This document shows positions 1 to 64,000 of a stretch of DNA of 64,000 bases, piece by piece. Source of the stretch: Mesonia sp. K7 (lineage in GTDB: Bacteria; Bacteroidota; Bacteroidia; Flavobacteriales; Flavobacteriaceae); assembly GCF_003233725.1 (NCBI RefSeq), contig NZ_QKQV01000014.1, forward strand, positions 1 to 64,000. Reading direction: 5' to 3'. Within the stretch, counting starts at the first letter, position 1; each line of letters begins with the position of its first letter. The notes below the pieces were generated by a model. That model saw only the letters and a program-made list of their open reading frames with translations. It ran no database searches and was not told the origin of the DNA. The translations under genes were made by a program, and so were the position numbers.

Positions 1-30
1 TGCTTATTGTGGGAGAGTAGGTCGCCGCCT
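1..30 (+). rRNA. rrf: 5S ribosomal RNA, 3' end only
   Basis: The window opens with the terminal bases of a 5S rRNA. The stretch GGGAGAGTAGGTCGCCGCC matches the conserved 3' end seen in Flavobacteria, and an intrinsic terminator follows at once. The 5' part lies outside the window. It implies an rRNA operon reading into the window from the left. Confidence 0.85.
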
Positions 31-35
31 TTTTT

Positions 36-70
36 AAGCCCTCATCTTTTGATGGGGGCTTTTTGTTTTT
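36..70 (+). terminator. rRNA operon terminator
   Basis: An 11-bp stem (36-46 with 51-61, one G-T pair) has a 4-base loop and is followed by a T-rich run to 70. It lies directly behind the 5S end and ahead of the promoter of the next gene. Confidence 0.85.
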
Positions 71-109
71 ATGGACTTCATAGATACGGATATTCTCATG
101 TTTTTTAAT

Positions 110-117
110 TAGATTTG
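110..117 (+). promoter_or_regulatory. -7 box of the aminotransferase gene
   Basis: TAGATTTG is an exact match to the Bacteroidetes -7 consensus TAnnTTTG. It sits 19 bases before the ATG at 137 and after the rRNA terminator. No convincing -33 box is visible. Confidence 0.5.
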
Positions 118-136
118 AAACGATAAAAAACGATTC

Positions 137-1279
137 ATGAGCAAAACTAAAATCTGGCTTTCTTCACCACATATGGGAGGAAAGGAAATAGAGTATATTA
201 ACTCAGCTTTTGATGAAAACTGGATTGCACCTCTTGGCCCAAATGTCAACGGTTTTGAGACAGATCTCAAAAACTATATTCAACAATCAAAAGAGATAGC
301 AGCATTAAGCAGTGGAACAGCCGCTATTCATTTAGCTTTGATTCATTTGGGTGTTTCTCATGGTGACGAAGTTATCTGCCAAAGTATTACTTTTTCTGCA
401 TCAGCTAACCCGATAGCTTACCAAGGAGCTACACCTATTTTTATCGATAGTGAGCCCACTACTTGGAATATGTGTCCAATTGCTTTAAAGAAAGCAATCA
501 AAGACAGGATAGCTAAAGGAAATAAACCTAAAGCTATTATTGTTGTACATTTATATGGGATGCCGTGTAAAATGAATGAAATTCTCATGGTAGCCAAACA
601 ATATGATATTCCTGTCATAGAAGATGCTGCAGAAGCATTAGGTTCTACTTATAGAGGTCAAAAATGCGGAGCATTCGGAGAGTTTGGAATTCTTTCATTT
701 AACGGAAATAAAATTATTACCACAAGTGGAGGAGGAGCTTTAGTGTGTAAAGATGAAGCAACCAAAAGCAAAATTGTTTTTTACGCTACACAAGCAAGAG
801 ATAATGCTCCACATTATCAACATAGTGAAATAGGTTACAATTACAGATTGAGTAATATTTCTGCGGGAATTGGCCGTGGGCAAATGGAAGTTTTAGACAA
901 ACATATCGGTCTTCGCCGAAAAATGAATATTTTTTATAAAGATATTTTTTCAGGTATTAAAGGTGTTGAAGTTTTCACGGAACCGGGCGAAAGTTATTTT
1001 TCAAACCACTGGTTAAGTGCTATTTTAGTAGATCCAAATCAAACTGGTGGAATTACCCGAGAAGATTTACGTCTTGCTTTTGAAGCTGAAAATATAGAAA
1101 GTAGGCCTTTATGGAAACCAATGCATATGCAACCAGTTTTTAAAGATGCTCCTTATTATGGAGGTAATGTAGCTGAAGAACTTTTTGAAAATGGACTTTG
1201 CTTACCATCAGGCTCAAATTTGACAGATGACGATAGAGAAAGAATTAAAACAGTAATTTTAAACGTATTTAGAGTATAA
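137..1279 (+). CDS. DegT/DnrJ/EryC1-family PLP-dependent sugar aminotransferase
   Basis: This 380-residue protein belongs to the family that transfers an amino group from glutamate to keto-sugar nucleotides, for O-antigen, capsule or glycan precursors in the cytoplasm. Visible signatures are the phosphate-binding SSGTAA (58-63), the cofactor-binding Asp163 in EDAAEALG, and Lys192 in SFNGNK, which would form the Schiff base with PLP. Length is normal for the family. The exact sugar substrate cannot be told from sequence; UDP-4-keto-6-deoxy hexoses are typical. No other sugar-nucleotide genes are adjacent, so its pathway partners must lie elsewhere. It shares one base with the next gene (TAATG), suggesting co-translation with the nitroreductase. 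Confidence 0.9.
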   Translation: MSKTKIWLSSPHMGGKEIEYINSAFDENWIAPLGPNVNGFETDLKNYIQQSKEIAALSSGTAAIHLALIHLGVSHGDEVICQSITFSASANPIAYQGATPIFIDSEPTTWNMCPIALKKAIKDRIAKGNKPKAIIVVHLYGMPCKMNEILMVAKQYDIPVIEDAAEALGSTYRGQKCGAFGEFGILSFNGNKIITTSGGGALVCKDEATKSKIVFYATQARDNAPHYQHSEIGYNYRLSNISAGIGRGQMEVLDKHIGLRRKMNIFYKDIFSGIKGVEVFTEPGESYFSNHWLSAILVDPNQTGGITREDLRLAFEAENIESRPLWKPMHMQPVFKDAPYYGGNVAEELFENGLCLPSGSNLTDDDRERIKTVILNVFRV

Positions 1280-1836
1280 TGATAGAAGGTATTATCAAAA
1301 AAAGAAGATCTATTTTTCCTGTTCAGTATGACAAAGGAGTAAAAGTAGAAGATGTTATTATCCATAAAATGTTGGAAGCTGCCAATTGGGCTCCTACTCA
1401 TAAAAAAACTGAACCTTGGCGTTTTTATGTGGTGAAATCTGATAAAAAGAAAGTTCTTTCAACTTTTATGGTCGATAAATATAAAGAGACTGTTGTCAGC
1501 CCTTCTGATTTTAAAGCGAAACAAATTGCAGATAAAATAGAGCAATCAAGCCATATCATTATTATCTGTATGCAGCGTGACCCAAAAGAATCGCTTCCAG
1601 AATGGGAAGAAGTTGCCGCAACAGCCATGGCGGTACAAAATATGTGGTTGGTTGCTGCCGAAAACAAAGTAGGTAGCTATTGGAGTTCGCCCGGATATAT
1701 TAGTAAAATGGGAGAATTTTTACCTCTTAAAAATGGTGAAAAGTGTTTAGGTTTATTTTATGTTGGAAGCTTCTCAGGAGAATTGCCCGAAGGAGAGCGA
1801 ACTCCTATCGAGCATAAAGTAACTTGGTTAGATTAA
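1279..1836 (+). CDS. nitroreductase family protein
   Basis: This 185-residue flavoprotein resembles the short, YdjA-like branch of the nitroreductase family, FMN-dependent NAD(P)H oxidoreductases usually acting as dimers in the cytosol. The N-terminal KKRRSIFP and the following ANWAPTHKKTEPWRF segment are the family's FMN-contacting motif, and the C-terminal half has the GSYWSSPGY segment seen in this branch. The ATG overlaps the stop codon of the aminotransferase. The physiological substrate is unknown; the pairing with a sugar aminotransferase may be only a transcriptional convenience. It converges on the next gene, overlapping it by four bases. Confidence 0.85.
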   Translation: MIEGIIKKRRSIFPVQYDKGVKVEDVIIHKMLEAANWAPTHKKTEPWRFYVVKSDKKKVLSTFMVDKYKETVVSPSDFKAKQIADKIEQSSHIIIICMQRDPKESLPEWEEVAATAMAVQNMWLVAAENKVGSYWSSPGYISKMGEFLPLKNGEKCLGLFYVGSFSGELPEGERTPIEHKVTWLD

Positions 1837-2606
1837 ATCACTTCAAACTCTAAATCATCAAAGCCTTCTATAGTTGCTTTTATTTTTTGATTAGGTTGTA
1901 AATTAACCATTGGTCCTAAAGCACCAGATAATATGATTTCCCCTTTTCGAAGGGGATTTTTTAATTCGTACATTTTGTTAGCCAACCAAACTACGGCGTT
2001 TAGCGGGTTTCCCATGCATGAAGTTCCGTCGCCTTCTGAAGCTAAATTACCATCAACAAATAGTTGCATTTTGTTTTTTTGAAGATCAATTTCACTTAAG
2101 GAAACTTCTCTTTCACCTAACACAAAATGACTCGAAGAAGCATTGTCGGCAATAGTGTCGGTAATTTTTATATTCCAATCTTTGATGCGACTTCCTACAA
2201 TTTCTACTGCAATCTTAGCGTGATCAATAGCTTCTACAACCTCTTCTTCCGTGATGTTTTCTTTATCTAAATCTTTTTTGAGGATAAAAGCAATTTCAGC
2301 TTCTGCTTTAGGTTGCATTAATTCTGCGAAAGTGATGTTTTCACTGGCGTGAAATTGCATATTGTTAAGTAAAATACCAAAATCGGGTTGGTCAACCCCT
2401 AATTGCTCTTGTACTTTAAAGGAAGTAAGCCCGATTTTTTTTCCTCTTTCGATTAAACCTGAATTCTTCTTTTTCTCAATGTTTATCTCTTGAATCTTGT
2501 AGGCACTTTCTAAGTCTAAAGCACCTATATGCGCTCGAATCGGTTCACATGAAACTTTGTTTTGCTCTGCTTGGTATATTCTATCGGCTAGTTGTTGTAA
2601 AGTCAT
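1833..2606 (-). CDS. 2-keto-4-pentenoate hydratase-like protein (FAH superfamily)
   Basis: This 257-residue protein has the length and layout of the MhpD/XylJ/DmpH group, which hydrates 2-hydroxypenta-2,4-dienoate or decarboxylates 4-oxalocrotonate in aromatic meta-cleavage pathways. Supporting segments are KIGLTSFKVQEQLGV, KAEAEIAFIL (metal-binding acidic residues), and the C-terminal LSGALGPMVNLQPNQKI with the small-residue loop of FAH-fold enzymes. No other catabolic genes are nearby, so the actual substrate is uncertain. It is followed upstream on the same strand, one base away, by the DUF456 gene, and the two probably share a transcript. Confidence 0.8.
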   Translation of the reverse strand: MTLQQLADRIYQAEQNKVSCEPIRAHIGALDLESAYKIQEINIEKKKNSGLIERGKKIGLTSFKVQEQLGVDQPDFGILLNNMQFHASENITFAELMQPKAEAEIAFILKKDLDKENITEEEVVEAIDHAKIAVEIVGSRIKDWNIKITDTIADNASSSHFVLGEREVSLSEIDLQKNKMQLFVDGNLASEGDGTSCMGNPLNAVVWLANKMYELKNPLRKGEIILSGALGPMVNLQPNQKIKATIEGFDDLEFEVI

Positions 2607-2607
2607 T

Positions 2608-3108
2608 TTAAAAAATTGGGTAATGTTTGATCACTAAATAAATGTAAAAACCCAAAAATACACAAGCTGTAAAGAATTTCATAAAAGTAGAAGCGATAAA
2701 TCCGAAAAAAGAACCTGTGGCAGCTTTAAAAGAAGATTGTACCGAACTTTCTTTGGTAAAAAACAATTGCCCAATAAAAGCACCAACAAATGGCCCAATT
2801 AAAAATCCAAAAGGAATAGGAGCCAAAATACCCACAATCAACCCAATTGTTGTCCCCCACGAAGCAGCTTTGCTTCCGCCGTAGCGTTTGGTTCCCGCTG
2901 CAGGAATGAGGTAATCGGCTACAGAAATGAGTAACATCAACACAAAAGAAATAATGAGAATCGTATAATTCATCTCTACTTTAGAAGTAAAATAGAAAAG
3001 TAAAACCCCAATCCAACTTATTGGTAAACCTGGTAAAACTGGCAGAATGCTCCCTATGATTCCTACAATACAGAGCAATAACCCGATGATGAGTAAAGCG
3101 ATATCCAT
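2608..3108 (-). CDS. DUF456 family membrane protein
   Basis: This 166-residue integral membrane protein has glycine- and proline-rich helices: an N-terminal hairpin with LPGLPISWIGVLLF, a central segment, and the family-typical GFLIGPFVGAFIGQLF segment. I count about four to five membrane spans. DUF456 proteins are widespread in bacteria and have no settled function. The gene lies one base upstream of the hydratase gene on the same strand. A near-consensus -7 box TATTTTTA (minus strand, 3130 down to 3123) lies just upstream of the ATG. Confidence 0.8.
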   Translation of the reverse strand: MDIALLIIGLLLCIVGIIGSILPVLPGLPISWIGVLLFYFTSKVEMNYTILIISFVLMLLISVADYLIPAAGTKRYGGSKAASWGTTIGLIVGILAPIPFGFLIGPFVGAFIGQLFFTKESSVQSSFKAATGSFFGFIASTFMKFFTACVFLGFYIYLVIKHYPIF

Positions 3109-3239
3109 GTATAAATTTTGAATAAAAATAGTCTTTTTTTGCAGGAAGTAAAATCTATTAACAAGAGGAGATTCTGTAACTCTTAAGTTCTAGAGACAAC
3201 ATGACAATTTAGGGAAAACCTTGTAAAAAATAAATAATT

Positions 3240-3273
3240 AACTAAAAAATTAGTTTAAACTAAAAATTTAGTT
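3240..3273. promoter_or_regulatory. BlaI-type operator: two palindromes upstream of blaI-like gene
   Basis: AACTAA(N4)TTAGTT at 3240-3255 is followed by AACTAAA(N2)TTTAGTT at 3258-3273, and the junction TTAGTTTAAACTAA (3250-3263) is itself a perfect 14-bp palindrome. The four ACTA/TAGT half-sites suit dimers of a BlaI/MecI-type winged-helix repressor. The last half-site touches the -7 box, so binding should block transcription of the downstream repressor-protease pair. Confidence 0.75.
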
Positions 3274-3280
3274 ATATTTG
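3273..3280 (+). promoter_or_regulatory. -7 box of the blaI-M56 operon
   Basis: TATATTTG matches TAnnTTTG exactly. It lies 20 bases before the blaI ATG and directly abuts the operator palindromes. Confidence 0.65.
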
Positions 3281-3300
3281 TTTTATAATTGATTTGAAAA

Positions 3301-3666
3301 ATGAAAGAACTCACCAAAGCAGAAGAGGAAGTGATGCAACTTTTATGGAAGCTTGAAGAAGCCAATGTTGCTCACTTGATCGACGAAATGGAAGAACCAA
3401 AACCGGCGTACAACACGGTTTCTACGATTGTTAGAATTTTAGAAAACAAAGGTTTTGTAGGTTTTAGAAAAGAGGGAAGAGGTCATATTTATTTCCCGAA
3501 AGTAGAAAAAGATGCTTATAGTAAATTTTCATTAACCAAGTTAATGAACAATTACTTTGAAGGTTCACCTAAAAGCTTACTCTCTTTTTTTGTAAAAAAG
3601 AATAAGCTTTCGCTCAATGAACTAGAAGAAATTTTAAAAGAAATTGATAAAAATAAAAAGTCATGA
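3301..3666 (+). CDS. BlaI/MecI/CopY family transcriptional repressor
   Basis: This 121-residue winged-helix repressor starts with the family signature LTKAEEEVMQLLW and continues with YNTVSTIVRILENKGFV, the recognition-helix region (residues about 38-55). The C-terminal part is the dimerisation region. In the known Bla/Mec systems the partner M56 protease inactivates the repressor after a signal; here the partner gene overlaps the stop by four bases (ATGA), which supports the same pairing. The operator upstream suggests autoregulation. In Bacteroidetes such pairs are common and rarely tied to beta-lactamase genes; none is adjacent here, so the inducer and regulon are unknown. Confidence 0.93.
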   Translation: MKELTKAEEEVMQLLWKLEEANVAHLIDEMEEPKPAYNTVSTIVRILENKGFVGFRKEGRGHIYFPKVEKDAYSKFSLTKLMNNYFEGSPKSLLSFFVKKNKLSLNELEEILKEIDKNKKS

Positions 3667-5231
3667 GTACCTATATTTTGCAATCCGGATTGTTTTTACT
3701 GGCTTTTTGGCTGATTTATATATTATTTCTAAAAAGAGAAACCTTTTTTACCTATAACCGAATTTATCTGTTGGTGACTCCTATTTTAGCAGCGGTTTTA
3801 CCGTTGTTCAAAATCAATTTTTTTGAAAGTTATACCGAAAAAGCACAAGAAATATTGGTTTTACCGGCTGTTTTTATAGGCAAAAACCAAGCAGAAGTCA
3901 CTCTCGCAAGTAAATCCGTTTTAAGCGAAACCACTTTTATACAAGAGCATTTCCTCAGTATTTTATATGTAGCTGGTTTACTGCTGATGTTCGCTTTTTT
4001 TATACGGAAACTTCTCAAGTTTCTGCAATTTTCGAAACAAGGAAAAGCAAAGTGTTTTGAAGATTACCGATGGGTGGAAGTACCAAATACCAAAGTGGCT
4101 TGTACTTTTTTGCATACCATTTATTTGGGAAGCGAACTTTCTGAAAAGGAAAAACAACATATTTTAAAACACGAGAAAACACACGCCAAGCAAAGACATA
4201 CCTACGATTTACTCTATTTTGAGTTGCTCAAAATTGTAAGCTGGTTTAATCCCGTAGTGTTTTTTTACCAACACGAGATGAATCAAATTCACGAATATAT
4301 TGCCGATCAACAAGCAACAAAGGATGCTGATAAGTTACCGTATTACCAGAGCTTACTTAATCTTGCTTTTGGGAGTTCAAACATTTCATTTATCAATCAA
4401 TTTTTTAATCATTCATTAATTAAAAAACGTATTAAAATGTTAGAAAAAACAAAATCTACCCGAAGCGCACTATTAAAGTTTTTAGTGCTTGTTCCCGCCA
4501 TTATGGCGATGTTATTTGTGGTTTCGTGTACCGATGAAGCTGTAAAAGAATCCCAAGATTCTGCTGTTTCAGAACTAACCCATCAAGAACTTTTGGATAA
4601 ATATTCAAAAGAAATCGAAGAAATGGAGGCCGAAGGAAAAGACTTTATGGAAATTCAAAAAAGTTATTTTCCCTATAAAAAAGAAGAGGATAATAATGCT
4701 GTTTATTCGCGAGAAGATTATTATAAAGTTCAAGCTTTTATGACCTGGATGAACAATAAAATGAGGGAAGAAGGAAAAGATGTGCCAGATTATAAGGTTA
4801 AAACTTATGAAGAGTATAAAAAAGAGAAAGCTATGCTTCCTCCACCTCCACCTCCACCACCTTTCCCGGGATCTTATTCTATAAAAGAGATTGATAAAGT
4901 TCCAGCTTATCAAGGGTGTGAAGGTTTAGGAACATTTAATGAGACATATCAATGTACAGCAACCAAAATTGCAGAATATGTCATCAATAACTTTGACAAC
5001 AAAAAAATAGCACCTCTCAACCTAGAAAAAGGTTCACAGCGTATCTATGTGAAGTTTGTCATAGGTAAAACAGGTGAAGTGATAAATGTAAAAGCTAGAG
5101 CAAGCAACGAAATTTTAGCAGATGAAGCCAAAAGGCTAATCGAAAGTTTGCCTCCATTTATTCCAGGGGAAAATAAAGGTGAAAAAGTAAATGTAGAATA
5201 TGCATTACCAATTATTTATAAAACAGAATAA
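3663..5231 (+). CDS. M56 (BlaR1-like) membrane metallopeptidase with C-terminal TonB-like domain
   Basis: This 522-residue protein has N-terminal membrane helices (about 5-50 and 95-115), then a cytoplasmic-facing zinc protease domain with His170-Glu171-x-x-His174 (HEKTH) and a downstream Glu211 in HEYIAD, the M56 pattern. A further hydrophobic segment near residues 265-285 is followed by an extracytoplasmic region. A proline run sits at 391-400, and residues about 408-522 resemble a TonB C-terminal domain, ending in an LPPFIPG segment. BlaR1 itself carries a penicillin-binding domain at this end, so the sensor module differs. It is translationally coupled to the repressor gene. Confidence 0.88.
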   Translation: MSTYILQSGLFLLAFWLIYILFLKRETFFTYNRIYLLVTPILAAVLPLFKINFFESYTEKAQEILVLPAVFIGKNQAEVTLASKSVLSETTFIQEHFLSILYVAGLLLMFAFFIRKLLKFLQFSKQGKAKCFEDYRWVEVPNTKVACTFLHTIYLGSELSEKEKQHILKHEKTHAKQRHTYDLLYFELLKIVSWFNPVVFFYQHEMNQIHEYIADQQATKDADKLPYYQSLLNLAFGSSNISFINQFFNHSLIKKRIKMLEKTKSTRSALLKFLVLVPAIMAMLFVVSCTDEAVKESQDSAVSELTHQELLDKYSKEIEEMEAEGKDFMEIQKSYFPYKKEEDNNAVYSREDYYKVQAFMTWMNNKMREEGKDVPDYKVKTYEEYKKEKAMLPPPPPPPPFPGSYSIKEIDKVPAYQGCEGLGTFNETYQCTATKIAEYVINNFDNKKIAPLNLEKGSQRIYVKFVIGKTGEVINVKARASNEILADEAKRLIESLPPFIPGENKGEKVNVEYALPIIYKTE

Positions 5232-5252
5232 ACTTTATATTTTTTCAATTCA

Positions 5253-5290
5253 AACCAAGCCGAACTTTAAAATTCGGCTTGGTTGTTTTA
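5253..5290 (+). terminator. terminator of the blaI-M56 operon
   Basis: A 12-bp perfect stem (5253-5264 with 5273-5284) has an 8-base loop and is followed by GTTTTA. Confidence 0.8.
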
Positions 5291-5317
5291 TCTTGTTAGG
5301 AGTTTAAATGCTTTGAT

Positions 5318-5824
5318 ATGAAAAATATGTTTACAATTCTGCTACTTTTCTTCGGACTGAATTTTATGTTTTCACAATCACCTTGTGATACTATAGAAGA
5401 TTACCGAAGATTTGATTTTTGGCTTGGCGAATGGGAGGTTTTTTCCGATGGAAATAAAATTGCCGAAAGTTCGATAACACTTACCAAAGGCAATTGCGGA
5501 ATCATTGAAAACTACAATCCGTTCAATAATGCTGGCGGAAGTTCTATTAGCTATTTTGATGCAGCCGACAAAAAATGGAAACAAGAATGGGTTGCCAATG
5601 GGCATGTGTCGCATTATGTAGAACCTAATCACTACACCGAAGGAGAAATGCAATTGGTTGCCAAACATATTGACCAAAAAGGCAACGAGTTCTGGCTGCG
5701 AATGATTTATTATTACGACAAAAAGCAAGATAGCGTTCGCCAACTCATGGAACGTTCTACCGATAATGGTGTTACTTGGCAAAAAGTCTTTGACGGTTTA
5801 TACAAAAGAAAGACAGCAAATTAA
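5318..5824 (+). CDS. secreted lipocalin-like protein of unknown function
   Basis: This 168-residue protein begins with a signal peptide ending near FSQS (residues 1-20). The mature part opens with FDFWLGEWEV, a motif typical of small DUF1579-like beta-barrel proteins, and continues with alternating aromatic beta-strand patterns to QKVFDGLYKRK. It probably forms a lipocalin-like barrel in the periplasm or outside the cell; no ligand can be predicted. The gene stands between two terminator or promoter regions and appears to be transcribed alone or with the following lipoprotein gene. Confidence 0.7.
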   Translation: MKNMFTILLLFFGLNFMFSQSPCDTIEDYRRFDFWLGEWEVFSDGNKIAESSITLTKGNCGIIENYNPFNNAGGSSISYFDAADKKWKQEWVANGHVSHYVEPNHYTEGEMQLVAKHIDQKGNEFWLRMIYYYDKKQDSVRQLMERSTDNGVTWQKVFDGLYKRKTAN

Positions 5825-5832
5825 TACATTTG
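5825..5832 (+). promoter_or_regulatory. possible -7 box before the lipoprotein gene
   Basis: TACATTTG matches TAnnTTTG exactly, 28 bases before the ATG at 5861. A chance match is possible in AT-rich DNA. Confidence 0.35.
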
Positions 5833-5860
5833 CTATACTTAGGTTTGTTAAATTTGTTAG

Positions 5861-6334
5861 ATGAAGTATCATTACCTTTTTCTCCTTTTTCTGGTGGTCG
5901 GTTGTAAAGAGATCGAAACCCAAAAAGTATATTCTGATGAGATTTCACAAAAAGAATTACAGCAAATCAATTGGAGTGAGGTAGAGACTTATCCTGAGTT
6001 TCAAAACTGCTCGCATTGTGTCGAAAAAGCAGAAAAGAAAAAATGTTTTGAGCAAAAAGTAACCGAGTATTTCTACAGGAAACTAGCCACACAGCAATAT
6101 GTGGTGACCGATAGTTTAGACGAGACTTTTCATTTGTATATCAAAATTACAGCAGCAGGAAAGCCTGTTTTAGATTCGCTTCATGCAAGTGAAGATTTGT
6201 ATATTAAGTTACCTCAATTAGATAGCTTGATGACCACTTCCGTGGAAAACTTACCAGTACTCGAACCCGCATATAAGCGCGGAATTCCGGTAAGCACAAG
6301 TTTTACTTTGCCTTTAGAAATAAAAACCAAATAA
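5861..6334 (+). CDS. lipoprotein of unknown function
   Basis: This 157-residue protein has a short lipoprotein signal with lipobox VVGC (Cys15), so it should be lipid-anchored in an outer or inner membrane. The mature region has a NCSHCVEKAEKKKCF cluster with three cysteines that could form a disulfide or bind metal, and a domain with VTDSLDETFHLYIKITAAGKPV and a C-terminal PVSTSFTLPLEI. That second half vaguely resembles the energy-transducer (TonB-C) beta-strand pattern seen in the M56 protein nearby, but I would not assign it. It ends one base before ruvC and may be co-transcribed with it. Confidence 0.7.
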   Translation: MKYHYLFLLFLVVGCKEIETQKVYSDEISQKELQQINWSEVETYPEFQNCSHCVEKAEKKKCFEQKVTEYFYRKLATQQYVVTDSLDETFHLYIKITAAGKPVLDSLHASEDLYIKLPQLDSLMTTSVENLPVLEPAYKRGIPVSTSFTLPLEIKTK

Positions 6335-6335
6335 G

Positions 6336-6887
6336 TTGACTAACGAAAAAATTATATTAGGCATCGATCCCGGAACAACCATTATGGGCTACGGACTCAT
6401 TAAAGTTGTTGGAAAGAAGATGGAGTTTATTCAACTGAACGAATTGCTACTTAAAAAATATGCTGATCACTATGTGAAATTGCGTCATATTTTCGAAAGA
6501 ACCATAGAACTCATCGATACCTATCATCCTGACGAAATAGCAATTGAAGCTCCGTTTTACGGAAAAAACGTACAGTCGATGCTTAAATTAGGAAGAGCTC
6601 AAGGTGTCGCAATGGCAGCAGGCTTAAGTCGACAAATACCTGTAACCGAGTATTCACCTAAAAAAATAAAAATGGCAATAACAGGTAATGGTAATGCCAG
6701 TAAAGAACAAGTGGCTAAGATGTTACAACAAACCTTAAACCTTAAAACTTTACCTGATAATCTCGATGCCACCGATGGTTTAGCAGCTGCAGTTTGCCAT
6801 TTTTACAATGCAGGAAAAATAGAGTCGGGAAAATCTTATTCGGGTTGGGAATCGTATATAAAGCAAAATCCTCAAAAAATAAAATAG
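6336..6887 (+). CDS. ruvC: crossover junction endodeoxyribonuclease RuvC
   Basis: RuvC resolves Holliday junctions together with RuvAB in recombination and repair. The four acidic catalytic residues are visible: Asp11 (GIDPGTT), Glu71 (IEAPFYGKNVQS), Asp144 and Asp147 (LDATDGLAAAVCH). Length (183 residues) is normal. Translation must begin at TTG 6336: there is an in-frame stop at 6321-6323, and the next in-frame ATG falls after the essential DPGT motif. The TTG start lies one base after the lipoprotein stop codon, which suggests coupling. A glutathione peroxidase gene follows after one base. Confidence 0.95.
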   Translation: MTNEKIILGIDPGTTIMGYGLIKVVGKKMEFIQLNELLLKKYADHYVKLRHIFERTIELIDTYHPDEIAIEAPFYGKNVQSMLKLGRAQGVAMAAGLSRQIPVTEYSPKKIKMAITGNGNASKEQVAKMLQQTLNLKTLPDNLDATDGLAAAVCHFYNAGKIESGKSYSGWESYIKQNPQKIK

Positions 6888-6888
6888 A

Positions 6889-7440
6889 ATGAAAAAAATA
6901 GTAGTAATTTGTCTGGCAGTATTAGGATGTATTTCTTGTGCACAAAGTCAAAAAAATATGGATCAAACGATTTATCAGTTCAAAGTAGAAGATATAAGCG
7001 GTGAAACTTTTGATATGAGTTCGCTTAAAGGTAAAAAAGTATTGATTGTAAACACGGCAAGCGAATGTGGGTTAACACCACAATATGAGCAGTTAGAAGA
7101 AGTTTACAAATCGTATAAAGATGACAATTTTGTGATTATTGGTTTTCCTGCCAACAACTTTGGAGCACAAGAACCAGGAAGCAATGAGCAAATAGCACAA
7201 TTTTGCAAAGCCAATTATGGTGTTACTTTTCCTATGATGAGTAAAATTTCAGTAAAAGGAGATGATATGCATCCGTTATATCAATTCTTAACTCAAAAAT
7301 CTAAAAATGGTTTTGAAGATTCTGAAGTTGAATGGAATTTCCAAAAATATTTAATCAATGAAAAAGGAGAATTGGTAGATGTTGTTAGCCCAAGAACACT
7401 GCCAAATGATAAGCAAATCATCAGTTGGATTGAAGAATAA
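6889..7440 (+). CDS. glutathione peroxidase-family lipoprotein (Cys type)
   Basis: This 183-residue thiol peroxidase reduces hydrogen peroxide or lipid peroxides; bacterial Cys-type members usually use thioredoxin. The catalytic tetrad is visible: Cys60 (NTASECGLTPQY), Gln94 (NNFGAQEPGS), Trp149 and Asn150 (EWNFQKY). A second cysteine, Cys106 (AQFCKANYGVTFP), sits where the resolving Cys is found in related enzymes. The N-terminus is a lipoprotein signal (VLGC, Cys14), so the enzyme is exported and anchored, unlike the cytosolic E. coli homologue. It is the last gene of the apparent lipoprotein-ruvC-peroxidase run. Confidence 0.92.
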   Translation: MKKIVVICLAVLGCISCAQSQKNMDQTIYQFKVEDISGETFDMSSLKGKKVLIVNTASECGLTPQYEQLEEVYKSYKDDNFVIIGFPANNFGAQEPGSNEQIAQFCKANYGVTFPMMSKISVKGDDMHPLYQFLTQKSKNGFEDSEVEWNFQKYLINEKGELVDVVSPRTLPNDKQIISWIEE

Positions 7441-7492
7441 CGTGATTCCGCACTTGATGCGAAACCTTATCATTTGATTTTTTAGCTTTTAT

Positions 7493-8980
7493 CTAATATT
7501 TCGCCGCTTTTCCATTGGCAGAAGATGTTTTGATAAACTCTCGTAAATCATCATTGGCACTTATTAAATCTTCGTGTCTTAAATACATCATATGACCACT
7601 TCGATAGGCTTTAAAAAACAAGCGGTCTTTCATTTTGCCGCTTGGATCTAATTGCCATTGGCTGTATTTTGCACTAAAATAAGTGGTAGCACCATCATAA
7701 TATCCCGATTGAGTAAGCACTTTTAAATAAGGGTTTTGTGCCATTGCTTGCCTTAAACCTTCACGAACATTGTCATTTTCGTTATTCCAAGGATGAACAT
7801 CACCAAACATATTATATTTTAGGTCGGTGTCAAACTGAAGTTCAGATTTAATATAATGGTTGATGGCTGGCGTGAACGAATGTAACCAAGAAGTCAACTC
7901 GGCGTTGTAATCGGGTGAAGTTCCGGCCTCAATTTTATCAAATCCCAAATATCTGGAGTCTAATCTACCTATGGTTTGTCCAGATTTGTCTCTTAAGAGT
8001 TCTTTCCAAAAAAAGCGAGTAGGAATATCTAAATGATGTTGTAAAATCACTTTTTCACTAAGACCAGTATAATAAGCCATTTTTTGTGCAATCTCTTTTC
8101 TTTCAGAATCATTAATAAATCCGCCTTTTGTCAAGGCAGGAATCAATTGATTGATTGCAAAATCTTCAGCCTCGGGAAGGATGTCAGTTAAGTCTTTACT
8201 TTGTAATGCTGGCGATAATTTTTGATGATACCAAGCCGTAGCTGTAAAGTATGGTAAATTCAATCCTGACGAAACAGGATTATCAACTCGTAAAACTTTA
8301 TAATCTGCAGGAGAAACCAAGATGACACCGTTTAAGTACATCCATTGTTTGTTTTGTAATTCACTTGCCAATCCCATCACACGTGTTCCGCCATAACTTT
8401 CGCCGATAATATATTTTGGCGATTCCCAACGATTGTTACGAGAAACAAAAGTATTTATCCATTCGGCTAAGTATTTGATATCGGCATTAATGCCAAAGAA
8501 TAAATCTCTATCGGGCATTTTACCTTCCTTGTCAGGAATCATTCTTGAATAACCGGTATTTACAGGATTTACAAAAACAATGTCAGCAACATCAAGAATA
8601 GAATAAGGGTTACTTTTAAATCCGTAAGGTTGTATCGGGTAGCCTTCTTCATCTATATTCAAAATTTTTGGACCAGTATAAGCAAGGTGCATCCATACAG
8701 AAGCCGATCCTGGTCCGCCGTTAAACGATATCATAAGCGGTCTGTTGGCTCTCGATTTTACATCATCTCTGGTGTAATAGGTGTAAAATAAACTCGCTAT
8801 TGGCTCTCCGTTTTTATTCCAAACGGGTTGTGTTCCTGTTTTTGCGGTATATGAAAATTTGACACCTTTGACTGTAGTGCTATGTTTTGTGACTATTGTG
8901 GTGTCTATTGGTAAAGTTCGTTCTTGAGCGTTTAATACAAATGTTATTAAACAACAGATTGAAAAGAGAATAGTTTTCAT
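7493..8980 (-). CDS. S10 family serine carboxypeptidase, secreted
   Basis: This 495-residue enzyme has a signal peptide (about 1-18) and the serine carboxypeptidase alpha/beta-hydrolase core. The oxyanion-hole segment FNGGPGSASVW is at residues 86-96, the nucleophile Ser195 lies in GESYGG, the acid region is in SGYYDGATTYF, and the histidine is in RSGHMMY near residue 463. S10 enzymes remove C-terminal residues, working at acidic pH. In Flavobacteria they are exported for peptide scavenging. It lies next to the M3 oligopeptidase gene on the same strand, giving a small peptide-degradation neighbourhood, though separated by 80 bases that hold a possible own promoter. Confidence 0.9.
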   Translation of the reverse strand: MKTILFSICCLITFVLNAQERTLPIDTTIVTKHSTTVKGVKFSYTAKTGTQPVWNKNGEPIASLFYTYYTRDDVKSRANRPLMISFNGGPGSASVWMHLAYTGPKILNIDEEGYPIQPYGFKSNPYSILDVADIVFVNPVNTGYSRMIPDKEGKMPDRDLFFGINADIKYLAEWINTFVSRNNRWESPKYIIGESYGGTRVMGLASELQNKQWMYLNGVILVSPADYKVLRVDNPVSSGLNLPYFTATAWYHQKLSPALQSKDLTDILPEAEDFAINQLIPALTKGGFINDSERKEIAQKMAYYTGLSEKVILQHHLDIPTRFFWKELLRDKSGQTIGRLDSRYLGFDKIEAGTSPDYNAELTSWLHSFTPAINHYIKSELQFDTDLKYNMFGDVHPWNNENDNVREGLRQAMAQNPYLKVLTQSGYYDGATTYFSAKYSQWQLDPSGKMKDRLFFKAYRSGHMMYLRHEDLISANDDLREFIKTSSANGKAAKY

Positions 8981-9060
8981 TTAAAATTATTTGAAAATTA
9001 TGAAGATTAAAGATAGGTATATCCTACGAAATACAGAATTTGACAGGATTCTTTCTTATT

Positions 9061-11085
9061 TTATAACAACCCTGCTCTTTCTAACAAGGCTTCAGGGTTG
9101 GGTTCTTTTCCGCGAAAGCGTTTGTATAAAACCATTGGTTCTTCTGTACCGCCTTTGCTTAGCACATTGTCTTTAAACTTGGTGGCTATTTCTTTATTAA
9201 AAATCCCGTTTTCTTTGAAATAAGCAAAAGCATCAGCATCAAGTACTTCTGCCCATTTGTAAGAATAATACCCCGATGAATAACCGCCTTGAAAGATGTG
9301 CGAAAACGAAGTGCTCATACAATTTTCTTTTACATCTGGGTAAAGTTGAGTTCCCGTAAATGCTTCTTGCTCGTGAGTTTTTACATCGGTTATTTTTTTT
9401 GGATTGATAGCGTGCCAAGCCATATCGAGTAACCCGAAACTTATTTGCCGAAGGGTTTGCATACCTTCTTGAAAGTTGGCCGATTGTTTGATTTTTTCTA
9501 TTAATTCCATTGGTATGGTTTCTCCAGTTTCATAATGCTTGGCAAAAAGCTCAAGTGCTTCTTTTTCGTAACACCAATTTTCGAGTATTTGGCTTGGGAG
9601 TTCGACAAAATCCCAATAAACAGAAGTTCCCGAAAGGCTTTTGTAGGTGGTGTTGGCAAGCATTCCGTGGAGAGCGTGACCAAACTCGTGAAACAAAGTA
9701 GTTACTTCATTAAAGGTTAATAATGAAGGTTTTTTTGAGGTAGAACGTGTAAAGTTACAAACGTTTGATATGTGTGGTCGTTCGTTTATTCTGTTTTTGA
9801 TTTGCTGATTTTTATAAACCGTCATCCAAGCACCATTTCTTTTGCCTTCACGTGGGTGAAAATCGGCGTAAAATAGGGCGATAAAATTATGTTTAGCATC
9901 ATAAACACGATAGGTTTTTACTTCTTCGTGATATTTATCAACATCAAAAACTTCTTTAAAAGTGATATCAAATAGTTTTTCGGCTATTGTAAAAACACCA
10001 TCGATTACATTCTCTAATTTGAAATAAGGTTTTAAAATTTCATCATCTAAATCAAATAATTTTTGCTTGAGTTTTTCTGCATAATAAGCTGCATCCCATT
10101 TTTGAAGTTGATGGATACCATCTAGCTCTTTGGCGAAATTTTCTAACTGTTCAAACTCTTTTTGAGCAGCGGGTTTGGCTTTTTCTAAAAGTTCATTAAG
10201 AAAACTTTTTACCTTTTCAGGTGTCTTTGCCATTCGCTCTTCTAGCACAAAATGAGCGTGAGTTTCAAACCCTAAAAGTTGAGCACGTTGGTGACGAAGT
10301 TGGGCAATTTCTAAAACATTTTTTTGATTGTCATATTCATCGTTCTGAAAAGCTTTTGCACCATAAGCAATCGCCATTTTTTTGCGAAGTTCCCTGTTTT
10401 TAACATACTTCATAAACGGAATATAGCTTGGGAAATGAAGTGTAAAAATATAGCCGTCTTTTCCTTTAGCTTTAGCCAGTTGTTCAGCGTTTTCGAGTTC
10501 ACTTTCGGGTAAACCTTCAAGTTCGTTTTTATTGGTGATGTGTAACTGAAAGCGATTGGTTTCTGCAAGTACATTTTCGCCGAACGTAAGTGAGAGCTTT
10601 GCCAATTGCGTGTCTATTTTTCTGAGTTCTTGCTTTTTATCATTGGGTAAATTGGCTCCGTTTCGCGTAAAGCTTTTATATTGCTTTTCTAAAAGTCTTT
10701 TTTGCTCACCGTTGAGATTAAACTTTTCTTGGTTTTGATAAACCGATTTGATGCGTTTGAATAAATTTGTATTGAGGGTGATGTCGTTGCTATATTCTGA
10801 TAACCAAGGCGAAACTTCTTGTGCGATTTTTTGAATTTCCTCATTGGTTTCTGCCGAATTGAGATTAAAAAACACACTTGAAATACGCTCTAACTGGCTT
10901 CCTGAGCTTTCGAGAGCTTCGATGGTGTTTTTGAAGGTTGGCTCTTCTTGTGAAGCCGTAATAGCATCGATTTCTGCTTTGCCAATTTCTATGGCTTTTT
11001 GAAAAGCAGGTTTAAAATGATTGTTGTTTATGTTTGAAAAAGGGGTTTCGTCAAATGTTTCTAATAACGGATTTTTGTTGCTCAT
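9061..11085 (-). CDS. M3 family metallopeptidase (oligopeptidase A / dipeptidyl carboxypeptidase type)
   Basis: This 674-residue zinc protease has no signal peptide and should act in the cytoplasm on short peptides, for example cleaved signal peptides. The zinc site His466-Glu467-Phe-Gly-His470 (HEFGHALHG) is complete, with Glu495 in WDFVELPSQ as third ligand. The C-terminal GGYSSGYYSYKWAEVLDADAF region is the substrate-binding signature of the family. Length matches PrlC/Dcp homologues (about 680). A near-consensus -7 box TATTTTTA lies upstream on the minus strand, so it probably has its own promoter. Confidence 0.92.
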   Translation of the reverse strand: MSNKNPLLETFDETPFSNINNNHFKPAFQKAIEIGKAEIDAITASQEEPTFKNTIEALESSGSQLERISSVFFNLNSAETNEEIQKIAQEVSPWLSEYSNDITLNTNLFKRIKSVYQNQEKFNLNGEQKRLLEKQYKSFTRNGANLPNDKKQELRKIDTQLAKLSLTFGENVLAETNRFQLHITNKNELEGLPESELENAEQLAKAKGKDGYIFTLHFPSYIPFMKYVKNRELRKKMAIAYGAKAFQNDEYDNQKNVLEIAQLRHQRAQLLGFETHAHFVLEERMAKTPEKVKSFLNELLEKAKPAAQKEFEQLENFAKELDGIHQLQKWDAAYYAEKLKQKLFDLDDEILKPYFKLENVIDGVFTIAEKLFDITFKEVFDVDKYHEEVKTYRVYDAKHNFIALFYADFHPREGKRNGAWMTVYKNQQIKNRINERPHISNVCNFTRSTSKKPSLLTFNEVTTLFHEFGHALHGMLANTTYKSLSGTSVYWDFVELPSQILENWCYEKEALELFAKHYETGETIPMELIEKIKQSANFQEGMQTLRQISFGLLDMAWHAINPKKITDVKTHEQEAFTGTQLYPDVKENCMSTSFSHIFQGGYSSGYYSYKWAEVLDADAFAYFKENGIFNKEIATKFKDNVLSKGGTEEPMVLYKRFRGKEPNPEALLERAGLL

Positions 11086-11153
11086 CTTTGATGTATTTTA
11101 AGAATGCTAAAAATACAATTCTCTAAATTTTTTTGTCTAAAAAGAGATGGAAA

Positions 11154-12248
11154 TTATAGAATGTTAAAAGTATAAATTTCGGTGCTTTTTTCTTGAACCT
11201 CGAGTAAGAGTTTAAACTTTAGTTTATCGGCTTGTCTAAAAAAACCGTTTTGGGTTTTGATGAGAAGATCGCGATGGATGTAATTATATTCGCCTGTTGA
11301 AATCTCAAATTTTACAGGAACATATTTACTGGAATTTCCTCTTTTGTATGAAAATTCACCAGCAAAAATATTATGGGCAACTTTTACACCTAGAGGAAAT
11401 TTAAGATTGATACCCCAGATCTTTTTTCCTTCGGCTAAACTGTATTTCGCTTGTAGAATAGCATAATCTGTGGGCGAAATGATAACAAAGCCCATAAGTT
11501 TTGCTCGACTTTTCTTAGGTCGAAAACTGATTTTGTAAACTAACTCCCCTTGATATGTGTGCGTTTTATCGATTTCATATTGGTAAGCTTCTACATCAGA
11601 AATAAAATCAAAAGTTCCTGGATTTAGAATTTTATCTTTTTGCCAATGGTAACTATCCGTAACTATTTTTGTTTGATAAGAAATATCTTTTTTAGACGTT
11701 GTAGTTAGATTTCTTTCAATAGGAAATAGGCCAGATTTCACTGTTAATTTTTCATCAGTATCTACATATTTCTGTAAAATTTTTTCGAATTTATCGATGG
11801 TGTAGTCAAATTGTATTTTTCTTTTGACGTCAGAAGTAACTTGTGTTTTGATAATAGGTTTGAGGTGTGGTTTAGCGTGCTTCTTTTGATAATAACCAAA
11901 AATTGTAGTGTAACTAAAGTTATGGTTATTATTTTTTAATGAAGAAACCAAAGCTGCAATTTCATTTTCAAAATCATTTCTTTTGTCTTTCGGGATAAGT
12001 TTTGCTTTTTTAGAATCGATTTCAAAATCTTTGTATTCATAATTTTGATCGAATTTTTTATTGATTTCAAAATGGATGGTGTCTAAAAAATAATTTTCAG
12101 AGATATTTTCAGTTGCCTTACGAATAATCTCTTCCGCCGAAAGGCTTTTGTTGGAAAGAAAAACCGAATCGAGTTGTTCCCTTTTCTGTGCAAAAGAAAA
12201 GAGAACCAGTAATTGGAAAGAAAAAATTAATAGCTTTTTAATACTCAA
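11154..12248 (-). CDS. secreted protein of unknown function, paralogue of upstream gene
   Basis: This 364-residue protein has a signal peptide (SIKKLLIFSFQLLVLFSFAQ). It closely parallels the C-terminal 360 residues of the neighbouring 493-residue protein: SLSAEEIIRKATENI matches NLSPEEIMLKVNENA, and the RAKLMGFVIISPTDYAILQAKYS stretch matches its counterpart. It lacks the N-terminal carboxypeptidase-like domain. The repeated LAEGKxxxxxNLKxxLGxKV motif suggests a beta-rich fold. Start is TTG at 12248: an in-frame stop lies nine bases upstream and no ATG precedes the signal peptide. The first codons overlap the end of the upstream gene by 11 bases, so translation is probably coupled. Confidence 0.75.
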   Translation of the reverse strand: MSIKKLLIFSFQLLVLFSFAQKREQLDSVFLSNKSLSAEEIIRKATENISENYFLDTIHFEINKKFDQNYEYKDFEIDSKKAKLIPKDKRNDFENEIAALVSSLKNNNHNFSYTTIFGYYQKKHAKPHLKPIIKTQVTSDVKRKIQFDYTIDKFEKILQKYVDTDEKLTVKSGLFPIERNLTTTSKKDISYQTKIVTDSYHWQKDKILNPGTFDFISDVEAYQYEIDKTHTYQGELVYKISFRPKKSRAKLMGFVIISPTDYAILQAKYSLAEGKKIWGINLKFPLGVKVAHNIFAGEFSYKRGNSSKYVPVKFEISTGEYNYIHRDLLIKTQNGFFRQADKLKFKLLLEVQEKSTEIYTFNIL

Positions 12249-13719
12249 ACTCTTCTATTTCTTTACTCGGTGCAATAATGTTGTAACCTTCCCAAACCGA
12301 AGGGTTGTATTTTCTAATTTGCTCAACAATCACGCCTTCTTTTTCTCTAAAATTGTTGAATTGCTCCTCCGAAATTGACTCATGATTGACAAAAAGATAT
12401 TCGTTAACGGTATTATTTTCAGTTTCAACTAAAAATTCGAACTTAAACACGACTCTGTCTTTTTTATCGTCTACATTTTCTTTAAAAGTAAAGTTTCTAT
12501 TTAGATAAATGTATTGATGAGTGTCTTTTCTGATGAATAAAGGTTCGTATTTATTGTCATTATTTTTTCTAAAAAGAATCATTCCTGAATCTTTGTCTTG
12601 TATCACTTTGATACCGAGTAATAGTTTTAGGTTAAGACTATTTACGCGTTTGCCTTCGGCTAGTTGGTAATCGGCTTTTAACACCGCAAAAGTTTCTGCC
12701 GAAACATAAATTTGCCCTTTGTATTTTGCTCTTCCACGGTCAGGCTCAAAACCCATCACGTAAACCATTTCGCCGTTGTAACTCATGATTTCATCAACTT
12801 TATAGGTATAATCTTCATAATCGTTGATGAAATCTAAGCCTTGAGCTCGTAAAATATTACTTTTGCTACTCAAGCCTCTTGTTTTGCTGCTAGACCTCCA
12901 ATCTTTGGTTGTTGCGCTATCAATTTTTTCGTCTTTAAACTCAACCGCATCACCCACTTTTAGCGAATCTTCTATAGGAATAATACCCGTTTTGACTTTA
13001 AAAGTGCTTTTGGTATCAAGATTTTCGGCAATAAGTTTCATCACTTTTGCGGTCAGTTTTTCGCTATCGACACTGGCTTCTGGGTCTCCTAATTCGGTAG
13101 CTTTGATGATATTAACCTTAACGGAGTCTTTATTTTTATAGACTTCATAATAGTTTTCAGCATAATTATGGGCTTTCCTATTTTTGGTTTTCTGGAATAG
13201 TTTTTCGATTTCGTCATTAAATTTTTTCCGTGTTTTTTTTTCTAAAAAACTCGCTTTCTTAATTCCAAATTCTGTTTTGAGCATGAGAGGATTATCAGAC
13301 TCTCTTTCAAAAATGCTGTATTTACCTAAATTTGTTTGATAATTGACATCTGCATTTTCATTAACTTTTAGCATGATCTCTTCAGGAGAAAGATTTTTAT
13401 TCACCAAAAAAACTTCGTCTAATTCGTTGATGTTCTCCGAAAGGTAAATGCTAGAGCCTTCTTTAAAATCTTTGATAGCAATACTTTTGGAGGTAAAACC
13501 CATGCTTGAAAATAGCAATGAATCGGTAGGTTTGAAGTTTTCTACTTCTATCTGAAAATTTCCTTCCAGGTTGGTAATCACACCATAATCTTTCCCGATT
13601 TGTACGGCCGCAAACGGAATGGTTTCTTGTGTTTCTTTAGAAATAAGTGTACCTGAAAGTTGTTGGGCAACGATTATTTTAGTAAATAATAAAAAACTAA
13701 GAAGCGTAATATTTTTCAT
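12238..13719 (-). CDS. secreted protein with N-terminal carboxypeptidase-like regulatory domain
   Basis: This 493-residue protein has a signal peptide (about 1-18), then a CarboxypepD_reg-like beta-sandwich (about 20-95; LSGTLISKETQETIPFAAV, ITNLEGNFQI), then a long region shared with the downstream paralogue. This arrangement is common in Bacteroidetes cell-envelope proteins with no defined activity; the regulatory-like domain may bind a partner or stabilise folding. The two genes form an overlapping pair. I see no catalytic motif. Function is unknown; a role in the envelope or on the surface is the most that can be said. Confidence 0.75.
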   Translation of the reverse strand: MKNITLLSFLLFTKIIVAQQLSGTLISKETQETIPFAAVQIGKDYGVITNLEGNFQIEVENFKPTDSLLFSSMGFTSKSIAIKDFKEGSSIYLSENINELDEVFLVNKNLSPEEIMLKVNENADVNYQTNLGKYSIFERESDNPLMLKTEFGIKKASFLEKKTRKKFNDEIEKLFQKTKNRKAHNYAENYYEVYKNKDSVKVNIIKATELGDPEASVDSEKLTAKVMKLIAENLDTKSTFKVKTGIIPIEDSLKVGDAVEFKDEKIDSATTKDWRSSSKTRGLSSKSNILRAQGLDFINDYEDYTYKVDEIMSYNGEMVYVMGFEPDRGRAKYKGQIYVSAETFAVLKADYQLAEGKRVNSLNLKLLLGIKVIQDKDSGMILFRKNNDNKYEPLFIRKDTHQYIYLNRNFTFKENVDDKKDRVVFKFEFLVETENNTVNEYLFVNHESISEEQFNNFREKEGVIVEQIRKYNPSVWEGYNIIAPSKEIEEFEY

Positions 13720-13772
13720 AAATAAAGGTTTTATTTAAAGACGATTATAAATGAAAAATGTAACAACGTTTT

Positions 13773-14261
13773 TTACTTTTTCTTAATTTCTTCAGCTCCT
13801 TTTATGACTTTCTGTTTAAGCCCTTCTTTATAAACCAAAATTTTGTCTAAAACACATTGATCTGAAGCGCCAATAATTTGAGCGGCTAAGATGCCTGCAT
13901 TTTTTGCTCCATCAAGCGCAACGGTTGCCACGGGAACTCCGCCTGGCATTTGCAAAATAGAAAGTACAGAATCCCAACCATCAATCGAGTTACGGGATTT
14001 TACAGGAACTCCAATTACGGGAAGCGGTGAGAGCGAAGCTACCATTCCTGGAAGATGAGCTGCGCCACCAGCTCCAGCAATAATCACAGTGATGCCACGA
14101 GTGTGCGCGTTTTTGCCGTAATCAAATAATTTTTCTGGGGTGCGATGTGCCGAAACAATATCAACTTCTACTTCAATATCAAAACCTTTTAAAATATCAA
14201 TGGCTTCCTGCATTACAGGCATATCGCTTGTGCTACCCATTATGATTCCTACTTTGCTCAT
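13773..14261 (-). CDS. purE: 5-(carboxyamino)imidazole ribonucleotide mutase PurE
   Basis: PurE converts N5-CAIR to CAIR in purine synthesis. The N-terminal GIIMGSTSDMPVM motif, the SAHRTPEKLF signature and IAGAGGAAHLPGM are all present, typical of class I PurE. I place the start at ATG 14261 (MSKVGI); a TTG nine bases upstream would add three residues but is not needed by the family alignment. The gene lies downstream of purK on the same strand, separated by 111 bases that contain a 7-bp tandem repeat. With PurK it makes the two-step bacterial route from AIR to CAIR. Confidence 0.95.
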   Translation of the reverse strand: MSKVGIIMGSTSDMPVMQEAIDILKGFDIEVEVDIVSAHRTPEKLFDYGKNAHTRGITVIIAGAGGAAHLPGMVASLSPLPVIGVPVKSRNSIDGWDSVLSILQMPGGVPVATVALDGAKNAGILAAQIIGASDQCVLDKILVYKEGLKQKVIKGAEEIKKK

Positions 14262-14330
14262 ATTTTTCAACTGCTTTTTATTTATTAATGTTCATTTTTC
14301 CCATTAATGGAAATAATTTTGTAACCTCCA

Positions 14331-14379
14331 TTACTCATTACTCATTACTCATTACTCATTACTCATTACTCATTACTCA
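14331..14379. repeat. seven tandem copies of TTACTCA at the purK stop codon
   Basis: Seven exact, contiguous copies of the heptamer TTACTCA fill 14331-14379, followed by a degenerate copy (CTAATCA). The last copy includes the purK stop codon and the Glu codon before it. On the mRNA strand each unit reads TGAGTAA, so overlapping ATG and TAA codons recur. Copy number is likely to vary by slippage. Confidence 0.95.
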
Positions 14380-15530
14380 CTAATCACCCGAATACTACTT
14401 TTTACTTTTTCAGCGATTTTTCTTGCTTCATTTATATCTTGATTAACAATGGTAACGTGTCCCATTTTTCTGAAAGGTCTTGTTTGTTTTTTTCCGTAAA
14501 TATGTGGAGTTACGCCTGGTAAACCCATTATTTCTTCAATATTTTGATAGATTACATTTCCTTCATAATTTTCATCACCTACCAAATTGACCATCACGCC
14601 ACCAACTTTGCTAGCAGTTTCGCCCAAAGGTAAATCGAGAATAGCCCTGATGTGTTGTTCAAATTGGTTGGTATAGCTCGCTTCTATACTATAATGACCG
14701 CTGTTGTGTGGTCTTGGTGCCACTTCGTTGACCAAAATATCACCTTCTTTGGTTAAAAACATTTCGACAGCTAGCAAACCCACGTGTTTAAAAGCTTCTG
14801 ATACTTTTTGGGCTACAGCTTGCGCTTTCGCGGAAATATCAGCAGCAATTCTCGCTGGACATATCACATATTCTACCTGATTGGCTTCTGGGTGAAACTC
14901 CATTTCGACCACTGGATAGGTTTTGATTTCTCCAGAAGGATTTCTCGCGACAATCACCGCCAATTCCATTTCAAACGGAATCATATTTTCAGCAATGCAA
15001 GGCACATCGGGTAAAGGGATCACATCTTCTTCTTGTCTGATAATACTCACGCCTTTTCCGTCATAACCACCAGTGCAGCTTTTCCAAACAAATGGAAAAT
15101 CGTGTTCTTTTCTAACCAAAGCTTCGTTTAAATCGGCTTTGTTTTTATAACGCTTAAATGGCGAAGTAGGAATATGATTGTCTGTGTAAAACTTTTTTTG
15201 AATGCCTTTGTCTTGAATTTTTCGCAGTACACTCGATTGCGGATATACTTTTTTACCTTCGTTTTCCAGCGTTTCGAGTGCATCGATATTTACACTTTCA
15301 ATTTCAAATGTCAAGACATCTACTTTTCTTCCAAATTCTACAACGGTGTTATAGTCCATCAAATCGCCTTGTTGAAACTCATCACAAGCGATTTTACTTG
15401 GGGCTTCTTTACTGGGGTCAACAACCAACGTTTGGATATCGTATTTTCTAGTGTCATACAACATCATTTTACCGAGTTGTCCTCCGCCAAGAATTCCTAA
15501 TTTAAAATTGGAAGAAAAATAGTTTTTCAT
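14373..15530 (-). CDS. purK: 5-(carboxyamino)imidazole ribonucleotide synthase PurK
   Basis: PurK is an ATP-grasp enzyme that carboxylates AIR with bicarbonate to N5-CAIR, the substrate of the neighbouring PurE. The N-terminal LGILGGGQLGKMM is the pre-ATP-grasp signature; the ATP-binding loop is in KSCTGGYDGKGVSI, and the ENMIPFEMELAVIVARN and NEVAPRPHNSGHYSIEA stretches are family hallmarks. Length (385) is normal. The C-terminal Ser-Glu-stop is made by the last unit of the heptamer repeat. A perfect -7 box lies upstream, divergent from the adk promoter. Confidence 0.95.
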   Translation of the reverse strand: MKNYFSSNFKLGILGGGQLGKMMLYDTRKYDIQTLVVDPSKEAPSKIACDEFQQGDLMDYNTVVEFGRKVDVLTFEIESVNIDALETLENEGKKVYPQSSVLRKIQDKGIQKKFYTDNHIPTSPFKRYKNKADLNEALVRKEHDFPFVWKSCTGGYDGKGVSIIRQEEDVIPLPDVPCIAENMIPFEMELAVIVARNPSGEIKTYPVVEMEFHPEANQVEYVICPARIAADISAKAQAVAQKVSEAFKHVGLLAVEMFLTKEGDILVNEVAPRPHNSGHYSIEASYTNQFEQHIRAILDLPLGETASKVGGVMVNLVGDENYEGNVIYQNIEEIMGLPGVTPHIYGKKQTRPFRKMGHVTIVNQDINEARKIAEKVKSSIRVISE

Positions 15531-15563
15531 TAAAAATAAATTGAAAATTAAGCTAATTTTTCA

Positions 15564-15571
15564 CAAAAATA
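15564..15571 (-). promoter_or_regulatory. -7 box of purK
   Basis: On the minus strand TATTTTTG matches TAnnTTTG exactly, 33 bases ahead of the purK ATG. It faces away from the adk promoter. Confidence 0.5.
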
Positions 15572-15621
15572 AATCTTTCTAATAGATTAACCGAAACAAT
15601 AGGCTTTAAATATGTATTGAT

Positions 15622-15629
15622 TATCTTTG
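15622..15629 (+). promoter_or_regulatory. -7 box of adk-obgE
   Basis: TATCTTTG matches TAnnTTTG exactly, 32 bases before the adk ATG at 15662. Confidence 0.55.
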
Positions 15630-15661
15630 CACTTTTAAAAATCTAAACTTAAGTATTGGTC

Positions 15662-16240
15662 ATGGCAAACATTGTTTTATTTGGACCTCCAGGAGCAGGA
15701 AAAGGAACCCAAGCAGAAATTCTGAAAGAGAAATACAATTTGGTGCACATTTCTACCGGAGATGTATTTCGTTACAACATCAAAAACGAAACAGAATTGG
15801 GCAACTTGGCAAAATCGTATATGGATAAAGGTCAGTTAGTGCCTGATGAAGTAACGATTGCGATGTTGCAAAGTGAGGTTGAAAAAAACGAAGATGCCAA
15901 GGGTTTTATTTTTGATGGTTTTCCGAGAACAGAAGCACAAGCGGTAGCACTAAAAAACTTTTTAGAGACCAAAGACCAAGATGTTGATGCCATGGTTGCT
16001 CTTGAAGTAGAAGATGAGGTTTTGGTAGAAAGATTACTCGAAAGAGGAAAAACTTCAGGAAGAAAAGATGATGCCAACGAAGAAGTTGTGAGAAACCGTA
16101 TCAAAGTTTATTACAACGAAACGGCAATTCTAAAAGACTATTACGAAAAGCAAGACAAATATTACGGTGTTGATGGCGTAGGTTCTATCGAAGAAATCAC
16201 CGATAGATTAAGCAGTGTTTTTAATCATTTTATAGATTAA
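15662..16240 (+). CDS. adk: adenylate kinase
   Basis: Adenylate kinase interconverts ATP plus AMP and two ADP. The P-loop GPPGAGKGTQ starts at residue 8; the AMP-binding STGDVFR and the FDGFPRTEAQA motif follow; the LID is the short form, without zinc cysteines, as usual in Bacteroidetes (RGKTSGRKDDANEE). Length is 192 residues. I prefer ATG 15662 (MANIVLF) over the TTG six bases upstream, which would add two residues. Six bases separate it from obgE, so the two genes form an operon read from the box at 15622. Confidence 0.95.
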   Translation: MANIVLFGPPGAGKGTQAEILKEKYNLVHISTGDVFRYNIKNETELGNLAKSYMDKGQLVPDEVTIAMLQSEVEKNEDAKGFIFDGFPRTEAQAVALKNFLETKDQDVDAMVALEVEDEVLVERLLERGKTSGRKDDANEEVVRNRIKVYYNETAILKDYYEKQDKYYGVDGVGSIEEITDRLSSVFNHFID

Positions 16241-16246
16241 AATTTA

Positions 16247-17257
16247 ATGAAAGAAGGTAATTTTATAGACTATGTAAAACTGCATGTGTCTTCCGGAAAA
16301 GGAGGGAAAGGCTCTATGCACTTGCACCGTGAGAAATATATCGCCAAAGGAGGTCCTGATGGTGGCGATGGCGGAAGAGGTGGTCACGTGATTATTCGCG
16401 GAAATAAAAACCTTTGGACACTTTACGAATTTAATTTTAAAAGACACATCAAAGCAGGTCATGGCGAACACGGTGGAAAGCAGCGAAGTACAGGAGCCGA
16501 CGGCGAAGATATCTATATTGATGTCCCTTTAGGAACGGTCATTCGAGATACCGACACCCAAGAATACTTAGATGAAATTGTAGAGGATAATCAAGAAATT
16601 ATCATCGCTCAAGGCGGAATGGGAGGTCGTGGGAACTGGCACTTTAAAACATCTACCAATCAAACGCCTCGCTACGCTCAGCCAGGAAAAGAAGGCGAAG
16701 AAAAAGACATCACCTTAGAACTAAAAGTTCTCGCCGATGTTGGTTTAGTAGGGTTTCCTAATGCGGGAAAATCTACATTGTTATCTGTGGTGACAGCCGC
16801 AAAACCTAAAATTGCCGATTACGAATTCACCACACTCAAACCCAATTTAGGAATTGTACAACACCGCGATTTCCAAACTTTTGTGATGGCAGATATTCCT
16901 GGAATTATCGAAGGAGCTGCAGAAGGAAAAGGTCTAGGTTATCGCTTTTTACGTCATATCGAACGGAATTCTATTTTGTTATTTTTGGTGCCTTGTGATG
17001 CCGGCAGTATCAAAAAGCAATATGATATTTTGCTAGATGAACTGCGTCGTTATAATCCAGAAATGCTGGATAAAGAAAGAGTCTTGGCAATTTCAAAAAT
17101 AGATATGTTAGACGAAGAGTTACTTGCTGAACTAAAAGAGGAAGTCGCTCAAGATTTTAAGATTCCTTATGTATTTATTTCTTCTGTGGCGCAATTGGGC
17201 TTACAGGAACTCAAAGACGTTTTGTGGGAAAAACTCAACGATTCTAAAGAGATCTAA
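16247..17257 (+). CDS. obgE: GTPase Obg (CgtA)
   Basis: Obg is an essential GTPase tied to large-subunit ribosome maturation and stress signalling. The glycine-rich OBG domain occupies residues 1-158 ([18 protein letters not shown]), then the G domain with G1 [10 protein letters not shown]3 DIPGIIEGA and G4-like SKIDML. The protein stops at 336 residues with no C-terminal OCT domain, the usual short form in this phylum. It follows adk closely, a common arrangement in Flavobacteria. Confidence 0.95.
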
Positions 17258-17304
17258 TCTGTTAACAAAAAGTTAGCCTCTCACTTTTCCCGATTTTCTT
17301 TTCA

Positions 17305-17312
17305 TATCTTTA
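17305..17312 (+). promoter_or_regulatory. near-consensus -7 box before the DUF4136 gene
   Basis: TATCTTTA differs from TAnnTTTG only in the last base. It lies 23 bases before the ATG at 17336. Confidence 0.35.
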
Positions 17313-17335
17313 ATTCATTCAAAAAAATTAAAGCG

Positions 17336-17863
17336 ATGAAACCTATAGTTTTTTTATTATTCTCTTGTTTGTTTATAGCCGCTTGCGGTGGTCCAAAAGC
17401 ATTTTACGATTATGATGAAAGTATGAATTTTGCCCAATGCAAAACCTTTTCCTTTTACGATAATCAACAAACGGGATTAAACGAATTAGACCAAGAAAGA
17501 CTTTTTAACGCGTTAACCTCTCAACTCATATCAAAAGGATTAACTCCATCTGAAAGTGCCGATTTTAAAATCAATATAACCACCGATGTTTTTCAAGAAA
17601 GAAATAACAATACTTCTGTCGGAATAGGAATTGGTGGCGGAAGTGGAGGCTTTGGTGGTGGCGTTTCTGGCGGAATCCCGATCAACAGTCAACAAACCAT
17701 TCTGGAAATCACTATTGATTTTGCCAATAGTGTAAATAACGAACTTTTTTGGCAAGCGGTTGTCGAAGATAACTTACCAAGAGAAACCACTCCAGAAGAA
17801 CGTACAGAAATCTTTAATGAAATGATCGCCGAAGCGCTGGAAAATTTTCCGCCAGAGAAATAA
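17336..17863 (+). CDS. DUF4136 lipoprotein
   Basis: This 175-residue lipoprotein has lipobox IAAC (Cys17), followed by the DUF4136 pattern: FAQCKTFSFY near the start, ADFKINITTDVF in the middle, and a NELFWQAVVEDNL motif near the end. A glycine-rich loop (about residues 100-116) sits between. DUF4136 proteins are common periplasmic or outer-membrane lipoproteins in Bacteroidetes and Proteobacteria with no established role. It converges on the giant macroglobulin gene with two bases between the stop codons. Confidence 0.8.
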   Translation: MKPIVFLLFSCLFIAACGGPKAFYDYDESMNFAQCKTFSFYDNQQTGLNELDQERLFNALTSQLISKGLTPSESADFKINITTDVFQERNNNTSVGIGIGGGSGGFGGGVSGGIPINSQQTILEITIDFANSVNNELFWQAVVEDNLPRETTPEERTEIFNEMIAEALENFPPEK

Positions 17864-17865
17864 AA

Positions 17866-20800
17866 TTATTTCTCGACAGACAAACGAGAACCTTTGGTTT
17901 GTACCTTATATTCTGGAGCATACATATTTTGTAGCGTTGTTATTCCATTAGAAAAATCACCGAGATTGTTTACCAAGAGATCGTATTCAAAAACATAAGT
18001 CCCTTTTTTTATGTGGTCAAAAAAGAAGTGGGTTGCCACGTCTTTGGTACTTTGATAGTAGCCTAAACCATCTTGCCATTTATAAGTAGAAAGTACATCT
18101 ACAGGTTCTAAGCTGGCAGCTCTCATATCTTTTAAGTGCATAAAACTAAAATCTTCTTTTGCAGAAATAATGAGCCTTACCGTAATCACATCGCCAAGTT
18201 GTAGTTTTGTTTTTTCTAATAAAACCAGTTTAGATTCTTCGTTGGTTTCTTCTTTTTTGAAGTATTGTTTTTGTATCGAGAGCGTTTCTTGATTATTGGC
18301 TTTTACTGCATCAGATTCTTCAAAATATTGCCAGTACATTCCTCCGTATTGAGGATAATCGTTTTTATTTTCAATTTCGATGATTGCTTTTTCTGAGCTT
18401 ATTTCTTCTTTAGCATAAGCAACTTTTAGATAACCTGTTTTGGCAATTTTCGTTTCATTTTCCAGTTTTTTATCACCTATTTTTATTTTGGTAGTTGGCT
18501 CGTCGAGATATGATTTTTCACCTTGCAGTAATAAAGCATAAATTGCTTCGGTAGTAGATTTGGTAGAATCCCAAGCATTGATTTTTTTGTTTCTCAACAA
18601 CCAGGTTTTTAAGCTTGTTACCGTTTTTTCATCTTTATCTATTTGGTGAAATGCCTCAATCGCTTTCACTTGTGTGGAAATAGAATGGTCAAACCAACCA
18701 CGATTTTCGGTAACTTCTTTCCAATACATTCCGTAATCAGAATTGATGACCGCATTTTCTTTTAGGGAAATTAAAATCTTACGAGCAAAATCTTTTTTAT
18801 CATAACGATTGGCGATGAGTGCTAAGGTAAGTTGTTGGTCTATCGAAAGCGTTACCCATTTATTCTTTAAACTTTCTAAAATAAATTCTGTATAGTTTTG
18901 AAAGTTATTTTCGGACTCAAATAAACCTCTAGCATATAAATAAGGAAGTGTATGATAGGATAAAACGTCACCTTCATCAGGCATTTCAGAAGGGATAAAT
19001 ATTTTGTCTAGATATTTAATCAAGTCTTCTATGATTTCTTGAAAATGCTCACTTTCTCTAAGCGAATTGTCGATTTGTTGTAATCTTCCTAAGCCTTGTA
19101 AAATATAAATCGAAATATTGCGGTTTTCTCTTCCCCCCGAAAACCAAGTAAATGCACCTGAAGATAATTGCATTTGTTTCAGTTGAAGTAAAGTGTTTCT
19201 TGTTCTTTTTTCAGATTCTTCTAGACTTAATAATTGTGCTAATCTTTTTTGCTGCTTTTCTTTACTTTCTGCCGATTTTAACCAAGGTGTTTCTTCTAAA
19301 GCGATGTTTTTTAATTCTTCATTTTTATATAAATCTGATAGTTGTATCTTCTCATCTTTCCAATTTTCAAGTGTTTCTTTGATTTCCGGATTGTTTTTTA
19401 CCATCAAACCAGCCAAATGATTACTATAAAATCTAGCAAAAGTCTGTTCTGAGCATTCATGCGGAAATTCGATAAGGTAGGGAAGCGATTGCAGAGCCGC
19501 CCAAACTGGGTTGGAAGTAAACTCAAAAATAAGTTGGTGATTTTCTAAACTTGTTGAGTTATTATTTTTTAAATTTTCGAAAGTGAATGTTTTTTCTTCC
19601 TGTGGATTTACCCAAACTGGCAAAGTTTCGGTCACAAAAATACGATTGTTCAACACTGGAATAATACTTTCTTCACCGTCAGAAAATTTATCCGCTTTAG
19701 CGACAATTCTGTAACGAACAGCAGAAAGATTTTCTGGGATGTTTAGCATCCAACTCACTTCGCTATTTCCTTTTGCGGCTATCGAAAAGTTTTTGATGGG
19801 ATTGGTATCGGTCACCAATTGAACTTTCTCTTGTGTAATCTCGTCGGTAAACTCTAATTGAATGATTCCGTTAAGGGTGTTTTTAGACAAATTGTTGACT
19901 TTGGCAGAAATTACAATTTTGTCTTTACTTCTAAAAAACCTTGGGAAATTAGGAATAATGTTAAGGTCTTTTTGTGTGACGGTTTCTAAATCTATTTTGG
20001 CTTGGTAAAGATTTTTGTCGTGAGCAAAAGCCTGAAATTTCCACCTCGTTAAGGCTTCTGGGCTGGTAAACTCAAAGCTCACTTCTCCTTTTTCATTAGT
20101 CCGTAACTGTGGAAAAAAGAAAGCCGTTTCTTGTAAATTTGTACGGGTTTGTACTTGGGCGAGTTCTTCTTCTGCAACATTTTTTGTGGTGATGACAACA
20201 ACACCATTTGCTGCTCGACTACCATACAATGAGGTTGTAGCAGCATCTTTGAGTATAGAAATATTCTGAATATCATGGACGTTGATGTTTGCCATATTTT
20301 CTACAATTACTCCATCAATAACATACAGAGGTGAGCTACTTTTATTTATTGAACCTACTCCTCTAATTTTCACATAGGCTGTTTGACCAGGTTGTCCGTT
20401 TGCAGCAGTAATGTATACACCAGCAGCTTTACCCTGAAGTAATTTGTCTACTGAAGTAGTAGGAGACATTTCTGTTAATTCTTCTCCTGTAACTACTGAT
20501 ACGGCAGAGGTTAACTTGTCTCTTTCGGTTGTACCGTAAGCCGTAACAACTACCTCATCAAGTTCATTTCCTGCATCTAATAAAATATTGTACTCCCCTT
20601 GTGAAGTAATCTTAGCTTCTTTAGTTTCAAAGCCAACATAACTAAAAACCAACTCGCTTCCTTTATCGGCTTTTAATATAAAATAACCATCAAAATCGGT
20701 TTGTACTCCAATTGTAGTTCCTTTTACGATAATGTCAACACCTGGCAAAGGTATACCTTGATCGTCTGTAACAACTCCAGAAACATAACCTTTTGGTGTA

Positions 20801-23800
20801 TTCTTGTTTTTTGGGATTAACTTTTCAATATAATTTTTATTCTCTTGAATTGCACTGGTAAAATCATATCCGAAATTTAAAAATTCTGTAAACGAATAAT
20901 TTTTTTCAGAATACCAATATCGATAAGGGTTTTTTTCATGAAAGTGCGTGGTTCTATCATTTTTCTGTGAAAAACTAGGGAGGTAAGAACTGTAATAATT
21001 ATACGAATTATCTCTGTATAATTTTTCGTTCCAATTATGGGTTCTAAATTCGTCTAACGAAGCATCATACATACTTACCAATACTTCTGCACTTACGGGC
21101 TGGTTGTTTTTGTCTAAAAGTTGTAATTGCCAAGTTTCGTCCTTTCTGGGTTCTAATTTATTACTAAAATGAAGCACATGAAAATTGAATGCTCTAAAGT
21201 TATCTTTACTTTGCTTGTTTTGTGTTTTAATTGTTCGTTTTTCGGAATTGAAGTGTAGATTTTTATGGTATATAAATTCTAATTCTACTAACTCAATTCC
21301 TTTAGGAACTTTAACAAAGTGCTTATTTTCTCCTTTTTTAAGAATAATTGATTCTTGTTTTTGTAGTTTTTGATCAAAAGCAACATTTAATAAAACAGCT
21401 AAAGAATCTATAGGTGTATATAAGTTGAGTTCAACATTATTGCTACTTTTATTATGAGCTTCTTTTATTGTTAAGAAATTAAGGTCTCTGAGCTGATAAT
21501 CGTCTTTAGGGTTAGTGATTTTTATGTTTTTTTCACTTTCTATAGGAAAGCCTAATTTGCCTTTTCCTTCAAATACAAATTTGTAATCGCCTGAAGTTAA
21601 AATATCGTTGTATGTATATAGTTCTACCTTTGCAATAGAATCAATATTTACAGGAATAGTTTTGATAAGTTCTTCTTTCCAGTTTTCTTTTTCATCGTTT
21701 TTGTCATAAGGTGTATTAGGAAAAAGACTAACAAACTTTTCTTTTGGTATTTGCTGAATTTCTGGGGCATTCCAATCTCGATTTGCAAGAATTCTAGTTG
21801 GAGTTTTTTGTCTAAAAATTTTAATTTCGCCTTGAGCTTTACTTTTAAGGTTGTTTAAATCTGTAGCAGAAATAATAAATTTTGATTCTTTTTCTAAGGT
21901 GATTTCTGTGGGAGTAAAAATACTTACTTCTGTTGCATTGTATCCTATCCTATATGTTTTGCTTGTAGAACGTGTTTCACCATTAATATCGGTAACGTTT
22001 ACAGTTACTTCATAATTGAAAATGGGTTTGAATGTTTTTGTTACTAAGCTATCAGGATGAGCGATGAAGTTGACCGTAAACTTACCTTTATCACCTGTTT
22101 TTGTCTCACCAGAGAGAATTCTTTTTGATGGTATGTAAATGTAAGAAGAACTTCTGTTGTACTCGTAATTATGATTGAAGCTACGATCTATGGTATAGGT
22201 AACTTTTGCATGAGAAATATCTCCGCCAAAAAAAGCTTTGGCATTTCCGTCAACTTTTATTTTTTGATTGAGTACATAACTTGAATCTAAAGCTTTGAGA
22301 GCAACTTCAAATTTAGGTCTTTTGTATTCTTCTACTTTTATGCGAACTTCTTTACTATCATAATCAATATCATCTATCGTCAAGTTGTCGATGATTTCGC
22401 TTTCAGTCTCATCATAATAATCTTCATCTATCTCTACTTCTATATCTATATCTCCTGTAACAATAGAAGAGGGTAATTTAAATTTTCCATCAACAGAGCC
22501 AAAATCATTAGTAGCTATTTTTAGAGAGTCTATCAAATCATAATGTTCATCATATAGGCTGATTAGTAATTTTAACCTTGGTACAACTTTTCTGATTTTA
22601 TTGTTTTGGAATCCAGCAATAGCTTTAAAATAAACTTCTTGACCAGGTCTATAAATACTTCTGTCAGTAAAAATATTAAAACTGATTTCTGGATAATCAT
22701 CATTACTATAATTATATTTTTTATTAAACCTAACACTTGTTTTTAAAGTGTCTCCTAAATAAGTAAGTAAGATTTTTTCTGTATAATATTCGTTTCTTCC
22801 TTTTAATGTTTGTAACCCATTTCTGTCTGTGACTGCTAACTTCTGATTGTTTCTTATAATTTTTACATCAGAAATAGGAACTCCAGCTTTTCTGTGAGTG
22901 ACATATAATTGTTGATCGTTATCAAAATCAAACGTAGTAAGGTTAAGATTAGAAACTTGTACAGGAAAAAATTTATAGAATGATCTTTCAAAATCTAAAT
23001 TTCGTTCATTACTAAAGCATAAAATATAATTTCCGGTAGGTAAACTGGGTATTAGAACTTCGGTATAATAATTATAATGATTTTCAATTTTAGGTAATGC
23101 TAAAGAAGACCTTAAAAATATTTTAGCAGTTTTATGAAGTTTCTTTAAAACAGAGTCAATTTCTGTACTACTATTTGTAGGTGTTTTAGAAGCTATTTTA
23201 TAGACAGTGAGATGTAATGTATCTGTGTTTTTAAAATTAACTAATGCCAAGTTTTCTTGGTTAGCAAATAAGATTTCTTTGGTTTTTATACTTAGGTTTG
23301 GACTTAAAATAGCATTTTTGATTTTTACTGCCTCGTTTTTTGTGTTGATGTTTTCAGATTCAATTATAATTTTATTGCAGTAATCAATACTTTTTAAATG
23401 AAAATCTAAATTTTCATTTTTATTAGCATTTGAATAATAAAACTGAGCAAATTTGAGGTTGATGAGTGCAACATCCTCTTTATCAGCAAAGTATTTGTTT
23501 AAGTTTTTTAGCGCGTTTAAGTATAAACTATCTTTATTTTTAACATCTTGTTTGTTTTTTAAATAATCAAGTCTGTTTAGTGTAACCCATAAAACTGAAG
23601 TTAAATCATTTTTTTGAAGATGTAGTTTTGTAAGGTTTTGATATTCTCTCAAAATCTCCAAATTAGAGTAGTATGTTTTTGAAGTTTCAAAATTTATTTG
23701 AGAAAACTCTGTAGGGTTAGAAAAGTATAAATGAGGTTCTAAATCAAGTTTAGTTTTTGAAAAATAGTAATAAGAGCTCTTTAGGAACTCAATTTTTCTG

Positions 23801-24378
23801 TCGGCCAATATATCATATAATGAGCTTTGGTATTTATTGTAATTGTCGCCATATTTTAAAATAGGAGTGTACTGTGTGAGAGGTACTTTTATAAGTTGTT
23901 CTTTTTTTGAAAGAGATAAGTTATAGTAATTAATAATTCTCTCTTTAAAATCATCTTCAGACCAACTTTCAAATTGGTTTGATGGGCTGTCGGTTTGAGT
24001 TCTCCTTCTTATTTTATAGCTATTTTGGTTGTAATAATCTTTTAAACTTTCGGCCAGAAAAGAACTTAAAATCTGTTTGTTAGGAGTGATTTGTTGTTCA
24101 ATTTCCTTTACAAAATCTTCATAAACTTCTTGATGACTGTTGTCTTTTAAAATCAACTTATATTTGGAAACATATAAAAATGCTTTTAAAAACTGTTGAC
24201 TATTTTCTTTTCTATCGGCTTTTTTTAAAATCTTTTGAGCAGCTTCGTAAGCCGACATAGGTTTGCCTTCCAATTCAAGATTTTCTACCTCTGTCCACCA
24301 TTTGTCAAATTTTTTTTGCCCGAAACTAAAACTAATTGTAAAAAGAAATACGAATAGAAAAAGGTGATTTTTAAGCAT
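17866..24378 (-). CDS. alpha-2-macroglobulin family protein with inserted CarboxypepD_reg and SusC-like TonB plug domains
   Basis: This 2170-residue exported protein has a signal peptide (1-20). An alpha-helical N-terminal part follows, then macroglobulin-type beta domains including an MG2-like segment (NIFTDRSIYRPGQEVYFKA). At about 1197-1270 there is a carboxypeptidase-regulatory domain (GVVTDDQGIPLPGVDII), at 1274 a TonB-box-like DEVVVTAYGT, and up to about 1400 a complete SusC-type plug (LQGKAAGV, PLYVIDGVI, AANGVVVITTK). No beta-barrel follows. The A2M domain resumes (FFFPQLRTNEKGEVSFEF), then the thioester motif Cys1642-Ser-Glu-Gln1645 (HECSEQT) and the thioester helical domain. Bacterial A2Ms trap proteases covalently in the periplasm; what the plug adds is unknown. 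No penicillin-binding protein gene lies beside it, unlike E. coli yfhM-pbpC. Confidence 0.9.
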   Translation of the reverse strand: MLKNHLFLFVFLFTISFSFGQKKFDKWWTEVENLELEGKPMSAYEAAQKILKKADRKENSQQFLKAFLYVSKYKLILKDNSHQEVYEDFVKEIEQQITPNKQILSSFLAESLKDYYNQNSYKIRRRTQTDSPSNQFESWSEDDFKERIINYYNLSLSKKEQLIKVPLTQYTPILKYGDNYNKYQSSLYDILADRKIEFLKSSYYYFSKTKLDLEPHLYFSNPTEFSQINFETSKTYYSNLEILREYQNLTKLHLQKNDLTSVLWVTLNRLDYLKNKQDVKNKDSLYLNALKNLNKYFADKEDVALINLKFAQFYYSNANKNENLDFHLKSIDYCNKIIIESENINTKNEAVKIKNAILSPNLSIKTKEILFANQENLALVNFKNTDTLHLTVYKIASKTPTNSSTEIDSVLKKLHKTAKIFLRSSLALPKIENHYNYYTEVLIPSLPTGNYILCFSNERNLDFERSFYKFFPVQVSNLNLTTFDFDNDQQLYVTHRKAGVPISDVKIIRNNQKLAVTDRNGLQTLKGRNEYYTEKILLTYLGDTLKTSVRFNKKYNYSNDDYPEISFNIFTDRSIYRPGQEVYFKAIAGFQNNKIRKVVPRLKLLISLYDEHYDLIDSLKIATNDFGSVDGKFKLPSSIVTGDIDIEVEIDEDYYDETESEIIDNLTIDDIDYDSKEVRIKVEEYKRPKFEVALKALDSSYVLNQKIKVDGNAKAFFGGDISHAKVTYTIDRSFNHNYEYNRSSSYIYIPSKRILSGETKTGDKGKFTVNFIAHPDSLVTKTFKPIFNYEVTVNVTDINGETRSTSKTYRIGYNATEVSIFTPTEITLEKESKFIISATDLNNLKSKAQGEIKIFRQKTPTRILANRDWNAPEIQQIPKEKFVSLFPNTPYDKNDEKENWKEELIKTIPVNIDSIAKVELYTYNDILTSGDYKFVFEGKGKLGFPIESEKNIKITNPKDDYQLRDLNFLTIKEAHNKSSNNVELNLYTPIDSLAVLLNVAFDQKLQKQESIILKKGENKHFVKVPKGIELVELEFIYHKNLHFNSEKRTIKTQNKQSKDNFRAFNFHVLHFSNKLEPRKDETWQLQLLDKNNQPVSAEVLVSMYDASLDEFRTHNWNEKLYRDNSYNYYSSYLPSFSQKNDRTTHFHEKNPYRYWYSEKNYSFTEFLNFGYDFTSAIQENKNYIEKLIPKNKNTPKGYVSGVVTDDQGIPLPGVDIIVKGTTIGVQTDFDGYFILKADKGSELVFSYVGFETKEAKITSQGEYNILLDAGNELDEVVVTAYGTTERDKLTSAVSVVTGEELTEMSPTTSVDKLLQGKAAGVYITAANGQPGQTAYVKIRGVGSINKSSSPLYVIDGVIVENMANINVHDIQNISILKDAATTSLYGSRAANGVVVITTKNVAEEELAQVQTRTNLQETAFFFPQLRTNEKGEVSFEFTSPEALTRWKFQAFAHDKNLYQAKIDLETVTQKDLNIIPNFPRFFRSKDKIVISAKVNNLSKNTLNGIIQLEFTDEITQEKVQLVTDTNPIKNFSIAAKGNSEVSWMLNIPENLSAVRYRIVAKADKFSDGEESIIPVLNNRIFVTETLPVWVNPQEEKTFTFENLKNNNSTSLENHQLIFEFTSNPVWAALQSLPYLIEFPHECSEQTFARFYSNHLAGLMVKNNPEIKETLENWKDEKIQLSDLYKNEELKNIALEETPWLKSAESKEKQQKRLAQLLSLEESEKRTRNTLLQLKQMQLSSGAFTWFSGGRENRNISIYILQGLGRLQQIDNSLRESEHFQEIIEDLIKYLDKIFIPSEMPDEGDVLSYHTLPYLYARGLFESENNFQNYTEFILESLKNKWVTLSIDQQLTLALIANRYDKKDFARKILISLKENAVINSDYGMYWKEVTENRGWFDHSISTQVKAIEAFHQIDKDEKTVTSLKTWLLRNKKINAWDSTKSTTEAIYALLLQGEKSYLDEPTTKIKIGDKKLENETKIAKTGYLKVAYAKEEISSEKAIIEIENKNDYPQYGGMYWQYFEESDAVKANNQETLSIQKQYFKKEETNEESKLVLLEKTKLQLGDVITVRLIISAKEDFSFMHLKDMRAASLEPVDVLSTYKWQDGLGYYQSTKDVATHFFFDHIKKGTYVFEYDLLVNNLGDFSNGITTLQNMYAPEYKVQTKGSRLSVEK

Positions 24379-24455
24379 AGAAAAACAGATTTTGTATAAA
24401 TATACATTTTTTCTACTGTTTTAATATCTTTACGGAATAATTCAAAAACGACTCC

Positions 24456-25814
24456 ATGCGTGTACATTTTATCGCTATTGGCGGAAGTGCGATGCACAAT
24501 CTTGCCCTGGCTTTACATCAAAAAGGATATCAAGTAACCGGAAGTGACGATGCTATTTTTGAACCCTCAAAATCAAGGTTGGCTAAAGTGGGAATCCTTC
24601 CAGACGAAATGGGCTGGTTTCCAGAAAAAATCACTTCAGATATCGATGCGGTTATCCTCGGAATGCACGCTAAAAAGGATAATCCTGAATTGCTACAAGC
24701 AGAAGAATTAGGTTTAAAAATCTATTCTTACCCTGAATTTTTATACGAACAAAGTAAAAATAAAACCCGTGTAGTTATTGGTGGTTCACACGGAAAAACC
24801 TCGATCACCTCTATGATTTTGCATGTGTTGCATTACCATGATAAAGAAGTCGATTTTATGGTAGGAGCACAATTAGAAGGTTTTGACACGATGGTACATT
24901 TGACAGAAGAAAACGATTTTATGTTGTTGGAAGGTGATGAGTACTTGTCTTCACCAATCGATAGAAGGCCAAAATTTCATTTGTACCAAGCTAATATTGC
25001 TTTGTTGAGTGGCATTGCTTGGGACCACATCAATGTTTTCCCGACGGTCGAAAATTACAAAGAGCAGTTCGAGGTTTTTGTAGATACAATGGTTAACGGC
25101 AGTATTTTGGTGTATAACGAAGAAGATGAAGTAGTAAAAGAAATTGCCGAAAACGCCACCAAACCTACCAGAAAACATCCTTACGTGACGCCTGAATATT
25201 TTGTGGAAGACGGAACGACTTTTTTGGTTACCCCAGAAGGCGATATGCCGGTCGATATTTTTGGAAAACACAATTTGAGTAATCTCGCTGGAGCTAAATG
25301 GGTATGCCAGCATATGGGCATCGACGAAGATGAATTTTATGAAGCAATAGCTAGTTTTAAAGGTGCTTCTAAACGATTAGAAAAAGTTTTTCAGAATAAT
25401 GCGACGACTATTTATAAAGATTTTGCTCATAGTCCGAGTAAGGTGAAGGCTACTACGCAAGCAGTAAAAGAGCAGTTTTCAGATAGAAAATTGCTAGCTT
25501 GTTTAGAATTACATACCTATAGTAGTCTTAATACAGAATTCCTAAAAGAATATAAAAATGCTTTAGATGCAGCCGATGAAGCCGTAGTTTTTTATTCGCC
25601 AGAAGCGGTGAAAATCAAAAAGCTGGAAAACTTAGAGAAAGAAGATATTGAAAAAGCTTTTGATTATAAAGGATTACAGGTTTTTACGAATCCAAAAGAA
25701 TTTGAAGCATTCCTAAAAAAACAAAATTACCAAAACTCAACCTTATTATTGATGAGCAGTGGTAATTATGGCGGATTGGATATCGATTGTATCAGTGAAG
25801 TTTTACAACTCTAG
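24456..25814 (+). CDS. mpl: UDP-N-acetylmuramate:murein tripeptide ligase (Mpl)
   Basis: This 452-residue Mur-ligase family enzyme attaches recycled L-Ala-D-Glu-mDAP tripeptide to UDP-MurNAc in cell-wall recycling. The N-terminal HFIAIGGSAMHNLALAL is the Mpl/MurC Rossmann motif; GGSHGKTSITSMI is the ATP-binding loop; LLEGDEYLSSPIDRRPKF and LSGIAWDHINVF match the central domain; HSPSKVKATTQAVKEQF matches the C-terminal domain. Mpl is preferred over MurC because of the GSAMHN motif and the absence of a dcw cluster. A near-consensus -7 box (TATCTTTA, 24425-24432) lies upstream, divergent from the macroglobulin gene. Confidence 0.88.
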   Translation: MRVHFIAIGGSAMHNLALALHQKGYQVTGSDDAIFEPSKSRLAKVGILPDEMGWFPEKITSDIDAVILGMHAKKDNPELLQAEELGLKIYSYPEFLYEQSKNKTRVVIGGSHGKTSITSMILHVLHYHDKEVDFMVGAQLEGFDTMVHLTEENDFMLLEGDEYLSSPIDRRPKFHLYQANIALLSGIAWDHINVFPTVENYKEQFEVFVDTMVNGSILVYNEEDEVVKEIAENATKPTRKHPYVTPEYFVEDGTTFLVTPEGDMPVDIFGKHNLSNLAGAKWVCQHMGIDEDEFYEAIASFKGASKRLEKVFQNNATTIYKDFAHSPSKVKATTQAVKEQFSDRKLLACLELHTYSSLNTEFLKEYKNALDAADEAVVFYSPEAVKIKKLENLEKEDIEKAFDYKGLQVFTNPKEFEAFLKKQNYQNSTLLLMSSGNYGGLDIDCISEVLQL

Positions 25815-26260
25815 TTGCTAAATTGTCTGAAATGGTGGTCGAGGTGTTTGTATTGCATTTGTCCCCATTGCTGTTTGGTAAATTTCCCAAAAACAGGGTG
25901 TTCTTGCCAATTTTCTTTGTCTTTTTGTTGATGAAATTCAGTAATCAAACCTTGTAGTTTGCTTTTTTCGGTACCAAATACCTTATCAGACACAATTTTA
26001 AACTCAGGAGCTGTGGGCAGACCTTCTTTCCAAGGTTTGTCATTATAGAGTTGAGGTTTCACGAGCTTAAACATCATTCTCATCAAAAAATTAGGCTTTT
26101 GAATCGTTTCTTTTTCGAGCGCAATCCCTAGAGGCTTCTGACAATGGTGCAACATTTGCGAGATATTCATTTCACCCCATTTTTTAGGGTTATTGGGCTG
26201 AATTTGTTCTAAACGCTCTTGTATTTCGTGATAAGCAGAAGTGTCGAAAAGTGATTTCAT
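25811..26260 (-). CDS. DUF1569 protein (DinB-like fold)
   Basis: This 149-residue protein has the DUF1569 layout: an N-terminal helix, MSQMLHHCQKPL-like metal-site histidines (NISQMLHHC), and a C-terminal MQYKHLDHHFRQF with further histidines. DinB-fold proteins are four-helix bundles that bind a divalent metal through three histidines, often acting as thiol-dependent transferases, though DUF1569 has no assigned reaction. It overlaps the mpl 3' end by four bases on the opposite strand and is divergent from radC. Confidence 0.8.
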   Translation of the reverse strand: MKSLFDTSAYHEIQERLEQIQPNNPKKWGEMNISQMLHHCQKPLGIALEKETIQKPNFLMRMMFKLVKPQLYNDKPWKEGLPTAPEFKIVSDKVFGTEKSKLQGLITEFHQQKDKENWQEHPVFGKFTKQQWGQMQYKHLDHHFRQFSN

Positions 26261-26304
26261 GAGAATAAAATTTATTTCTAAAAGTACGATTAATTTTTTG
26301 TTCT

Positions 26305-26312
26305 TATCTTTA
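26305..26312 (+). promoter_or_regulatory. near-consensus -7 box directly before radC
   Basis: TATCTTTA differs from consensus in the last base. It ends only four bases before the radC ATG, so a transcript starting here would have almost no leader. Confidence 0.35.
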
Positions 26313-26316
26313 AGAA

Positions 26317-27009
26317 ATGGACAATAAATCTTTTACCATAAAAAATTGGGCGCAAGACGATAGGCCTCGCGAGAAACTTCTTAATAAAGGCAGAACCGCT
26401 GTGAGCGATGCCGAATTAATAGCAATACTTATTGGTTCGGGAAACAAAACAGAAAGTGCCGTAGAACTTTCTAAACGCATTTTAGCCTCGACTGATTATA
26501 AGCTTAACGATTTAGGAAAAGTGTCGGTCAACCAACTCATGAAGTTCAACGGAATTGGCGAAGCTAAAGCTATCACCATTGTTGCCGCTTTAGAATTGGG
26601 TAGAAGAAGAAAAAGTGAAGCTGTCGTGAAAAAAAATAAAATTACTTCGAGCAAAGATGTTTTTGAGGTAATGAACTATCAATTGGGAGAACTCAAACAC
26701 GAAGAATTTTGGATTTTGTACTTGGATAACAGCAACCAGATCATCGAAAAATTTCAACTGAGTAAAGGAGGCATTAACAGTACGATTGTTGATGTTCGGC
26801 TGGTATATAAAAAAGCTTTAGAAATCGCGTCGGTGTCACTTATCTTGGTGCATAATCATCCTTCCGGAAACTTAAACCCTAGTTCACAAGACAAACAAAT
26901 TACCCGAAAACTACAAAAAGGTGGTGAAAGTTTAGATATAAAAGTATTAGACCACTTGATTATCACCGAAAAATCATACTTTAGTTTTGCCGATGAAAAT
27001 TTGCTGTAA
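26317..27009 (+). CDS. radC: RadC family protein (JAB/MPN domain)
   Basis: This 230-residue protein has an N-terminal helix-hairpin-helix-like part (residues 1-95, with FNGIGEAKAITIVAALELGRR) and a C-terminal JAB domain whose metal motif is HNHPSGNLNPSSQD. The name RadC is historical; a role in repair is not firmly shown, and the domain resembles metalloproteases or nucleases. Length is normal. It is followed after nine bases by the deacetylase-like gene on the same strand. Confidence 0.9.
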   Translation: MDNKSFTIKNWAQDDRPREKLLNKGRTAVSDAELIAILIGSGNKTESAVELSKRILASTDYKLNDLGKVSVNQLMKFNGIGEAKAITIVAALELGRRRKSEAVVKKNKITSSKDVFEVMNYQLGELKHEEFWILYLDNSNQIIEKFQLSKGGINSTIVDVRLVYKKALEIASVSLILVHNHPSGNLNPSSQDKQITRKLQKGGESLDIKVLDHLIITEKSYFSFADENLL

Positions 27010-27018
27010 CCCAAATTT

Positions 27019-28305
27019 ATGATACTCATTTATACCCAAAATATAACACCCAGAATCACCTATACTTTACGGCAAGTTTGTACCAAAATTTTGGGTTATC
27101 CGATAACGATTACTTCAAAAATTGAAGATTTTATCGCTCATGAAGGCATCAAATTTTCTTATGGAAAGCAGCGTTTGGGTAACGAGTTTTTTGTACAAGA
27201 ATCAGGTTTATTACATGAGCAAGGCTATACCGATATCGAGGTGAAGGTAGCTGAGTGGGAAGACACCATTTGCTTTTTTAAGGTTTCAGAAGCGAGCGAT
27301 TTGCCTTTCGATATTTTTTCAGCGTCTTTTTATATGTTGAGTCGCTATGAAGAATATTTACCACATGTGAAAAATGCCAATAACAGCTTTCCTTATCAAG
27401 AAAGTTTAGCTTACAAAAATGATTTTTTGGAACAACCAGTCGTAAATATTTGGGCAAAAAAGTTCGTTGCTTTATTAGAAAAAAAGTTTGAGCTGACTCA
27501 TGATTTTCAGCGAAAATTTAGGGTTAATAATATTCTCGTTGTCGCTGAAGGTTATAAATACAAGAAAAAAGGAATTGTCAGAACTGTTGGCGGAATATTT
27601 AAAAGTTTATTGAGTCTTGATTTACCTAGCGTGATAGAACGTATAAAAGTGATAGTTTTCTTGCAGAGAGATCCGTATGATGTTTATGACCAATTGGTAG
27701 AATTCTCTAAAAAATTCCACTTTAAGTGGATGAGTTTTTTTCAGTTGAGCAATTATTCTTTGTATAATAAAAACTTGAATCACAATAAAATGACTTATCA
27801 TTACCTTATCAAATCGATGGATGATTATGGTAATGTTGGGCTTTTGCCTGGGAAAGATGCCTTAGAAGAAGTAGAGGTTTTAAGGCAAGAAAAAAGAAGG
27901 TTTGAGGCCATTGTGAATCAACCTCTTAAAAATATTTGCAGTAATAGCTTCGATATCAATTTACCTCAGTTTTATAACCACCTAGACGAATTGGAAATTT
28001 CGCAAGATTATTCGATGTGCTTTCCAGAAATTATTGGTTTTAGGGCAGGAACTTGCACTTCGTTTTCTTATTATGATATCACTTACGAAAGGGTTTCACC
28101 ACTTACTTTGCATCCTATTGTTTTTAATAGCAATGCTATAGAAAACTATACCTATTATGAACTAAAAAATAATCTCCTCAAAATTAGGGAACAAGTGAAA
28201 AAGCATCATGGCGATTTTTCGATGATTATTAAAAATTCGGACTTTTGTGATTGGTTAAAAAATGAAAAATACCTTAACCTTTTTATACAACTGAATGAAA
28301 AATAA
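27019..28305 (+). CDS. polysaccharide deacetylase-like protein, catalytic residues apparently lost
   Basis: This 428-residue protein follows the layout of the flavobacterial polysaccharide deacetylase family, with an N-terminal domain (FSASFYMLSRYEEYLPH, about 100-116) and a C-terminal NodB-like domain ending in FRAGTCTSFSYYD (341-353). From my memory of the family, the first strand should carry a TxDxD metal motif and later strands histidine motifs. Here the positions read VVAEGYKYK (174-182), GLLPGK (274-279) and CSNSFDINLP (307-316), so the metal-binding Asp and His residues look replaced. The frame is open, so this may be a pseudoenzyme. It overlaps the next gene by 11 bases. Confidence 0.7.
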   Translation: MILIYTQNITPRITYTLRQVCTKILGYPITITSKIEDFIAHEGIKFSYGKQRLGNEFFVQESGLLHEQGYTDIEVKVAEWEDTICFFKVSEASDLPFDIFSASFYMLSRYEEYLPHVKNANNSFPYQESLAYKNDFLEQPVVNIWAKKFVALLEKKFELTHDFQRKFRVNNILVVAEGYKYKKKGIVRTVGGIFKSLLSLDLPSVIERIKVIVFLQRDPYDVYDQLVEFSKKFHFKWMSFFQLSNYSLYNKNLNHNKMTYHYLIKSMDDYGNVGLLPGKDALEEVEVLRQEKRRFEAIVNQPLKNICSNSFDINLPQFYNHLDELEISQDYSMCFPEIIGFRAGTCTSFSYYDITYERVSPLTLHPIVFNSNAIENYTYYELKNNLLKIREQVKKHHGDFSMIIKNSDFCDWLKNEKYLNLFIQLNEK

Positions 28306-28981
28306 GATTACCGATATTTTTTTTGATTTAGATCATACCCTTTGGGATTTTGAAAAAAACTCTGATTTGGCTTTCCGAAAAATATTTGAAATCAATAGAG
28401 TTGAGGTAAATATTTCTGAATTTTTAAAGGTTTACAAACCTATCAATCTAGAGTATTGGCGACTTTACCGAGAAGATAAAATAAGTAAAGAAAGCTTAAG
28501 GTTTTCAAGACTTCATCAGGCTTTTTTAAAACTAGGGAATTCACAGCCAGAAAACTTGATACATCAACTTTCGGAAGATTATATTGCCTATTTACCAGAT
28601 CATAATTTTTTGCTTGAAGATGTAGATGAGATTTTATCCGCTTTAGCACAATATTATAAGCTGCATATCATTACCAACGGTTTTACCAAAGTACAATATA
28701 AAAAACTTCAAAATTCTCATATAGATCACTATTTTTGTACAGTAACCACTTCAGAAGACGTCGGAGTAAAAAAACCAAATCCAAAGATTTTTGAATATGC
28801 TATGAAAAAAGCAAAAGTGAATTCGGTTCAATCTTTGATGATAGGAGATAGCCTTGAAGCAGATATTTATGGAGCACAAAATGCTGGTTTAGAAACGGTA
28901 CTTTTTGATCCAGAAGAGAGTTTAACTTATGAAGGTTTGAAAATTAAAAAATTAAAAGAATTAAAAACACTATTATTATAA
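28295..28981 (+). CDS. YjjG-type HAD-family nucleotidase
   Basis: This 228-residue haloacid dehalogenase-like phosphatase has motif I FFDLDHTLWDF, motif II HIITNGFT, and motif III/IV KKPNPKIFEYA and MIGDSLEADIYGAQNAG. This pattern fits the noncanonical pyrimidine nucleotidase group (YjjG), which removes phosphate from dUMP-like or damaged nucleotides in the cytosol. Substrate is inferred from family resemblance only. Its ATG lies inside the last codons of the deacetylase-like gene, so the two are probably translated together; a secreted protein gene follows after five bases. Confidence 0.85.
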   Translation: MKNKITDIFFDLDHTLWDFEKNSDLAFRKIFEINRVEVNISEFLKVYKPINLEYWRLYREDKISKESLRFSRLHQAFLKLGNSQPENLIHQLSEDYIAYLPDHNFLLEDVDEILSALAQYYKLHIITNGFTKVQYKKLQNSHIDHYFCTVTTSEDVGVKKPNPKIFEYAMKKAKVNSVQSLMIGDSLEADIYGAQNAGLETVLFDPEESLTYEGLKIKKLKELKTLLL

Positions 28982-28986
28982 AGCAT

Positions 28987-29769
28987 ATGAAAAACATACT
29001 TTTCATTTTAACCGCTATTTTGTTTTGCACAACTTTCGCTAAAGCACAAGAATTGAATGATATTAGAAGGTTAAATGACTATAAATATTTTATTGTTCCC
29101 ATGCAGTTTAAAACTGCTGATGAACCTAACGAATACTTATTGTCGTCACTTACAAAGCACTTGTTAGAAAAAGAGGGCTTTACTGTATTGGTTGACACGG
29201 AAAGATTTCCTGATGAATTAGCATTCAACCCTTGTCTTGCTTTAAAAATAGAATTACAAGATGAAGAAGCGGCTATTAAATTTTCTCGAGAGGTTTATAT
29301 GAAGTTTACAGACTGTTATAACAATGTTATTTATAGGACAGCATCAGGTAAAAGCAAGAAAAAGATGTATAAAGATTCATACCAGGAAGCTTTGCGCGAA
29401 TCTATGCGAGATCTTTCAGGCTTTACTCATACATATGTGCCTATAGAGGAAAATAAAACAGAAACTCAAGTATCAGGTATTGCAGCAACTGAAAAACCAC
29501 TAACATTTCTTGATTTTAAAGATGTTGATTTAATAGCTGATAATGATATTTATCGTTTATCAAAAATAGATGCTGGATATTTACTTGTAAATAAAGATTC
29601 AGAAAAGCGAATTGCATTTATTTCGGAAAATTCAAGCGGTAATTATTTATACAATTCAGAAAAAATAAATGGCTCCATAAAAATACTTGATAAAAAAACC
29701 CTTGAGGTAGAGTATTTTGATATGGAAGAAAATGCGATGAAAAAAATAACCTATACTACCAAGAAATAA
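28987..29769 (+). CDS. secreted protein of unknown function
   Basis: This 260-residue protein has a signal peptide cleaved near AKAQ (residue 21). I do not recognise a named family. The mature N-terminal half (YKYFIVPMQFKTADEPNEYLLS, then EEAAIKFSREVYMKFTDCYNNVIY) resembles a small alpha/beta module seen in flavobacterial envelope proteins, and the C-terminal half (residues about 170-258) is beta-rich with YRLSKIDAGYLLVN and GSIKILDKKTLEVEYF. Two cysteines might pair after export. It is the last gene of the radC-to-here run and is followed by a terminator. Confidence 0.65.
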   Translation: MKNILFILTAILFCTTFAKAQELNDIRRLNDYKYFIVPMQFKTADEPNEYLLSSLTKHLLEKEGFTVLVDTERFPDELAFNPCLALKIELQDEEAAIKFSREVYMKFTDCYNNVIYRTASGKSKKKMYKDSYQEALRESMRDLSGFTHTYVPIEENKTETQVSGIAATEKPLTFLDFKDVDLIADNDIYRLSKIDAGYLLVNKDSEKRIAFISENSSGNYLYNSEKINGSIKILDKKTLEVEYFDMEENAMKKITYTTKK

Positions 29770-29776
29770 GACAAAC

Positions 29777-29802
29777 AAAAATCCGCTTTAAGCGGATTTT
29801 TT
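29777..29802. terminator. bidirectional terminator
   Basis: An A-rich flank, a stem of about 8 bp (ATCCGCTT pairing with AAGCGGAT) and a T-run form a hairpin between converging genes, serving the secreted-protein gene on the plus strand and dodecin on the minus strand. Confidence 0.75.
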
Positions 29803-29807
29803 AATAT

Positions 29808-30008
29808 TTAACTCACTTCAAAGGAAATTTTTAGATTGACTCGATACTCGGCAACATTTTCTCCGTTTACCACAACACTCTGCTCGTTAACATAAGCACT
29901 CTTTATGTTTTTGACTGTTTTTGAAGCTTCTTTTATTGCATTTTTAGTGGCGTCTTCCCAACTAGAAGTTGAATTTGCCATAACTTCGATTACTTTTACT
30001 ACTGCCAT
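29808..30008 (-). CDS. dodecin family protein
   Basis: This 66-residue protein is a flavin-binding dodecin: small cytosolic subunits that assemble into a hollow 12-mer storing or quenching flavins. The pattern VVKVIEVMANSTSSWEDATKNAI, with the conserved Trp and the Ser/Thr run, and the C-terminal YRVNLKISFEV strand, are diagnostic. Length matches the family (about 65-70). It is a single gene with its own terminator shared with the facing gene. Confidence 0.92.
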   Translation of the reverse strand: MAVVKVIEVMANSTSSWEDATKNAIKEASKTVKNIKSAYVNEQSVVVNGENVAEYRVNLKISFEVS

Positions 30009-30132
30009 AATATTTCTGTTTTTAAGTTAGAGCCTTTAAGTTAACAAATAAAACTTGCTTTATAAGTGGGTTTAACAAAAACTTAAAAGGAAATGACTTA
30101 ATTTTATACTGCTAATTTTTAATTACTTTATC

Positions 30133-30504
30133 ATGAAAGTTGTAAAACTTATCGTTAGAATCATTTTCGGACTTATGTTTATCAATGCGGGTCTCAACAA
30201 GTTTTTTATGTATATGCCTATGCCGGAATTAACCGAAGAACAAATAAAAATATTTTCTGCTTTTAATGAAATCACTTGGCTGTTTCCTTTAGTAGCTATA
30301 GTTGAAATTGTGGGCGGAATATTATTTATCATTCCAAGAACAAGGCTTTTAGGGGCGATGGTGATTTTACCTGTTATGGTTGGTATTCTTTTACATCATA
30401 TGGTCTTAGAGCCAGAGGGTTTAATACTTACCGCTGTCTTTTTCGTGATAAATATATGGGTGATTCTAGAAAATAAAGAAAGACTCAAGCTCTTGATTTT
30501 GTAA
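30133..30504 (+). CDS. DoxX-like membrane protein
   Basis: This 123-residue protein has four membrane helices in the DoxX arrangement: an N-terminal IIFGLMFINAGLNKFF helix, FPLVAIVEIVGGILFII, GAMVILPVMVGILLHH and a C-terminal LTAVFFVINIWVILE. DoxX proteins are small integral membrane proteins linked in some bacteria to redox or thiosulfate metabolism, but most members have no proven role. It stands alone. Confidence 0.8.
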   Translation: MKVVKLIVRIIFGLMFINAGLNKFFMYMPMPELTEEQIKIFSAFNEITWLFPLVAIVEIVGGILFIIPRTRLLGAMVILPVMVGILLHHMVLEPEGLILTAVFFVINIWVILENKERLKLLIL

Positions 30505-30661
30505 AAAAAGTCGGGAAGAGAGATTAGCTGGGCTGATCCTAATAGGGGTTGTTACCATTTCGGCACCACGTCTTTTTGTTCTTCTTGCTTATGTAGGCTG
30601 GGGCTTTCAACTTTCAAAAACAAAAAAGCCAATAATCAAAAAGATTATTGGCTTTACTTTG
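30505..30661. other. intergenic stretch between DoxX gene and tRNA-Pro
   Basis: The first 115 bases show no open frame, no second tRNA and no clear repeat; the last 35 bases hold the tRNA terminator listed separately. Confidence 0.6.
30622..30655 (-). terminator. terminator of tRNA-Pro
   Basis: A perfect 13-bp stem (30625-30637 with 30643-30655) has a 5-base loop. Read on the minus strand it is followed by a run of T, as expected for termination of the tRNA transcript. Confidence 0.8.
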
Positions 30662-30736
30662 TCGGGATGAGAGGATTCGAACCTCCGCTCTCGCGCCCCC
30701 CAGACGCGCACTTTAACCGGACTAAGCTACATCCCG
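30662..30736 (-). tRNA. tRNA-Pro (anticodon GGG)
   Basis: On the minus strand a 75-base cloverleaf can be drawn: acceptor stem CGGGATG with CATCCCG, anticodon stem CGCGT/GCGCG with loop CTGGGGG (anticodon GGG, reading CCC and CCU), and T-arm GGAGG-TTCGAAT-CCTCT. The discriminator is A, as in bacterial proline tRNAs. CCA is not encoded. Confidence 0.93.
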
Positions 30737-30790
30737 AATTGAGTAGGCGAAGATAAAAAATCTAAATAAATCTTTAAGCTTTAGAGGCTA

Positions 30791-31615
30791 TTATTTCACA
30801 GCAATTTGATAAACTTCCATCAGTTTTTTCCATTGTAAGCGATTGTTATCCTGGCTCACATTATAACGTTTTAAGGTAATCTCTTGAGTGTTTAAGATAG
30901 TAATGGGGTGTAGTGTTTTTTTTGTAATTACAACAGGAGCATCATTGAGTAGCCCCATAGCTTTAAACCACAGATCGTCGGCTTTAGGAGCGAGTAAATT
31001 CATTTGTTCGATATTAAAAACTTCTTCGTTTAAGGAATTAGGTGGATACAAAACCCCAAAAACACCAAGCGGTAATAAAAATTTAGAGCTTATTTGATGG
31101 GCATAAACATAAGGCCATTTTTGGTAAGGTAAAGGTTCTTCATTTTTATCAAATTTAATGAGCCGTGCAATATTAGAAATAATAGCGTTAGGGTTTTCTA
31201 GGTGTGTATGATACAAAGTTTTTAGAAAATTGGCAGGATAGACCTGATCGTCATCAATAGTAACTATGTTTTCTTTGGGAAATCGTTTTAAAGTTTCTAC
31301 AAGTTTTAAATGCGGACAATCGATTTCGGATAAATGAATTTCAAAAACTTCGCCTTCTAAGTTCTTTAAATTTTTTGGGATCGAATTTTTTAAACTTTTA
31401 TGGAGGTTTAAAATAACTTTTTTTGGTTTGGCATTTTGTGCTAAGATACTTTTAATCGTCAGGTACACTACCTCCAGCCTCGATGGAATAGTCGTTAAAG
31501 AAACAATGACAGGAATTTCTTTTTTAGGATGTGGTTTTTTTAAGTGCTTATTGGAATAAAAAGAAAGGCGTGATTTATGATATAAATAGGGCAGAAGTTC
31601 CTTAAAAATTTTCAC
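30791..31615 (-). CDS. glycosyltransferase-like protein
   Basis: This 274-residue protein starts its core with VIVSLTTIPSRLEVVYLTIKSIL, a glycosyltransferase family 2-like N-terminus, and has IVTIDDDQVYPANFL (about residue 115-130), where the DDD would hold the metal and nucleotide sugar. The C-terminal part has LLAPKADDLWFKAM, a common acceptor-side motif in such enzymes. There are no membrane spans, so it likely acts on the cytoplasmic face. The start is GTG at 31615, with no ATG nearby. It stands alone, so its glycan is unknown. Confidence 0.75.
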   Translation of the reverse strand: MKIFKELLPYLYHKSRLSFYSNKHLKKPHPKKEIPVIVSLTTIPSRLEVVYLTIKSILAQNAKPKKVILNLHKSLKNSIPKNLKNLEGEVFEIHLSEIDCPHLKLVETLKRFPKENIVTIDDDQVYPANFLKTLYHTHLENPNAIISNIARLIKFDKNEEPLPYQKWPYVYAHQISSKFLLPLGVFGVLYPPNSLNEEVFNIEQMNLLAPKADDLWFKAMGLLNDAPVVITKKTLHPITILNTQEITLKRYNVSQDNNRLQWKKLMEVYQIAVK

Positions 31616-31690
31616 AATATAAGTTTATAGACAATTTAGGTGCTAAAAATAATACAGCTATAAACATAGAACTTTTCTAACGATTTTTTC

Positions 31691-31698
31691 TATATTTA
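31691..31698 (+). promoter_or_regulatory. near-consensus -7 box before the Cys-cluster protein gene
   Basis: TATATTTA differs from TAnnTTTG in the last base and ends 10 bases before the ATG at 31709. Confidence 0.3.
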
Positions 31699-31708
31699 AC
31701 TCAAGAAG

Positions 31709-32443
31709 ATGCGATTAAAAATAGACATACCAGAACCTTGTAGTGAATCTTGGCAAAAGATGACACCAAATCAAGACGGAAGGTTTTGTGACAGTTGCCA
31801 AAAAACGGTAGTCGATTTTACAAAATTTTCTGATAGAGAATTACTTCATTACATCAAAGGGAAAGACCAGCTTTGTGGTCGTTTTTACCAAAACCAACTC
31901 AAAGAATACCAGGCGAATACGAGTGCTTTTCAACTTTCATCACGCTGGAGTTTTGCTTTAAGTCTGTTTACTTTTTTAGGAATTTCTTCACCGATTTTTG
32001 CTCAAACCTCAAACCCAAAAACCGAACAAACCGATAACAAATCTTGGAAAAGTGTTTTACCCCAAAAGAAATCACTTCAAGATTCAATCACCTTTACTGG
32101 GACTGTTACGGATGATCAAGCGATGCCTTTACCTGGTGTGAATGTTGTTTTAAAAGGAACGACCATTGGCACTCAAACCGATTTTGATGGTAATTTTAGT
32201 TTGAAGGTTTCAAAAAAAGATGTACCTGAGAAAATTGACCTGTTCTTTTCTTATGTTGGTTTTGATACTCAAGAAAAAAGAATTAAGAATAAAAATGAAA
32301 ATATAAATATATCTTTAGAACAAGGTCCTGCATTAGGAGGAGTTGTTGTTTATAGCTATAAAAAACAAAATATCTTCCGACGCACAGGCAATTTCTTTAA
32401 AAGACTTTTTACCAAGAAAGAAAAAGAAACCTGCGAACAGTAA
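31709..32443 (+). CDS. membrane protein with N-terminal Cys cluster and CarboxypepD_reg-like domain
   Basis: This 244-residue protein has an N-terminal segment with Cys11, Cys27, Cys30 (CDSC) and Cys56, a pattern that could hold zinc, in the cytoplasm. A single hydrophobic helix follows (WSFALSLFTFLGISSPIFA, about 80-98), then an exported carboxypeptidase-regulatory domain (FTGTVTDDQAMPLPGVNVV, 130-200) like that before SusC plugs. The C-terminus is basic and ends in KKEKETCEQ. No plug or barrel follows. This looks like a flavobacterial family with a tethered SusC-type module; function unknown. Confidence 0.7.
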   Translation: MRLKIDIPEPCSESWQKMTPNQDGRFCDSCQKTVVDFTKFSDRELLHYIKGKDQLCGRFYQNQLKEYQANTSAFQLSSRWSFALSLFTFLGISSPIFAQTSNPKTEQTDNKSWKSVLPQKKSLQDSITFTGTVTDDQAMPLPGVNVVLKGTTIGTQTDFDGNFSLKVSKKDVPEKIDLFFSYVGFDTQEKRIKNKNENINISLEQGPALGGVVVYSYKKQNIFRRTGNFFKRLFTKKEKETCEQ

Positions 32444-32508
32444 TTAATTATTTGTTAAACTTCATTTTTCCACCCTCACAAAATCAAAGATTGTAAGACC
32501 TTTGCAGT

Positions 32509-33732
32509 ATGCCACAAATTTCTAAAAAACAAGAAAAAATCGTCCTATTCGTCTTAGGAACGATGATTGCCCTTGGGCCTTTTTCTATCGATATGTACCT
32601 GCCTGGCTTCGATTATATAGCCGATGAGTTTAGCGTAAAAAAAGCAGATGTAGGCTTGTCGCTCACGAGTTATTTTATAGGGATTGCTTTAGGACAATTG
32701 GTTTACGGCCCGCTCATGGATAAATTTGGTCGTAAAAAACCCTTATTGATTGGTTTGCTTATCTATTTTCTCGCTGCCTTAAGTTGTGCTTATTCGCCCA
32801 ACTTGATGTGGTTGGTTGTTTCGCGTTTCTTTCTTGCTATGGGGGCTTCCGCTGGAATGGTTGCTGCTAGAGCTGTTGTGCGTGATGTTTTTCCGCCAGA
32901 AGAAGTCGCTAGAGCCATTTCTTTTTTAATGCTGATTATGGGTGGCGCACCCATTATTGCACCCACTGTAGGAAGTATGGTCATTGCTCATTTCTCATGG
33001 CATATTATTTTTGTAGTGTTAGCCCTGTTTTGTTTTGTGATTTTTATCAGTGTATCGAGTTTTTTGCCCGAAAGTATTGTGCCAGATAAAACCGTTGAAC
33101 TCAAACTTACCAAAATTACCAAAAAATATTACGAAATTATGACCGATAAAGTATTTATGACTTTTTCGCTCGCAGGCGGATTTACAATTGGTGCTTTATT
33201 CTCTTATATTACTTTTGCCCCTACTTTATTTCTCGACGAGTTCAATCTTACCGAAACCCAATTTGGTTGGTTCTTTGGGTTAAATGCAGCAGGCTTAATT
33301 GCGGGAAGTCAAATGAATAGGGTAGTGCTTAAAAGAAATACTACTTTTTATGTGACTAAAGTGATTAGTGTGTTATTGGTTTTAGTGGGAGCATTGCTAT
33401 TGTTAAATACCTTTTCTTTCAACAACTTTTACATCACCTTGGTTTTACTATTTACGATTTTGTTTTTACTAGGATTTCAAAACCCAAATACAACAGCGTT
33501 ATCGCTCTTTCCGTTTACCCAAAGAGCAGGCAGGGCATCCGCTTTGGTAGGAAGCTTAAAAATGGGTGTAGGAGCGATGGTTTCTTTTATCATCAGTAGT
33601 TTTTTTACCGATAGTGTCTTGTTTATGAGTTTTGTGATTTTTATATGTTTACTCATCAGCGGATTGTTGATTTTTAGGTTTCAAACAAAATATAAAGATA
33701 CTTGTGATAGTTTAATATTAACTGATAAATAA
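32509..33732 (+). CDS. Bcr/CflA family multidrug efflux MFS transporter
   Basis: This 407-residue major facilitator protein has about 12 membrane helices. The N-terminal LGTMIALGPFSIDMYLPGF is the hallmark of the Bcr/CflA drug:proton antiporters, and GPLMDKFGRKKPLLIG is MFS motif A between helices 2 and 3. Members export bicyclomycin, chloramphenicol, sulfonamides or cysteine; the substrate here is unknown. It is followed after seven bases by the PQQ dehydrogenase gene, probably by chance of the operon rather than function. Confidence 0.88.
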   Translation: MPQISKKQEKIVLFVLGTMIALGPFSIDMYLPGFDYIADEFSVKKADVGLSLTSYFIGIALGQLVYGPLMDKFGRKKPLLIGLLIYFLAALSCAYSPNLMWLVVSRFFLAMGASAGMVAARAVVRDVFPPEEVARAISFLMLIMGGAPIIAPTVGSMVIAHFSWHIIFVVLALFCFVIFISVSSFLPESIVPDKTVELKLTKITKKYYEIMTDKVFMTFSLAGGFTIGALFSYITFAPTLFLDEFNLTETQFGWFFGLNAAGLIAGSQMNRVVLKRNTTFYVTKVISVLLVLVGALLLLNTFSFNNFYITLVLLFTILFLLGFQNPNTTALSLFPFTQRAGRASALVGSLKMGVGAMVSFIISSFFTDSVLFMSFVIFICLLISGLLIFRFQTKYKDTCDSLILTDK

Positions 33733-33739
33733 AGTAACT

Positions 33740-34861
33740 ATGAAAACCCTACCCAAACTTCTTTTAGGTCTTTTGGCGTTTTCTTTTTTAATCGCTTGTG
33801 GTCAAAAAAAGCAAAACGATCAGCAAATCGATCAAGTGCTCACTTACGATTATGAAGTGGTTGTCAAAGACCTTCAAATCCCTTGGGCATTTGCTTTTTT
33901 GCCTGATAATTCGATGCTTATTACCGAAAAAGACGGAAGGCTCATTCATTTTAATGACGGTAATAAACAAGAAATTTCAGGTTTACCAGAAATTTATAAC
34001 CGCGGTCAGGGCGGTTTGTTAGATATCGCTTTGCATCCTAACTTTTCAAAAAATAAACGCTTGTACTTAACCTATGCTTCACCAGCTGGAGATGATAACG
34101 GCGGAAATACCGCATTAATGCAAGCAGAACTTTCAGACGATCAGCTCATCAACCAGAAAGTACTGTATAAAGCAATTCCTAATACCACAGCAGGACAACA
34201 CTTTGGAAGCCGAATAGTGATTGATAAAAACAATGACATCTATTTTTCAATTGGTGAAAGAGGCGAGCGTGATGTCAATCCGCAGGATATAAAAAGAGAT
34301 GGCGGTAAAATTTATCGTTTACACGAAAATGGGGAAATTCCAACTGATAACCCTTTTTACAATCAAGTTGATGCAAAAAAAGCCATTTACAGTTACGGTC
34401 ATCGCAATCCGCAAGGTATGGAAATTCATCCAGAAACAGGAGAACTATGGTTGCACGAACATGGTCCAAAAGGTGGTGATGAAATCAATATCGTAAAAAA
34501 AGGAGCCAATTATGGTTGGCCGGTGATCACATACGGTGAAAATTATAGCGGGACATCGATTACCGATATCACTGAAAAAGAAGGGATGGAGCAACCCATT
34601 CATTATTGGACACCAAGTATTGCACCTAGCGGAATGGCTTTTGTAACTGTTGATAAATACCCTGAACTCAAAGGTGGTTTATTGGTTGGCTCGTTAAAAT
34701 TTCAATATTTAGAATTTTTAAAACTCGACGGAAATAAAGTCGTAGAGAGGAGAAAACTCTTAGAAGATATAGGAAGAGTACGCAGCATCAATCTTTCCCC
34801 AAAAGATGAAATCTATATTGGAGTAGAAAATTTAGGAATCGTAAAACTAGTTACCAAATGA
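33740..34861 (+). CDS. PQQ-dependent sugar dehydrogenase, lipoprotein
   Basis: This 373-residue beta-propeller enzyme of the soluble glucose/aldose-sugar dehydrogenase group oxidises sugars at the expense of pyrroloquinoline quinone in the periplasm. It is anchored by lipobox LIAC (Cys21). Family segments are IPWAFAFLPDNSMLITEKDG, GQGGLLDIALHPNF, YSYGHRNPQGMEIHP and HEHGPKGGDEINIV, which include the PQQ- and calcium-contacting residues. The next gene, overlapping by four bases (ATGA), encodes a cytochrome c, a natural electron acceptor. No PQQ synthesis genes are in view, so cofactor may be made elsewhere or scavenged. Confidence 0.9.
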   Translation: MKTLPKLLLGLLAFSFLIACGQKKQNDQQIDQVLTYDYEVVVKDLQIPWAFAFLPDNSMLITEKDGRLIHFNDGNKQEISGLPEIYNRGQGGLLDIALHPNFSKNKRLYLTYASPAGDDNGGNTALMQAELSDDQLINQKVLYKAIPNTTAGQHFGSRIVIDKNNDIYFSIGERGERDVNPQDIKRDGGKIYRLHENGEIPTDNPFYNQVDAKKAIYSYGHRNPQGMEIHPETGELWLHEHGPKGGDEINIVKKGANYGWPVITYGENYSGTSITDITEKEGMEQPIHYWTPSIAPSGMAFVTVDKYPELKGGLLVGSLKFQYLEFLKLDGNKVVERRKLLEDIGRVRSINLSPKDEIYIGVENLGIVKLVTK

Positions 34862-35295
34862 GAAAACTCATCTTTGTTTTGATGATGATAAACTTCATCG
34901 CTTGTAAAGATAAAAAAGGAAAAAACACTACCGAAGATTATACTTCGGTAAATAGCAATCAGCTTATTGTCGAGCAGGAACAATCAGGCAAAGCGATTTA
35001 TACCGAGTTTTGTGTACAATGCCATTTGCCTAACGGTAAAGGAATTCCAAAAATATATCCACCACTGCGCGACTCTGATTGGTTAAAAAACAAGCGTACC
35101 GAAAGTATCCATGCTGTAAAATATGGTTTAAGCGGAGAAATTACCGTCAACGGAAAACCCTACGAAAATATCATGACGCCTTTAGGTCTTACCGACGAGG
35201 AAGTGGTAGATGTAATGAATTATATCATGAACGCATGGGGAAATAAAGAAGAAAACCCAGTGACTTTAGAAGAAGTGAAACGTGTGAAAAAGTAA
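34858..35295 (+). CDS. c-type cytochrome, lipoprotein
   Basis: This 145-residue protein has a lipobox FIAC (Cys16) and one haem-binding motif CVQCH followed by LPNGKGIPKIYPPL, typical of small class I cytochromes c. A distal ligand Met is likely in ENIMTPLG. It starts inside the stop codon of the PQQ dehydrogenase gene, so the two are co-translated and probably form an electron-transfer pair on the periplasmic side. Confidence 0.9.
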   Translation: MRKLIFVLMMINFIACKDKKGKNTTEDYTSVNSNQLIVEQEQSGKAIYTEFCVQCHLPNGKGIPKIYPPLRDSDWLKNKRTESIHAVKYGLSGEITVNGKPYENIMTPLGLTDEEVVDVMNYIMNAWGNKEENPVTLEEVKRVKK

Positions 35296-35359
35296 AGTTT
35301 AATTTGAAATCGAAATTGAATCCTAAAAATATTTTCATCTGATTTCTTAAGTTTTTATG

Positions 35360-35893
35360 CTATAATTTAGCCCCAATTTTCTCTATCGTATTCCAATTGC
35401 GGGTAGTGAGTTTTTTATTAAAAGCTTTATCCATCTTTTCCATGGCTTTGGTAGTTTTACTTTTAGTGAGGTCTAAAACAGAAAACAGTTCCTCATCGGT
35501 AATTTTGACAAAAGTAAAGGATTCGTCTTCCATTTCTTTAAGTGAGATGCTTTTATCTAATTTTTCGTACAAAAAGCTCACATAAAGCCGGATGTCTTTG
35601 TGAACCTTTACTTGCTGAAAAGGCTTGGATGCTAACATGGCTAAAATAACCTCTTTACTTCTTATCACTGTTGGTATCGGAAACTGAAAATGACTTTCGA
35701 GTAAGATAGTAAGTTCGTGTTCTAGTTTTTCCGTAGAAGCCACTTCAGTATCTAGAATAATATTGCCTGAATTGAGTAATGTCAAGATGTTTTTATAGTT
35801 ATTTTTTTCTAGAAGTGTCTTCAGTTCTTTCATCGGAGCTTTGTGGTGACCGCCGACGTTAATTCCTCTTAGAAAAGCAACGTAAGTTTGCAT
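35360..35893 (-). CDS. DUF1697 family protein
   Basis: This 177-residue cytosolic protein matches DUF1697, with the N-terminal YVAFLRGINVGGHHKAPMKEL and TLLNSGNIILDTE segments and a C-terminal NTIEKIGAKL where family members have a TRNWNT motif (here TTRNWNTI). The family is widespread and uncharacterised; the N-terminal fold is suggested to be small alpha/beta. It stands alone, convergent with the cytochrome gene and divergent from the SRPBCC-DinB gene. Confidence 0.88.
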   Translation of the reverse strand: MQTYVAFLRGINVGGHHKAPMKELKTLLEKNNYKNILTLLNSGNIILDTEVASTEKLEHELTILLESHFQFPIPTVIRSKEVILAMLASKPFQQVKVHKDIRLYVSFLYEKLDKSISLKEMEDESFTFVKITDEELFSVLDLTKSKTTKAMEKMDKAFNKKLTTRNWNTIEKIGAKL

Positions 35894-35970
35894 AAAATTT
35901 TTGTTGGGTGTTTAAAACTAAAAAGAAAATTGCGATATTTGACTGTTAACAATCAAAAAATCACAAACTC

Positions 35971-37041
35971 ATGAAAATTTTAAAGTTTATAGGAATACTC
36001 ATTCTTTTAGTAATTGCCTTCTTCTTGATTGCAGGTTTGGTGATGCCAAAAGAGTTTACTTACGAAGAAGAAATCGTAATCAATCAACCTGAAGAGCAAG
36101 TGTTTGATTACATCAAACATCTAAAAAACCAAGACAATTATGGTACTTGGAACCAGATTGACCCAAATATGAAAAGTACCTACGAAGGTGAAGACGGAAC
36201 GGTTGGTTTTACGACCTTTTGGGAAAGTGAAAACTGGCAAGTAGGAAAAGGAAACCAGAAAATCGTCGATATCAAAGAAGGTGAAAGCATTTCTACAGAA
36301 ATAAGATTAGACGGTTGGGATGACCCGATGTTGGCAACCATGAGTACAGAACCGATTGGTGATAACCAGACGAAAGTTACATGGAAAAATGAAGGTCACA
36401 GTCCGTATCCGTTTAATGCCATGGCATTGTTTTTTGACATGTCCGATGATTTCGAAGAAGGTTTAGAAAACCTAAAAGAGGTACTGGAAGCACAAGAGAC
36501 GGTAGTAAAAGATGATGAATTAGCGGCATTGGTAGCACAATACAACCAAACCAAAGCAGCACTTATTGCAGAAGTAGAAGGCCTGTCTGAAGCACAACTT
36601 ACCTTTAAGCCTTCTCCAGACCAATGGTCGGTTGGGCAATGTGTCGATCACATCATCAAATCAGAAAAAGGATTACTCGATATGTTACAAACAGCAATGA
36701 CAGAGCAAAAACAAATATCCAGAGATTCGATTATGGTAAGTGACGAAGAACTAATGGGCTTTATTGTAAATAGAGAACAAAAAGCAAAAGCACCAGAAGC
36801 CATACAAGGAGAAAATGTGTATAAAGATGCCCAAACAGCGATCAAAGATTTTACAGCACAGCGAGAAGCCTCTATCGATTTTGTAAATAATTACTCTAGT
36901 GAGCAATTGCGTAATCAAGTCTTAGAGTCACCATCAGGTTATGTAGATGCGTATCAGTTTTTAAGCTTTATTTCTGGACACGGAACCAGACACACCGAAC
37001 AGATCAAGGAAGTAAAGGCAAATGCTAATTTTCCTAAGTAA
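35971..37041 (+). CDS. membrane-anchored SRPBCC-DinB fusion protein
   Basis: This 356-residue protein has one N-terminal membrane helix (5-25), an SRPBCC (polyketide cyclase/START-like) ligand-binding domain (about 28-172; INQPEEQVFDYIKHLKN), and a DinB-like four-helix domain (about 183-350). The DinB metal triad is present: His227 (CVDHI), His337 and His341 (GHGTRHTEQI). The anchor should place the domains either in the periplasm or on the inner leaflet. Each domain alone is common in Flavobacteria; the fusion with an anchor is less so. Function unknown; possibly a metal-dependent transferase on a hydrophobic substrate. Confidence 0.8.
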   Translation: MKILKFIGILILLVIAFFLIAGLVMPKEFTYEEEIVINQPEEQVFDYIKHLKNQDNYGTWNQIDPNMKSTYEGEDGTVGFTTFWESENWQVGKGNQKIVDIKEGESISTEIRLDGWDDPMLATMSTEPIGDNQTKVTWKNEGHSPYPFNAMALFFDMSDDFEEGLENLKEVLEAQETVVKDDELAALVAQYNQTKAALIAEVEGLSEAQLTFKPSPDQWSVGQCVDHIIKSEKGLLDMLQTAMTEQKQISRDSIMVSDEELMGFIVNREQKAKAPEAIQGENVYKDAQTAIKDFTAQREASIDFVNNYSSEQLRNQVLESPSGYVDAYQFLSFISGHGTRHTEQIKEVKANANFPK

Positions 37042-37049
37042 ATCATACG

Positions 37050-37140
37050 TCACCCTGAACTTTTTTCAGGGTCTCGTCTAAATTACTGCCCTACTTCTAT
37101 TTACTTCAGCTTCGTTCAACAGAGATAGCTCAGTGACCTA
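37050..37140. repeat. dispersed intergenic repeat, copy A
   Basis: It begins TCACCCTGAACTTTTTTCAG and continues GGTCTCGTCTAAAT; the right half is degraded to CAGCTTCGTTCAAC...CTCAGTGACC. It shares its left half with copies at 48979, 50764 and 60391. Confidence 0.7.
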
Positions 37141-37164
37141 GATAGGTTAAAAACAACAATTTTC

Positions 37165-37193
37165 TTCCCCTCTTTTTAGAGGGGAATATTTTT
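37165..37193 (+). terminator. terminator after the SRPBCC-DinB gene
   Basis: A 9-bp perfect stem (37165-37173 with 37178-37186), a 4-T loop and a following T-rich run. The rest of the 271-base gap 37042-37312 holds repeat copy A and the promoter below. Confidence 0.75.
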
Positions 37194-37276
37194 TAGAATA
37201 TATTCTGAAAAATAAGAAGCGTGTTTTTCTGCTGCTTGCTTTTATTTCTTTTTAAGCTTATTTCTATTCCTTTTTT

Positions 37277-37284
37277 TATCTTTG
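37277..37284 (+). promoter_or_regulatory. -7 box of the MBL-rhodanese gene
   Basis: TATCTTTG matches TAnnTTTG exactly, 28 bases before the ATG at 37313. Confidence 0.55.
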
Positions 37285-37312
37285 TTGTTTATACAAAAGC
37301 ATAGAAAAAGAA

Positions 37313-38665
37313 ATGAATATCAAACAATTTTCAGATAAAGCCTTGGCCCATTATTCGTATGCCATTCTTTCAGAGGGTAAAATGGTCATCATCGACCCTT
37401 CTAGAAATCCACAGCCATATTACGCTTACGCGGAAGAAAACAAAGCAAAAATCGTTGCGGTTATCGAGACACACCCGCATGCCGATTTTGTGAGTTCGCA
37501 TTTACAAATACACCAAGAAACAGGCGCAACCATTTATACCAGTCAATTGGTCGGTGCAGAGTACCCGCACGAGAGTTTTGATGACGGAAACATCATTACC
37601 TTAGGAAAAATTACCTTATCGGCAATCAATTCTCCAGGACATTCGCCAGATAGTATATGTGTATATGCAGAAAATAACGAAGATATCAACGATAAAGTTT
37701 TGTTTACAGGCGATACCATTTTTATAGGAAACGTAGGGAGACCAGATTTACGAGAAAATGTAGGGAATATGCAAGCCAAGCGAGAAGAATTGGCAAAAGC
37801 GATGTACAAGACCATTCAGACAAAATTCAATAATATACCCGACAATACCATCATTTATCCAGCTCATGGAGCAGGCTCACTTTGCGGAAAGAATATGAGT
37901 AGTGCTTCTTCCAGTACAATGGGCGAAGAAAGACAATCAAATTGGGCATTTCAGAAACAAACCGAAGAAGCTTTTGTAGCGGAAATATTAAAAGATCAGC
38001 CTATGGTGCCGCATTACTTTGGTTTCGACGTAGATACCAATAAAGCAGGTGCAGATCACTACGAAAGATCGGTAGGTAAAGTGCCAAGACTCATCAATCG
38101 TTCTAAAGTAGAAAAAAACATTTTGGTGATCGATACCCGTGAAATTTCTGACTTTAAAGCAGGGCATTTACCCAACAGTATTAACATCGAAGCAATAAGA
38201 GAAGCGCAGAAGTTAGAAACTTGGTTGGGTGCGATTGTAAAACCAAGAGAAGCTTTTTACCTGGTGGTCGATTCTGTCAATCAGTTTGATACTTATTTAG
38301 AGCGTATTGCTAAAATTGGTTATGAAAAACAACTTAAGGGAATTGTCACTATCGAACATCGTTTATTAAAAACTTCATCTAAAATTTCTGCCAACGAGCT
38401 TAAGGGTAATGAAGACAAGTATACTATTGTAGACATCAGAAACCTATCAGAAGTAGAAGAGAACAAACCTTTTGCCCATTCGGTACATATTCCGTTACAC
38501 GAGTTGCGAGATAGAGCACATCAAATCTCGAGTGCTAACGGAAAACCAATCGTTGTACATTGTGCTGCAGGTTATCGAAGTGCTGCTGGAAGTAGTATTT
38601 TGGAAAACACTTTTCACGAAGCAGAAATCTATGACCTAAGCGACGATATCAAAGCGTTTATGTAA
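37313..38665 (+). CDS. persulfide dioxygenase-like MBL-fold hydrolase with two rhodanese domains
   Basis: This 450-residue protein joins an ETHE1-like metallo-beta-lactamase domain (1-250) to two rhodanese domains. The metal site shows His54, His56 and Asp58 in THPHADFVSSH, a second His in NSPGHSPDS and Asp in FTGDTIFIGNVGRPDL. The first rhodanese (about 260-345) lacks an active cysteine, while the second (about 350-450) has Cys417 in VHCAAGYRS. Related CstB-type proteins oxidise persulfides to sulfite and move sulfane sulfur, protecting from sulfide. It has its own promoter; a small lipoprotein gene follows after 19 bases. Confidence 0.88.
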   Translation: MNIKQFSDKALAHYSYAILSEGKMVIIDPSRNPQPYYAYAEENKAKIVAVIETHPHADFVSSHLQIHQETGATIYTSQLVGAEYPHESFDDGNIITLGKITLSAINSPGHSPDSICVYAENNEDINDKVLFTGDTIFIGNVGRPDLRENVGNMQAKREELAKAMYKTIQTKFNNIPDNTIIYPAHGAGSLCGKNMSSASSSTMGEERQSNWAFQKQTEEAFVAEILKDQPMVPHYFGFDVDTNKAGADHYERSVGKVPRLINRSKVEKNILVIDTREISDFKAGHLPNSINIEAIREAQKLETWLGAIVKPREAFYLVVDSVNQFDTYLERIAKIGYEKQLKGIVTIEHRLLKTSSKISANELKGNEDKYTIVDIRNLSEVEENKPFAHSVHIPLHELRDRAHQISSANGKPIVVHCAAGYRSAAGSSILENTFHEAEIYDLSDDIKAFM

Positions 38666-38684
38666 CTCCTAAGATAAATTTTTA

Positions 38685-39176
38685 ATGAAGAAAACAACTG
38701 CCCTTTTTGTTTTTGCGTTTTTATGTTTGGCTTGTGTAGAAGAAAATACTAAAAGTGAAAGTTTACAAGATGAAATAAACAGTTTGCAAGCTAAAAATGA
38801 TTCGTTGACTAAATTACTACAAGACGCTGAAATCGAATCTATAGACAAAATAGAAGCAGAGATCCTTAAAGAAAATCAAGATTTACAAGTTGATAACTAT
38901 TGGTTCTCTCAGTACGATGGTGATGATTTTAAGAAAATGGGTATCGAAAATCCAAGGGAATATATCAAAAACGAATTGCGCAAAAAAACAGAGCTCATTC
39001 CACTAAAAGCTGTGGTTGGCGGAACGATGCGTTTTGGAAACATTCAACTTTTGAGCAACAAATGGCTTATTGCCGATTATAATGATGGACACATCGAAGG
39101 AAGAGCAATATACGAATACAGCATTGCCAAAAACAAAACGGTAAGTTTTAAAATTATAGATCAATTAAATCATTAA
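38685..39176 (+). CDS. coiled-coil lipoprotein of unknown function
   Basis: This 163-residue protein has lipobox CLAC (Cys17), a coiled-coil stretch (residues about 25-62, heptad-like SLQDEINSLQAKNDSLTKLL), and a globular C-terminal part with FKKMGIENPREYIKNELRKK and RFGNIQLLSNKWLIADYNDG. I do not recognise a family. It is followed by a terminator and lies behind the persulfide dioxygenase gene. Confidence 0.65.
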   Translation: MKKTTALFVFAFLCLACVEENTKSESLQDEINSLQAKNDSLTKLLQDAEIESIDKIEAEILKENQDLQVDNYWFSQYDGDDFKKMGIENPREYIKNELRKKTELIPLKAVVGGTMRFGNIQLLSNKWLIADYNDGHIEGRAIYEYSIAKNKTVSFKIIDQLNH

Positions 39177-39205
39177 AAAAGCCTCAACTAATGAGGCTTT
39201 TCCTA
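39177..39205. terminator. bidirectional terminator
   Basis: A 10-bp perfect stem (39177-39186 with 39192-39201) between converging genes, with T on the plus-strand side and T on the minus-strand side. Confidence 0.75.
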
Positions 39206-39247
39206 TTTCAAAATTTGTGGGTCTAACTGAAGCTTTAGCATGCTTTG

Positions 39248-39571
39248 CTAAAGACTATTAAAATGATATTCTCGCTCAACTTTTGCAATTCTTATATGGT
39301 AATGGGCATACCACTTTTCTTTACCTAATTGCTGTGCAATTTGGTGTTGCGTCTGAGTTTTCCAATCTTTAATAGCGTTTAGACTTTTCCAATAAGAAAC
39401 CGTAATCCCAATTTCACTTCGTGCAGAATCGAATCCTAAAAACCCAGGTTGTTTTTTTGCTTGAGCCACCATTTGTTCAGACATATGATAATAGCTTTTA
39501 TCATGTTTATCTTTGAGAGTAGAAACAAAAATGACTGCATAATAAGTTTGAAATCCAGGTTTTTCTTCCAT
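39248..39571 (-). CDS. antibiotic biosynthesis monooxygenase (ABM) domain protein
   Basis: This 107-residue protein has the dimeric ferredoxin-like ABM pattern: QTYYAVIFVSTL strand, helix MSEQMVAQAKKQPGFLGFDSAR, then GITVSYWKSLNAIKDWKTQTQH. The PGFLGFD and SYW segments are the most diagnostic. Family members oxidise quinols or degrade haem, but many small ABM proteins have no known substrate. It is a lone gene. Confidence 0.82.
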   Translation of the reverse strand: MEEKPGFQTYYAVIFVSTLKDKHDKSYYHMSEQMVAQAKKQPGFLGFDSARSEIGITVSYWKSLNAIKDWKTQTQHQIAQQLGKEKWYAHYHIRIAKVEREYHFNSL

Positions 39572-39604
39572 AAAATTAAAATTGAGTAACCGCTAAAGAT
39601 TTTT

Positions 39605-39612
39605 TATATTTA
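39605..39612 (+). promoter_or_regulatory. near-consensus -7 box of the acyl-CoA carboxylase operon
   Basis: TATATTTA differs from TAnnTTTG in the last base; 33 bases before the ATG at 39646. Confidence 0.35.
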
Positions 39613-39645
39613 CAACTTCCTAAAATTAATGAGAAAAAGACATTT

Positions 39646-40131
39646 ATGAGTCATAAATACCAAGTAATTGTAAATGAAGATTTACACTACGCACTTTCTA
39701 CTCAAGAGATACAAAATCTAGATATAACCAAGATAAACACTACTAAATATCATTTGGTGGAAAATTACCAATCGATAAAAGCAGAAATTATTTCTAGCAA
39801 TTTTCTTGAGCGTAAATATACTATTAGCATCAATGGCAATACTTATGAGACACATATCGAAACTCCATTAGACATTTTAATAGATCAAATGGGCTTATCG
39901 GTAAACGAAGGTCAAATGGTCAATGAGGTAAACGCCCCAATGCCAGGGTTAATTCTAGAAATTAGCGTAAACGAAGGTGACGAAATAAAAGAAGGTGACT
40001 TTTTGTTGGTGCTTGAAGCTATGAAAATGGAAAATACCATTACTTCACCACGTGACGGTGTAATTAAAAGTATTAGTGTGGCCAAAGGAGAAACTGTAGA
40101 TAAAAACCAAGTTTTAATAGTATTTGAATAA
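39646..40131 (+). CDS. biotin carboxyl carrier protein of acyl-CoA carboxylase
   Basis: This 161-residue protein carries a C-terminal biotinyl domain (about 94-161) with the biotinylation site EAMKME, Lys127. The N-terminal part (1-80) is beta-rich and may dock to the carboxylase. It carries CO2 as carboxybiotin from the biotin carboxylase to the carboxyltransferase encoded by the next two genes. The short size and the order carrier-AccC-PccB-like are typical of flavobacterial acyl-CoA carboxylases (propionyl-, methylcrotonyl- or acetyl-CoA). Confidence 0.9.
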   Translation: MSHKYQVIVNEDLHYALSTQEIQNLDITKINTTKYHLVENYQSIKAEIISSNFLERKYTISINGNTYETHIETPLDILIDQMGLSVNEGQMVNEVNAPMPGLILEISVNEGDEIKEGDFLLVLEAMKMENTITSPRDGVIKSISVAKGETVDKNQVLIVFE

Positions 40132-40234
40132 ATAACTTGTATAAGTAACATCATTCTGTATTTGATACGGAATCTCACCTGAAGAGGTGTTAAAACGAAT
40201 TCGGTATGATGTCAAGAAAAAACAAAAACAATAC

Positions 40235-41674
40235 ATGAAAAAAATATTAGTAGCCAATAGAGGAGAAATTGCTTTACGAGTGATGAAAACCATTAAAAAA
40301 ATGGGGATCAAAACCGTAGCGGTCTATTCAGAAGCCGATCGGAATTCACCTCATATAAAATTTGCAGATGAAGCGGTTTGTCTTGGTCCAGCACCAAGCA
40401 ACGAATCATACCTCAAGATGGATAAAATTATCGAAGTTTGTAAAGAACTTGGTGTTGATGGTGTCCATCCAGGCTATGGTTTTTTAAGTGAGAATGCCGC
40501 TTTTGCAGAACTGACAGAAAAAAACAACATTACTTTTATCGGGCCAAGATCAAAAGCCATTGAGGTGATGGGTAGTAAATTGGCTGCCAAAGAAACCGTA
40601 AAAGCCTACGATATTCCTATGGTTCCAGGGATAGACGAAGCGATAGAAGATGTAAACAAAGCCACGCAGATTGCAAGAGAGATAGGTTTTCCAATTTTGA
40701 TTAAAGCCTCTGCTGGCGGTGGCGGGAAAGGAATGCGTGTTGTCAACGAAGAAAAAGACCTTGAAGAACAGATGAAACGAGCGATTAGCGAAGCTAAATC
40801 TGCTTTTGGTGATGGTTCTGTTTTTATTGAAAAATATGTAGCATCTCCAAGACACATCGAGATACAAGTGCTTGCCGATACCCACGGAAATATTATTCAC
40901 TTAGTAGAAAGAGAATGTAGTATCCAGCGTCGTCACCAAAAAGTGGTTGAAGAAGCACCTTCGGTGGTTTTAGACGAAAGTCTGAGAGAAAAAATGGGTA
41001 ATGCTGCCGTAAAAGTGGCACGTTCTTGTGACTATGTCGGTGCAGGAACCGTAGAGTTTTTATTAGATGAGAATAAAAATTTCTATTTCTTGGAAATGAA
41101 TACCCGTTTACAAGTAGAACACCCAGTAACAGAACTCATCACTGGTGTCGATTTGGTCGAGCAACAGATAAAAATAGCTCGAGGCGAGGTGTTGGAAATT
41201 CAACAAGAAGATATCAAAATCAACGGTCATGCGATGGAATTGCGGGTGTATGCCGAAGATCCGTTGAACGATTTCTTACCAAGCGTAGGAAATTTAGAAA
41301 CCTACCAATTGCCTGTGGGTGAAAACATCCGTGTAGATAACGGTTTTGAAGAAGGAATGGATGTACCTATCTATTACGACCCCATGCTTTCAAAACTAAT
41401 TACTTATGGCAAGAATAGAGAAGAGGCTATCCAATTAATGATCGAGGCTATTGCCGATTATAAGGTAGAAGGTGTAAGTACTACTTTAGCTTTCGGGAAG
41501 TTTGTCATGGAGAACGAGCACTTTAAAAGTGGTGATTTCGACACCCATTTTGTCAAAAAATATTTTACTCCTGAAGCATTGAGTAAAAAAAATCAGGCAG
41601 AAGCCAAATTAGCGGCTAAGGTAGCTTTAGCACGTTACTTACAAGAAAAAAAATTATTAAAAACCCCTCATTAA
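40235..41674 (+). CDS. accC: biotin carboxylase subunit of acyl-CoA carboxylase
   Basis: This ATP-grasp enzyme carboxylates biotin using ATP and bicarbonate. N-terminal [17 protein letters not shown], the glycine-rich [14 protein letters not shown] loop, [14 protein letters not shown], and [15 protein letters not shown] (with metal- and biotin-contacting residues) are diagnostic. I place the start at ATG 40235, giving 479 residues; an in-frame GTG 48 bases upstream would add a 16-residue basic leader not seen in the family. It is the middle gene of the three-gene carboxylase operon. Confidence 0.94.
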
Positions 41675-41685
41675 ATCATATTTAT

Positions 41686-43227
41686 ATGAGTGATAATACA
41701 AAACAATTAGAAGAAAAGATTGCGCTTGCACATTTGGGCGGAGGAGAAAAACGAATCGAAAAGCAACACAGTAAAAATAAACTTACCGCAAGAGAGCGTG
41801 TAGAATATTTGCTGGATGAAGGTTCATTTGAAGAAATCGGACTTCTAGTAACGCACAGAACAACAGAGTTTGGACTCGATAAAGAAAAATATTACGGTGA
41901 TGGTGTAATTACCGGTTACGGAACTATTAACGGAAAGTTAGTCTATGTCTTTGCACAGGATTTTACGGTTTTTGGAGGAGCACTTTCAGAAACCCATGCC
42001 GAGAAAATCTGTAAAGTGATGGATTTGGCCGTGAAAGTAGGCGCACCAATGATTGGATTAAACGATTCTGGAGGAGCGAGAATTCAAGAAGGCGTTCGCT
42101 CGTTAGGCGGTTATGCCGATATTTTTCACCGTAACGTAAAAGCGTCGGGAGTGATTCCGCAGATTTCGGCAATTATGGGGCCTTGCGCTGGTGGAGCGGT
42201 TTATTCGCCTGCGATGACCGATTTTACGTTGATGGTGCAAAACACTAGTTATATGTTTGTGACAGGACCTAATGTGGTGAAAACGGTAACCAACGAAGAA
42301 GTAACTTCAGAAGAATTGGGAGGCGCAAGTACACATTCAACAAAATCAGGAGTGACGCACGTGACCAGTGCTAATGATGTGGCTTGTCTGGAAGATGTCA
42401 AAAAACTAATTAGCTATTTGCCTTCATCCAACAAAGAAAAGCCTGAAAAGTTGGCTTTTACTTTAGGTGACGAATACCGTGATGCCTTAGAAACCATCAT
42501 ACCAGATAGTTCTAATAAGCCTTATGATATGCATCATGTGATTAACGGGATTATTGATGCAGATTCTTTTTATGAAATTCACAAAGATTTTGCGGATAAT
42601 ATCATTGTAGGTTTTGCCCGCCTCGGCGGAAGAAGTATAGGGATCGTAGCCAACCAACCGATGAGTTTAGCTGGAGTTTTGGATGTCGATTCTTCTAGAA
42701 AAGCGGCAAGATTTACTCGTTTCTGTGACAGTTTTAATATTCCGTTGTTGGTGTTGGTTGATGTACCTGGTTTCTTACCAGGAACCGATCAAGAATGGAA
42801 CGGCATTATTTTGCACGGGGCAAAATTACTTTATGCTCTAAGCGAAGCCACCGTACCTAAAGTCACGGTGATTACCCGTAAAGCTTATGGTGGAGCTTAT
42901 GATGTGATGAATTCTAAACACATCGGTGCCGATATGAATTTTGCTTGGCCAACAGCAGAAATTGCCGTGATGGGAGCCAAGGGAGCTTCAGAGATTATCT
43001 TTAGAAAAGAAATTGCTAATGCCGATAATCCAGAAGAAAAACTAAAAGAAAAGGAAGCAGAGTATGCAGAGTTGTTTGCCAATCCGTTTGAAGCGGCCAA
43101 GCGTGGCTTTATCGATGAGGTGATCAGACCAAAGGAAACCCGTAGAAAACTAATCAAGGCGTATGCGATGTTAGAAAACAAAAAAGTATTGCGTCCTGAC
43201 CGTAAACACGGCAATATTCCACTTTAA
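41686..43227 (+). CDS. acyl-CoA carboxylase carboxyltransferase (PccB-like beta subunit)
   Basis: This 513-residue carboxyltransferase moves CO2 from carboxybiotin to an acyl-CoA. The full-length N+C domain architecture, with [59 protein letters not shown] and [12 protein letters not shown] in the N-domain and [23 protein letters not shown] and [10 protein letters not shown] in the C-domain, is the propionyl-CoA carboxylase beta pattern. It follows accC by 11 bases. Propionyl-CoA is the most likely substrate, but methylmalonyl- or acetyl-CoA specificity cannot be excluded. Confidence 0.9.
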
Positions 43228-43380
43228 GTGAAATTGAAGGTAGGAGTTTTGGCGTTGAAGTTGTTATATAGATGAAACTAAAAGGGTTTTAAATCTTGTT
43301 AAGATTTCTTTAAAATGAGTTAATAAGGCTTCTTTTAAATTATTATTTAGTACTATTGAAAATCAAAATAAAAAAGAATT
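43228..43380. other. intergenic gap before the DUF4168 gene
   Basis: About 150 AT-rich bases without a clear hairpin terminator, repeat or exact -7 box. I see nothing further to annotate. Confidence 0.5.
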
Positions 43381-43836
43381 ATGAGAAAATTTAAAAGTTT
43401 ATTTGTGGCAATTGCATTAATGGCAGGTATTTCCTCTTTTGCACAAGAGGTAAAACCAGTTTCCGATGCAGAATTAAATACATTTGTAGAGGTTTTTAGT
43501 GAGCTACAAGCAGAAAACCAAAGTGCACAAAAAGAAATGATAGCTTTGATGGAAGCAGAAGGTTTGACCTTGGCACGTTTCCAAGCAATTCAACAAGCCC
43601 AAGCAACACCAGATGCGGAAATAGAATATACAGAAGCAGAAAAAGCAAAGTATGATAAAATAATCGCTGCAATCCAACGTATGCAACCTGCTTTACAAGC
43701 GAAAATGGCTGAAGTTGTAAAAGAAAAAGGTTTATCAATGCAACGTTACCAAGAGATTGGAACTCAAATCCAGACAAAACCAGAATTACAACAAAAAATT
43801 CAGGACAAAATGATGAAAGCTCAGACGCAAATGTAA
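43381..43836 (+). CDS. DUF4168 secreted protein
   Basis: This 151-residue protein has a signal peptide (about 1-21, ending SSFAQ). The mature part is almost wholly alpha-helical and rich in Gln, Glu, Lys and Ala, with paired motifs LTLARFQAIQQAQ and LSMQRYQEIGTQIQ, which are repeats of one helix unit. This matches DUF4168, small periplasmic helical proteins of unknown function. It is followed by a strong terminator. Confidence 0.82.
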   Translation: MRKFKSLFVAIALMAGISSFAQEVKPVSDAELNTFVEVFSELQAENQSAQKEMIALMEAEGLTLARFQAIQQAQATPDAEIEYTEAEKAKYDKIIAAIQRMQPALQAKMAEVVKEKGLSMQRYQEIGTQIQTKPELQQKIQDKMMKAQTQM

Positions 43837-43861
43837 TTTGGAGTTCATTATAATAAATAAA

Positions 43862-43888
43862 AAAGGAGGGAATTTCCCTCCTTTTTTA
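43862..43888. terminator. bidirectional terminator
   Basis: A 10-bp perfect stem (43862-43871 with 43875-43884) flanked by A- and T-runs, between the converging DUF4168 and PID-CTERM genes. Confidence 0.85.
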
Positions 43889-43915
43889 TTTCATCAACTA
43901 AAGGTTTTCAGTTCT

Positions 43916-44125
43916 TTAAGAGTCTTCTTTTTTGATTTTACGGTAACCGTAAATTGCCCCAGCTGCAATCCCTAAAGCAATCAAACCATCTATTGGAGCT
44001 CCAGAAGGAGTAGAATCATCTACATCATCAGGAAAACCAGGGATATCAGAAAAATCTTGTGCAGTTACAAAACTGCCTAGACAAACTGTAATTATAAGTG
44101 CTAATATATATCTAGTAATTTTCAT
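43916..44125 (-). CDS. small PID-CTERM sorting-domain protein
   Basis: This 69-residue protein has a signal peptide (about 1-22, ending FVTAQ), an acidic spacer (FPDDVDDSTPSG), and a C-terminal tripartite sorting signal: Pro44-Ile45-Asp46, a hydrophobic helix (GLIALGIAAGAIYGY) and a basic tail (RKIKKE). This is the PID-CTERM pattern of short Bacteroidetes exported proteins. The processing enzyme is not in view. It lies 11 bases downstream of the large T9SS lamin-tail protein gene on the same strand, so the two are probably one transcript. Confidence 0.85.
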   Translation of the reverse strand: MKITRYILALIITVCLGSFVTAQDFSDIPGFPDDVDDSTPSGAPIDGLIALGIAAGAIYGYRKIKKEDS

Positions 44126-44136
44126 GGGCTTTGATT

Positions 44137-47100
44137 TTATTGTTTGATAATTTTTTGTGTAAATTCTTTTCCGTTGGAAGTTACTTTGAGAATGTATACA
44201 CCTGTAGGAAGTGCAGATAAATTATTAATAGTAACATCTTGATGCACATTTTTGTATGTTTTTTGATAAACTTGTTGACCAAGTATATTTACTATTTTCA
44301 CACTTGTGTCACCATTGATGTTGGCATCAGTAATATGTAAAATATCTCCGTGAACTGGGTTAGGGTAAACATTTAGCGAAGCCACTTCGCTGTTGATAGC
44401 ACCTAAAGGTTTTCCGAACAGGAGTTTAAATCTATCGGTAGCTATACTCTCTGTAATGTTTTCATCTACCGTAAAGTTATACGTATTTACACCTTCTTGT
44501 AAAAGTGTTTGCGTTTGTAAATAACTATCAACAAGATAAGCTTCGTTGTCTAGCGCAGGTAAATCGATAGAAAAATGATAATCGGTATTTCTGTAGTTGT
44601 TATTAAAAAACGGAATTTCTTCATCTTCTACAGGTAAAGCTCTTCTTTCGATACTTAAAAATTTATTTCCGTTAACTAGGGCTAAATTCTCATCTTGGTT
44701 TCCTAGTTTTTCAGCATCACTCTCATCGACTTGATTGCCATAATTTGTATCAAAATAAATTTTAGCTCCATCAACTAAAAATGGACTGCTGTTTAGCGTA
44801 GAGAATAACTTGATATTCATCTCTTTCGCTATCATGGGTTTATGCGTAGCCGTGAGATTTCCACTAACTTTTTGTAATTGGTGAAACTCCAAGCTTGGTG
44901 AAGCACCAGTTGTTCTTGCAAAAAAGGCTTGGTTAGGTTGCAAATATTCATTTGCTGCTGAAGAACCAACGCCACCTTGAACGGTATTTGAACCCGTAGT
45001 GACATCTACCACAACATAAGCACCTCTGGTGTTGACATTAGGATCCCAAATGTAATAATAGGTGGTGTTTAAATCGGTGCTGTAGCTAGAAAGAACCAAG
45101 TTCATATCAATAGCAGATTGGTAAGGGTTTCCGATAAGGTTGTAATCCCCTGTAGTAGAACTCAAACTATTCACATCGATCTGTTGTGCGTCTGCAATCG
45201 TTCCAGTCATTCTCAGGCGGGTGTCGTCTGCCGTAGCGGTATTGTTGGATAAATCTATCGCACGACTTCCTCTTACAAAAAGGCGGTAAGGTTTTCCTCT
45301 TTCTAAGGTGAGTACATCTGTGTTAGCAACAGCTGCCCAAGTCTGACTGCTATTTTCAAAATCAAATAAAGATGGGTTACCGGAAATGGTGGCGTCAAAA
45401 CCATTGCTACCATCGGTAGAACCGGTAATGTGCGTTCCAAAACCTGTGTTGTTGTTGATGTTATCTCCAGGAAAAGCGGTACCTGTATTATTTTGTCCTT
45501 CTTGCCAGTTAGCTCTAATTGTTCCTGTTGTGGTTACGGGACTTGATAAAAATCGAAAAGCTCTTTTACCAGGGATAAAGCGTTGTATTTCAAAAGTGAT
45601 ATTAGAACTTATTGTTGATGTAGATAACATCTCTCCCAAAGTCGCGGTGTCGTTAATCGATGTACTTTCCATTACTATCGTGCCATCTCCTATAATATCA
45701 CCAATCACATTTAGTTCTCCTAGAATGGTCAAAGTATTTCCAGTAGTAACAGTTAAGTTATAAGCCTCAAGGTTAGTAACAGTTAAATTATCTTCTATAG
45801 AAACCATATCATTTTGTGTAGGTGTTCCTGCAGGAGACCAAGCGCCAGCACTATACACATAGTCAATACGCGTATCGTCGGTACCCGGTGTCATATCAGC
45901 TACGTCGGCACTGGTAATTGTCCATTCAGAAGCTGTCCATGTATTATTAGGATTTGTAGCTAGATTATTTCTTACTGCTCTACTATTTTCATATTCCCAA
46001 ACTTCACCAGTACCATCTGTACCTATTTCACCATAAATGTCTGACACTGTACCTCCAGAACTAAAATTACCATTGTAATACAAAACATAAGTATCATCTC
46101 CATTACTATTTGCAACACCACTTAAAGCATCGGGAGTAAAAGAATATGCATTTTCAAATTGAGGATCACCAATCACATAAAACGTACCAGGCTTTAAAAC
46201 ACCGCTTAATTGCTGTTCTGTAGTTGGGCTAGTATTATTATTAGAGAATAATGATAAATAAATATTAGAAAGGTCGATATATTCACTACCATTATTATAA
46301 ATCTCGATAAATCTTCCTTCACTAGCATTATCACCTGGATCTGCCACTTCAGAAATGATTATATCTGGAACAGGAGGAAAATCATTGTCTTCTAAACTTA
46401 TATTCAGTTGGTTGGAAACTCCAGCAGCAGCGTTATTTCCTCCAGCTACATTCTGTATCTCAAAAGTTAAATTCTCTGTACCTTCAATAGAAGCATCATC
46501 GGTAATCGTTAAGGTAACTGTTTGATTGGCTGACGATCCCGCAGGAAAAGTTACGGTTTGTGTCGTATAATTGTTGATGTCTGTGGCATCGCCACTTATC
46601 AGAACAATATCTGCAGTAGTAGCATTTGTAGCGTCTTCGTTCATTATCGTTAAATCAATGTTATAAGTACCATCACCTTCGTTTATGGTAGTGCTAGTGG
46701 TGGCAAAGTTTACTTCTGTATCTGTGGAGGGTGAACCGAAAGCGGTAGCAGAAAAGTCATCAATTATCAAATGTCCAGATTGATTATCATTTACAATTCT
46801 AATGTATAGAGAGTTACCACTGTTATTCATAGAGAATGTAAATTCTTGAAATGTTGTTCCGGCAAATACTTGTGATGTAATTGTTGTAAAAGTACTACTA
46901 TCGGTTGATATTTGCACATCAAATGTTCCACCCCCAGAATTTAATTCTCGATACCAAAATGATATATCTCCAACACCATTTGTAAGTTGGGGAGTTGTAA
47001 GAGACGCATCAGAAGTATCATCATTTAATCTTGCAGCATGACCTACACCACCTCTAGAATTTCCACCACTTTCTTGAAACACGTCAGCAGTTTGCCAAAC

Positions 47101-47235
47101 TCCTGAACTTAGTGTTTGATTTCCTGTAGTATATGTAGCTGCTAAACCAGAGTCGAAATTTTCTGTAATCTGTCCATTACTTTTTAAAGTAATAAAGCTT
47201 AGCATTAAAGCTAAAAAGAGTAATTTATTTTTCAT
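44137..47235 (-). CDS. large secreted protein with Calx-beta, lamin-tail and T9SS type A sorting domains
   Basis: This 1032-residue protein has a signal peptide (about 1-22). Next come a jelly-roll-like domain (FDSGLAATYTTGNQ, YRELNSGGGTFDVQIS), a Calx-beta-like repeat (about 173-285; TTINEGDGTYNIDLTI), and a lamin-tail domain (about 290-420; IISEVADPGDNASEGRFIEI). A long beta-rich region follows, and finally a T9SS type A tail (about 955-1032; NVYPNPVHGD, LPTGVYILKVTSNGKEFTQK) for export and surface attachment. It is likely an adhesin or surface glycan- or nucleic-acid-associated protein; no enzyme motif is visible. It is paired with the PID-CTERM gene downstream. Confidence 0.88.
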   Translation of the reverse strand: MKNKLLFLALMLSFITLKSNGQITENFDSGLAATYTTGNQTLSSGVWQTADVFQESGGNSRGGVGHAARLNDDTSDASLTTPQLTNGVGDISFWYRELNSGGGTFDVQISTDSSTFTTITSQVFAGTTFQEFTFSMNNSGNSLYIRIVNDNQSGHLIIDDFSATAFGSPSTDTEVNFATTSTTINEGDGTYNIDLTIMNEDATNATTADIVLISGDATDINNYTTQTVTFPAGSSANQTVTLTITDDASIEGTENLTFEIQNVAGGNNAAAGVSNQLNISLEDNDFPPVPDIIISEVADPGDNASEGRFIEIYNNGSEYIDLSNIYLSLFSNNNTSPTTEQQLSGVLKPGTFYVIGDPQFENAYSFTPDALSGVANSNGDDTYVLYYNGNFSSGGTVSDIYGEIGTDGTGEVWEYENSRAVRNNLATNPNNTWTASEWTITSADVADMTPGTDDTRIDYVYSAGAWSPAGTPTQNDMVSIEDNLTVTNLEAYNLTVTTGNTLTILGELNVIGDIIGDGTIVMESTSINDTATLGEMLSTSTISSNITFEIQRFIPGKRAFRFLSSPVTTTGTIRANWQEGQNNTGTAFPGDNINNNTGFGTHITGSTDGSNGFDATISGNPSLFDFENSSQTWAAVANTDVLTLERGKPYRLFVRGSRAIDLSNNTATADDTRLRMTGTIADAQQIDVNSLSSTTGDYNLIGNPYQSAIDMNLVLSSYSTDLNTTYYYIWDPNVNTRGAYVVVDVTTGSNTVQGGVGSSAANEYLQPNQAFFARTTGASPSLEFHQLQKVSGNLTATHKPMIAKEMNIKLFSTLNSSPFLVDGAKIYFDTNYGNQVDESDAEKLGNQDENLALVNGNKFLSIERRALPVEDEEIPFFNNNYRNTDYHFSIDLPALDNEAYLVDSYLQTQTLLQEGVNTYNFTVDENITESIATDRFKLLFGKPLGAINSEVASLNVYPNPVHGDILHITDANINGDTSVKIVNILGQQVYQKTYKNVHQDVTINNLSALPTGVYILKVTSNGKEFTQKIIKQ

Positions 47236-47415
47236 AATTCATATTTTGATGATTTCTAAATATAAGCAATATTACACATATTATAAAATGTATAAGTTAC
47301 GAAATGGTTATGCATGAGTGATTTATAGGTTTAAAAACATATTTATAATAAATAACTTTACCTGCACCAATAAAAACAATATACTTGTAAAGCAATTTTC
47401 AACCAAAGAAACAGA
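47236..47415. other. divergent intergenic region
   Basis: It separates the lamin-tail gene (minus) from the next plus-strand gene. A near-consensus box TATATTTA lies on the minus strand close to the lamin-tail start and TATACTTG on the plus strand at 47380-47387. No RNA gene or repeat is seen. Confidence 0.4.
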
Positions 47416-48039
47416 ATGACTAAAAAACTCTTCTTTGTACTTTTTCTTTTTTGTTGTCAGAACCTTTTGGCGCAGCGCTTTATTCAACGTGTGGGGGTGA
47501 ATTATGGTCAAGCCAAACAACAGGTTTTTCCATTTAATAATGATAATTATACGCACCAAACGACTTACCTAAAATTTCAGATAGCAAAAGATTATAAAAC
47601 TTTTAAAAAATCAAAACTGGAGCTTTTATTTGAACCTGGTTTCTTTTGGGCAGAACACCAATTGCTCAATCATTATTTTATCCAAGAGTACGAGTACCCA
47701 AACAATTACCAAGAGCTACGAGAATTATACTTGCAAAAAAGAGACTTTTATGAAATCGCTTTGAATCTCGGGATTTTATATCGTTATTATTTGTTAGAAG
47801 ACTTTAGTGCTTTTGGGTTGTTGAGTATTGGTCCGATGGTTACCACAGAAGATACGGAGAGACTTAGTAAAGGTTTTGCTTTTTCGGATGTGATAGGTTT
47901 GGGTTTTAGTTACGAAAAGACTAAATTTATGCTAGAAACACGCATCACCTTGAAACATAATTCTAACGCTAATCTCAAAAAGCCTAATCATGGTCATAAT
48001 ACGGTTGGTTTTGAAGTAGGTTTTTCTTATAATTTATAG
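47416..48039 (+). CDS. outer-membrane beta-barrel-like protein of unknown function
   Basis: This 207-residue protein has a signal peptide (about 1-19, LLAQ), then alternating polar/aromatic strands typical of small outer-membrane barrels, such as YLKFQIAKDYKTF, LELLFEPGFFWAE, and a C-terminal GFEVGFSYNL with terminal hydrophobic residue as seen in barrel proteins. No named family is certain. Its stop codon directly abuts the ATG of the SRPBCC gene. Confidence 0.65.
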   Translation: MTKKLFFVLFLFCCQNLLAQRFIQRVGVNYGQAKQQVFPFNNDNYTHQTTYLKFQIAKDYKTFKKSKLELLFEPGFFWAEHQLLNHYFIQEYEYPNNYQELRELYLQKRDFYEIALNLGILYRYYLLEDFSAFGLLSIGPMVTTEDTERLSKGFAFSDVIGLGFSYEKTKFMLETRITLKHNSNANLKKPNHGHNTVGFEVGFSYNL

Positions 48040-48456
48040 ATGATACAAATTCAGCAGAACTATTCGGCAAGTAAACAAAAGCTTTGGGAAGCCATTACCA
48101 ATACCCAACAGATGAAAGATTGGTATTTCGATATTAAGCCTTTTGATTTAGAAAAAGGAGAGGAGTTTACCTTTTATGAGCCTGGCGGCGAAAACAAATA
48201 CTTGCATTTGTGTAAAATCGTACAAGTAATTTCGCAGCAGTTGTTTCAGCATACGTGGCAACATCCTAATAATAGTAAGGGCATTTCGATGGTCACTTGG
48301 GAAATCTCTGGTGATGAAAACAATTCGCAACTCAATTTTTCCCATGAAGGAATTGAAAACATGAGAGAAGCTGGTGAAGATTTTAAAGAAGAAAATTACC
48401 AAGCCGGTTGGAGCGAACTTATTAAACAATCCTTAAAAAATTACTTAGAGCAATAA
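48040..48456 (+). CDS. SRPBCC (AHSA1-like) domain protein
   Basis: This 138-residue protein has the START-like SRPBCC pattern: IQIQQNYSASKQKLWEAITNTQQMKDWYF at the N-terminus and a C-terminal helix EENYQAGWSELIKQSLKNYLE. AHSA1-like members bind small hydrophobic ligands or modulate Hsp90; in Flavobacteria most are uncharacterised. It begins on the base after the preceding stop codon, so the two genes are coupled. Confidence 0.82.
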   Translation: MIQIQQNYSASKQKLWEAITNTQQMKDWYFDIKPFDLEKGEEFTFYEPGGENKYLHLCKIVQVISQQLFQHTWQHPNNSKGISMVTWEISGDENNSQLNFSHEGIENMREAGEDFKEENYQAGWSELIKQSLKNYLEQ

Positions 48457-48496
48457 TTTTAGCTAATTTTATTTTCTTAAAAACTTAGTGTTGAAT

Positions 48497-48940
48497 ATGC
48501 TTACTTGGAAAGATATTATTGACTTCGCAACCCACGGAAATCCAACACCTCCAAAGCGAGTAGAAAAAACAGAAACCGAATGGAAAAGCCAGTTAACACC
48601 AGAGCAATTTGCTATTACTCGTCAAAAAGGTACCGAAAGAGCACATAGTTCTGAGATGTGTAATGCTTTTGAACCCGGAAAATATAAGTGCGTTTGTTGT
48701 GGGACTTTGCTTTTTGATGCTGAGGAAAAATTTGAGAGTGGTTCGGGTTGGCCATCATTTACGCAACCAGCAGAAATCAATCATATTGCCTATCACAAAG
48801 ACACAAGTTTTGGGATGATAAGAGTAGAAATCACATGTAATACTTGCGATGCTCATTTGGGACACGTTTTCCCTGATGGGCCAGAACCAAGTGGTTTACG
48901 GTATTGCGTAAATGCGGTTTCGTTAGAAAAAGAAAAATAA
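48497..48940 (+). CDS. msrB: peptide-methionine (R)-S-oxide reductase MsrB
   Basis: MsrB reduces methionine-R-sulfoxide in damaged proteins. Zinc-binding CxxC pairs are present (YKCVCCG and CNTCDAHLGHVF), the substrate-binding GSGWPSF, and the catalytic cysteine in GLRYCVNAVSL near the C-terminus. I place the start at ATG 48497 (MLTWKDI), matching family N-termini; GTG 48488 would add three residues. MsrA follows, separated by repeat copy B, so the pair repairs both sulfoxide forms. Confidence 0.93.
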   Translation: MLTWKDIIDFATHGNPTPPKRVEKTETEWKSQLTPEQFAITRQKGTERAHSSEMCNAFEPGKYKCVCCGTLLFDAEEKFESGSGWPSFTQPAEINHIAYHKDTSFGMIRVEITCNTCDAHLGHVFPDGPEPSGLRYCVNAVSLEKEK

Positions 48941-48978
48941 ACAACTTCCTGTGTAAACAGGAATCTAAAAATATTTCG

Positions 48979-49075
48979 TCAACCTGAACTTGTTTCAGAT
49001 TCTCATCGTGATTTGTAAATTGACTTGATGAGATTCCGAAATAAACCTGTCTGCCAACAAGCAGGTTCGAATGAC
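48979..49075. repeat. dispersed intergenic repeat, copy B
   Basis: Begins TCAACCTGAACTTGTTTCAG and ends ...GGTTCGAATGAC, between msrB and msrA. It contains an extra inner inverted repeat AACCTG/CAGGTT (49044-49049 and 49062-49067). Confidence 0.75.
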
Positions 49076-49104
49076 AGTTAGAAAACATAAAAGTTTCATT
49101 TAAT

Positions 49105-49644
49105 ATGAATAACATAAAAGAAGCAATTTTCGGTGGTGGCTGTTTTTGGTGTACCGAAGCGATATTTCAAGATTTAGAAGGCGTAAAAGCGGTAACTAGT
49201 GGTTTTAGTGGTGGCGACATCAAAAATCCAGCTTATCGTGAGGTTTGCACCGGTAGAACCAACCATGCCGAAGTCGTAAAAATAGAATACGACCCAAGTG
49301 TGATTTCTTATGAAGATATAGTCGTTATTCATATGACTACACACAATCCGACAACACTCAACCGACAAGGTGGCGATGTCGGTACACAATATAGAAGTGC
49401 TATTTTTTATTCCAGCGAGAGCGAAAAAAAGATTGCAGAGGCAGTGATAAAAGAACTACAACCTCATTATGAAGATAAAATTGTGACGGAAGTGACTTCT
49501 TTTGAGGTCTTTTATCCTGCAGAAGAAGAGCATCAGAATTATTATAAAAGAAATACTGAAGCAGCTTTTTGTCAAGCGGTCATCAATCCTAAACTCAAAA
49601 AGTTTAGGCAAGTCTATCAGGACAAATTAAAAATAAACCAATAA
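49105..49644 (+). CDS. msrA: peptide-methionine (S)-S-oxide reductase MsrA
   Basis: MsrA reduces methionine-S-sulfoxide. The active site GGGCFWCTEAIF at residues 10-21 holds the catalytic cysteine, and FYPAEEEHQNYYKRNTEAAFC near the C-terminus has the usual EEHQxYY motif and a possible resolving cysteine. Length (179) is typical of the short MsrA form. It follows msrB with repeat copy B between. Confidence 0.93.
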   Translation: MNNIKEAIFGGGCFWCTEAIFQDLEGVKAVTSGFSGGDIKNPAYREVCTGRTNHAEVVKIEYDPSVISYEDIVVIHMTTHNPTTLNRQGGDVGTQYRSAIFYSSESEKKIAEAVIKELQPHYEDKIVTEVTSFEVFYPAEEEHQNYYKRNTEAAFCQAVINPKLKKFRQVYQDKLKINQ

Positions 49645-49660
49645 CTTAAAACTTAAAATA

Positions 49661-50098
49661 ATGATTGTCAATCCGTATTTAACTTTTAAAGGCAACTGTG
49701 AGGAAGCTTTTAATTTTTACAAAACGGTATTTGGAGGGGATTTTTCCTATCTGGGAAGATTTTCTGAAATGCCACCACAAGAAGGCATGCAAATGCCTGA
49801 AGAAGATCAAGAAAAAATCATGCATATTTCTTTGTCCATTAGTAAAGAAACGATGTTGATGGGAAGCGACACTGGTGGTGAATGGGCACCAAAAACGATG
49901 ATAGGAAATAACATTTCGATTTCTATTGCAGTAGAAAGCAAAGAAGAAGCTGATCGTGTTTTTAATGCCCTGTCTGAAGGAGGAAAAGTGACCATGCCTA
50001 TGGAAGCTACTTTTTGGGGCGACTATTTTGGAATGTTTACCGATAAATTTGACATCAATTGGATGATAAGTTACAACGAAGCTCACCTTCAAAAATAG
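49661..50098 (+). CDS. VOC family protein (PhnB-like)
   Basis: This 145-residue protein has the glyoxalase/VOC fold: PYLTFKGNCEEAFNFYKTVFGGDF at the N-terminus and PMEATFWGDYFGMFTDKFDINWMI at the C-terminus, a pattern of the PhnB-like 3-demethylubiquinone-9 methyltransferase-like group, despite the misleading name. No catalytic role is established. It follows msrA by 16 bases and precedes the tRNA-modification gene by three, suggesting one run of genes. Confidence 0.85.
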   Translation: MIVNPYLTFKGNCEEAFNFYKTVFGGDFSYLGRFSEMPPQEGMQMPEEDQEKIMHISLSISKETMLMGSDTGGEWAPKTMIGNNISISIAVESKEEADRVFNALSEGGKVTMPMEATFWGDYFGMFTDKFDINWMISYNEAHLQK

Positions 50099-50101
50099 AT
50101 T

Positions 50102-50719
50102 ATGGCAGAATTAATTAGAATTTACGAAGAAAATCCATCACCAAAAGAAATTAAAAAAGTGGTAGATGTAATCAAAAAAGGCGGCTTGGTAATCTATCCT
50201 ACCGATACGGTTTACGGTTTGGGATGTGATATTACCAATACCAATGCCTTGGAAAAAATTGCACGCATTAAAGGTGTGAAACTTGAAAAATCCAATTTTT
50301 CTTTTATTGTCGAAGACCTGAGTAATCTTTCGGAATATGCTTCTATCAACAACAATAACTTTAAAATTCTAAAGCGTAACTTACCAGGGCCATATACTTT
50401 TATTTTGCCAGGGAGTAACAGCTTACCTACGGTTTTTAAGAAAAAGAAAACAGTTGGTATTCGAGTTCCAGACAACAAGATTTGTAAAGCATTAGTTACG
50501 GCCTTAGGCAACCCTATTGTTTCGACTTCTATCAAAGATGATGATGAGGTGTTAGAATATACAACAGATCCTGAGCTTATCGCTGAAAAATGGGATAAAC
50601 TCGTCGATATTGTGATTGATGGTGGTTATGGTGATAATCTTGCTTCAACGGTTATCGATTTGACCGAAGACGAACCATTGGTCATCAGAGAAGGAAAAGG
50701 AGATTTGACTATTTTTTAG
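50102..50719 (+). CDS. L-threonylcarbamoyladenylate synthase (TsaC/Sua5/YrdC family)
   Basis: This 205-residue enzyme makes threonylcarbamoyl-AMP for the t6A37 modification of tRNAs that read ANN codons. The GGLVIYPTDTVYGLGCDITN motif is the YrdC nucleotide-binding signature, RIKGVKLEKSNFSFIVEDLSN and KRNLPGPYTFILPGSNSLP follow, and IGIRVPDN-type VGIRVPDNKICK ends the domain. It is the YrdC domain alone, without the Sua5 C-terminal domain. It ends an apparent msr-to-here run before a repeat. Confidence 0.92.
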   Translation: MAELIRIYEENPSPKEIKKVVDVIKKGGLVIYPTDTVYGLGCDITNTNALEKIARIKGVKLEKSNFSFIVEDLSNLSEYASINNNNFKILKRNLPGPYTFILPGSNSLPTVFKKKKTVGIRVPDNKICKALVTALGNPIVSTSIKDDDEVLEYTTDPELIAEKWDKLVDIVIDGGYGDNLASTVIDLTEDEPLVIREGKGDLTIF

Positions 50720-50763
50720 AGTAGAAAAATTCTTATTCCATATACAATTTTAATATAAATTCG

Positions 50764-50841
50764 TCAACCTGAATTTGTTTCAGGTTCTCATGTTGATTTT
50801 AGATTTAAGTCTGTGAGCTGCTGAAACAAGTTCAGAATGAT
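50764..50841. repeat. dispersed intergenic repeat, copy C
   Basis: The best-preserved copy. The left half TCAACCTGAATTTGTTTCAG pairs with the right half CTGAAACAAGTTCAGAATGA, so the whole can fold into a long imperfect hairpin. It lies between converging genes. Confidence 0.8.
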
Positions 50842-50894
50842 GTTGCATTAAGAAGTCTTTAAAAATAGGGTTATCCCTAAACTAGATGATATAT

Positions 50895-52790
50895 TTAACT
50901 AATTGCTTTTGCTTTTATTTTTTCAACTACATCCGGATTCAATAGGGTAGAAGTATCTCCAAAATCTCTTTCTCCAGCAGCTATTTTACGCAAAATACGA
51001 CGCATGATTTTACCGCTTCGCGTTTTAGGTAAATCTTCAACAATTTGAATTTTGCTGGGCTTTGCGATCGCGCCGATATCTTGGCTGATTTTCTCTAAAA
51101 TTGCTTTTTTGATACTTTCTTCATCAGAAGTACCCTCTTTTAAACTGATAAACGCATACAAAGCATTTCCCTTGATGTCGTCAGGGTAACCTACAATAGC
51201 ACTTTCGCCCACAATTTCTATTTCATTGATGGCATTTTCGATAGGAGCAGTGCTCAAATTATGTCCAGAAATAATAATAATATCATCAACACGCCCCGTG
51301 ATTCTGTAGTTTCCATCGGCATCACGTAGCGCTCCGTCTCCCGTAAAATATTTTCCTTTATAAGTAGAAAAATATACTTTTTTAAAACGTTCATGGTCGC
51401 TCCAAATAGTTCGTGCCATCGATGGCCAAGGATTTTTAATACATAAGTTGCCTTGAATTTCTTTTCCGTTAAATACTATCTCTTTTCCATCTTCATCCAT
51501 CAATGCAGGTAAAACACCCGGCAAGGGTAAAGTGGCAAAAGTGGGTTTGTTGGGCGTAACATCCGCTAAAGCAGAAATCATAATAGCTCCAGTTTCGGTT
51601 TGCCACCAGGTATCGAGAATAGGGCATTTTCTTTGACCTATTACTTCGTTATACCATTCCCATGCTTCTTCGTTGATAGGTTCGCCAACCGTTCCTAATA
51701 TTTTTAGGGAAGTTAAGCTTTCAGCATCTACGTATTTCTCACCTTGTTTGGCAAGCATTCTAATGGCTGTTGGAGCGGTATAAAAATGGCTCACCTGATA
51801 TTTCTGGACAATTTGCCAAAATCTCCGGTAATCAGGGTAAGTCGGTACACCTTCAAACAATACAGAAGTTGCACCAAAAGCTAAAGGCCCGTAAACAATA
51901 TAAGAGTGACCCGTAATCCAGCCAATATCTGCCGTACACCAATAGACATCATTTTCGTCGACCTGAAAAACATTTTCAAAACTGTAAGTCGTTCCAACCA
52001 TATAACCACCGCAAGTGTGGACCACACCTTTTGGTTTTCCTGTAGAACCTGAAGTATATAAAATAAAAAGAGGGTCTTCGGCATTCATCACCGCAGGGTC
52101 ACATTCTTTGTAAGCTTTAGATAGTTCATCAAACCAAAATGTATCACGACCTTCTTGCATAGGAGTGATTTCGATGGTTCGTCGATAAACGATCACATTT
52201 TCGATAGTTGGCGTATTTTCGAGTGCGACATCACAGATTTCTTTTAAACTGATGAGTTTGCTTCCGCGATAAAAACTATTGGCAGTAATCAATAATTTGC
52301 ATTGGGCATCATTGATTCTGTTTTCTAATGCCTTACTCGAAAATCCTGCAAAAACAATAGAATGAACAGCACCGATTCTTGCACAAGCCAACATCGCAAC
52401 GACCAACTCTGGGATCATAGGCATATACAAACAAACCCGATCGCCTTTTCCGATTCCTTTTTCGTGCAAAACGTAAGAAAACCGACAAACACGATCTTGT
52501 AATTCTTGATAGGTAATGTTTATGGAATCTTCAGAAGGATTGTTGGGTTCCCAATGAAAAGCAATTTTATCAGGATTCTTACGGACGTGTCGGTCAAGAC
52601 AATTTTCGGTAATGTTAAGCTCAGCACCTTTGAACCAAGAGAATTTTGCTTTTTCGAAATCGGCTTCGTAAACCGAATCCCACTTCTTCTGCCAATAGAA
52701 ATTTTGAGCAATTTTATCCCAAAACGCTGCTGGGTTCTCAATGCTTTTTTGATATTGTTGGTGGTAATCTTCGAGCGAAGTAATACGCAT
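50895..52790 (-). CDS. acs: acetate--CoA ligase (AMP-forming), acetyl-CoA synthetase
   Basis: This 631-residue adenylate-forming enzyme turns acetate, ATP and CoA into acetyl-CoA. The Acs family signatures are clear: FSWFKGAELNITENCLDRH near the start, the P-loop-like YTSGSTGKPKGVVHT, YWCTADIGWITGHSY, DTWWQTETGAIMIS, and the C-terminal lysine in LPKTRSGKIMRR, the acetylation site. Length matches Acs (about 630-650). It is convergent with the TsaC-like gene and has its own upstream region. Confidence 0.94.
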   Translation of the reverse strand: MRITSLEDYHQQYQKSIENPAAFWDKIAQNFYWQKKWDSVYEADFEKAKFSWFKGAELNITENCLDRHVRKNPDKIAFHWEPNNPSEDSINITYQELQDRVCRFSYVLHEKGIGKGDRVCLYMPMIPELVVAMLACARIGAVHSIVFAGFSSKALENRINDAQCKLLITANSFYRGSKLISLKEICDVALENTPTIENVIVYRRTIEITPMQEGRDTFWFDELSKAYKECDPAVMNAEDPLFILYTSGSTGKPKGVVHTCGGYMVGTTYSFENVFQVDENDVYWCTADIGWITGHSYIVYGPLAFGATSVLFEGVPTYPDYRRFWQIVQKYQVSHFYTAPTAIRMLAKQGEKYVDAESLTSLKILGTVGEPINEEAWEWYNEVIGQRKCPILDTWWQTETGAIMISALADVTPNKPTFATLPLPGVLPALMDEDGKEIVFNGKEIQGNLCIKNPWPSMARTIWSDHERFKKVYFSTYKGKYFTGDGALRDADGNYRITGRVDDIIIISGHNLSTAPIENAINEIEIVGESAIVGYPDDIKGNALYAFISLKEGTSDEESIKKAILEKISQDIGAIAKPSKIQIVEDLPKTRSGKIMRRILRKIAAGERDFGDTSTLLNPDVVEKIKAKAIS

Positions 52791-52856
52791 ATGGTGTTTA
52801 GATTTTGTATTCGACTAAAAATAATACAAATGCTATAGATATGACGTTAAAGAAAT

Positions 52857-53777
52857 TTAAATGTTTTTGATTTCACCCCAATTTTTTACTTCTTCTTCAC
52901 TCCATAAGTTTGGGAAAAATTTACGCTGTTGGTATTTTGGATGTAAATATTTCATCCAATCTGAACCTCCAGTTGCGGCTTTGTGTTCGCCCTTGCTGTT
53001 GAGGTAAAACTGTGCAGTTTTAAGATGAGTAATTGGCCATTTGACATTGTACATAAAATCGAATCCGCGTAAAGCTTGGCGCAATTGCTCGGTAGGGTTT
53101 TCTATTTTAGCGAACTTTTCTTCCAAAGTATTGCCTTGCATTTGTTTCGCCAATTTGATGAATTTATCTAAATATTTTTCCTCAAACTGGGTGAGCATCA
53201 AAGATTTTTTATTTGTTTGACGATTGTGTCCTGCGTCTTTCCAATAAATATGGTCAAAATAGTCTTCTACCGTAGGATTTTTAGGTAAACGTTGTTTACC
53301 GTGAGCGTTGATGAGGTTTTCTAAAGGCGTACAGTATAATTCTAAAAAACGGAATTGTGCACTCTGAAAACCACTTGCAGGTGCTAACGTCAGCCTGAAT
53401 TGGTTGTAATCGTCATAATTCATGCCGTGCCGCATGACATCAAATGTTGTAATGAGCATTTCTGAATATCGGGAAAGCCGATTTACTTTTTCAGCAAAAA
53501 CCTTTTCGTCATTATTGAAGTCGGGAGCCGTAATTTGCTCTAACTCATGAATCATGAGTTTAAGAACCAATTCGGTAATCTGATGATACATAATAAAAAT
53601 AGACTCGTCTTTAAAATCGGTTCTTGGGTTTTGTAAAGAAAGTAAGGTGTCAACTTGCACATAATCCCAATAATTTATAGGTTTTGCATGCAATAGACCT
53701 TCTAAATAGGTTTCTGGGTTTTCACCAAGTGATTGGTATTTTTTATCAATTTTAGAAAGAATCTCTTTTTTATCCAT
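52857..53777 (-). CDS. tryptophan 2,3-dioxygenase family protein
   Basis: This 306-residue haem enzyme opens the indole ring of tryptophan to N-formylkynurenine. Family segments are FIMYHQITELVLKLMIHELE, the haem- and substrate-contacting RHGMNYDDYNQFRLTLAPASGFQSAQFRFLELY (written here only as RHGMNYDDYNQFRLT and PASGFQSAQFRFLELY), and the C-terminal WMKYLHPKYQQRKFFP. Other kynurenine genes are not adjacent. A perfect minus-strand -7 box lies upstream. Confidence 0.92.
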   Translation of the reverse strand: MDKKEILSKIDKKYQSLGENPETYLEGLLHAKPINYWDYVQVDTLLSLQNPRTDFKDESIFIMYHQITELVLKLMIHELEQITAPDFNNDEKVFAEKVNRLSRYSEMLITTFDVMRHGMNYDDYNQFRLTLAPASGFQSAQFRFLELYCTPLENLINAHGKQRLPKNPTVEDYFDHIYWKDAGHNRQTNKKSLMLTQFEEKYLDKFIKLAKQMQGNTLEEKFAKIENPTEQLRQALRGFDFMYNVKWPITHLKTAQFYLNSKGEHKAATGGSDWMKYLHPKYQQRKFFPNLWSEEEVKNWGEIKNI

Positions 53778-53795
53778 AGGAAGTTTTTGTTTTTA

Positions 53796-53803
53796 CAAAA
53801 ATA
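53796..53803 (-). promoter_or_regulatory. -7 box of tryptophan 2,3-dioxygenase gene
   Basis: TATTTTTG on the minus strand is an exact match to TAnnTTTG, 18 bases before the ATG. Confidence 0.5.
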
Positions 53804-53920
53804 TCAAAAATGTGGGTTTGAATTTATGATTTGTAGCATAAAATCTTCACTTATCAAAAAATCTTATAAGCTTATTAAAAGTCTTCATTATTTCATTCGA
53901 CTTTTTTCAATTAAACTTAT

Positions 53921-53928
53921 TATTTTTA
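53921..53928 (+). promoter_or_regulatory. near-consensus -7 box of trxB
   Basis: TATTTTTA differs from the consensus in the last base; 21 bases before the trxB ATG at 53950. Confidence 0.35.
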
Positions 53929-53949
53929 CGGTCAAATTAAAACAAAGAA

Positions 53950-54930
53950 ATGTCAGAAGATAACAGTTTAGAAAGAATAAAGTGCTTGATTATAGGTTCT
54001 GGTCCCGCAGGTTATACTGCTGCGATTTACGCTTCTAGGGCAGATTTACACCCAGTAATGTATACCGGTTTAGAGCCAGGAGGTCAGCTTACCACCACTA
54101 CAGAAGTAGATAATTTTCCGGGATATCCAGAAGGTATTGATGGACCAACAATGATGGTGCAATTACAACAACAGGCAGAACGCTTTGGTACACAAGTTCG
54201 TATCGGGATGGTAACTGAAGTTGTTTTAAGTAAAGAAGAAGGTGGTATTCATAAGGCTTGTATCGATAATAAAACATGGGTAGAAGCAGAAACAGTTATT
54301 ATTTCTACAGGAGCGACGGCAAAATACCTCGGTTTACCTAGTGAGCAACGCTTACGCGGAGGTGGAGTTTCTGCCTGTGCAGTTTGTGACGGGTTTTTCT
54401 ATAAAGGTCAAGAAGTAGCTATTGTTGGCGGAGGTGATACTGCTGCCGAAGAAGCTACTTATTTAGCAAATATTTGTACCAAAGTAACGATGTTGGTTCG
54501 TAGTGATGAAATGCGTGCTTCCAAAGCCATGCAGCACCGTGTCACCTCAACAAAGAATATCGACTTACGTTATAATACCGAAGTAGAAGAGGTGTTAGGA
54601 GATCAAGTAGTTGAAGGTTTACGAATGATCAATAACAAAACAGGCGAGAAAGAAGAAATAAAAATCACTGGACTCTTTATCGCGATTGGACACAAACCAA
54701 ATACAGATATTTTTAAAGGTCAATTAGATATGGATGACACTGGTTATCTAATTACCAAAGGAAAATCGACCAAAACAAATTTACCTGGTGTTTTTGCAAG
54801 TGGTGATGTACAAGATAAAGAATATCGTCAAGCAGTAACGGCTGCAGGAACAGGTTGTATGGCAGCTTTAGATGCAGAAAGATATTTGGCTTCTATCGAA
54901 AAATCGGAAGAAGAAAAAGTGGAAATATAG
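53950..54930 (+). CDS. trxB: thioredoxin-disulfide reductase
   Basis: This 326-residue FAD enzyme passes electrons from NADPH to thioredoxin. It has the FAD-binding GSGPAGYTAAIYASRA, the redox pair Cys143-Ala-Val-Cys146 (CAVCDGFF), the NADPH-binding GGGDTAAEEATYL, and the C-terminal ASGDVQDKEYRQAVTAAGTGCMAALDAE second FAD site (GDVQDKEYRQA). Length is typical of the bacterial low-molecular-weight form. It is a single-gene unit with its own terminator. Confidence 0.95.
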   Translation: MSEDNSLERIKCLIIGSGPAGYTAAIYASRADLHPVMYTGLEPGGQLTTTTEVDNFPGYPEGIDGPTMMVQLQQQAERFGTQVRIGMVTEVVLSKEEGGIHKACIDNKTWVEAETVIISTGATAKYLGLPSEQRLRGGGVSACAVCDGFFYKGQEVAIVGGGDTAAEEATYLANICTKVTMLVRSDEMRASKAMQHRVTSTKNIDLRYNTEVEEVLGDQVVEGLRMINNKTGEKEEIKITGLFIAIGHKPNTDIFKGQLDMDDTGYLITKGKSTKTNLPGVFASGDVQDKEYRQAVTAAGTGCMAALDAERYLASIEKSEEEKVEI

Positions 54931-54953
54931 TTTATACAGTCCATAAAACAAAA

Positions 54954-54985
54954 AAAACGCTCCATCTAGATGGAGCGTTTTTTTT
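54954..54985 (+). terminator. trxB terminator
   Basis: A 28-base perfect palindrome (54954-54981) followed by a T-rich run. Confidence 0.9.
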
Positions 54986-55071
54986 GTTTTAAACGATAAA
55001 AACTCGCTGATTATTCTTTTAATATAGAAAATCTTACTACTTTTAAAGTAACTAAATTATCAACCAAAATT

Positions 55072-56808
55072 ATGCAATTTAAAATTGTAAACCCTTTAGT
55101 CTTAGTATTTGGGTTGTTCTTTATTGCGAACTTTTCTTATGCTCAGAGTAGCGTTAATACATCTGAGATAGAACAACTTGTCGAAATTTCTTCAAAATAT
55201 AAAAGAAATCCTGATTCTTTACACAAATACGGGCAAAGAATTTTAGCAATTTCTAAACCAGCTGAACATTTAAAAGGCTTGTTACGCGGTTACTATGCGA
55301 TGGGCTATTCCAATTTTCTTCAAGGAAATTATGAGAAAAGTGTTGTTTTTTACGACAGTGCTTTAGTTCATAAAGAAGGTCTCAAAGAAGATTATAAAAC
55401 GTACATCAATACTTGGCGGAATAAGGCAATTGCGTTAGCCGTTGCTGGAAATCAGAAAAAATCCAACGAAGAGTTTTATACGATTATAGAAATTGCCAAA
55501 AATGAAGGGGACTATGAGAATATGGCTAGAAGTTATAGTGATCTTGGTGTAGGTTATAAAAATAGCAACGATTATAAAACAGCTATCGATTTATATCAAA
55601 AAGCCATACGTATTTATGATAGTTTAGGTATCGAAAAAAATAAAACCTCCACATTTTTAAATATTGGTATCGCTCAAGGGTTACTCAATGACTACCATCA
55701 GAGTAATCAGAGCTTTCAGGAAGTAATTCAGATTTCCAAAAAGTATGGAAATGAACGTGACGAATATCGTGCTTATAACAATTTAGCCGTAAATCTCACC
55801 AACCAAAAAGCCTACGATAGTTCGTTACAATACCTGTATAAATTGATTCCTTATTACAAAAAAAACAAAGTCAAAAAAGCAGAGTATTTAGCCTATCAGA
55901 ATATCGGAAAAAATTACGCAAAACTAAATAAAATAGACAGTGCCAGTATAAATTATGACAGGGCTTACCGCGGTTATAAAAAAATGGGTTATCAATTTGG
56001 TTTAGGGCAAATCCATAATTTAAAAGGAAACCTATTACAGTCCACAGAAGACCATACGACAGCAATAAAACATTTGGATTCGAGTGTTATATACGCAAAG
56101 CAAGTCAATCATCAAGGCCTGTTGAATGATAATTACGTTGCACTTTCAAAGTCCTACGAAGAGTTAAACGATTTTGAAAAAGCCCATAGGTACCTCACGG
56201 AAGCAAGAAAATTAGAAAATGAAACCTACACTAGCGAAAATGCAAAAAACCTTAATGAGATTCTTACCAAACATCAGGTACAAGAAAAAGATGAAGAGAT
56301 AAGCTCACTAAGTAAATCCAAAATTTTATACCAATCTAATTTCTACATTGCTATTGTTGCAGTTATTCTCATATGTCTATTGTGCTATTACTACTGGAAG
56401 AGAAATAAACAACAAAATAAAGAGCTCACAGAATTAAGAGAAGAGTTAGAAGATTTCCAAACCGAAAGAAAACAAGCTCATGTGAGTAATTTGCTACATC
56501 TAAAGAGTAAGGCAATTTTAAAAATTGAACAGTTGATGTACGTAAAATCAGATGGTCATTATTTGGAGTTTTATTCCGAAGGTAATGCAAAGCCCGAAGT
56601 CGATAGAAATACCCTTAAAGAAATAAAAGAAACCTTGGAGCATGAAGGTTTTGCACAAATACACAAATCCTATTTACTTAACCTAAAATATATACGTATT
56701 TTAAATTCTACTCGTCTTATGTTGCAAGACGGAACTTGGTTGCCGTTATCGCGAACTTACAAGCCAAACATCAAGAAAATATTACTGCAAGAACAAGAAA
56801 ACGCATAA
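55072..56808 (+). CDS. membrane-anchored TPR and LytTR-domain transcriptional regulator
   Basis: This 578-residue protein has a signal peptide-like N-terminus (1-25, ending FSYAQ). An array of TPR-type helical repeats follows (about 60-410; for example NNLAVNLTNQKAYDSSLQYL). Then come one membrane helix (about 422-442, NFYIAIVAVILICLLCYYYW), a short coiled coil and a LytTR DNA-binding domain (about 473-578; IEQLMYVKSDGHYLEFY, FAQIHKSYLLNLKYI). So a periplasmic TPR sensor would sit across the membrane from a DNA-binding domain, without kinase or receiver modules. The next gene encodes an orphan LuxR-type HTH protein, a plausible target. Confidence 0.88.
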   Translation: MQFKIVNPLVLVFGLFFIANFSYAQSSVNTSEIEQLVEISSKYKRNPDSLHKYGQRILAISKPAEHLKGLLRGYYAMGYSNFLQGNYEKSVVFYDSALVHKEGLKEDYKTYINTWRNKAIALAVAGNQKKSNEEFYTIIEIAKNEGDYENMARSYSDLGVGYKNSNDYKTAIDLYQKAIRIYDSLGIEKNKTSTFLNIGIAQGLLNDYHQSNQSFQEVIQISKKYGNERDEYRAYNNLAVNLTNQKAYDSSLQYLYKLIPYYKKNKVKKAEYLAYQNIGKNYAKLNKIDSASINYDRAYRGYKKMGYQFGLGQIHNLKGNLLQSTEDHTTAIKHLDSSVIYAKQVNHQGLLNDNYVALSKSYEELNDFEKAHRYLTEARKLENETYTSENAKNLNEILTKHQVQEKDEEISSLSKSKILYQSNFYIAIVAVILICLLCYYYWKRNKQQNKELTELREELEDFQTERKQAHVSNLLHLKSKAILKIEQLMYVKSDGHYLEFYSEGNAKPEVDRNTLKEIKETLEHEGFAQIHKSYLLNLKYIRILNSTRLMLQDGTWLPLSRTYKPNIKKILLQEQENA

Positions 56809-56821
56809 AGCAGCTCTTGTT

Positions 56822-56882
56822 TTTGATGTTAGAAAACTTGCATTTGATGTTTTTTCTTTAAAAAAAACGACTGCATTTGATG
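56822..56882. promoter_or_regulatory. three TTTGATG repeats upstream of the LuxR-type gene
   Basis: TTTGATG occurs at 56822, 56843 and 56876, spaced 21 and 33 bases (about two and three helical turns). The last two extend to TGCATTTGATG. LytTR proteins bind phased direct repeats, so this is a candidate site for the adjacent regulator. Confidence 0.45.
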
Positions 56883-56916
56883 ACAAATACCTTGCGAGTT
56901 GCGACAAACTAAGGGC

Positions 56917-56930
56917 TTTTTTTTTTTTTT
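56917..56930 (+). repeat. homopolymer tract of 14 T
   Basis: Fourteen T in a row, placed where a -33 element would lie relative to the -7 box at 56946. Confidence 0.9.
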
Positions 56931-56944
56931 AAGAATTTTATAGA

Positions 56945-56978
56945 CTAAGTTTGATTCATCAACCAAAATTAAACTTAG
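56945..56978 (+). promoter_or_regulatory. -7 box and inverted repeat at the LuxR-type gene promoter
   Basis: TAAGTTTG (56946-56953) is an exact TAnnTTTG match. It lies within the left arm of an 8-bp perfect inverted repeat, CTAAGTTT (56945-56952) and AAACTTAG (56971-56978), that ends three bases before the ATG at 56982. A regulator bound to it would cover both the -7 box and the expected start of transcription. Confidence 0.55.
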
Positions 56979-56981
56979 ATT

Positions 56982-57335
56982 ATGAACGCACTTGCTAATT
57001 ACCCAATTGAGAATTTATTAAGACCAGTAAGCCTCAACGAAATCCTTGTGGGGCTGGATGTTGGATTTAAAAAGAAAGTCAACAAAGCAATTAAATTAAT
57101 TTTTGAAATTCAGAACGATCTAAAAGCCAAAGGAATTACGACAGAAGTATTAGAATCGTTAACCGAACAAGAGATAAACATTTTGCATTCGATTGCAGAA
57201 GGTTTAAAGTCGACAGAAATAGCAGACAAACTGTTTATTTCGACACATACCGTACAAACGCACCGTAAAAATATATACAAAAAACTAAAGTGTTGTAAAA
57301 GAACAGATTTAGTCAAAATATCGCTCATTTTATAG
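56982..57335 (+). CDS. orphan LuxR-type HTH regulator without receiver domain
   Basis: This 117-residue protein has a short N-terminal helical part (1-50) and a C-terminal GerE/LuxR-type helix-turn-helix: LTEQEINILHSIAEGLKSTEIADKLFIS and THTVQTHRKNIYKKL (about 55-115). Unlike NarL-type response regulators it has no receiver domain, so it is not itself a phosphorylation target. Its gene follows the TPR-LytTR regulator, and its promoter region is unusually structured. Regulon unknown. Confidence 0.88.
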   Translation: MNALANYPIENLLRPVSLNEILVGLDVGFKKKVNKAIKLIFEIQNDLKAKGITTEVLESLTEQEINILHSIAEGLKSTEIADKLFISTHTVQTHRKNIYKKLKCCKRTDLVKISLIL

Positions 57336-57350
57336 CGCACCAAAAACTTG

Positions 57351-57779
57351 CTAACCAACTAAAAAATCTTTGTATGCTGCAAAGAATGTTTCAAACTTGG
57401 GCATAAAGGTTTCGAAAAAAACGTAAACCTTTTCCCAAGTTTTTTTATTATGAATACTTACGTTATCTAATTCGATATAAATAAAACCAACCATTTTACC
57501 CGATTCGGTTTCGTAAAACTCATCAAAAACAAGCGTTTCACTTATTTCTTCTTTCATTATGGTTTTTAGACTTTCAAACTTTTCAAAATAATAAGGTTTT
57601 ATAATTTCATCTGAAGTATCAATCACAAAACCTACTTGCGCTTTTTTGTTATCAAAATGAAACTTTAGATTAACTTCTTTGATTTTGGTGTTGTAGAGTA
57701 TCCATTTTCGAAGAGAACGTTGTCCAAAACTCGTCCAAAATTCTTGTCGTATTTGTTTCGATTCTTCCTTACTAAACAT
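57351..57779 (-). CDS. DUF4268 domain protein
   Basis: This 142-residue cytosolic protein matches DUF4268: FWTSFGQRS near the start, AQVGFVIDT in the middle and KKTWEKVYVFFETFMPKFETFF at the end. DUF4268 domains are found alone or at the ends of nuclease-like or defence-linked proteins; alone, the role is unknown. The stop of the ZIP transporter gene directly abuts its start, so the two are read together. Confidence 0.82.
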   Translation of the reverse strand: MFSKEESKQIRQEFWTSFGQRSLRKWILYNTKIKEVNLKFHFDNKKAQVGFVIDTSDEIIKPYYFEKFESLKTIMKEEISETLVFDEFYETESGKMVGFIYIELDNVSIHNKKTWEKVYVFFETFMPKFETFFAAYKDFLVG

Positions 57780-58442
57780 TTATAACAAATAAGCGACGAC
57801 AATTCCGGCAACAATTGTCAAGATTTTAGAAAGATTAAACTGGTGGTTTTTGGAGGCTTCAAAAAGTATGGTTGTCGAAACGTGTAAGAAAATACCAATC
57901 ACAATAGCGTTGAGGTAGTTTTTTATTTCGCTTAAAGCGGAAACTTGTTGCAACAAACTACCAAGTGGAGTCATCAGAGCAAATACTAACAGAAAGAAAG
58001 CAATTTGCGTTTTCTTGATTTTAGAATGCATCAAAAATGAAGTGATGATCACGGCAATAGGGATTTTATGAATCACAACTCCGTAAAGTAAATGCTTATT
58101 GTCTGCGATTGGAAAACCTTCTAACAAGGCATGAATGCAAAGGCTGATAAACAATAAAACAGGAAAACGTTTTTGGCTTTCATCGTGATGTAAGTGCCCG
58201 TGTTCGGCACCTTTAGAGAGAAACTCTAAGAAGATTTGCAGTAAAATACCCGTCATAATCAACAAACCAATTACCGGAGTGTAATTCTGATAAGTTTCGG
58301 GCAAAAACTCAAAAACCGTAATCGATAGCAATAAGGCACCACTAAAAGACAACAATAACTTTACGGTAGCATTATTGGCTTTTAGAAAGTAAGCAATCAC
58401 AAAACCTGCAATCACCGCAATAATGGGTAAAATAAAACTCAT
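57780..58442 (-). CDS. ZIP family metal transporter
   Basis: This 220-residue protein has about eight membrane helices. The metal path signature is in CIHALLEGFPIADNKHLL and VIHKIPIAVIITSFLMHSK, where His and Glu residues on helices 4 and 5 would bind zinc or iron, and a cytoplasmic His-rich loop GAEHGHLHHDESQKR fits the family. It imports divalent cations. It lies between a methyltransferase gene (5 bases upstream) and DUF4268, apparently one operon. Confidence 0.88.
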   Translation of the reverse strand: MSFILPIIAVIAGFVIAYFLKANNATVKLLLSFSGALLLSITVFEFLPETYQNYTPVIGLLIMTGILLQIFLEFLSKGAEHGHLHHDESQKRFPVLLFISLCIHALLEGFPIADNKHLLYGVVIHKIPIAVIITSFLMHSKIKKTQIAFFLLVFALMTPLGSLLQQVSALSEIKNYLNAIVIGIFLHVSTTILFEASKNHQFNLSKILTIVAGIVVAYLL

Positions 58443-58447
58443 AATCT

Positions 58448-59179
58448 TTATTGAAATACTAAGATAAGCCTATCTGAACTTTCTTCCTCAAAATTGTTTA
58501 AATGATAATCTCCAAAAGTATGTTTTAAAGTGATTCCCGCTTGTTCAAAATAACTTTTGAAGTCTTCAAGACATAATGCTTTTACTTTTTCAGTAAAACT
58601 GAAGTTTTGCTGGTTATCTTCAAAATTTATTTCTTTATAAATAAAACCATTCTCGATAGATCTTCTGATGTGAAAATCTATATTTCCCACCGTTTTTGTT
58701 TCTTGGGCAACTAAATTATTCATCACTTTTTTTACATTCATAAAGTCAATCACCCCAAAACCATTGGGTTTTAGGTTTTGTTTGATAGCTTTTATCGTGT
58801 TGTAATTATCTTCTTCATTTTCAAAATAACCAAAACTCGTAAACAAATTCACAACCAAATCGAATGCTTGTACCATTGGAACACTCATATCGTGTACTTC
58901 AAAATGTAGCCCTGGTTTTTCGTACGCTTTCGCGGAAGCAATACTGTTTTCAGATAAATCTACGCCAGTAACATCATAACCTAATTCGTGTAAATAAACC
59001 GAATGCCTACCTTTTCCGCAAGCTAAATCTAAAATGGTAGAATGTTGTGGGAGTTTTAGAAACTTGGTGAGATTACGCATAAAAAGCTGTGCTTCTGCAT
59101 AGTCTCGGTCTTTATATAAAATATGATAATACGGCGTGTTGAACCACGAAGCATACCATTTTGAAGGTTCTTTATTCAT
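58448..59179 (-). CDS. class I SAM-dependent methyltransferase
   Basis: This 243-residue protein has the methyltransferase motif I ILDLACGKGRHSVYL, motif II VTGVDLSENSIASAK and the FDLVVNLFTSFGYF strand typical of small-molecule methyltransferases. The substrate is unknown. I place the start at ATG 59179 (MNKEPSKWYASWF); a TTG nine bases upstream would add MQP. It is the first gene of a minus-strand run with the ZIP transporter and DUF4268 genes, divergent from the THUMP methyltransferase. Confidence 0.88.
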   Translation of the reverse strand: MNKEPSKWYASWFNTPYYHILYKDRDYAEAQLFMRNLTKFLKLPQHSTILDLACGKGRHSVYLHELGYDVTGVDLSENSIASAKAYEKPGLHFEVHDMSVPMVQAFDLVVNLFTSFGYFENEEDNYNTIKAIKQNLKPNGFGVIDFMNVKKVMNNLVAQETKTVGNIDFHIRRSIENGFIYKEINFEDNQQNFSFTEKVKALCLEDFKSYFEQAGITLKHTFGDYHLNNFEEESSDRLILVFQ

Positions 59180-59196
59180 AGGCTGCAAAATTAGTG

Positions 59197-59204
59197 TATT
59201 TTTG
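59197..59204 (+). promoter_or_regulatory. -7 box of the THUMP methyltransferase gene
   Basis: TATTTTTG matches TAnnTTTG exactly, 19 bases before the chosen ATG at 59224. It falls after a TTG at 59194 that would otherwise extend the frame, so it supports the ATG start. Confidence 0.6.
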
Positions 59205-59223
59205 TGGGTTGAAAATCCTTACT

Positions 59224-60378
59224 ATGGAAAATTTTAAAATGGTTGCCAAAACCTTATACGGTTTTGAAGACGTATTAGCACAGGAGTTAAAAAATCTTGG
59301 GGCAATAGATGTACAGAAGGGTGTGCGTAATGTTTCTTTTTACGGTGACAAAGGTTTTATGTACAAAGCCAATTTGAGTTTGCGTACCGCTATCAAAATC
59401 TTAAAACCTATCCAGTCGTTTAAAATTTTTTCAGAAGACGATTTATACAAAAAAATGTATAACATTCGTTGGGAAGAATACCTTCACAACAAAGGTTCGC
59501 TCGCAATAGACGCAACGGTGCATTCTCAAAAATTTACCCACAGTAAATTTATTGCTCTAAAAACCAAAGACGCGATTGTCGATAAATTTAGAAATACCAC
59601 AGGTTTTCGACCAAGTATCGACTTGCAATACCCAGACTTACGCATCAATGTGCATATCGAAGACATGTTTTGCACGGTTTCTTTAGATAGTTCGGCACAA
59701 TCTTTACATAAACGTGGTTATAAAGCTTCGACCAATATTGCGCCGATCAATGAAGTTTTAGCAGCAGGTATGTTGCTGATGAGCGGTTGGGACGGAAGAT
59801 CAGATTTTCTGGATCCGATGTGCGGAAGCGGAACCATTTTGGTAGAAGCGGCAATGATTGCTTGTAATATTCCGCCAAATATCAATAAAAAAGAATTTGG
59901 TTTTGAAAAATGGAAGGATTGGGATGTCGATTTATTTGAAAAAATAGAAGCTTCGGCTTTAAATAAAATCAGAGGTTTTGACCATAAAATTATTGGTTAT
60001 GACAAAGCGCCTTCTGCAGTAAGAAAAGCCCAAGAGAATATCGAGAATGCAAATCTTACCGAATTTATTTCCGTCGAACAGCAAGACTTTTTTAAAACAG
60101 AAAAAGTGACAGAAGGACACTTACATATGCTTTTTAACCCGCCTTACGGCGAAAGATTGGAATTGCTTAATTTAGAGTTATTTTACAGCCAAATTGGTGA
60201 TACGCTAAAACAAAACTACCCCAATACACAAGCTTGGTTTATAGTTTCCAATCTTGAAGCCATAAAAAATGTAGGTTTACGACCTTCTCGAAAAATAAAA
60301 CTCTACAACGGTAAACTCGAGTCCCGTTTGCTCAAATACGACATCTACGAAGGTTCTAAAAAGGCGAGTAAGAACTAG
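59224..60378 (+). CDS. THUMP-domain class I SAM-dependent RNA methyltransferase (RlmL-like)
   Basis: This 384-residue enzyme has an N-terminal ferredoxin-like/THUMP region (about 1-160; MVAKTLYGFEDVLAQEL) that binds RNA and a Rossmann methyltransferase domain with FLDPMCGSGTILVEAAMIA and the catalytic NPPYGERL. It resembles the RlmL half of the E. coli RlmKL protein, which makes m2G2445 in 23S rRNA. The start at ATG 59224 fits family N-termini and the promoter position. It is followed by a dispersed repeat (copy D). Confidence 0.9.
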   Translation: MENFKMVAKTLYGFEDVLAQELKNLGAIDVQKGVRNVSFYGDKGFMYKANLSLRTAIKILKPIQSFKIFSEDDLYKKMYNIRWEEYLHNKGSLAIDATVHSQKFTHSKFIALKTKDAIVDKFRNTTGFRPSIDLQYPDLRINVHIEDMFCTVSLDSSAQSLHKRGYKASTNIAPINEVLAAGMLLMSGWDGRSDFLDPMCGSGTILVEAAMIACNIPPNINKKEFGFEKWKDWDVDLFEKIEASALNKIRGFDHKIIGYDKAPSAVRKAQENIENANLTEFISVEQQDFFKTEKVTEGHLHMLFNPPYGERLELLNLELFYSQIGDTLKQNYPNTQAWFIVSNLEAIKNVGLRPSRKIKLYNGKLESRLLKYDIYEGSKKASKN

Positions 60379-60390
60379 TGTAAATTTATA

Positions 60391-60453
60391 TCACCCTGAA
60401 CTTGTTTCAGGGTCTCGTCCACTTATGAGGTGCTAAAATAAGTTTAGCATGAC
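60391..60453. repeat. dispersed intergenic repeat, copy D
   Basis: TCACCCTGAACTTGTTTCAG at the left and GCTAAAATAAGTTTAGCATGAC (first part GCTAAAATAAGTTTAGC) at the right form an imperfect inverted repeat. It is the shortest of the four copies, lying after the RNA methyltransferase gene. Confidence 0.75.
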
Positions 60454-60470
60454 TATTATTAATAAAAATA

Positions 60471-60550
60471 AAATGTAAAATAAACTTTACATTTAGATAA
60501 AAATACTTTACATTTGAAGAAAAGTTAAAAGTCATGAATGTAAAGTATTT
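60471..60550. promoter_or_regulatory. operator array of the membrane protein/HTH operon
   Basis: Four TTTACATT-type half-sites are present. AAATGTAAA (60471-60479) pairs with TTTACATTT (60486-60494). AAATACTTTACATT (60501-60514) pairs with a perfect 14-bp inverted copy at 60537-60550, across the ATG. The array flanks and covers the promoter, as expected for autorepression by the HTH protein encoded in the operon. Confidence 0.7.
60509..60516 (+). promoter_or_regulatory. -7 box of the membrane protein/HTH operon
   Basis: TACATTTG matches TAnnTTTG exactly, inside the third half-site of the operator array and 18 bases before the ATG at 60534. Confidence 0.6.
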
Positions 60551-61010
60551 ATTTCCGCATCGGTTTAAAAAGGTAGGTTGGTTTTTATTAATTCCAGCTG
60601 TTATAATGGGGTTGTTCACTTTATTCACAAGTTACGAACCTGAAGTTTTCTCAATCAAAGTACCAGGTTTTTTTGGTGACTTTTTTATAGAAAAAAGAGA
60701 AGTTTTTGGTTTTTATGAAAATAATATTCTAAATGAGATTATTGGAATTTTAATTATCATAGGTGGAATTTTTGTTGCTTTTTCGAAAGAAAGGGTAGAA
60801 GATGAGTTCATCACCAAGATCAGGTTGGAAAGTTTAGTTTGGGCAACCTATTTTAACTATGTTATTTTACTGATTTCATTTGTCTTGTTTTACGATATCG
60901 CTTTTTTCTGGGTGATGGTTTTCAATATGTTTACTTTGCTTATTTTTTTTATCGTTCGTTTTCATTGGAAAAAGGCAAGACTCAATAAATCTTTGGCTTA
61001 TGAAGAATAG
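60534..61010 (+). CDS. small membrane protein of unknown function, in an operon with an HTH regulator
   Basis: This 158-residue protein has about four membrane helices (GWFLLIPAVIMGLFTLF near 15-31, IIGILIIIGGIFVAF near 68-82, and two between 100 and 145), with a short extracytoplasmic stretch containing EPEVFSIKVPGFFGDFF. I do not recognise a family. The next gene starts 11 bases before its stop and encodes a small XRE-type DNA-binding protein. Such membrane-protein/YozG-like pairs occur in other bacteria without known function; the membrane protein could hold or signal to the regulator. Confidence 0.75.
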   Translation: MNVKYLFPHRFKKVGWFLLIPAVIMGLFTLFTSYEPEVFSIKVPGFFGDFFIEKREVFGFYENNILNEIIGILIIIGGIFVAFSKERVEDEFITKIRLESLVWATYFNYVILLISFVLFYDIAFFWVMVFNMFTLLIFFIVRFHWKKARLNKSLAYEE

Positions 61011-61203
61011 TATAAAAGTAGAACGGGCCAAAAACAATATGACCCAAGCCGATTTGGCAGAAAAAATAAAAGTTAGCCGACAAACCATCAATGCGATGGA
61101 ATTAGGTAAATACGTGCCTTCAACCGTTTTAGCCTTGCGAATTGCTCATATTTTTAACGTAGAAGTAAGTGATATTTTTACGCTAGAAGATACTGATTGG
61201 TAA
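61000..61203 (+). CDS. XRE/YozG-like helix-turn-helix regulator
   Basis: This 67-residue protein is a single Cro/C1-type HTH domain: NNMTQADLAEKIKVSRQTI and NAMELGKYVPSTVLAL. It ends in VEVSDIFTLEDTDW, typical of YozG-like small transcriptional regulators. It has no sensor domain. Overlap with the membrane protein gene and the palindromic half-sites at the operon promoter suggest it represses its own operon. Other targets are unknown. Confidence 0.9.
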   Translation: MKNSIKVERAKNNMTQADLAEKIKVSRQTINAMELGKYVPSTVLALRIAHIFNVEVSDIFTLEDTDW

Positions 61204-61239
61204 TTTTCTTTATATTTAAGTGCCTTAAAACTATGTTCT

Positions 61240-61905
61240 ATGTTAAAAAAATACACCCTTTTTTTCTTATTTCAAGCTTGCGTATACTCATTTTATGCTC
61301 AAACGCATTTTGCAACTTATGAGGTCTCTTTTGAATTAAAAAAATTAAATGATAGCATCATACCTTTAGCAAGTATTAATCAGTTGCTTAACGAACAAAC
61401 CAATATGAAATTAAAATTGGTGTACAATGATAAATTTTCAAGACAAAGTTTTGCTGACGAAAGTTCAACAGAAAGTCCCATAAAATCAGTTGGAGGAGAT
61501 GCTTCAATAATTGATAAAAGGAATAATATAAAATATATTTTTAAAAATTCTGAGATTCTAAAAAGTATGCAAAATGATAGTGATGTCTATGTGATGATAG
61601 AAGACAAAGACTCTCTTATAGAGGCCAAAACTTATCGATCATTAAAATTAATTAAAATTGTTCAAGGCGAATTGGAAACAAAAGAGCGGTTATTGCATTT
61701 TTTGCTTGACAAAGAGTTGCCAAAAGAACTCAATCCTTACAATCATTTACCAGAGAAATTAAAAATTTATGGAGGTGTTTATCAAGTAACGATGATCAAT
61801 GAAAATCAAAATCAAACATTAACACTTATATCAACAGGGCAAGGTTTTGATAGAGAATTTGAGGAAGAGGTTGATAAAATAACAACCTATAGGAATAAAA
61901 ACTAA
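61240..61905 (+). CDS. secreted protein of unknown function, perhaps GLPGLI-like
   Basis: This 221-residue protein has a signal peptide (about 1-20, ending SFYAQ). The mature N-terminus (ATYEVSFELKKL) and the C-terminal YGGVYQVTMINENQNQTLTLIS stretch loosely resemble the GLPGLI family of flavobacterial secreted proteins, but the key GLPGLI motif itself is altered, so this is tentative. No enzymatic motif is visible. It converges on the DUF6048 gene, sharing four bases with it at the 3' ends. Confidence 0.55.
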   Translation: MLKKYTLFFLFQACVYSFYAQTHFATYEVSFELKKLNDSIIPLASINQLLNEQTNMKLKLVYNDKFSRQSFADESSTESPIKSVGGDASIIDKRNNIKYIFKNSEILKSMQNDSDVYVMIEDKDSLIEAKTYRSLKLIKIVQGELETKERLLHFLLDKELPKELNPYNHLPEKLKIYGGVYQVTMINENQNQTLTLISTGQGFDREFEEEVDKITTYRNKN

Positions 61906-62627
61906 TTCACTTTTCCAGCCTTAATCTTTTTCTCATTTTTGGTAATCGGAATCATATAAGAGAGCGCATAACCCCAACCCACACCAATGTTGCCATCACC
62001 ATAAGTCCGGTTAAACCCAGGAATGTATAAATTGGCATAATTTTCAGGTTCCTTTTCGGTCACCAAAAGTTTTAGCTGTACGTGAAGTGATAAAAATAGA
62101 TTGTTAAAGATTTCGGTTTTTAAACCTACTTGTAATTCAGCCCAACTTGCTGTGAGCCCAGAGAACTCTTGCGCCTGGTTTCTAATGTCTGTTTCAAAGT
62201 ATTTATCAGTGGTATAAATGGCATACCGATCAAGCTCGTGCGAAAAAGTGGAAAACCCGTAGCGTAAACCCACAAAAATCTCGTTTTGCATGTTTAACCA
62301 ATTTTCGTAAGTATTGTAATTGGCTCCCAGTTTGATGTAGTTTCCACTGGTTTTTCCATCAAGGTATGGTTCGGTATAACTCATATCGTCGTATCCCAAT
62401 TCCGCCGCAGCGTATAATCTTTTTTTGATGCGATAATCGGCAATAATTTCTAATCCGGTATAATTTTCATCAAAAACACTTCTCAGTGGTTTACTGATAT
62501 CAACTCCAATTCGAATGCCATATTTCTCCTGAATCGTAATCGAATCGTTTGCGGTTTTACTTTGGGAAAAGCCTTGCCAAGCCAACAAAACACTAAAAAT
62601 AAATATAAATATGTGTCGTATTTTCAT
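61902..62627 (-). CDS. DUF6048 outer-membrane barrel-like protein
   Basis: This 241-residue protein has a signal peptide (about 1-21, WQGFSQ) and alternating strands with aromatic girdle residues, ending in GWGYALSYMIPITK, as in small outer-membrane beta-barrels. The gene order DUF6048-DUF6452-rlmD is, from memory, recurrent in Flavobacteria. I choose ATG 62627; a TTG at 62630 would add one Met. Its first 35 bases overlap the end of the DUF6452 gene, so translation is likely coupled. Confidence 0.75.
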   Translation of the reverse strand: MKIRHIFIFIFSVLLAWQGFSQSKTANDSITIQEKYGIRIGVDISKPLRSVFDENYTGLEIIADYRIKKRLYAAAELGYDDMSYTEPYLDGKTSGNYIKLGANYNTYENWLNMQNEIFVGLRYGFSTFSHELDRYAIYTTDKYFETDIRNQAQEFSGLTASWAELQVGLKTEIFNNLFLSLHVQLKLLVTEKEPENYANLYIPGFNRTYGDGNIGVGWGYALSYMIPITKNEKKIKAGKVN

Positions 62628-63108
62628 CAATTACATCGTTAGGTTGTTGCTCTTCTATCGTTTTTATCCAATTCTCTACCGGGTTTGCCTGATCTACTTG
62701 TGCGTCGAGTCCTAAAAATTCGGTTTTATAACCACAAGCACGACTTACGAATTTGTCGTTTACCCCGTACGTAAAACTCACTTGATCTGTATTTTCAGAA
62801 ATTTCACCGTCGTTGATAAACTGGTTAATCACCAAATTATAATCCGTAAAGTTTTGATCTGTCCTTAAAGGAATTTTTGCAATAGTGTCGTTAATAGCAG
62901 TTTCATAATAATAACTAATATTTCCGTTGTCAGTTACTTCATAAGCATTAAAATTGGGGGCGATTTTGGCTTCGGTGATGTTATTGATATCAAAAAACTG
63001 AATCACCAAATGCGGAGTTGTAGGTGTAGCTTCAGAACAGATATCGTCTTTCTGACAAGCAGAAAACCCAATCAGCAAAAGAAGGAAGTAGAAAAATTTA
63101 TGACTCAT
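62593..63108 (-). CDS. DUF6452 lipoprotein
   Basis: This 171-residue protein has lipobox FSAC (Cys18) followed by an acidic start (QKDDICSEATPTTPHLVIQFFD), a beta-rich middle and a conserved ACGYKTEFLGL segment (Cys in mid-protein) before the C-terminal NVIDENTTHIYIYF-like strand. It matches the DUF6452 group found next to DUF6048 and rlmD in Flavobacteria. Function unknown; the pair may act together at the outer membrane. Confidence 0.75.
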   Translation of the reverse strand: MSHKFFYFLLLLIGFSACQKDDICSEATPTTPHLVIQFFDINNITEAKIAPNFNAYEVTDNGNISYYYETAINDTIAKIPLRTDQNFTDYNLVINQFINDGEISENTDQVSFTYGVNDKFVSRACGYKTEFLGLDAQVDQANPVENWIKTIEEQQPNDVIDENTTHIYIYF

Positions 63109-63114
63109 ATAATG

Positions 63115-64000
63115 CTATCTTAATTCTAGACAAACCACATTCTCGATGTGATGCGTCTGCGGAAACATATCTACCGCTTGTGATTTGGTAATTTTATAAT
63201 GCTCTTTCATCATTGCCAAATCTCGTGCCTGTGTTGCCGAATTGCAACTTACATAAACAATTCGTTGGGGTAAGATACGTAATATTTGAGCAACTACATC
63301 TTTATGCATCCCATCTCTTGGCGGATCGGTAATGATCACATCGGGTTTTCCGTTGGCTTCAATAAAATCTTGGGTAAACACATTTTTCATATCGCCAGCA
63401 TAAAAAACGGTATTCTCTATCTGGTTGTTTCTGGCGTTTTCTTTGGCATCTTCAATCGCTTCAGGAACGGCTTCTACACCCACTACTTTCTGCGCTTTTT
63501 GAGCCACGAATTGAGCAATCGTTCCCGTCCCGGTATATAAATCATACACAATTTCATCACCTTTTAAATTGGCAAAATCTCGGGTGATTTTATATAACTC
63601 GTAGGCTTGCTTAGAATTGGTTTGGTAAAAAGACTTGGCGTTGATTTTAAATTGCAAGCCCTCCATTTCTTCCATAATATAATCGCTTCCGCGGAAACAG
63701 ACCACTTCTTGATCGTAAATTGTGTCATTCCCTTTGGTGTTGATCACATATTGCAACGAAGTAATCTCCGGAAATGTGTCGGCAATATGGTGGAGCAGTT
63801 TTTCTCGGGCAATTTTGTCGTCTTCATAAAACTGAACCAATACCATGATTTGCCCAGTAGAAGCAATACGAATCATCAAGGTACGCAGCAAACCTTCTTG
63901 TTTTTTCATATCGAAAAAAGAAAGCTTGTTGGCTTTCGCATAAGCTTTTACTTCATCTCTAATGGCATTACTCGGGTCTTCTTGAAGGTGACATTTGTGA
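63115..64000 (-). CDS. rlmD: 23S rRNA (uracil-5-)-methyltransferase RlmD, 5' end outside the window
   Basis: This TrmA/RlmD-family enzyme makes 5-methyluridine in 23S rRNA. The frame stays open to the window edge, with HKCHLQEDPSNAIRD upstream of the internal methionine at 63909, so the gene is cut and its N-terminal TRAM and iron-sulfur parts are missing. The catalytic region is present: LYTGTGTIAQF (SAM motif), ITDPPRDGMH and the nucleophilic cysteine in VYVSCNSATQA, ending at HIENVVCLEL. It lies 6 bases upstream of the DUF6452 gene. Confidence 0.92.
   Translation of the reverse strand, partial: HKCHLQEDPSNAIRDEVKAYAKANKLSFFDMKKQEGLLRTLMIRIASTGQIMVLVQFYEDDKIAREKLLHHIADTFPEITSLQYVINTKGNDTIYDQEVVCFRGSDYIMEEMEGLQFKINAKSFYQTNSKQAYELYKITRDFANLKGDEIVYDLYTGTGTIAQFVAQKAQKVVGVEAVPEAIEDAKENARNNQIENTVFYAGDMKNVFTQDFIEANGKPDVIITDPPRDGMHKDVVAQILRILPQRIVYVSCNSATQARDLAMMKEHYKITKSQAVDMFPQTHHIENVVCLELR

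Follow-up and report, generated by a model that had tools for sequence, protein, structure and literature searches.

The window, a stretch of 64,000 nucleotides from Mesonia sp. K7, carries an entire alpha-2-macroglobulin (A2M) gene at 17866..24378 on the minus strand, the strand of all features given below. The open reading frame (ORF) begins with ATG, has zero internal stops and encodes 2170 residues. Its translation opens with a signal-peptide-like segment (residues ~1–20, 24319..24378), and Pfam places an MG2 domain at residues 569–657 (22408..22674), an A2M domain at residues 1418–1507 (19858..20127, 2.2e-15) and a bMG10 domain at residues 2033–2156 (17911..18282), all above the curated cut-offs. 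The thioester motif CSEQ lies at residues 1642–1645 (19444..19455), where the first-pass annotation had placed it. No lipobox was seen in the translation, judged by eye, and the protein is probably soluble in the periplasm or located beyond it. No PbpC-like gene was found among the scanned neighbours, which include adenylate kinase, Obg, DUF4136, Mur ligase and RadC. In a genome search, this protein was the sole A2M match.

Comparison of relatives identified YDASLD (residues 1104–1109, 21052..21069) as a conserved motif closing the host MG segment, and it is taken here as the N-terminal border of the bait region. The bait region (residues ~1110–1408, 20155..21051; from model and alignment) consists of a low-confidence linker and then a SusC-derived insert. 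The insert comprises a SusC NTE, or CarbopepD_reg_2 domain (residues 1199–1278, 20545..20784; Pfam, NCBIfam), a Ton box region, DEVVVTAYGT (residues 1274–1283, 20530..20559; translation and SusC/RagA match), and a Plug domain (residues 1288–1393, 20200..20517; Pfam, 6.1e-18). In the available part of PMC7782687, the Ton box of Bt1763 is given as DEVVVTG. Positions 3–220 of the 981 in the NCBIfam SusC model TIGR04056 match residues 1199–1416 (1.5e-79). The score lies below the whole-protein cut-off, as partial matches are expected to; the SusC/RagA signature TIGR04057 exceeds its own cut-off. No beta-barrel follows the plug: the TIGR04056 match ends at position 220 and the A2M domain comes next. 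A sequence search of solved chains places SusC/RagA proteins closest to the insert (best E 1.9e-36, residues 1199–1404). The genome has 19 other Plug places; all eight ORFs scanned among them carry a beta-barrel, and three of the remaining 11 places align with nearly the whole SusC model. The transporter front end without a barrel, described in the first-pass annotation, is thus borne out by both Pfam and NCBIfam.

The same annotation had located the insert where animal macroglobulins carry their bait, and alignment and structure models agree. By profile alignment, residue 1426 corresponds to residue 976 of E. coli A2M, whose bait segment (~923–963) lies directly before it, and human A2M is matched by sequence profile from chain position 725 (6tav) onward. 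The structure model resembles E. coli and Salmonella A2M on both flanks of the insert, with 4ziu, 4u4j, 4ziq, 4u48 and 5a42 as the best solved matches (Z ~21, 13–15% identity). Low pLDDT at model residues 136–215 and 292–315 is in keeping with a disordered bait. Sequence and predicted fold identify it as a type I bacterial A2M with its insert at the bait position.

To place this architecture among its relatives, homologues were collected with a C-terminal query. The query matched 237 ORFs, of which 14 had no anchor; the other 223 became 210 after duplicate removal, 77 with long baits and 133 with short ones. Non-standard anchors were used in 5/210, and two of the 77 long baits (L204 and L117) are overlong by error because they start too early. 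The thioester motif, as CxEQ, is present in 186/210 homologues. A crude lipobox pattern was absent from 124 of 137 full-length relatives, present in eight and unclear in five. The architecture of the window protein recurs in full-length ORFs of independent assemblies from Mesonia and other Flavobacteriaceae, which rules out an assembly chimera. The first-pass annotation would have been undermined if relatives generally lacked the insert and the frame here were such a chimera; the full insert is indeed missing from most relatives, a complete plug end being found in only 36/210, and many of those without it carry the mimicry in short form. Its description of an inserted complete plug therefore holds for the window protein and is too narrow for the family, many members of which hold, at this position, scraps that are incomplete, compressed or permuted; what the family conserves is therefore not a folded plug.

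Bait regions are hypervariable across the 210 non-redundant homologues, and paralogues within one genome carry different baits. On a FastTree phylogeny of the 210 rows, labels for full, scrap or no insert changed 60 times against a shuffled mean of 99, the complete plug end 22 times against 33, and the EVV motif 55 times against 70. Bait types thus show rapid turnover plus some inheritance; within a continuum of bait states, the window insert lies at the well-preserved end.

Resemblance to SusC runs through much of this continuum. A SusC NTE/plug profile gave more than 60 bits in 69/77 long baits, and the only long bait at or below 5 bits was L117, one of the two overlong by anchor error. A SusC N-terminal profile scored above 5 bits in 59/133 short baits, compared with 0.04% of 2660 shuffles and 2.9% of 1539 segments of the same proteins. 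An EVV-type Ton box occurs in 50/133 short baits (shuffle mean 2.7), 'L.GK.AG' in 20 (0.01) and 'RG.S' in 21 (0.05). When short baits were compared with 18,950 NCBIfam models, SusC was the family most matched (22/133 at E <= 0.1; next family, 2), and the Pfam Plug model matched only 3/133. By pattern, 71/210 baits have neither Ton-box nor plug motif, some of which still score or look like pieces of TonB-dependent transporters (TBDTs). Mimicry of TBDTs is, by these sequence measures, common among baits and not universal; all counts come from homologues related by descent and are not independent.

Two features of the scraps bear on what the insert does. Of 22 short baits with at least two motif types, 19 have them in permuted order and three in canonical order, counted with a loose Ton pattern (e.g. 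L131); the permuted order largely resembles one arrangement common within Flavobacteriaceae, so that these counts too are partly inherited. With that limit, the permuted order and the tracts that two inserts share with their own SusC genes make a single ancient insertion that merely decays unlikely as the whole explanation. The second feature is restriction to the periplasmic parts of the transporter. Against the full-length SusC model, 125 of 126 matches above 5 bits fell on the NTE, Ton box or plug (42/43 in short baits, 83/83 in long) and one on the barrel, although the barrel is about three quarters of the model and its windows were more than half as detectable in five of six settings tried.

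A literal reading of the window protein is that its insert adopts the plug fold and closes a SusC barrel lacking its own plug, or serves as an ordinary transporter part; this would suit an insert that is complete and close to SusC. The protein has no barrel, however, and relatives have lost or reordered core pieces. Modelled alone, the plug part of the insert has low confidence (block means 28–71, shallow alignment) and, being unsure, is not drawn on further. We regard this reading as very improbable.

An exposed Ton box and NTE might instead bind TonB and place the macroglobulin under the outer membrane beside the transporters, where TonB might even exert a pull that primes it. Among the scraps, Ton-box-like peptides occur most often (107/210 baits, loose pattern); in the window protein the Ton box falls in a low-confidence model stretch and is presumably exposed, and the NTE is well predicted in both structure models. 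Work implicating the NTE domain in the interaction of TBDTs with TonB is cited in the portion of PMC12204202 that was available. An NTE with a stretch resembling Ton box and plug is found in an unrelated vWA protein as well (L356), an occurrence that docking could accommodate and that a bait role leaves unexplained. The pattern of scraps fits less well: 'L.GK.AG' and 'RG.S' lie outside the Ton box and are more enriched over shuffles than the Ton-box pattern, 32/210 baits have plug motifs and no Ton-box match, and profile matches of short baits seldom extend into the NTE. Docking, with or without pulling, therefore appears unlikely as the main role.

Baits were also compared with the transporters of their own genomes. 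The window insert shares 74% identity over 201 aa with a SusC encoded in its own genome. Over the Ton box, a gene-conversion-like tract of 152 nt (20416..20568, protein ~1271–1321) is 91% identical to that gene against 65% outside, a pattern reached in 0/2000 permutations. The region is also conserved between species, with 83% identity there between the window A2M and the SusC of G009, so part of the tract identity reflects constraint; only the synonymous test addresses that (p=1.7e-4). A similar tract in G146 (117 nt at 86%) was reached in 7/2000 permutations. Among ten Mesonia inserts compared, own SusC was the best match in one, that of the window genome. For G003, re-capture was considered (62% to own SusC, 57.5% to a sister insert) and rejected, as the sister insert is nearer by bit score and no tract with own SusC was found (800/2000 permutations). 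The nearest sequence to the G206 insert is another A2M insert (60%; own SusC, 52%). Baits scored above 5 in 1/7 genomes without a strong SusC match and in 40/70 with one (p=0.046), a weak test covering 77 of 80 genomes drawn from about 125, with few genomes, phylogeny not controlled and nine candidates scored per genome. The scoring bait of the one SusC-less genome resembles that genome's own TBDT of another type, with NTE, Plug and barrel domain.

Such tracts would also arise if the bait position tolerated anything unfolded and in frame, with TBDT fragments deposited by ectopic recombination and decaying there as mimicry that has no selected function. A SusC gene lies 13–35 kb from the A2M gene in the 14 genomes compared, chosen because a same-contig SusC was listed, and the available part of PMC8267569 describes human A2M as still working with a Gly-Ser bait. 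Baits also evolve fast: among the 45 closest of 1860 pairs, dN/dS was 0.12–0.70 for the bait (no value could be computed in three) and 0.02–0.18 for the C-terminal part, yet bait dN/dS stays below 1 wherever it could be computed. The near absence of barrel matches is hard to square with indiscriminate deposition, even if a folding filter against barrel pieces could account for part of it. Specific short peptides persist across families and in permuted order, and the SusC-less genome's bait follows its own other TBDT. Passive accumulation of this kind is, on balance, doubtful.

The reading best supported by the homologue survey is the one first suggested from the window alone, that the plug acts as bait or decoy. 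Sequence comparison shows that baits mimic the NTE, Ton box and plug of TBDTs, and we give about an even chance to the proposal that this mimicry of the cell's own transporters is a self-decoy for proteases that attack them. A putative protease entering the periplasm would attack exposed transporter plugs or Ton boxes and would also cut the look-alike stretch in the bait. That cleavage would close the macroglobulin and let its thioester link to the protease, the mechanism of other A2Ms. Recombination with transporter genes of the same genome would keep the look-alike current; otherwise it would drift into short, reordered peptides, since under this proposal cleavage sites count and not a folded plug. 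As seen in part of PMC7782687, SusC plugs can leave the barrel, and in one apo preparation the plug was proteolysed. More tentatively, Bacteroidota macroglobulins may in general be natural integrated self-decoys. Their baits would be evolving copies of the periplasmic parts of the host's own transporters, taken from SusC in genomes that have it, from another TBDT family in one SusC-less genome and perhaps from GldJ in a few cases. Gene conversion would refresh these copies, and they would diversify between paralogues in an arms race with proteases directed against the outer-membrane machinery for uptake. If the bait does copy the target, it names the target: the plugs of TBDTs, major nutrient gates of Bacteroidota. 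Target and proteases would become directly searchable, and bacteria would have a parallel to decoy-based immunity, one in which gene conversion renews the specificity.

In the literature searched, mostly abstract openings with partial journal coverage, no description of a macroglobulin with a transporter plug was recognised. The closest designed parallel is human A2M with engineered baits, for which the accessible part of PMC8267569 reports that the bait is wholly replaceable and that inserted sequences determine which protease cuts; the window bait, in contrast, is natural and comes from the cell's own transporter. With SusC/RagA outer membrane proteins such as Bt1763 and RagA the insert shares the NTE, Ton box and plug, but it has no beta-barrel and is embedded in a protease trap. 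E. coli ECAM/YfhM and Salmonella SaA2M have the same MG-domain fold, bait position, CxEQ thioester and bMG10, whereas the window bait is ~300 residues long and holds the transporter front end. E. coli A2M is, moreover, an inner-membrane lipoprotein beside pbpC; neither a lipobox nor a PbpC-like scanned neighbour was seen for the window protein, and this arrangement belongs to the E. coli members rather than to the A2M fold. Plant NLR immune receptors with integrated decoys carry a copy of one of the plant's own proteins, the target of its attackers. The window protein may be likened to them by analogy only, as it would be a protease trap and not a signalling receptor.

The minus-strand ORF at 17866-24378, the sole A2M match in its genome, encodes 2170 residues in which Pfam identified MG2 and bMG10 domains, a CarbopepD_reg_2 domain (NTE; residues 1199-1278), a Plug domain (1288-1393) and the A2M domain (1418-1507); the thioester motif CSEQ lies at 1642-1645 in the sequence. 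A SusC model matched residues 1199-1416 over model positions 3-220 of 981. Two further ORFs in the window, 31709-32443 (plus strand) and 12238-13719 (minus strand), carry a CarboxypepD_reg-like domain. The insert is flanked by two conserved stretches, YDASLD (1104-1109) and TRTNL, with which the A2M part begins. A profile made from 30 homologues aligned residue 1426 to residue 976 of E. coli A2M, whose bait segment is described at approximately 923-963 in the excerpted text of PMC4498604, and the match of this profile to human A2M began at chain position 725 (6tav). An AlphaFold model of residues 979-2170 (mean pLDDT 75, pTM 0.59) predicted the NTE well and the plug less well, with low confidence in the linker (model residues 136-215) and the Ton box (292-315). 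Model residues 84-1192 matched E. coli and Salmonella A2M with Z of about 21 (4u4j, 4ziq, 4u48, 5a42) and the match to 4ziu spanned 492-1192, but an rmsd of 12.6-18.5 to the solved A2Ms makes the predicted domain packing unsure. The profile alignment and the structure match support the placement of the insert at the macroglobulin bait position, as proposed in the first-pass annotation.

The C-terminal part of the protein (residues 1405-2170) was used as the query in a homologue survey. An A2M gene was found in 28/60 relatives (E ≤ 0.001), 132/249 family genomes and 61/296 phylum genomes (both E ≤ 1e-30), and 33 loci were taken from named genomes. Removal of 14 ORFs lacking anchors and 13 duplicates from 237 left 210 non-redundant baits, defined as the stretch between YDASLD and the A2M domain, with a median length of 141.5 (range 106 to 337, one anchor error excluded). 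Baits longer than 175 aa numbered 77, and a complete plug end (YGxxAANG-like) was present in 36/210. Conservation of the CSEQ motif, raised in the first-pass annotation, held in the form CxEQ for 186/210 homologues and failed in, for example, five members of one order-level family (L024, L217, L218, L219, L224), four of which still show a Ton-box scrap in the bait. According to the excerpted text of PMC5764988, type II A2Ms without a thioester can still trap a protease. Four homologues lie outside Bacteroidota or have no assignment to it, namely three Ozemobacter/Riflebacteria loci (L052, L053, L059) and one unassigned locus (L056); their baits are rich in Ala, Pro, Met and Gly and lack the transporter motifs.

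A profile of the SusC NTE and plug, derived from 31 SusC proteins, scored above 5 bits in 76/77 long baits (69/77 above 60 bits) and 59/133 short baits. As controls for the short baits, 2660 shuffles and 1539 segments taken from elsewhere in the same proteins exceeded 5 bits in 0.04% and 2.9% of cases, respectively. Among the 133 short baits, EVV-type Ton-box peptides occurred in 50 (shuffle mean 2.74), L.G[KRQ].[AS]G peptides in 20 (0.01) and RG.S peptides in 21 (0.05). Where at least two motif types were present the order was permuted in 19 and SusC-like in 3. With slightly wider patterns, the 210 baits divided into 56 with both motif kinds, 51 with Ton only, 32 with plug only and 71 with neither. 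When the short baits were scanned independently against all NCBIfam models, SusC was the top family (22/133 at E ≤ 0.1; runner-up 2); Pfam Plug matched just 3/133. Two Saprospiraceae baits (L049, L050) passed the Pfam Plug cut-off. Matches above 5 bits to the full-length SusC model fell on the NTE, Ton box or plug in 83/83 cases for long baits and 42/43 for short baits, the single barrel match being L141 at 6.4 bits. Held-out 60-aa SusC windows with 0, 30 and 50% substitution were detected at rates of 0.93, 0.59 and 0.21 for barrel and 1.0, 0.94 and 0.44 for plug; because control barrel windows are detectable, the lack of barrel pieces is not merely insensitivity. Docking of the macroglobulin to TonB through its bait remains an alternative to a decoy.

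Other features were observed in the baits and in one unrelated protein. GldJ, a gliding-motility lipoprotein, was matched by 2/133 short baits (best 1.1e-9; L119 of genome G071, 2.2e-4) and is possibly another self protein imitated there. A peptide like 'KALVFNSRTEQSGGxITxEITKKE' recurs directly before the A2M domain in five baits (L100, L083, L101, L084, L143). A vWF_A/VWA protein of genome G566 (L356:1117-2433, plus strand) has an N-terminal NTE and a compressed Ton-box/plug-like stretch, with no barrel within the part read.

Pairwise comparison of relatives showed near-identical C-terminal parts coexisting with differing baits. The C-terminal parts of L032 and L033 are 95.7% identical and their baits 70%, the NTE being lost in L033; L084 and L097 (88.9%) carry short scraps and a long NTE bait, and L018 and L137 (87.4%) a full plug and scraps. 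Baits of neighbouring paralogues scored 208 and -2 bits in genome G214, and 230 bits and no match in G216; those of G372, on different contigs, scored 75 and 5 bits. Three neighbouring A2M genes at G071:C1:488163-509386 each have a different bait.

Across 201 aa, the window insert shares 74% identity with a SusC of its own genome (G000:C1:8893-11865). Its identity to other Mesonia A2M inserts is 33-49% by BLAST, or 35-56% over aligned parts in another comparison; the C-terminal parts of nine other Mesonia A2Ms are 53-64% identical to the window protein. At the DNA level, a tract of 152 nt spanning the Ton box and plug start is 91% identical to this SusC, against 65% outside (0/2000 codon permutations). 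Conservation of this stretch among SusCs is high (83% between the window insert and the SusC of genome G009), so protein constraint adds to the tract identity. The stronger evidence for exchange is the synonymous-codon test: amino-acid-identical codons were identical at 34/46 positions inside the tract and 41/103 outside (p=1.7e-4), with no synonymous excess when the two SusC orthologues were compared (22/37 vs 64/122) or when the insert was compared with the G009 SusC (23/37 vs 46/92). The simpler assumption is that SusC was the donor and A2M the recipient, since the G009 SusC has the stretch, much of which is missing from the G009 A2M. A second case is the G146 insert, which is 64% identical to its own SusC and at most 54% to other matches listed in ten genomes, with a 117-nt tract at 86% (7/2000 permutations). 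No comparable case was found for the G003 and G206 inserts; among the remaining Mesonia inserts, that of G007 was closest to another genome's SusC and the rest to other A2M inserts. In 9/10 other Mesonia genomes that carry A2M, a SusC gene is located at a distance of about 19-23 kb from it; in G007 there was none on the A2M contig among the matches listed. At about 20 kb from A2M, the distance of SusC in those nine genomes, the window encodes a 1032-aa protein (44137-47235, minus strand) that combines lamin-tail and Calx-beta domains with a type IX secretion tail. Permissive recombination remains an alternative to a decoy as the explanation of bait content.

Host matching was assessed in 77/80 genomes, with nine candidates scored per genome and a strong SusC match set at E ≤ 1e-80. 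A bait above 5 bits occurred in 1/7 genomes without a strong match vs 40/70 with one (p=0.046). The exceptional bait, L184 of genome G408, holds EVIVVSERPLIEKSSTNTTRIVSSDEIQPLP then VRGGRVDEVGYIVEG and shows similarity to two ORFs from that genome (L359, L364), with the order kept and 22-30 residues missing. The full frames of both carry NTE and Plug; one (L387) has an outer-membrane barrel domain, and the other (L386) matches solved TonB-dependent receptors in sequence, with no barrel model match. An NTE and Plug ORF of G415 (L357, partial sequence) likewise resembles the L184 bait.

Plug peptides of TonB-dependent transporters in varying order, nearly all from the periplasmic part, and apparent recent exchange with the own SusC in two genomes would fit a trap that imitates a protease target. 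SusC plugs are plausible victims because, in the excerpted text of PMC7782687, they can exit the barrel and were proteolysed in one apo preparation. In human A2M, as excerpted from PMC8267569, a Gly-Ser replacement of the bait keeps function, and substrate sequences placed in the bait set which protease cuts it.
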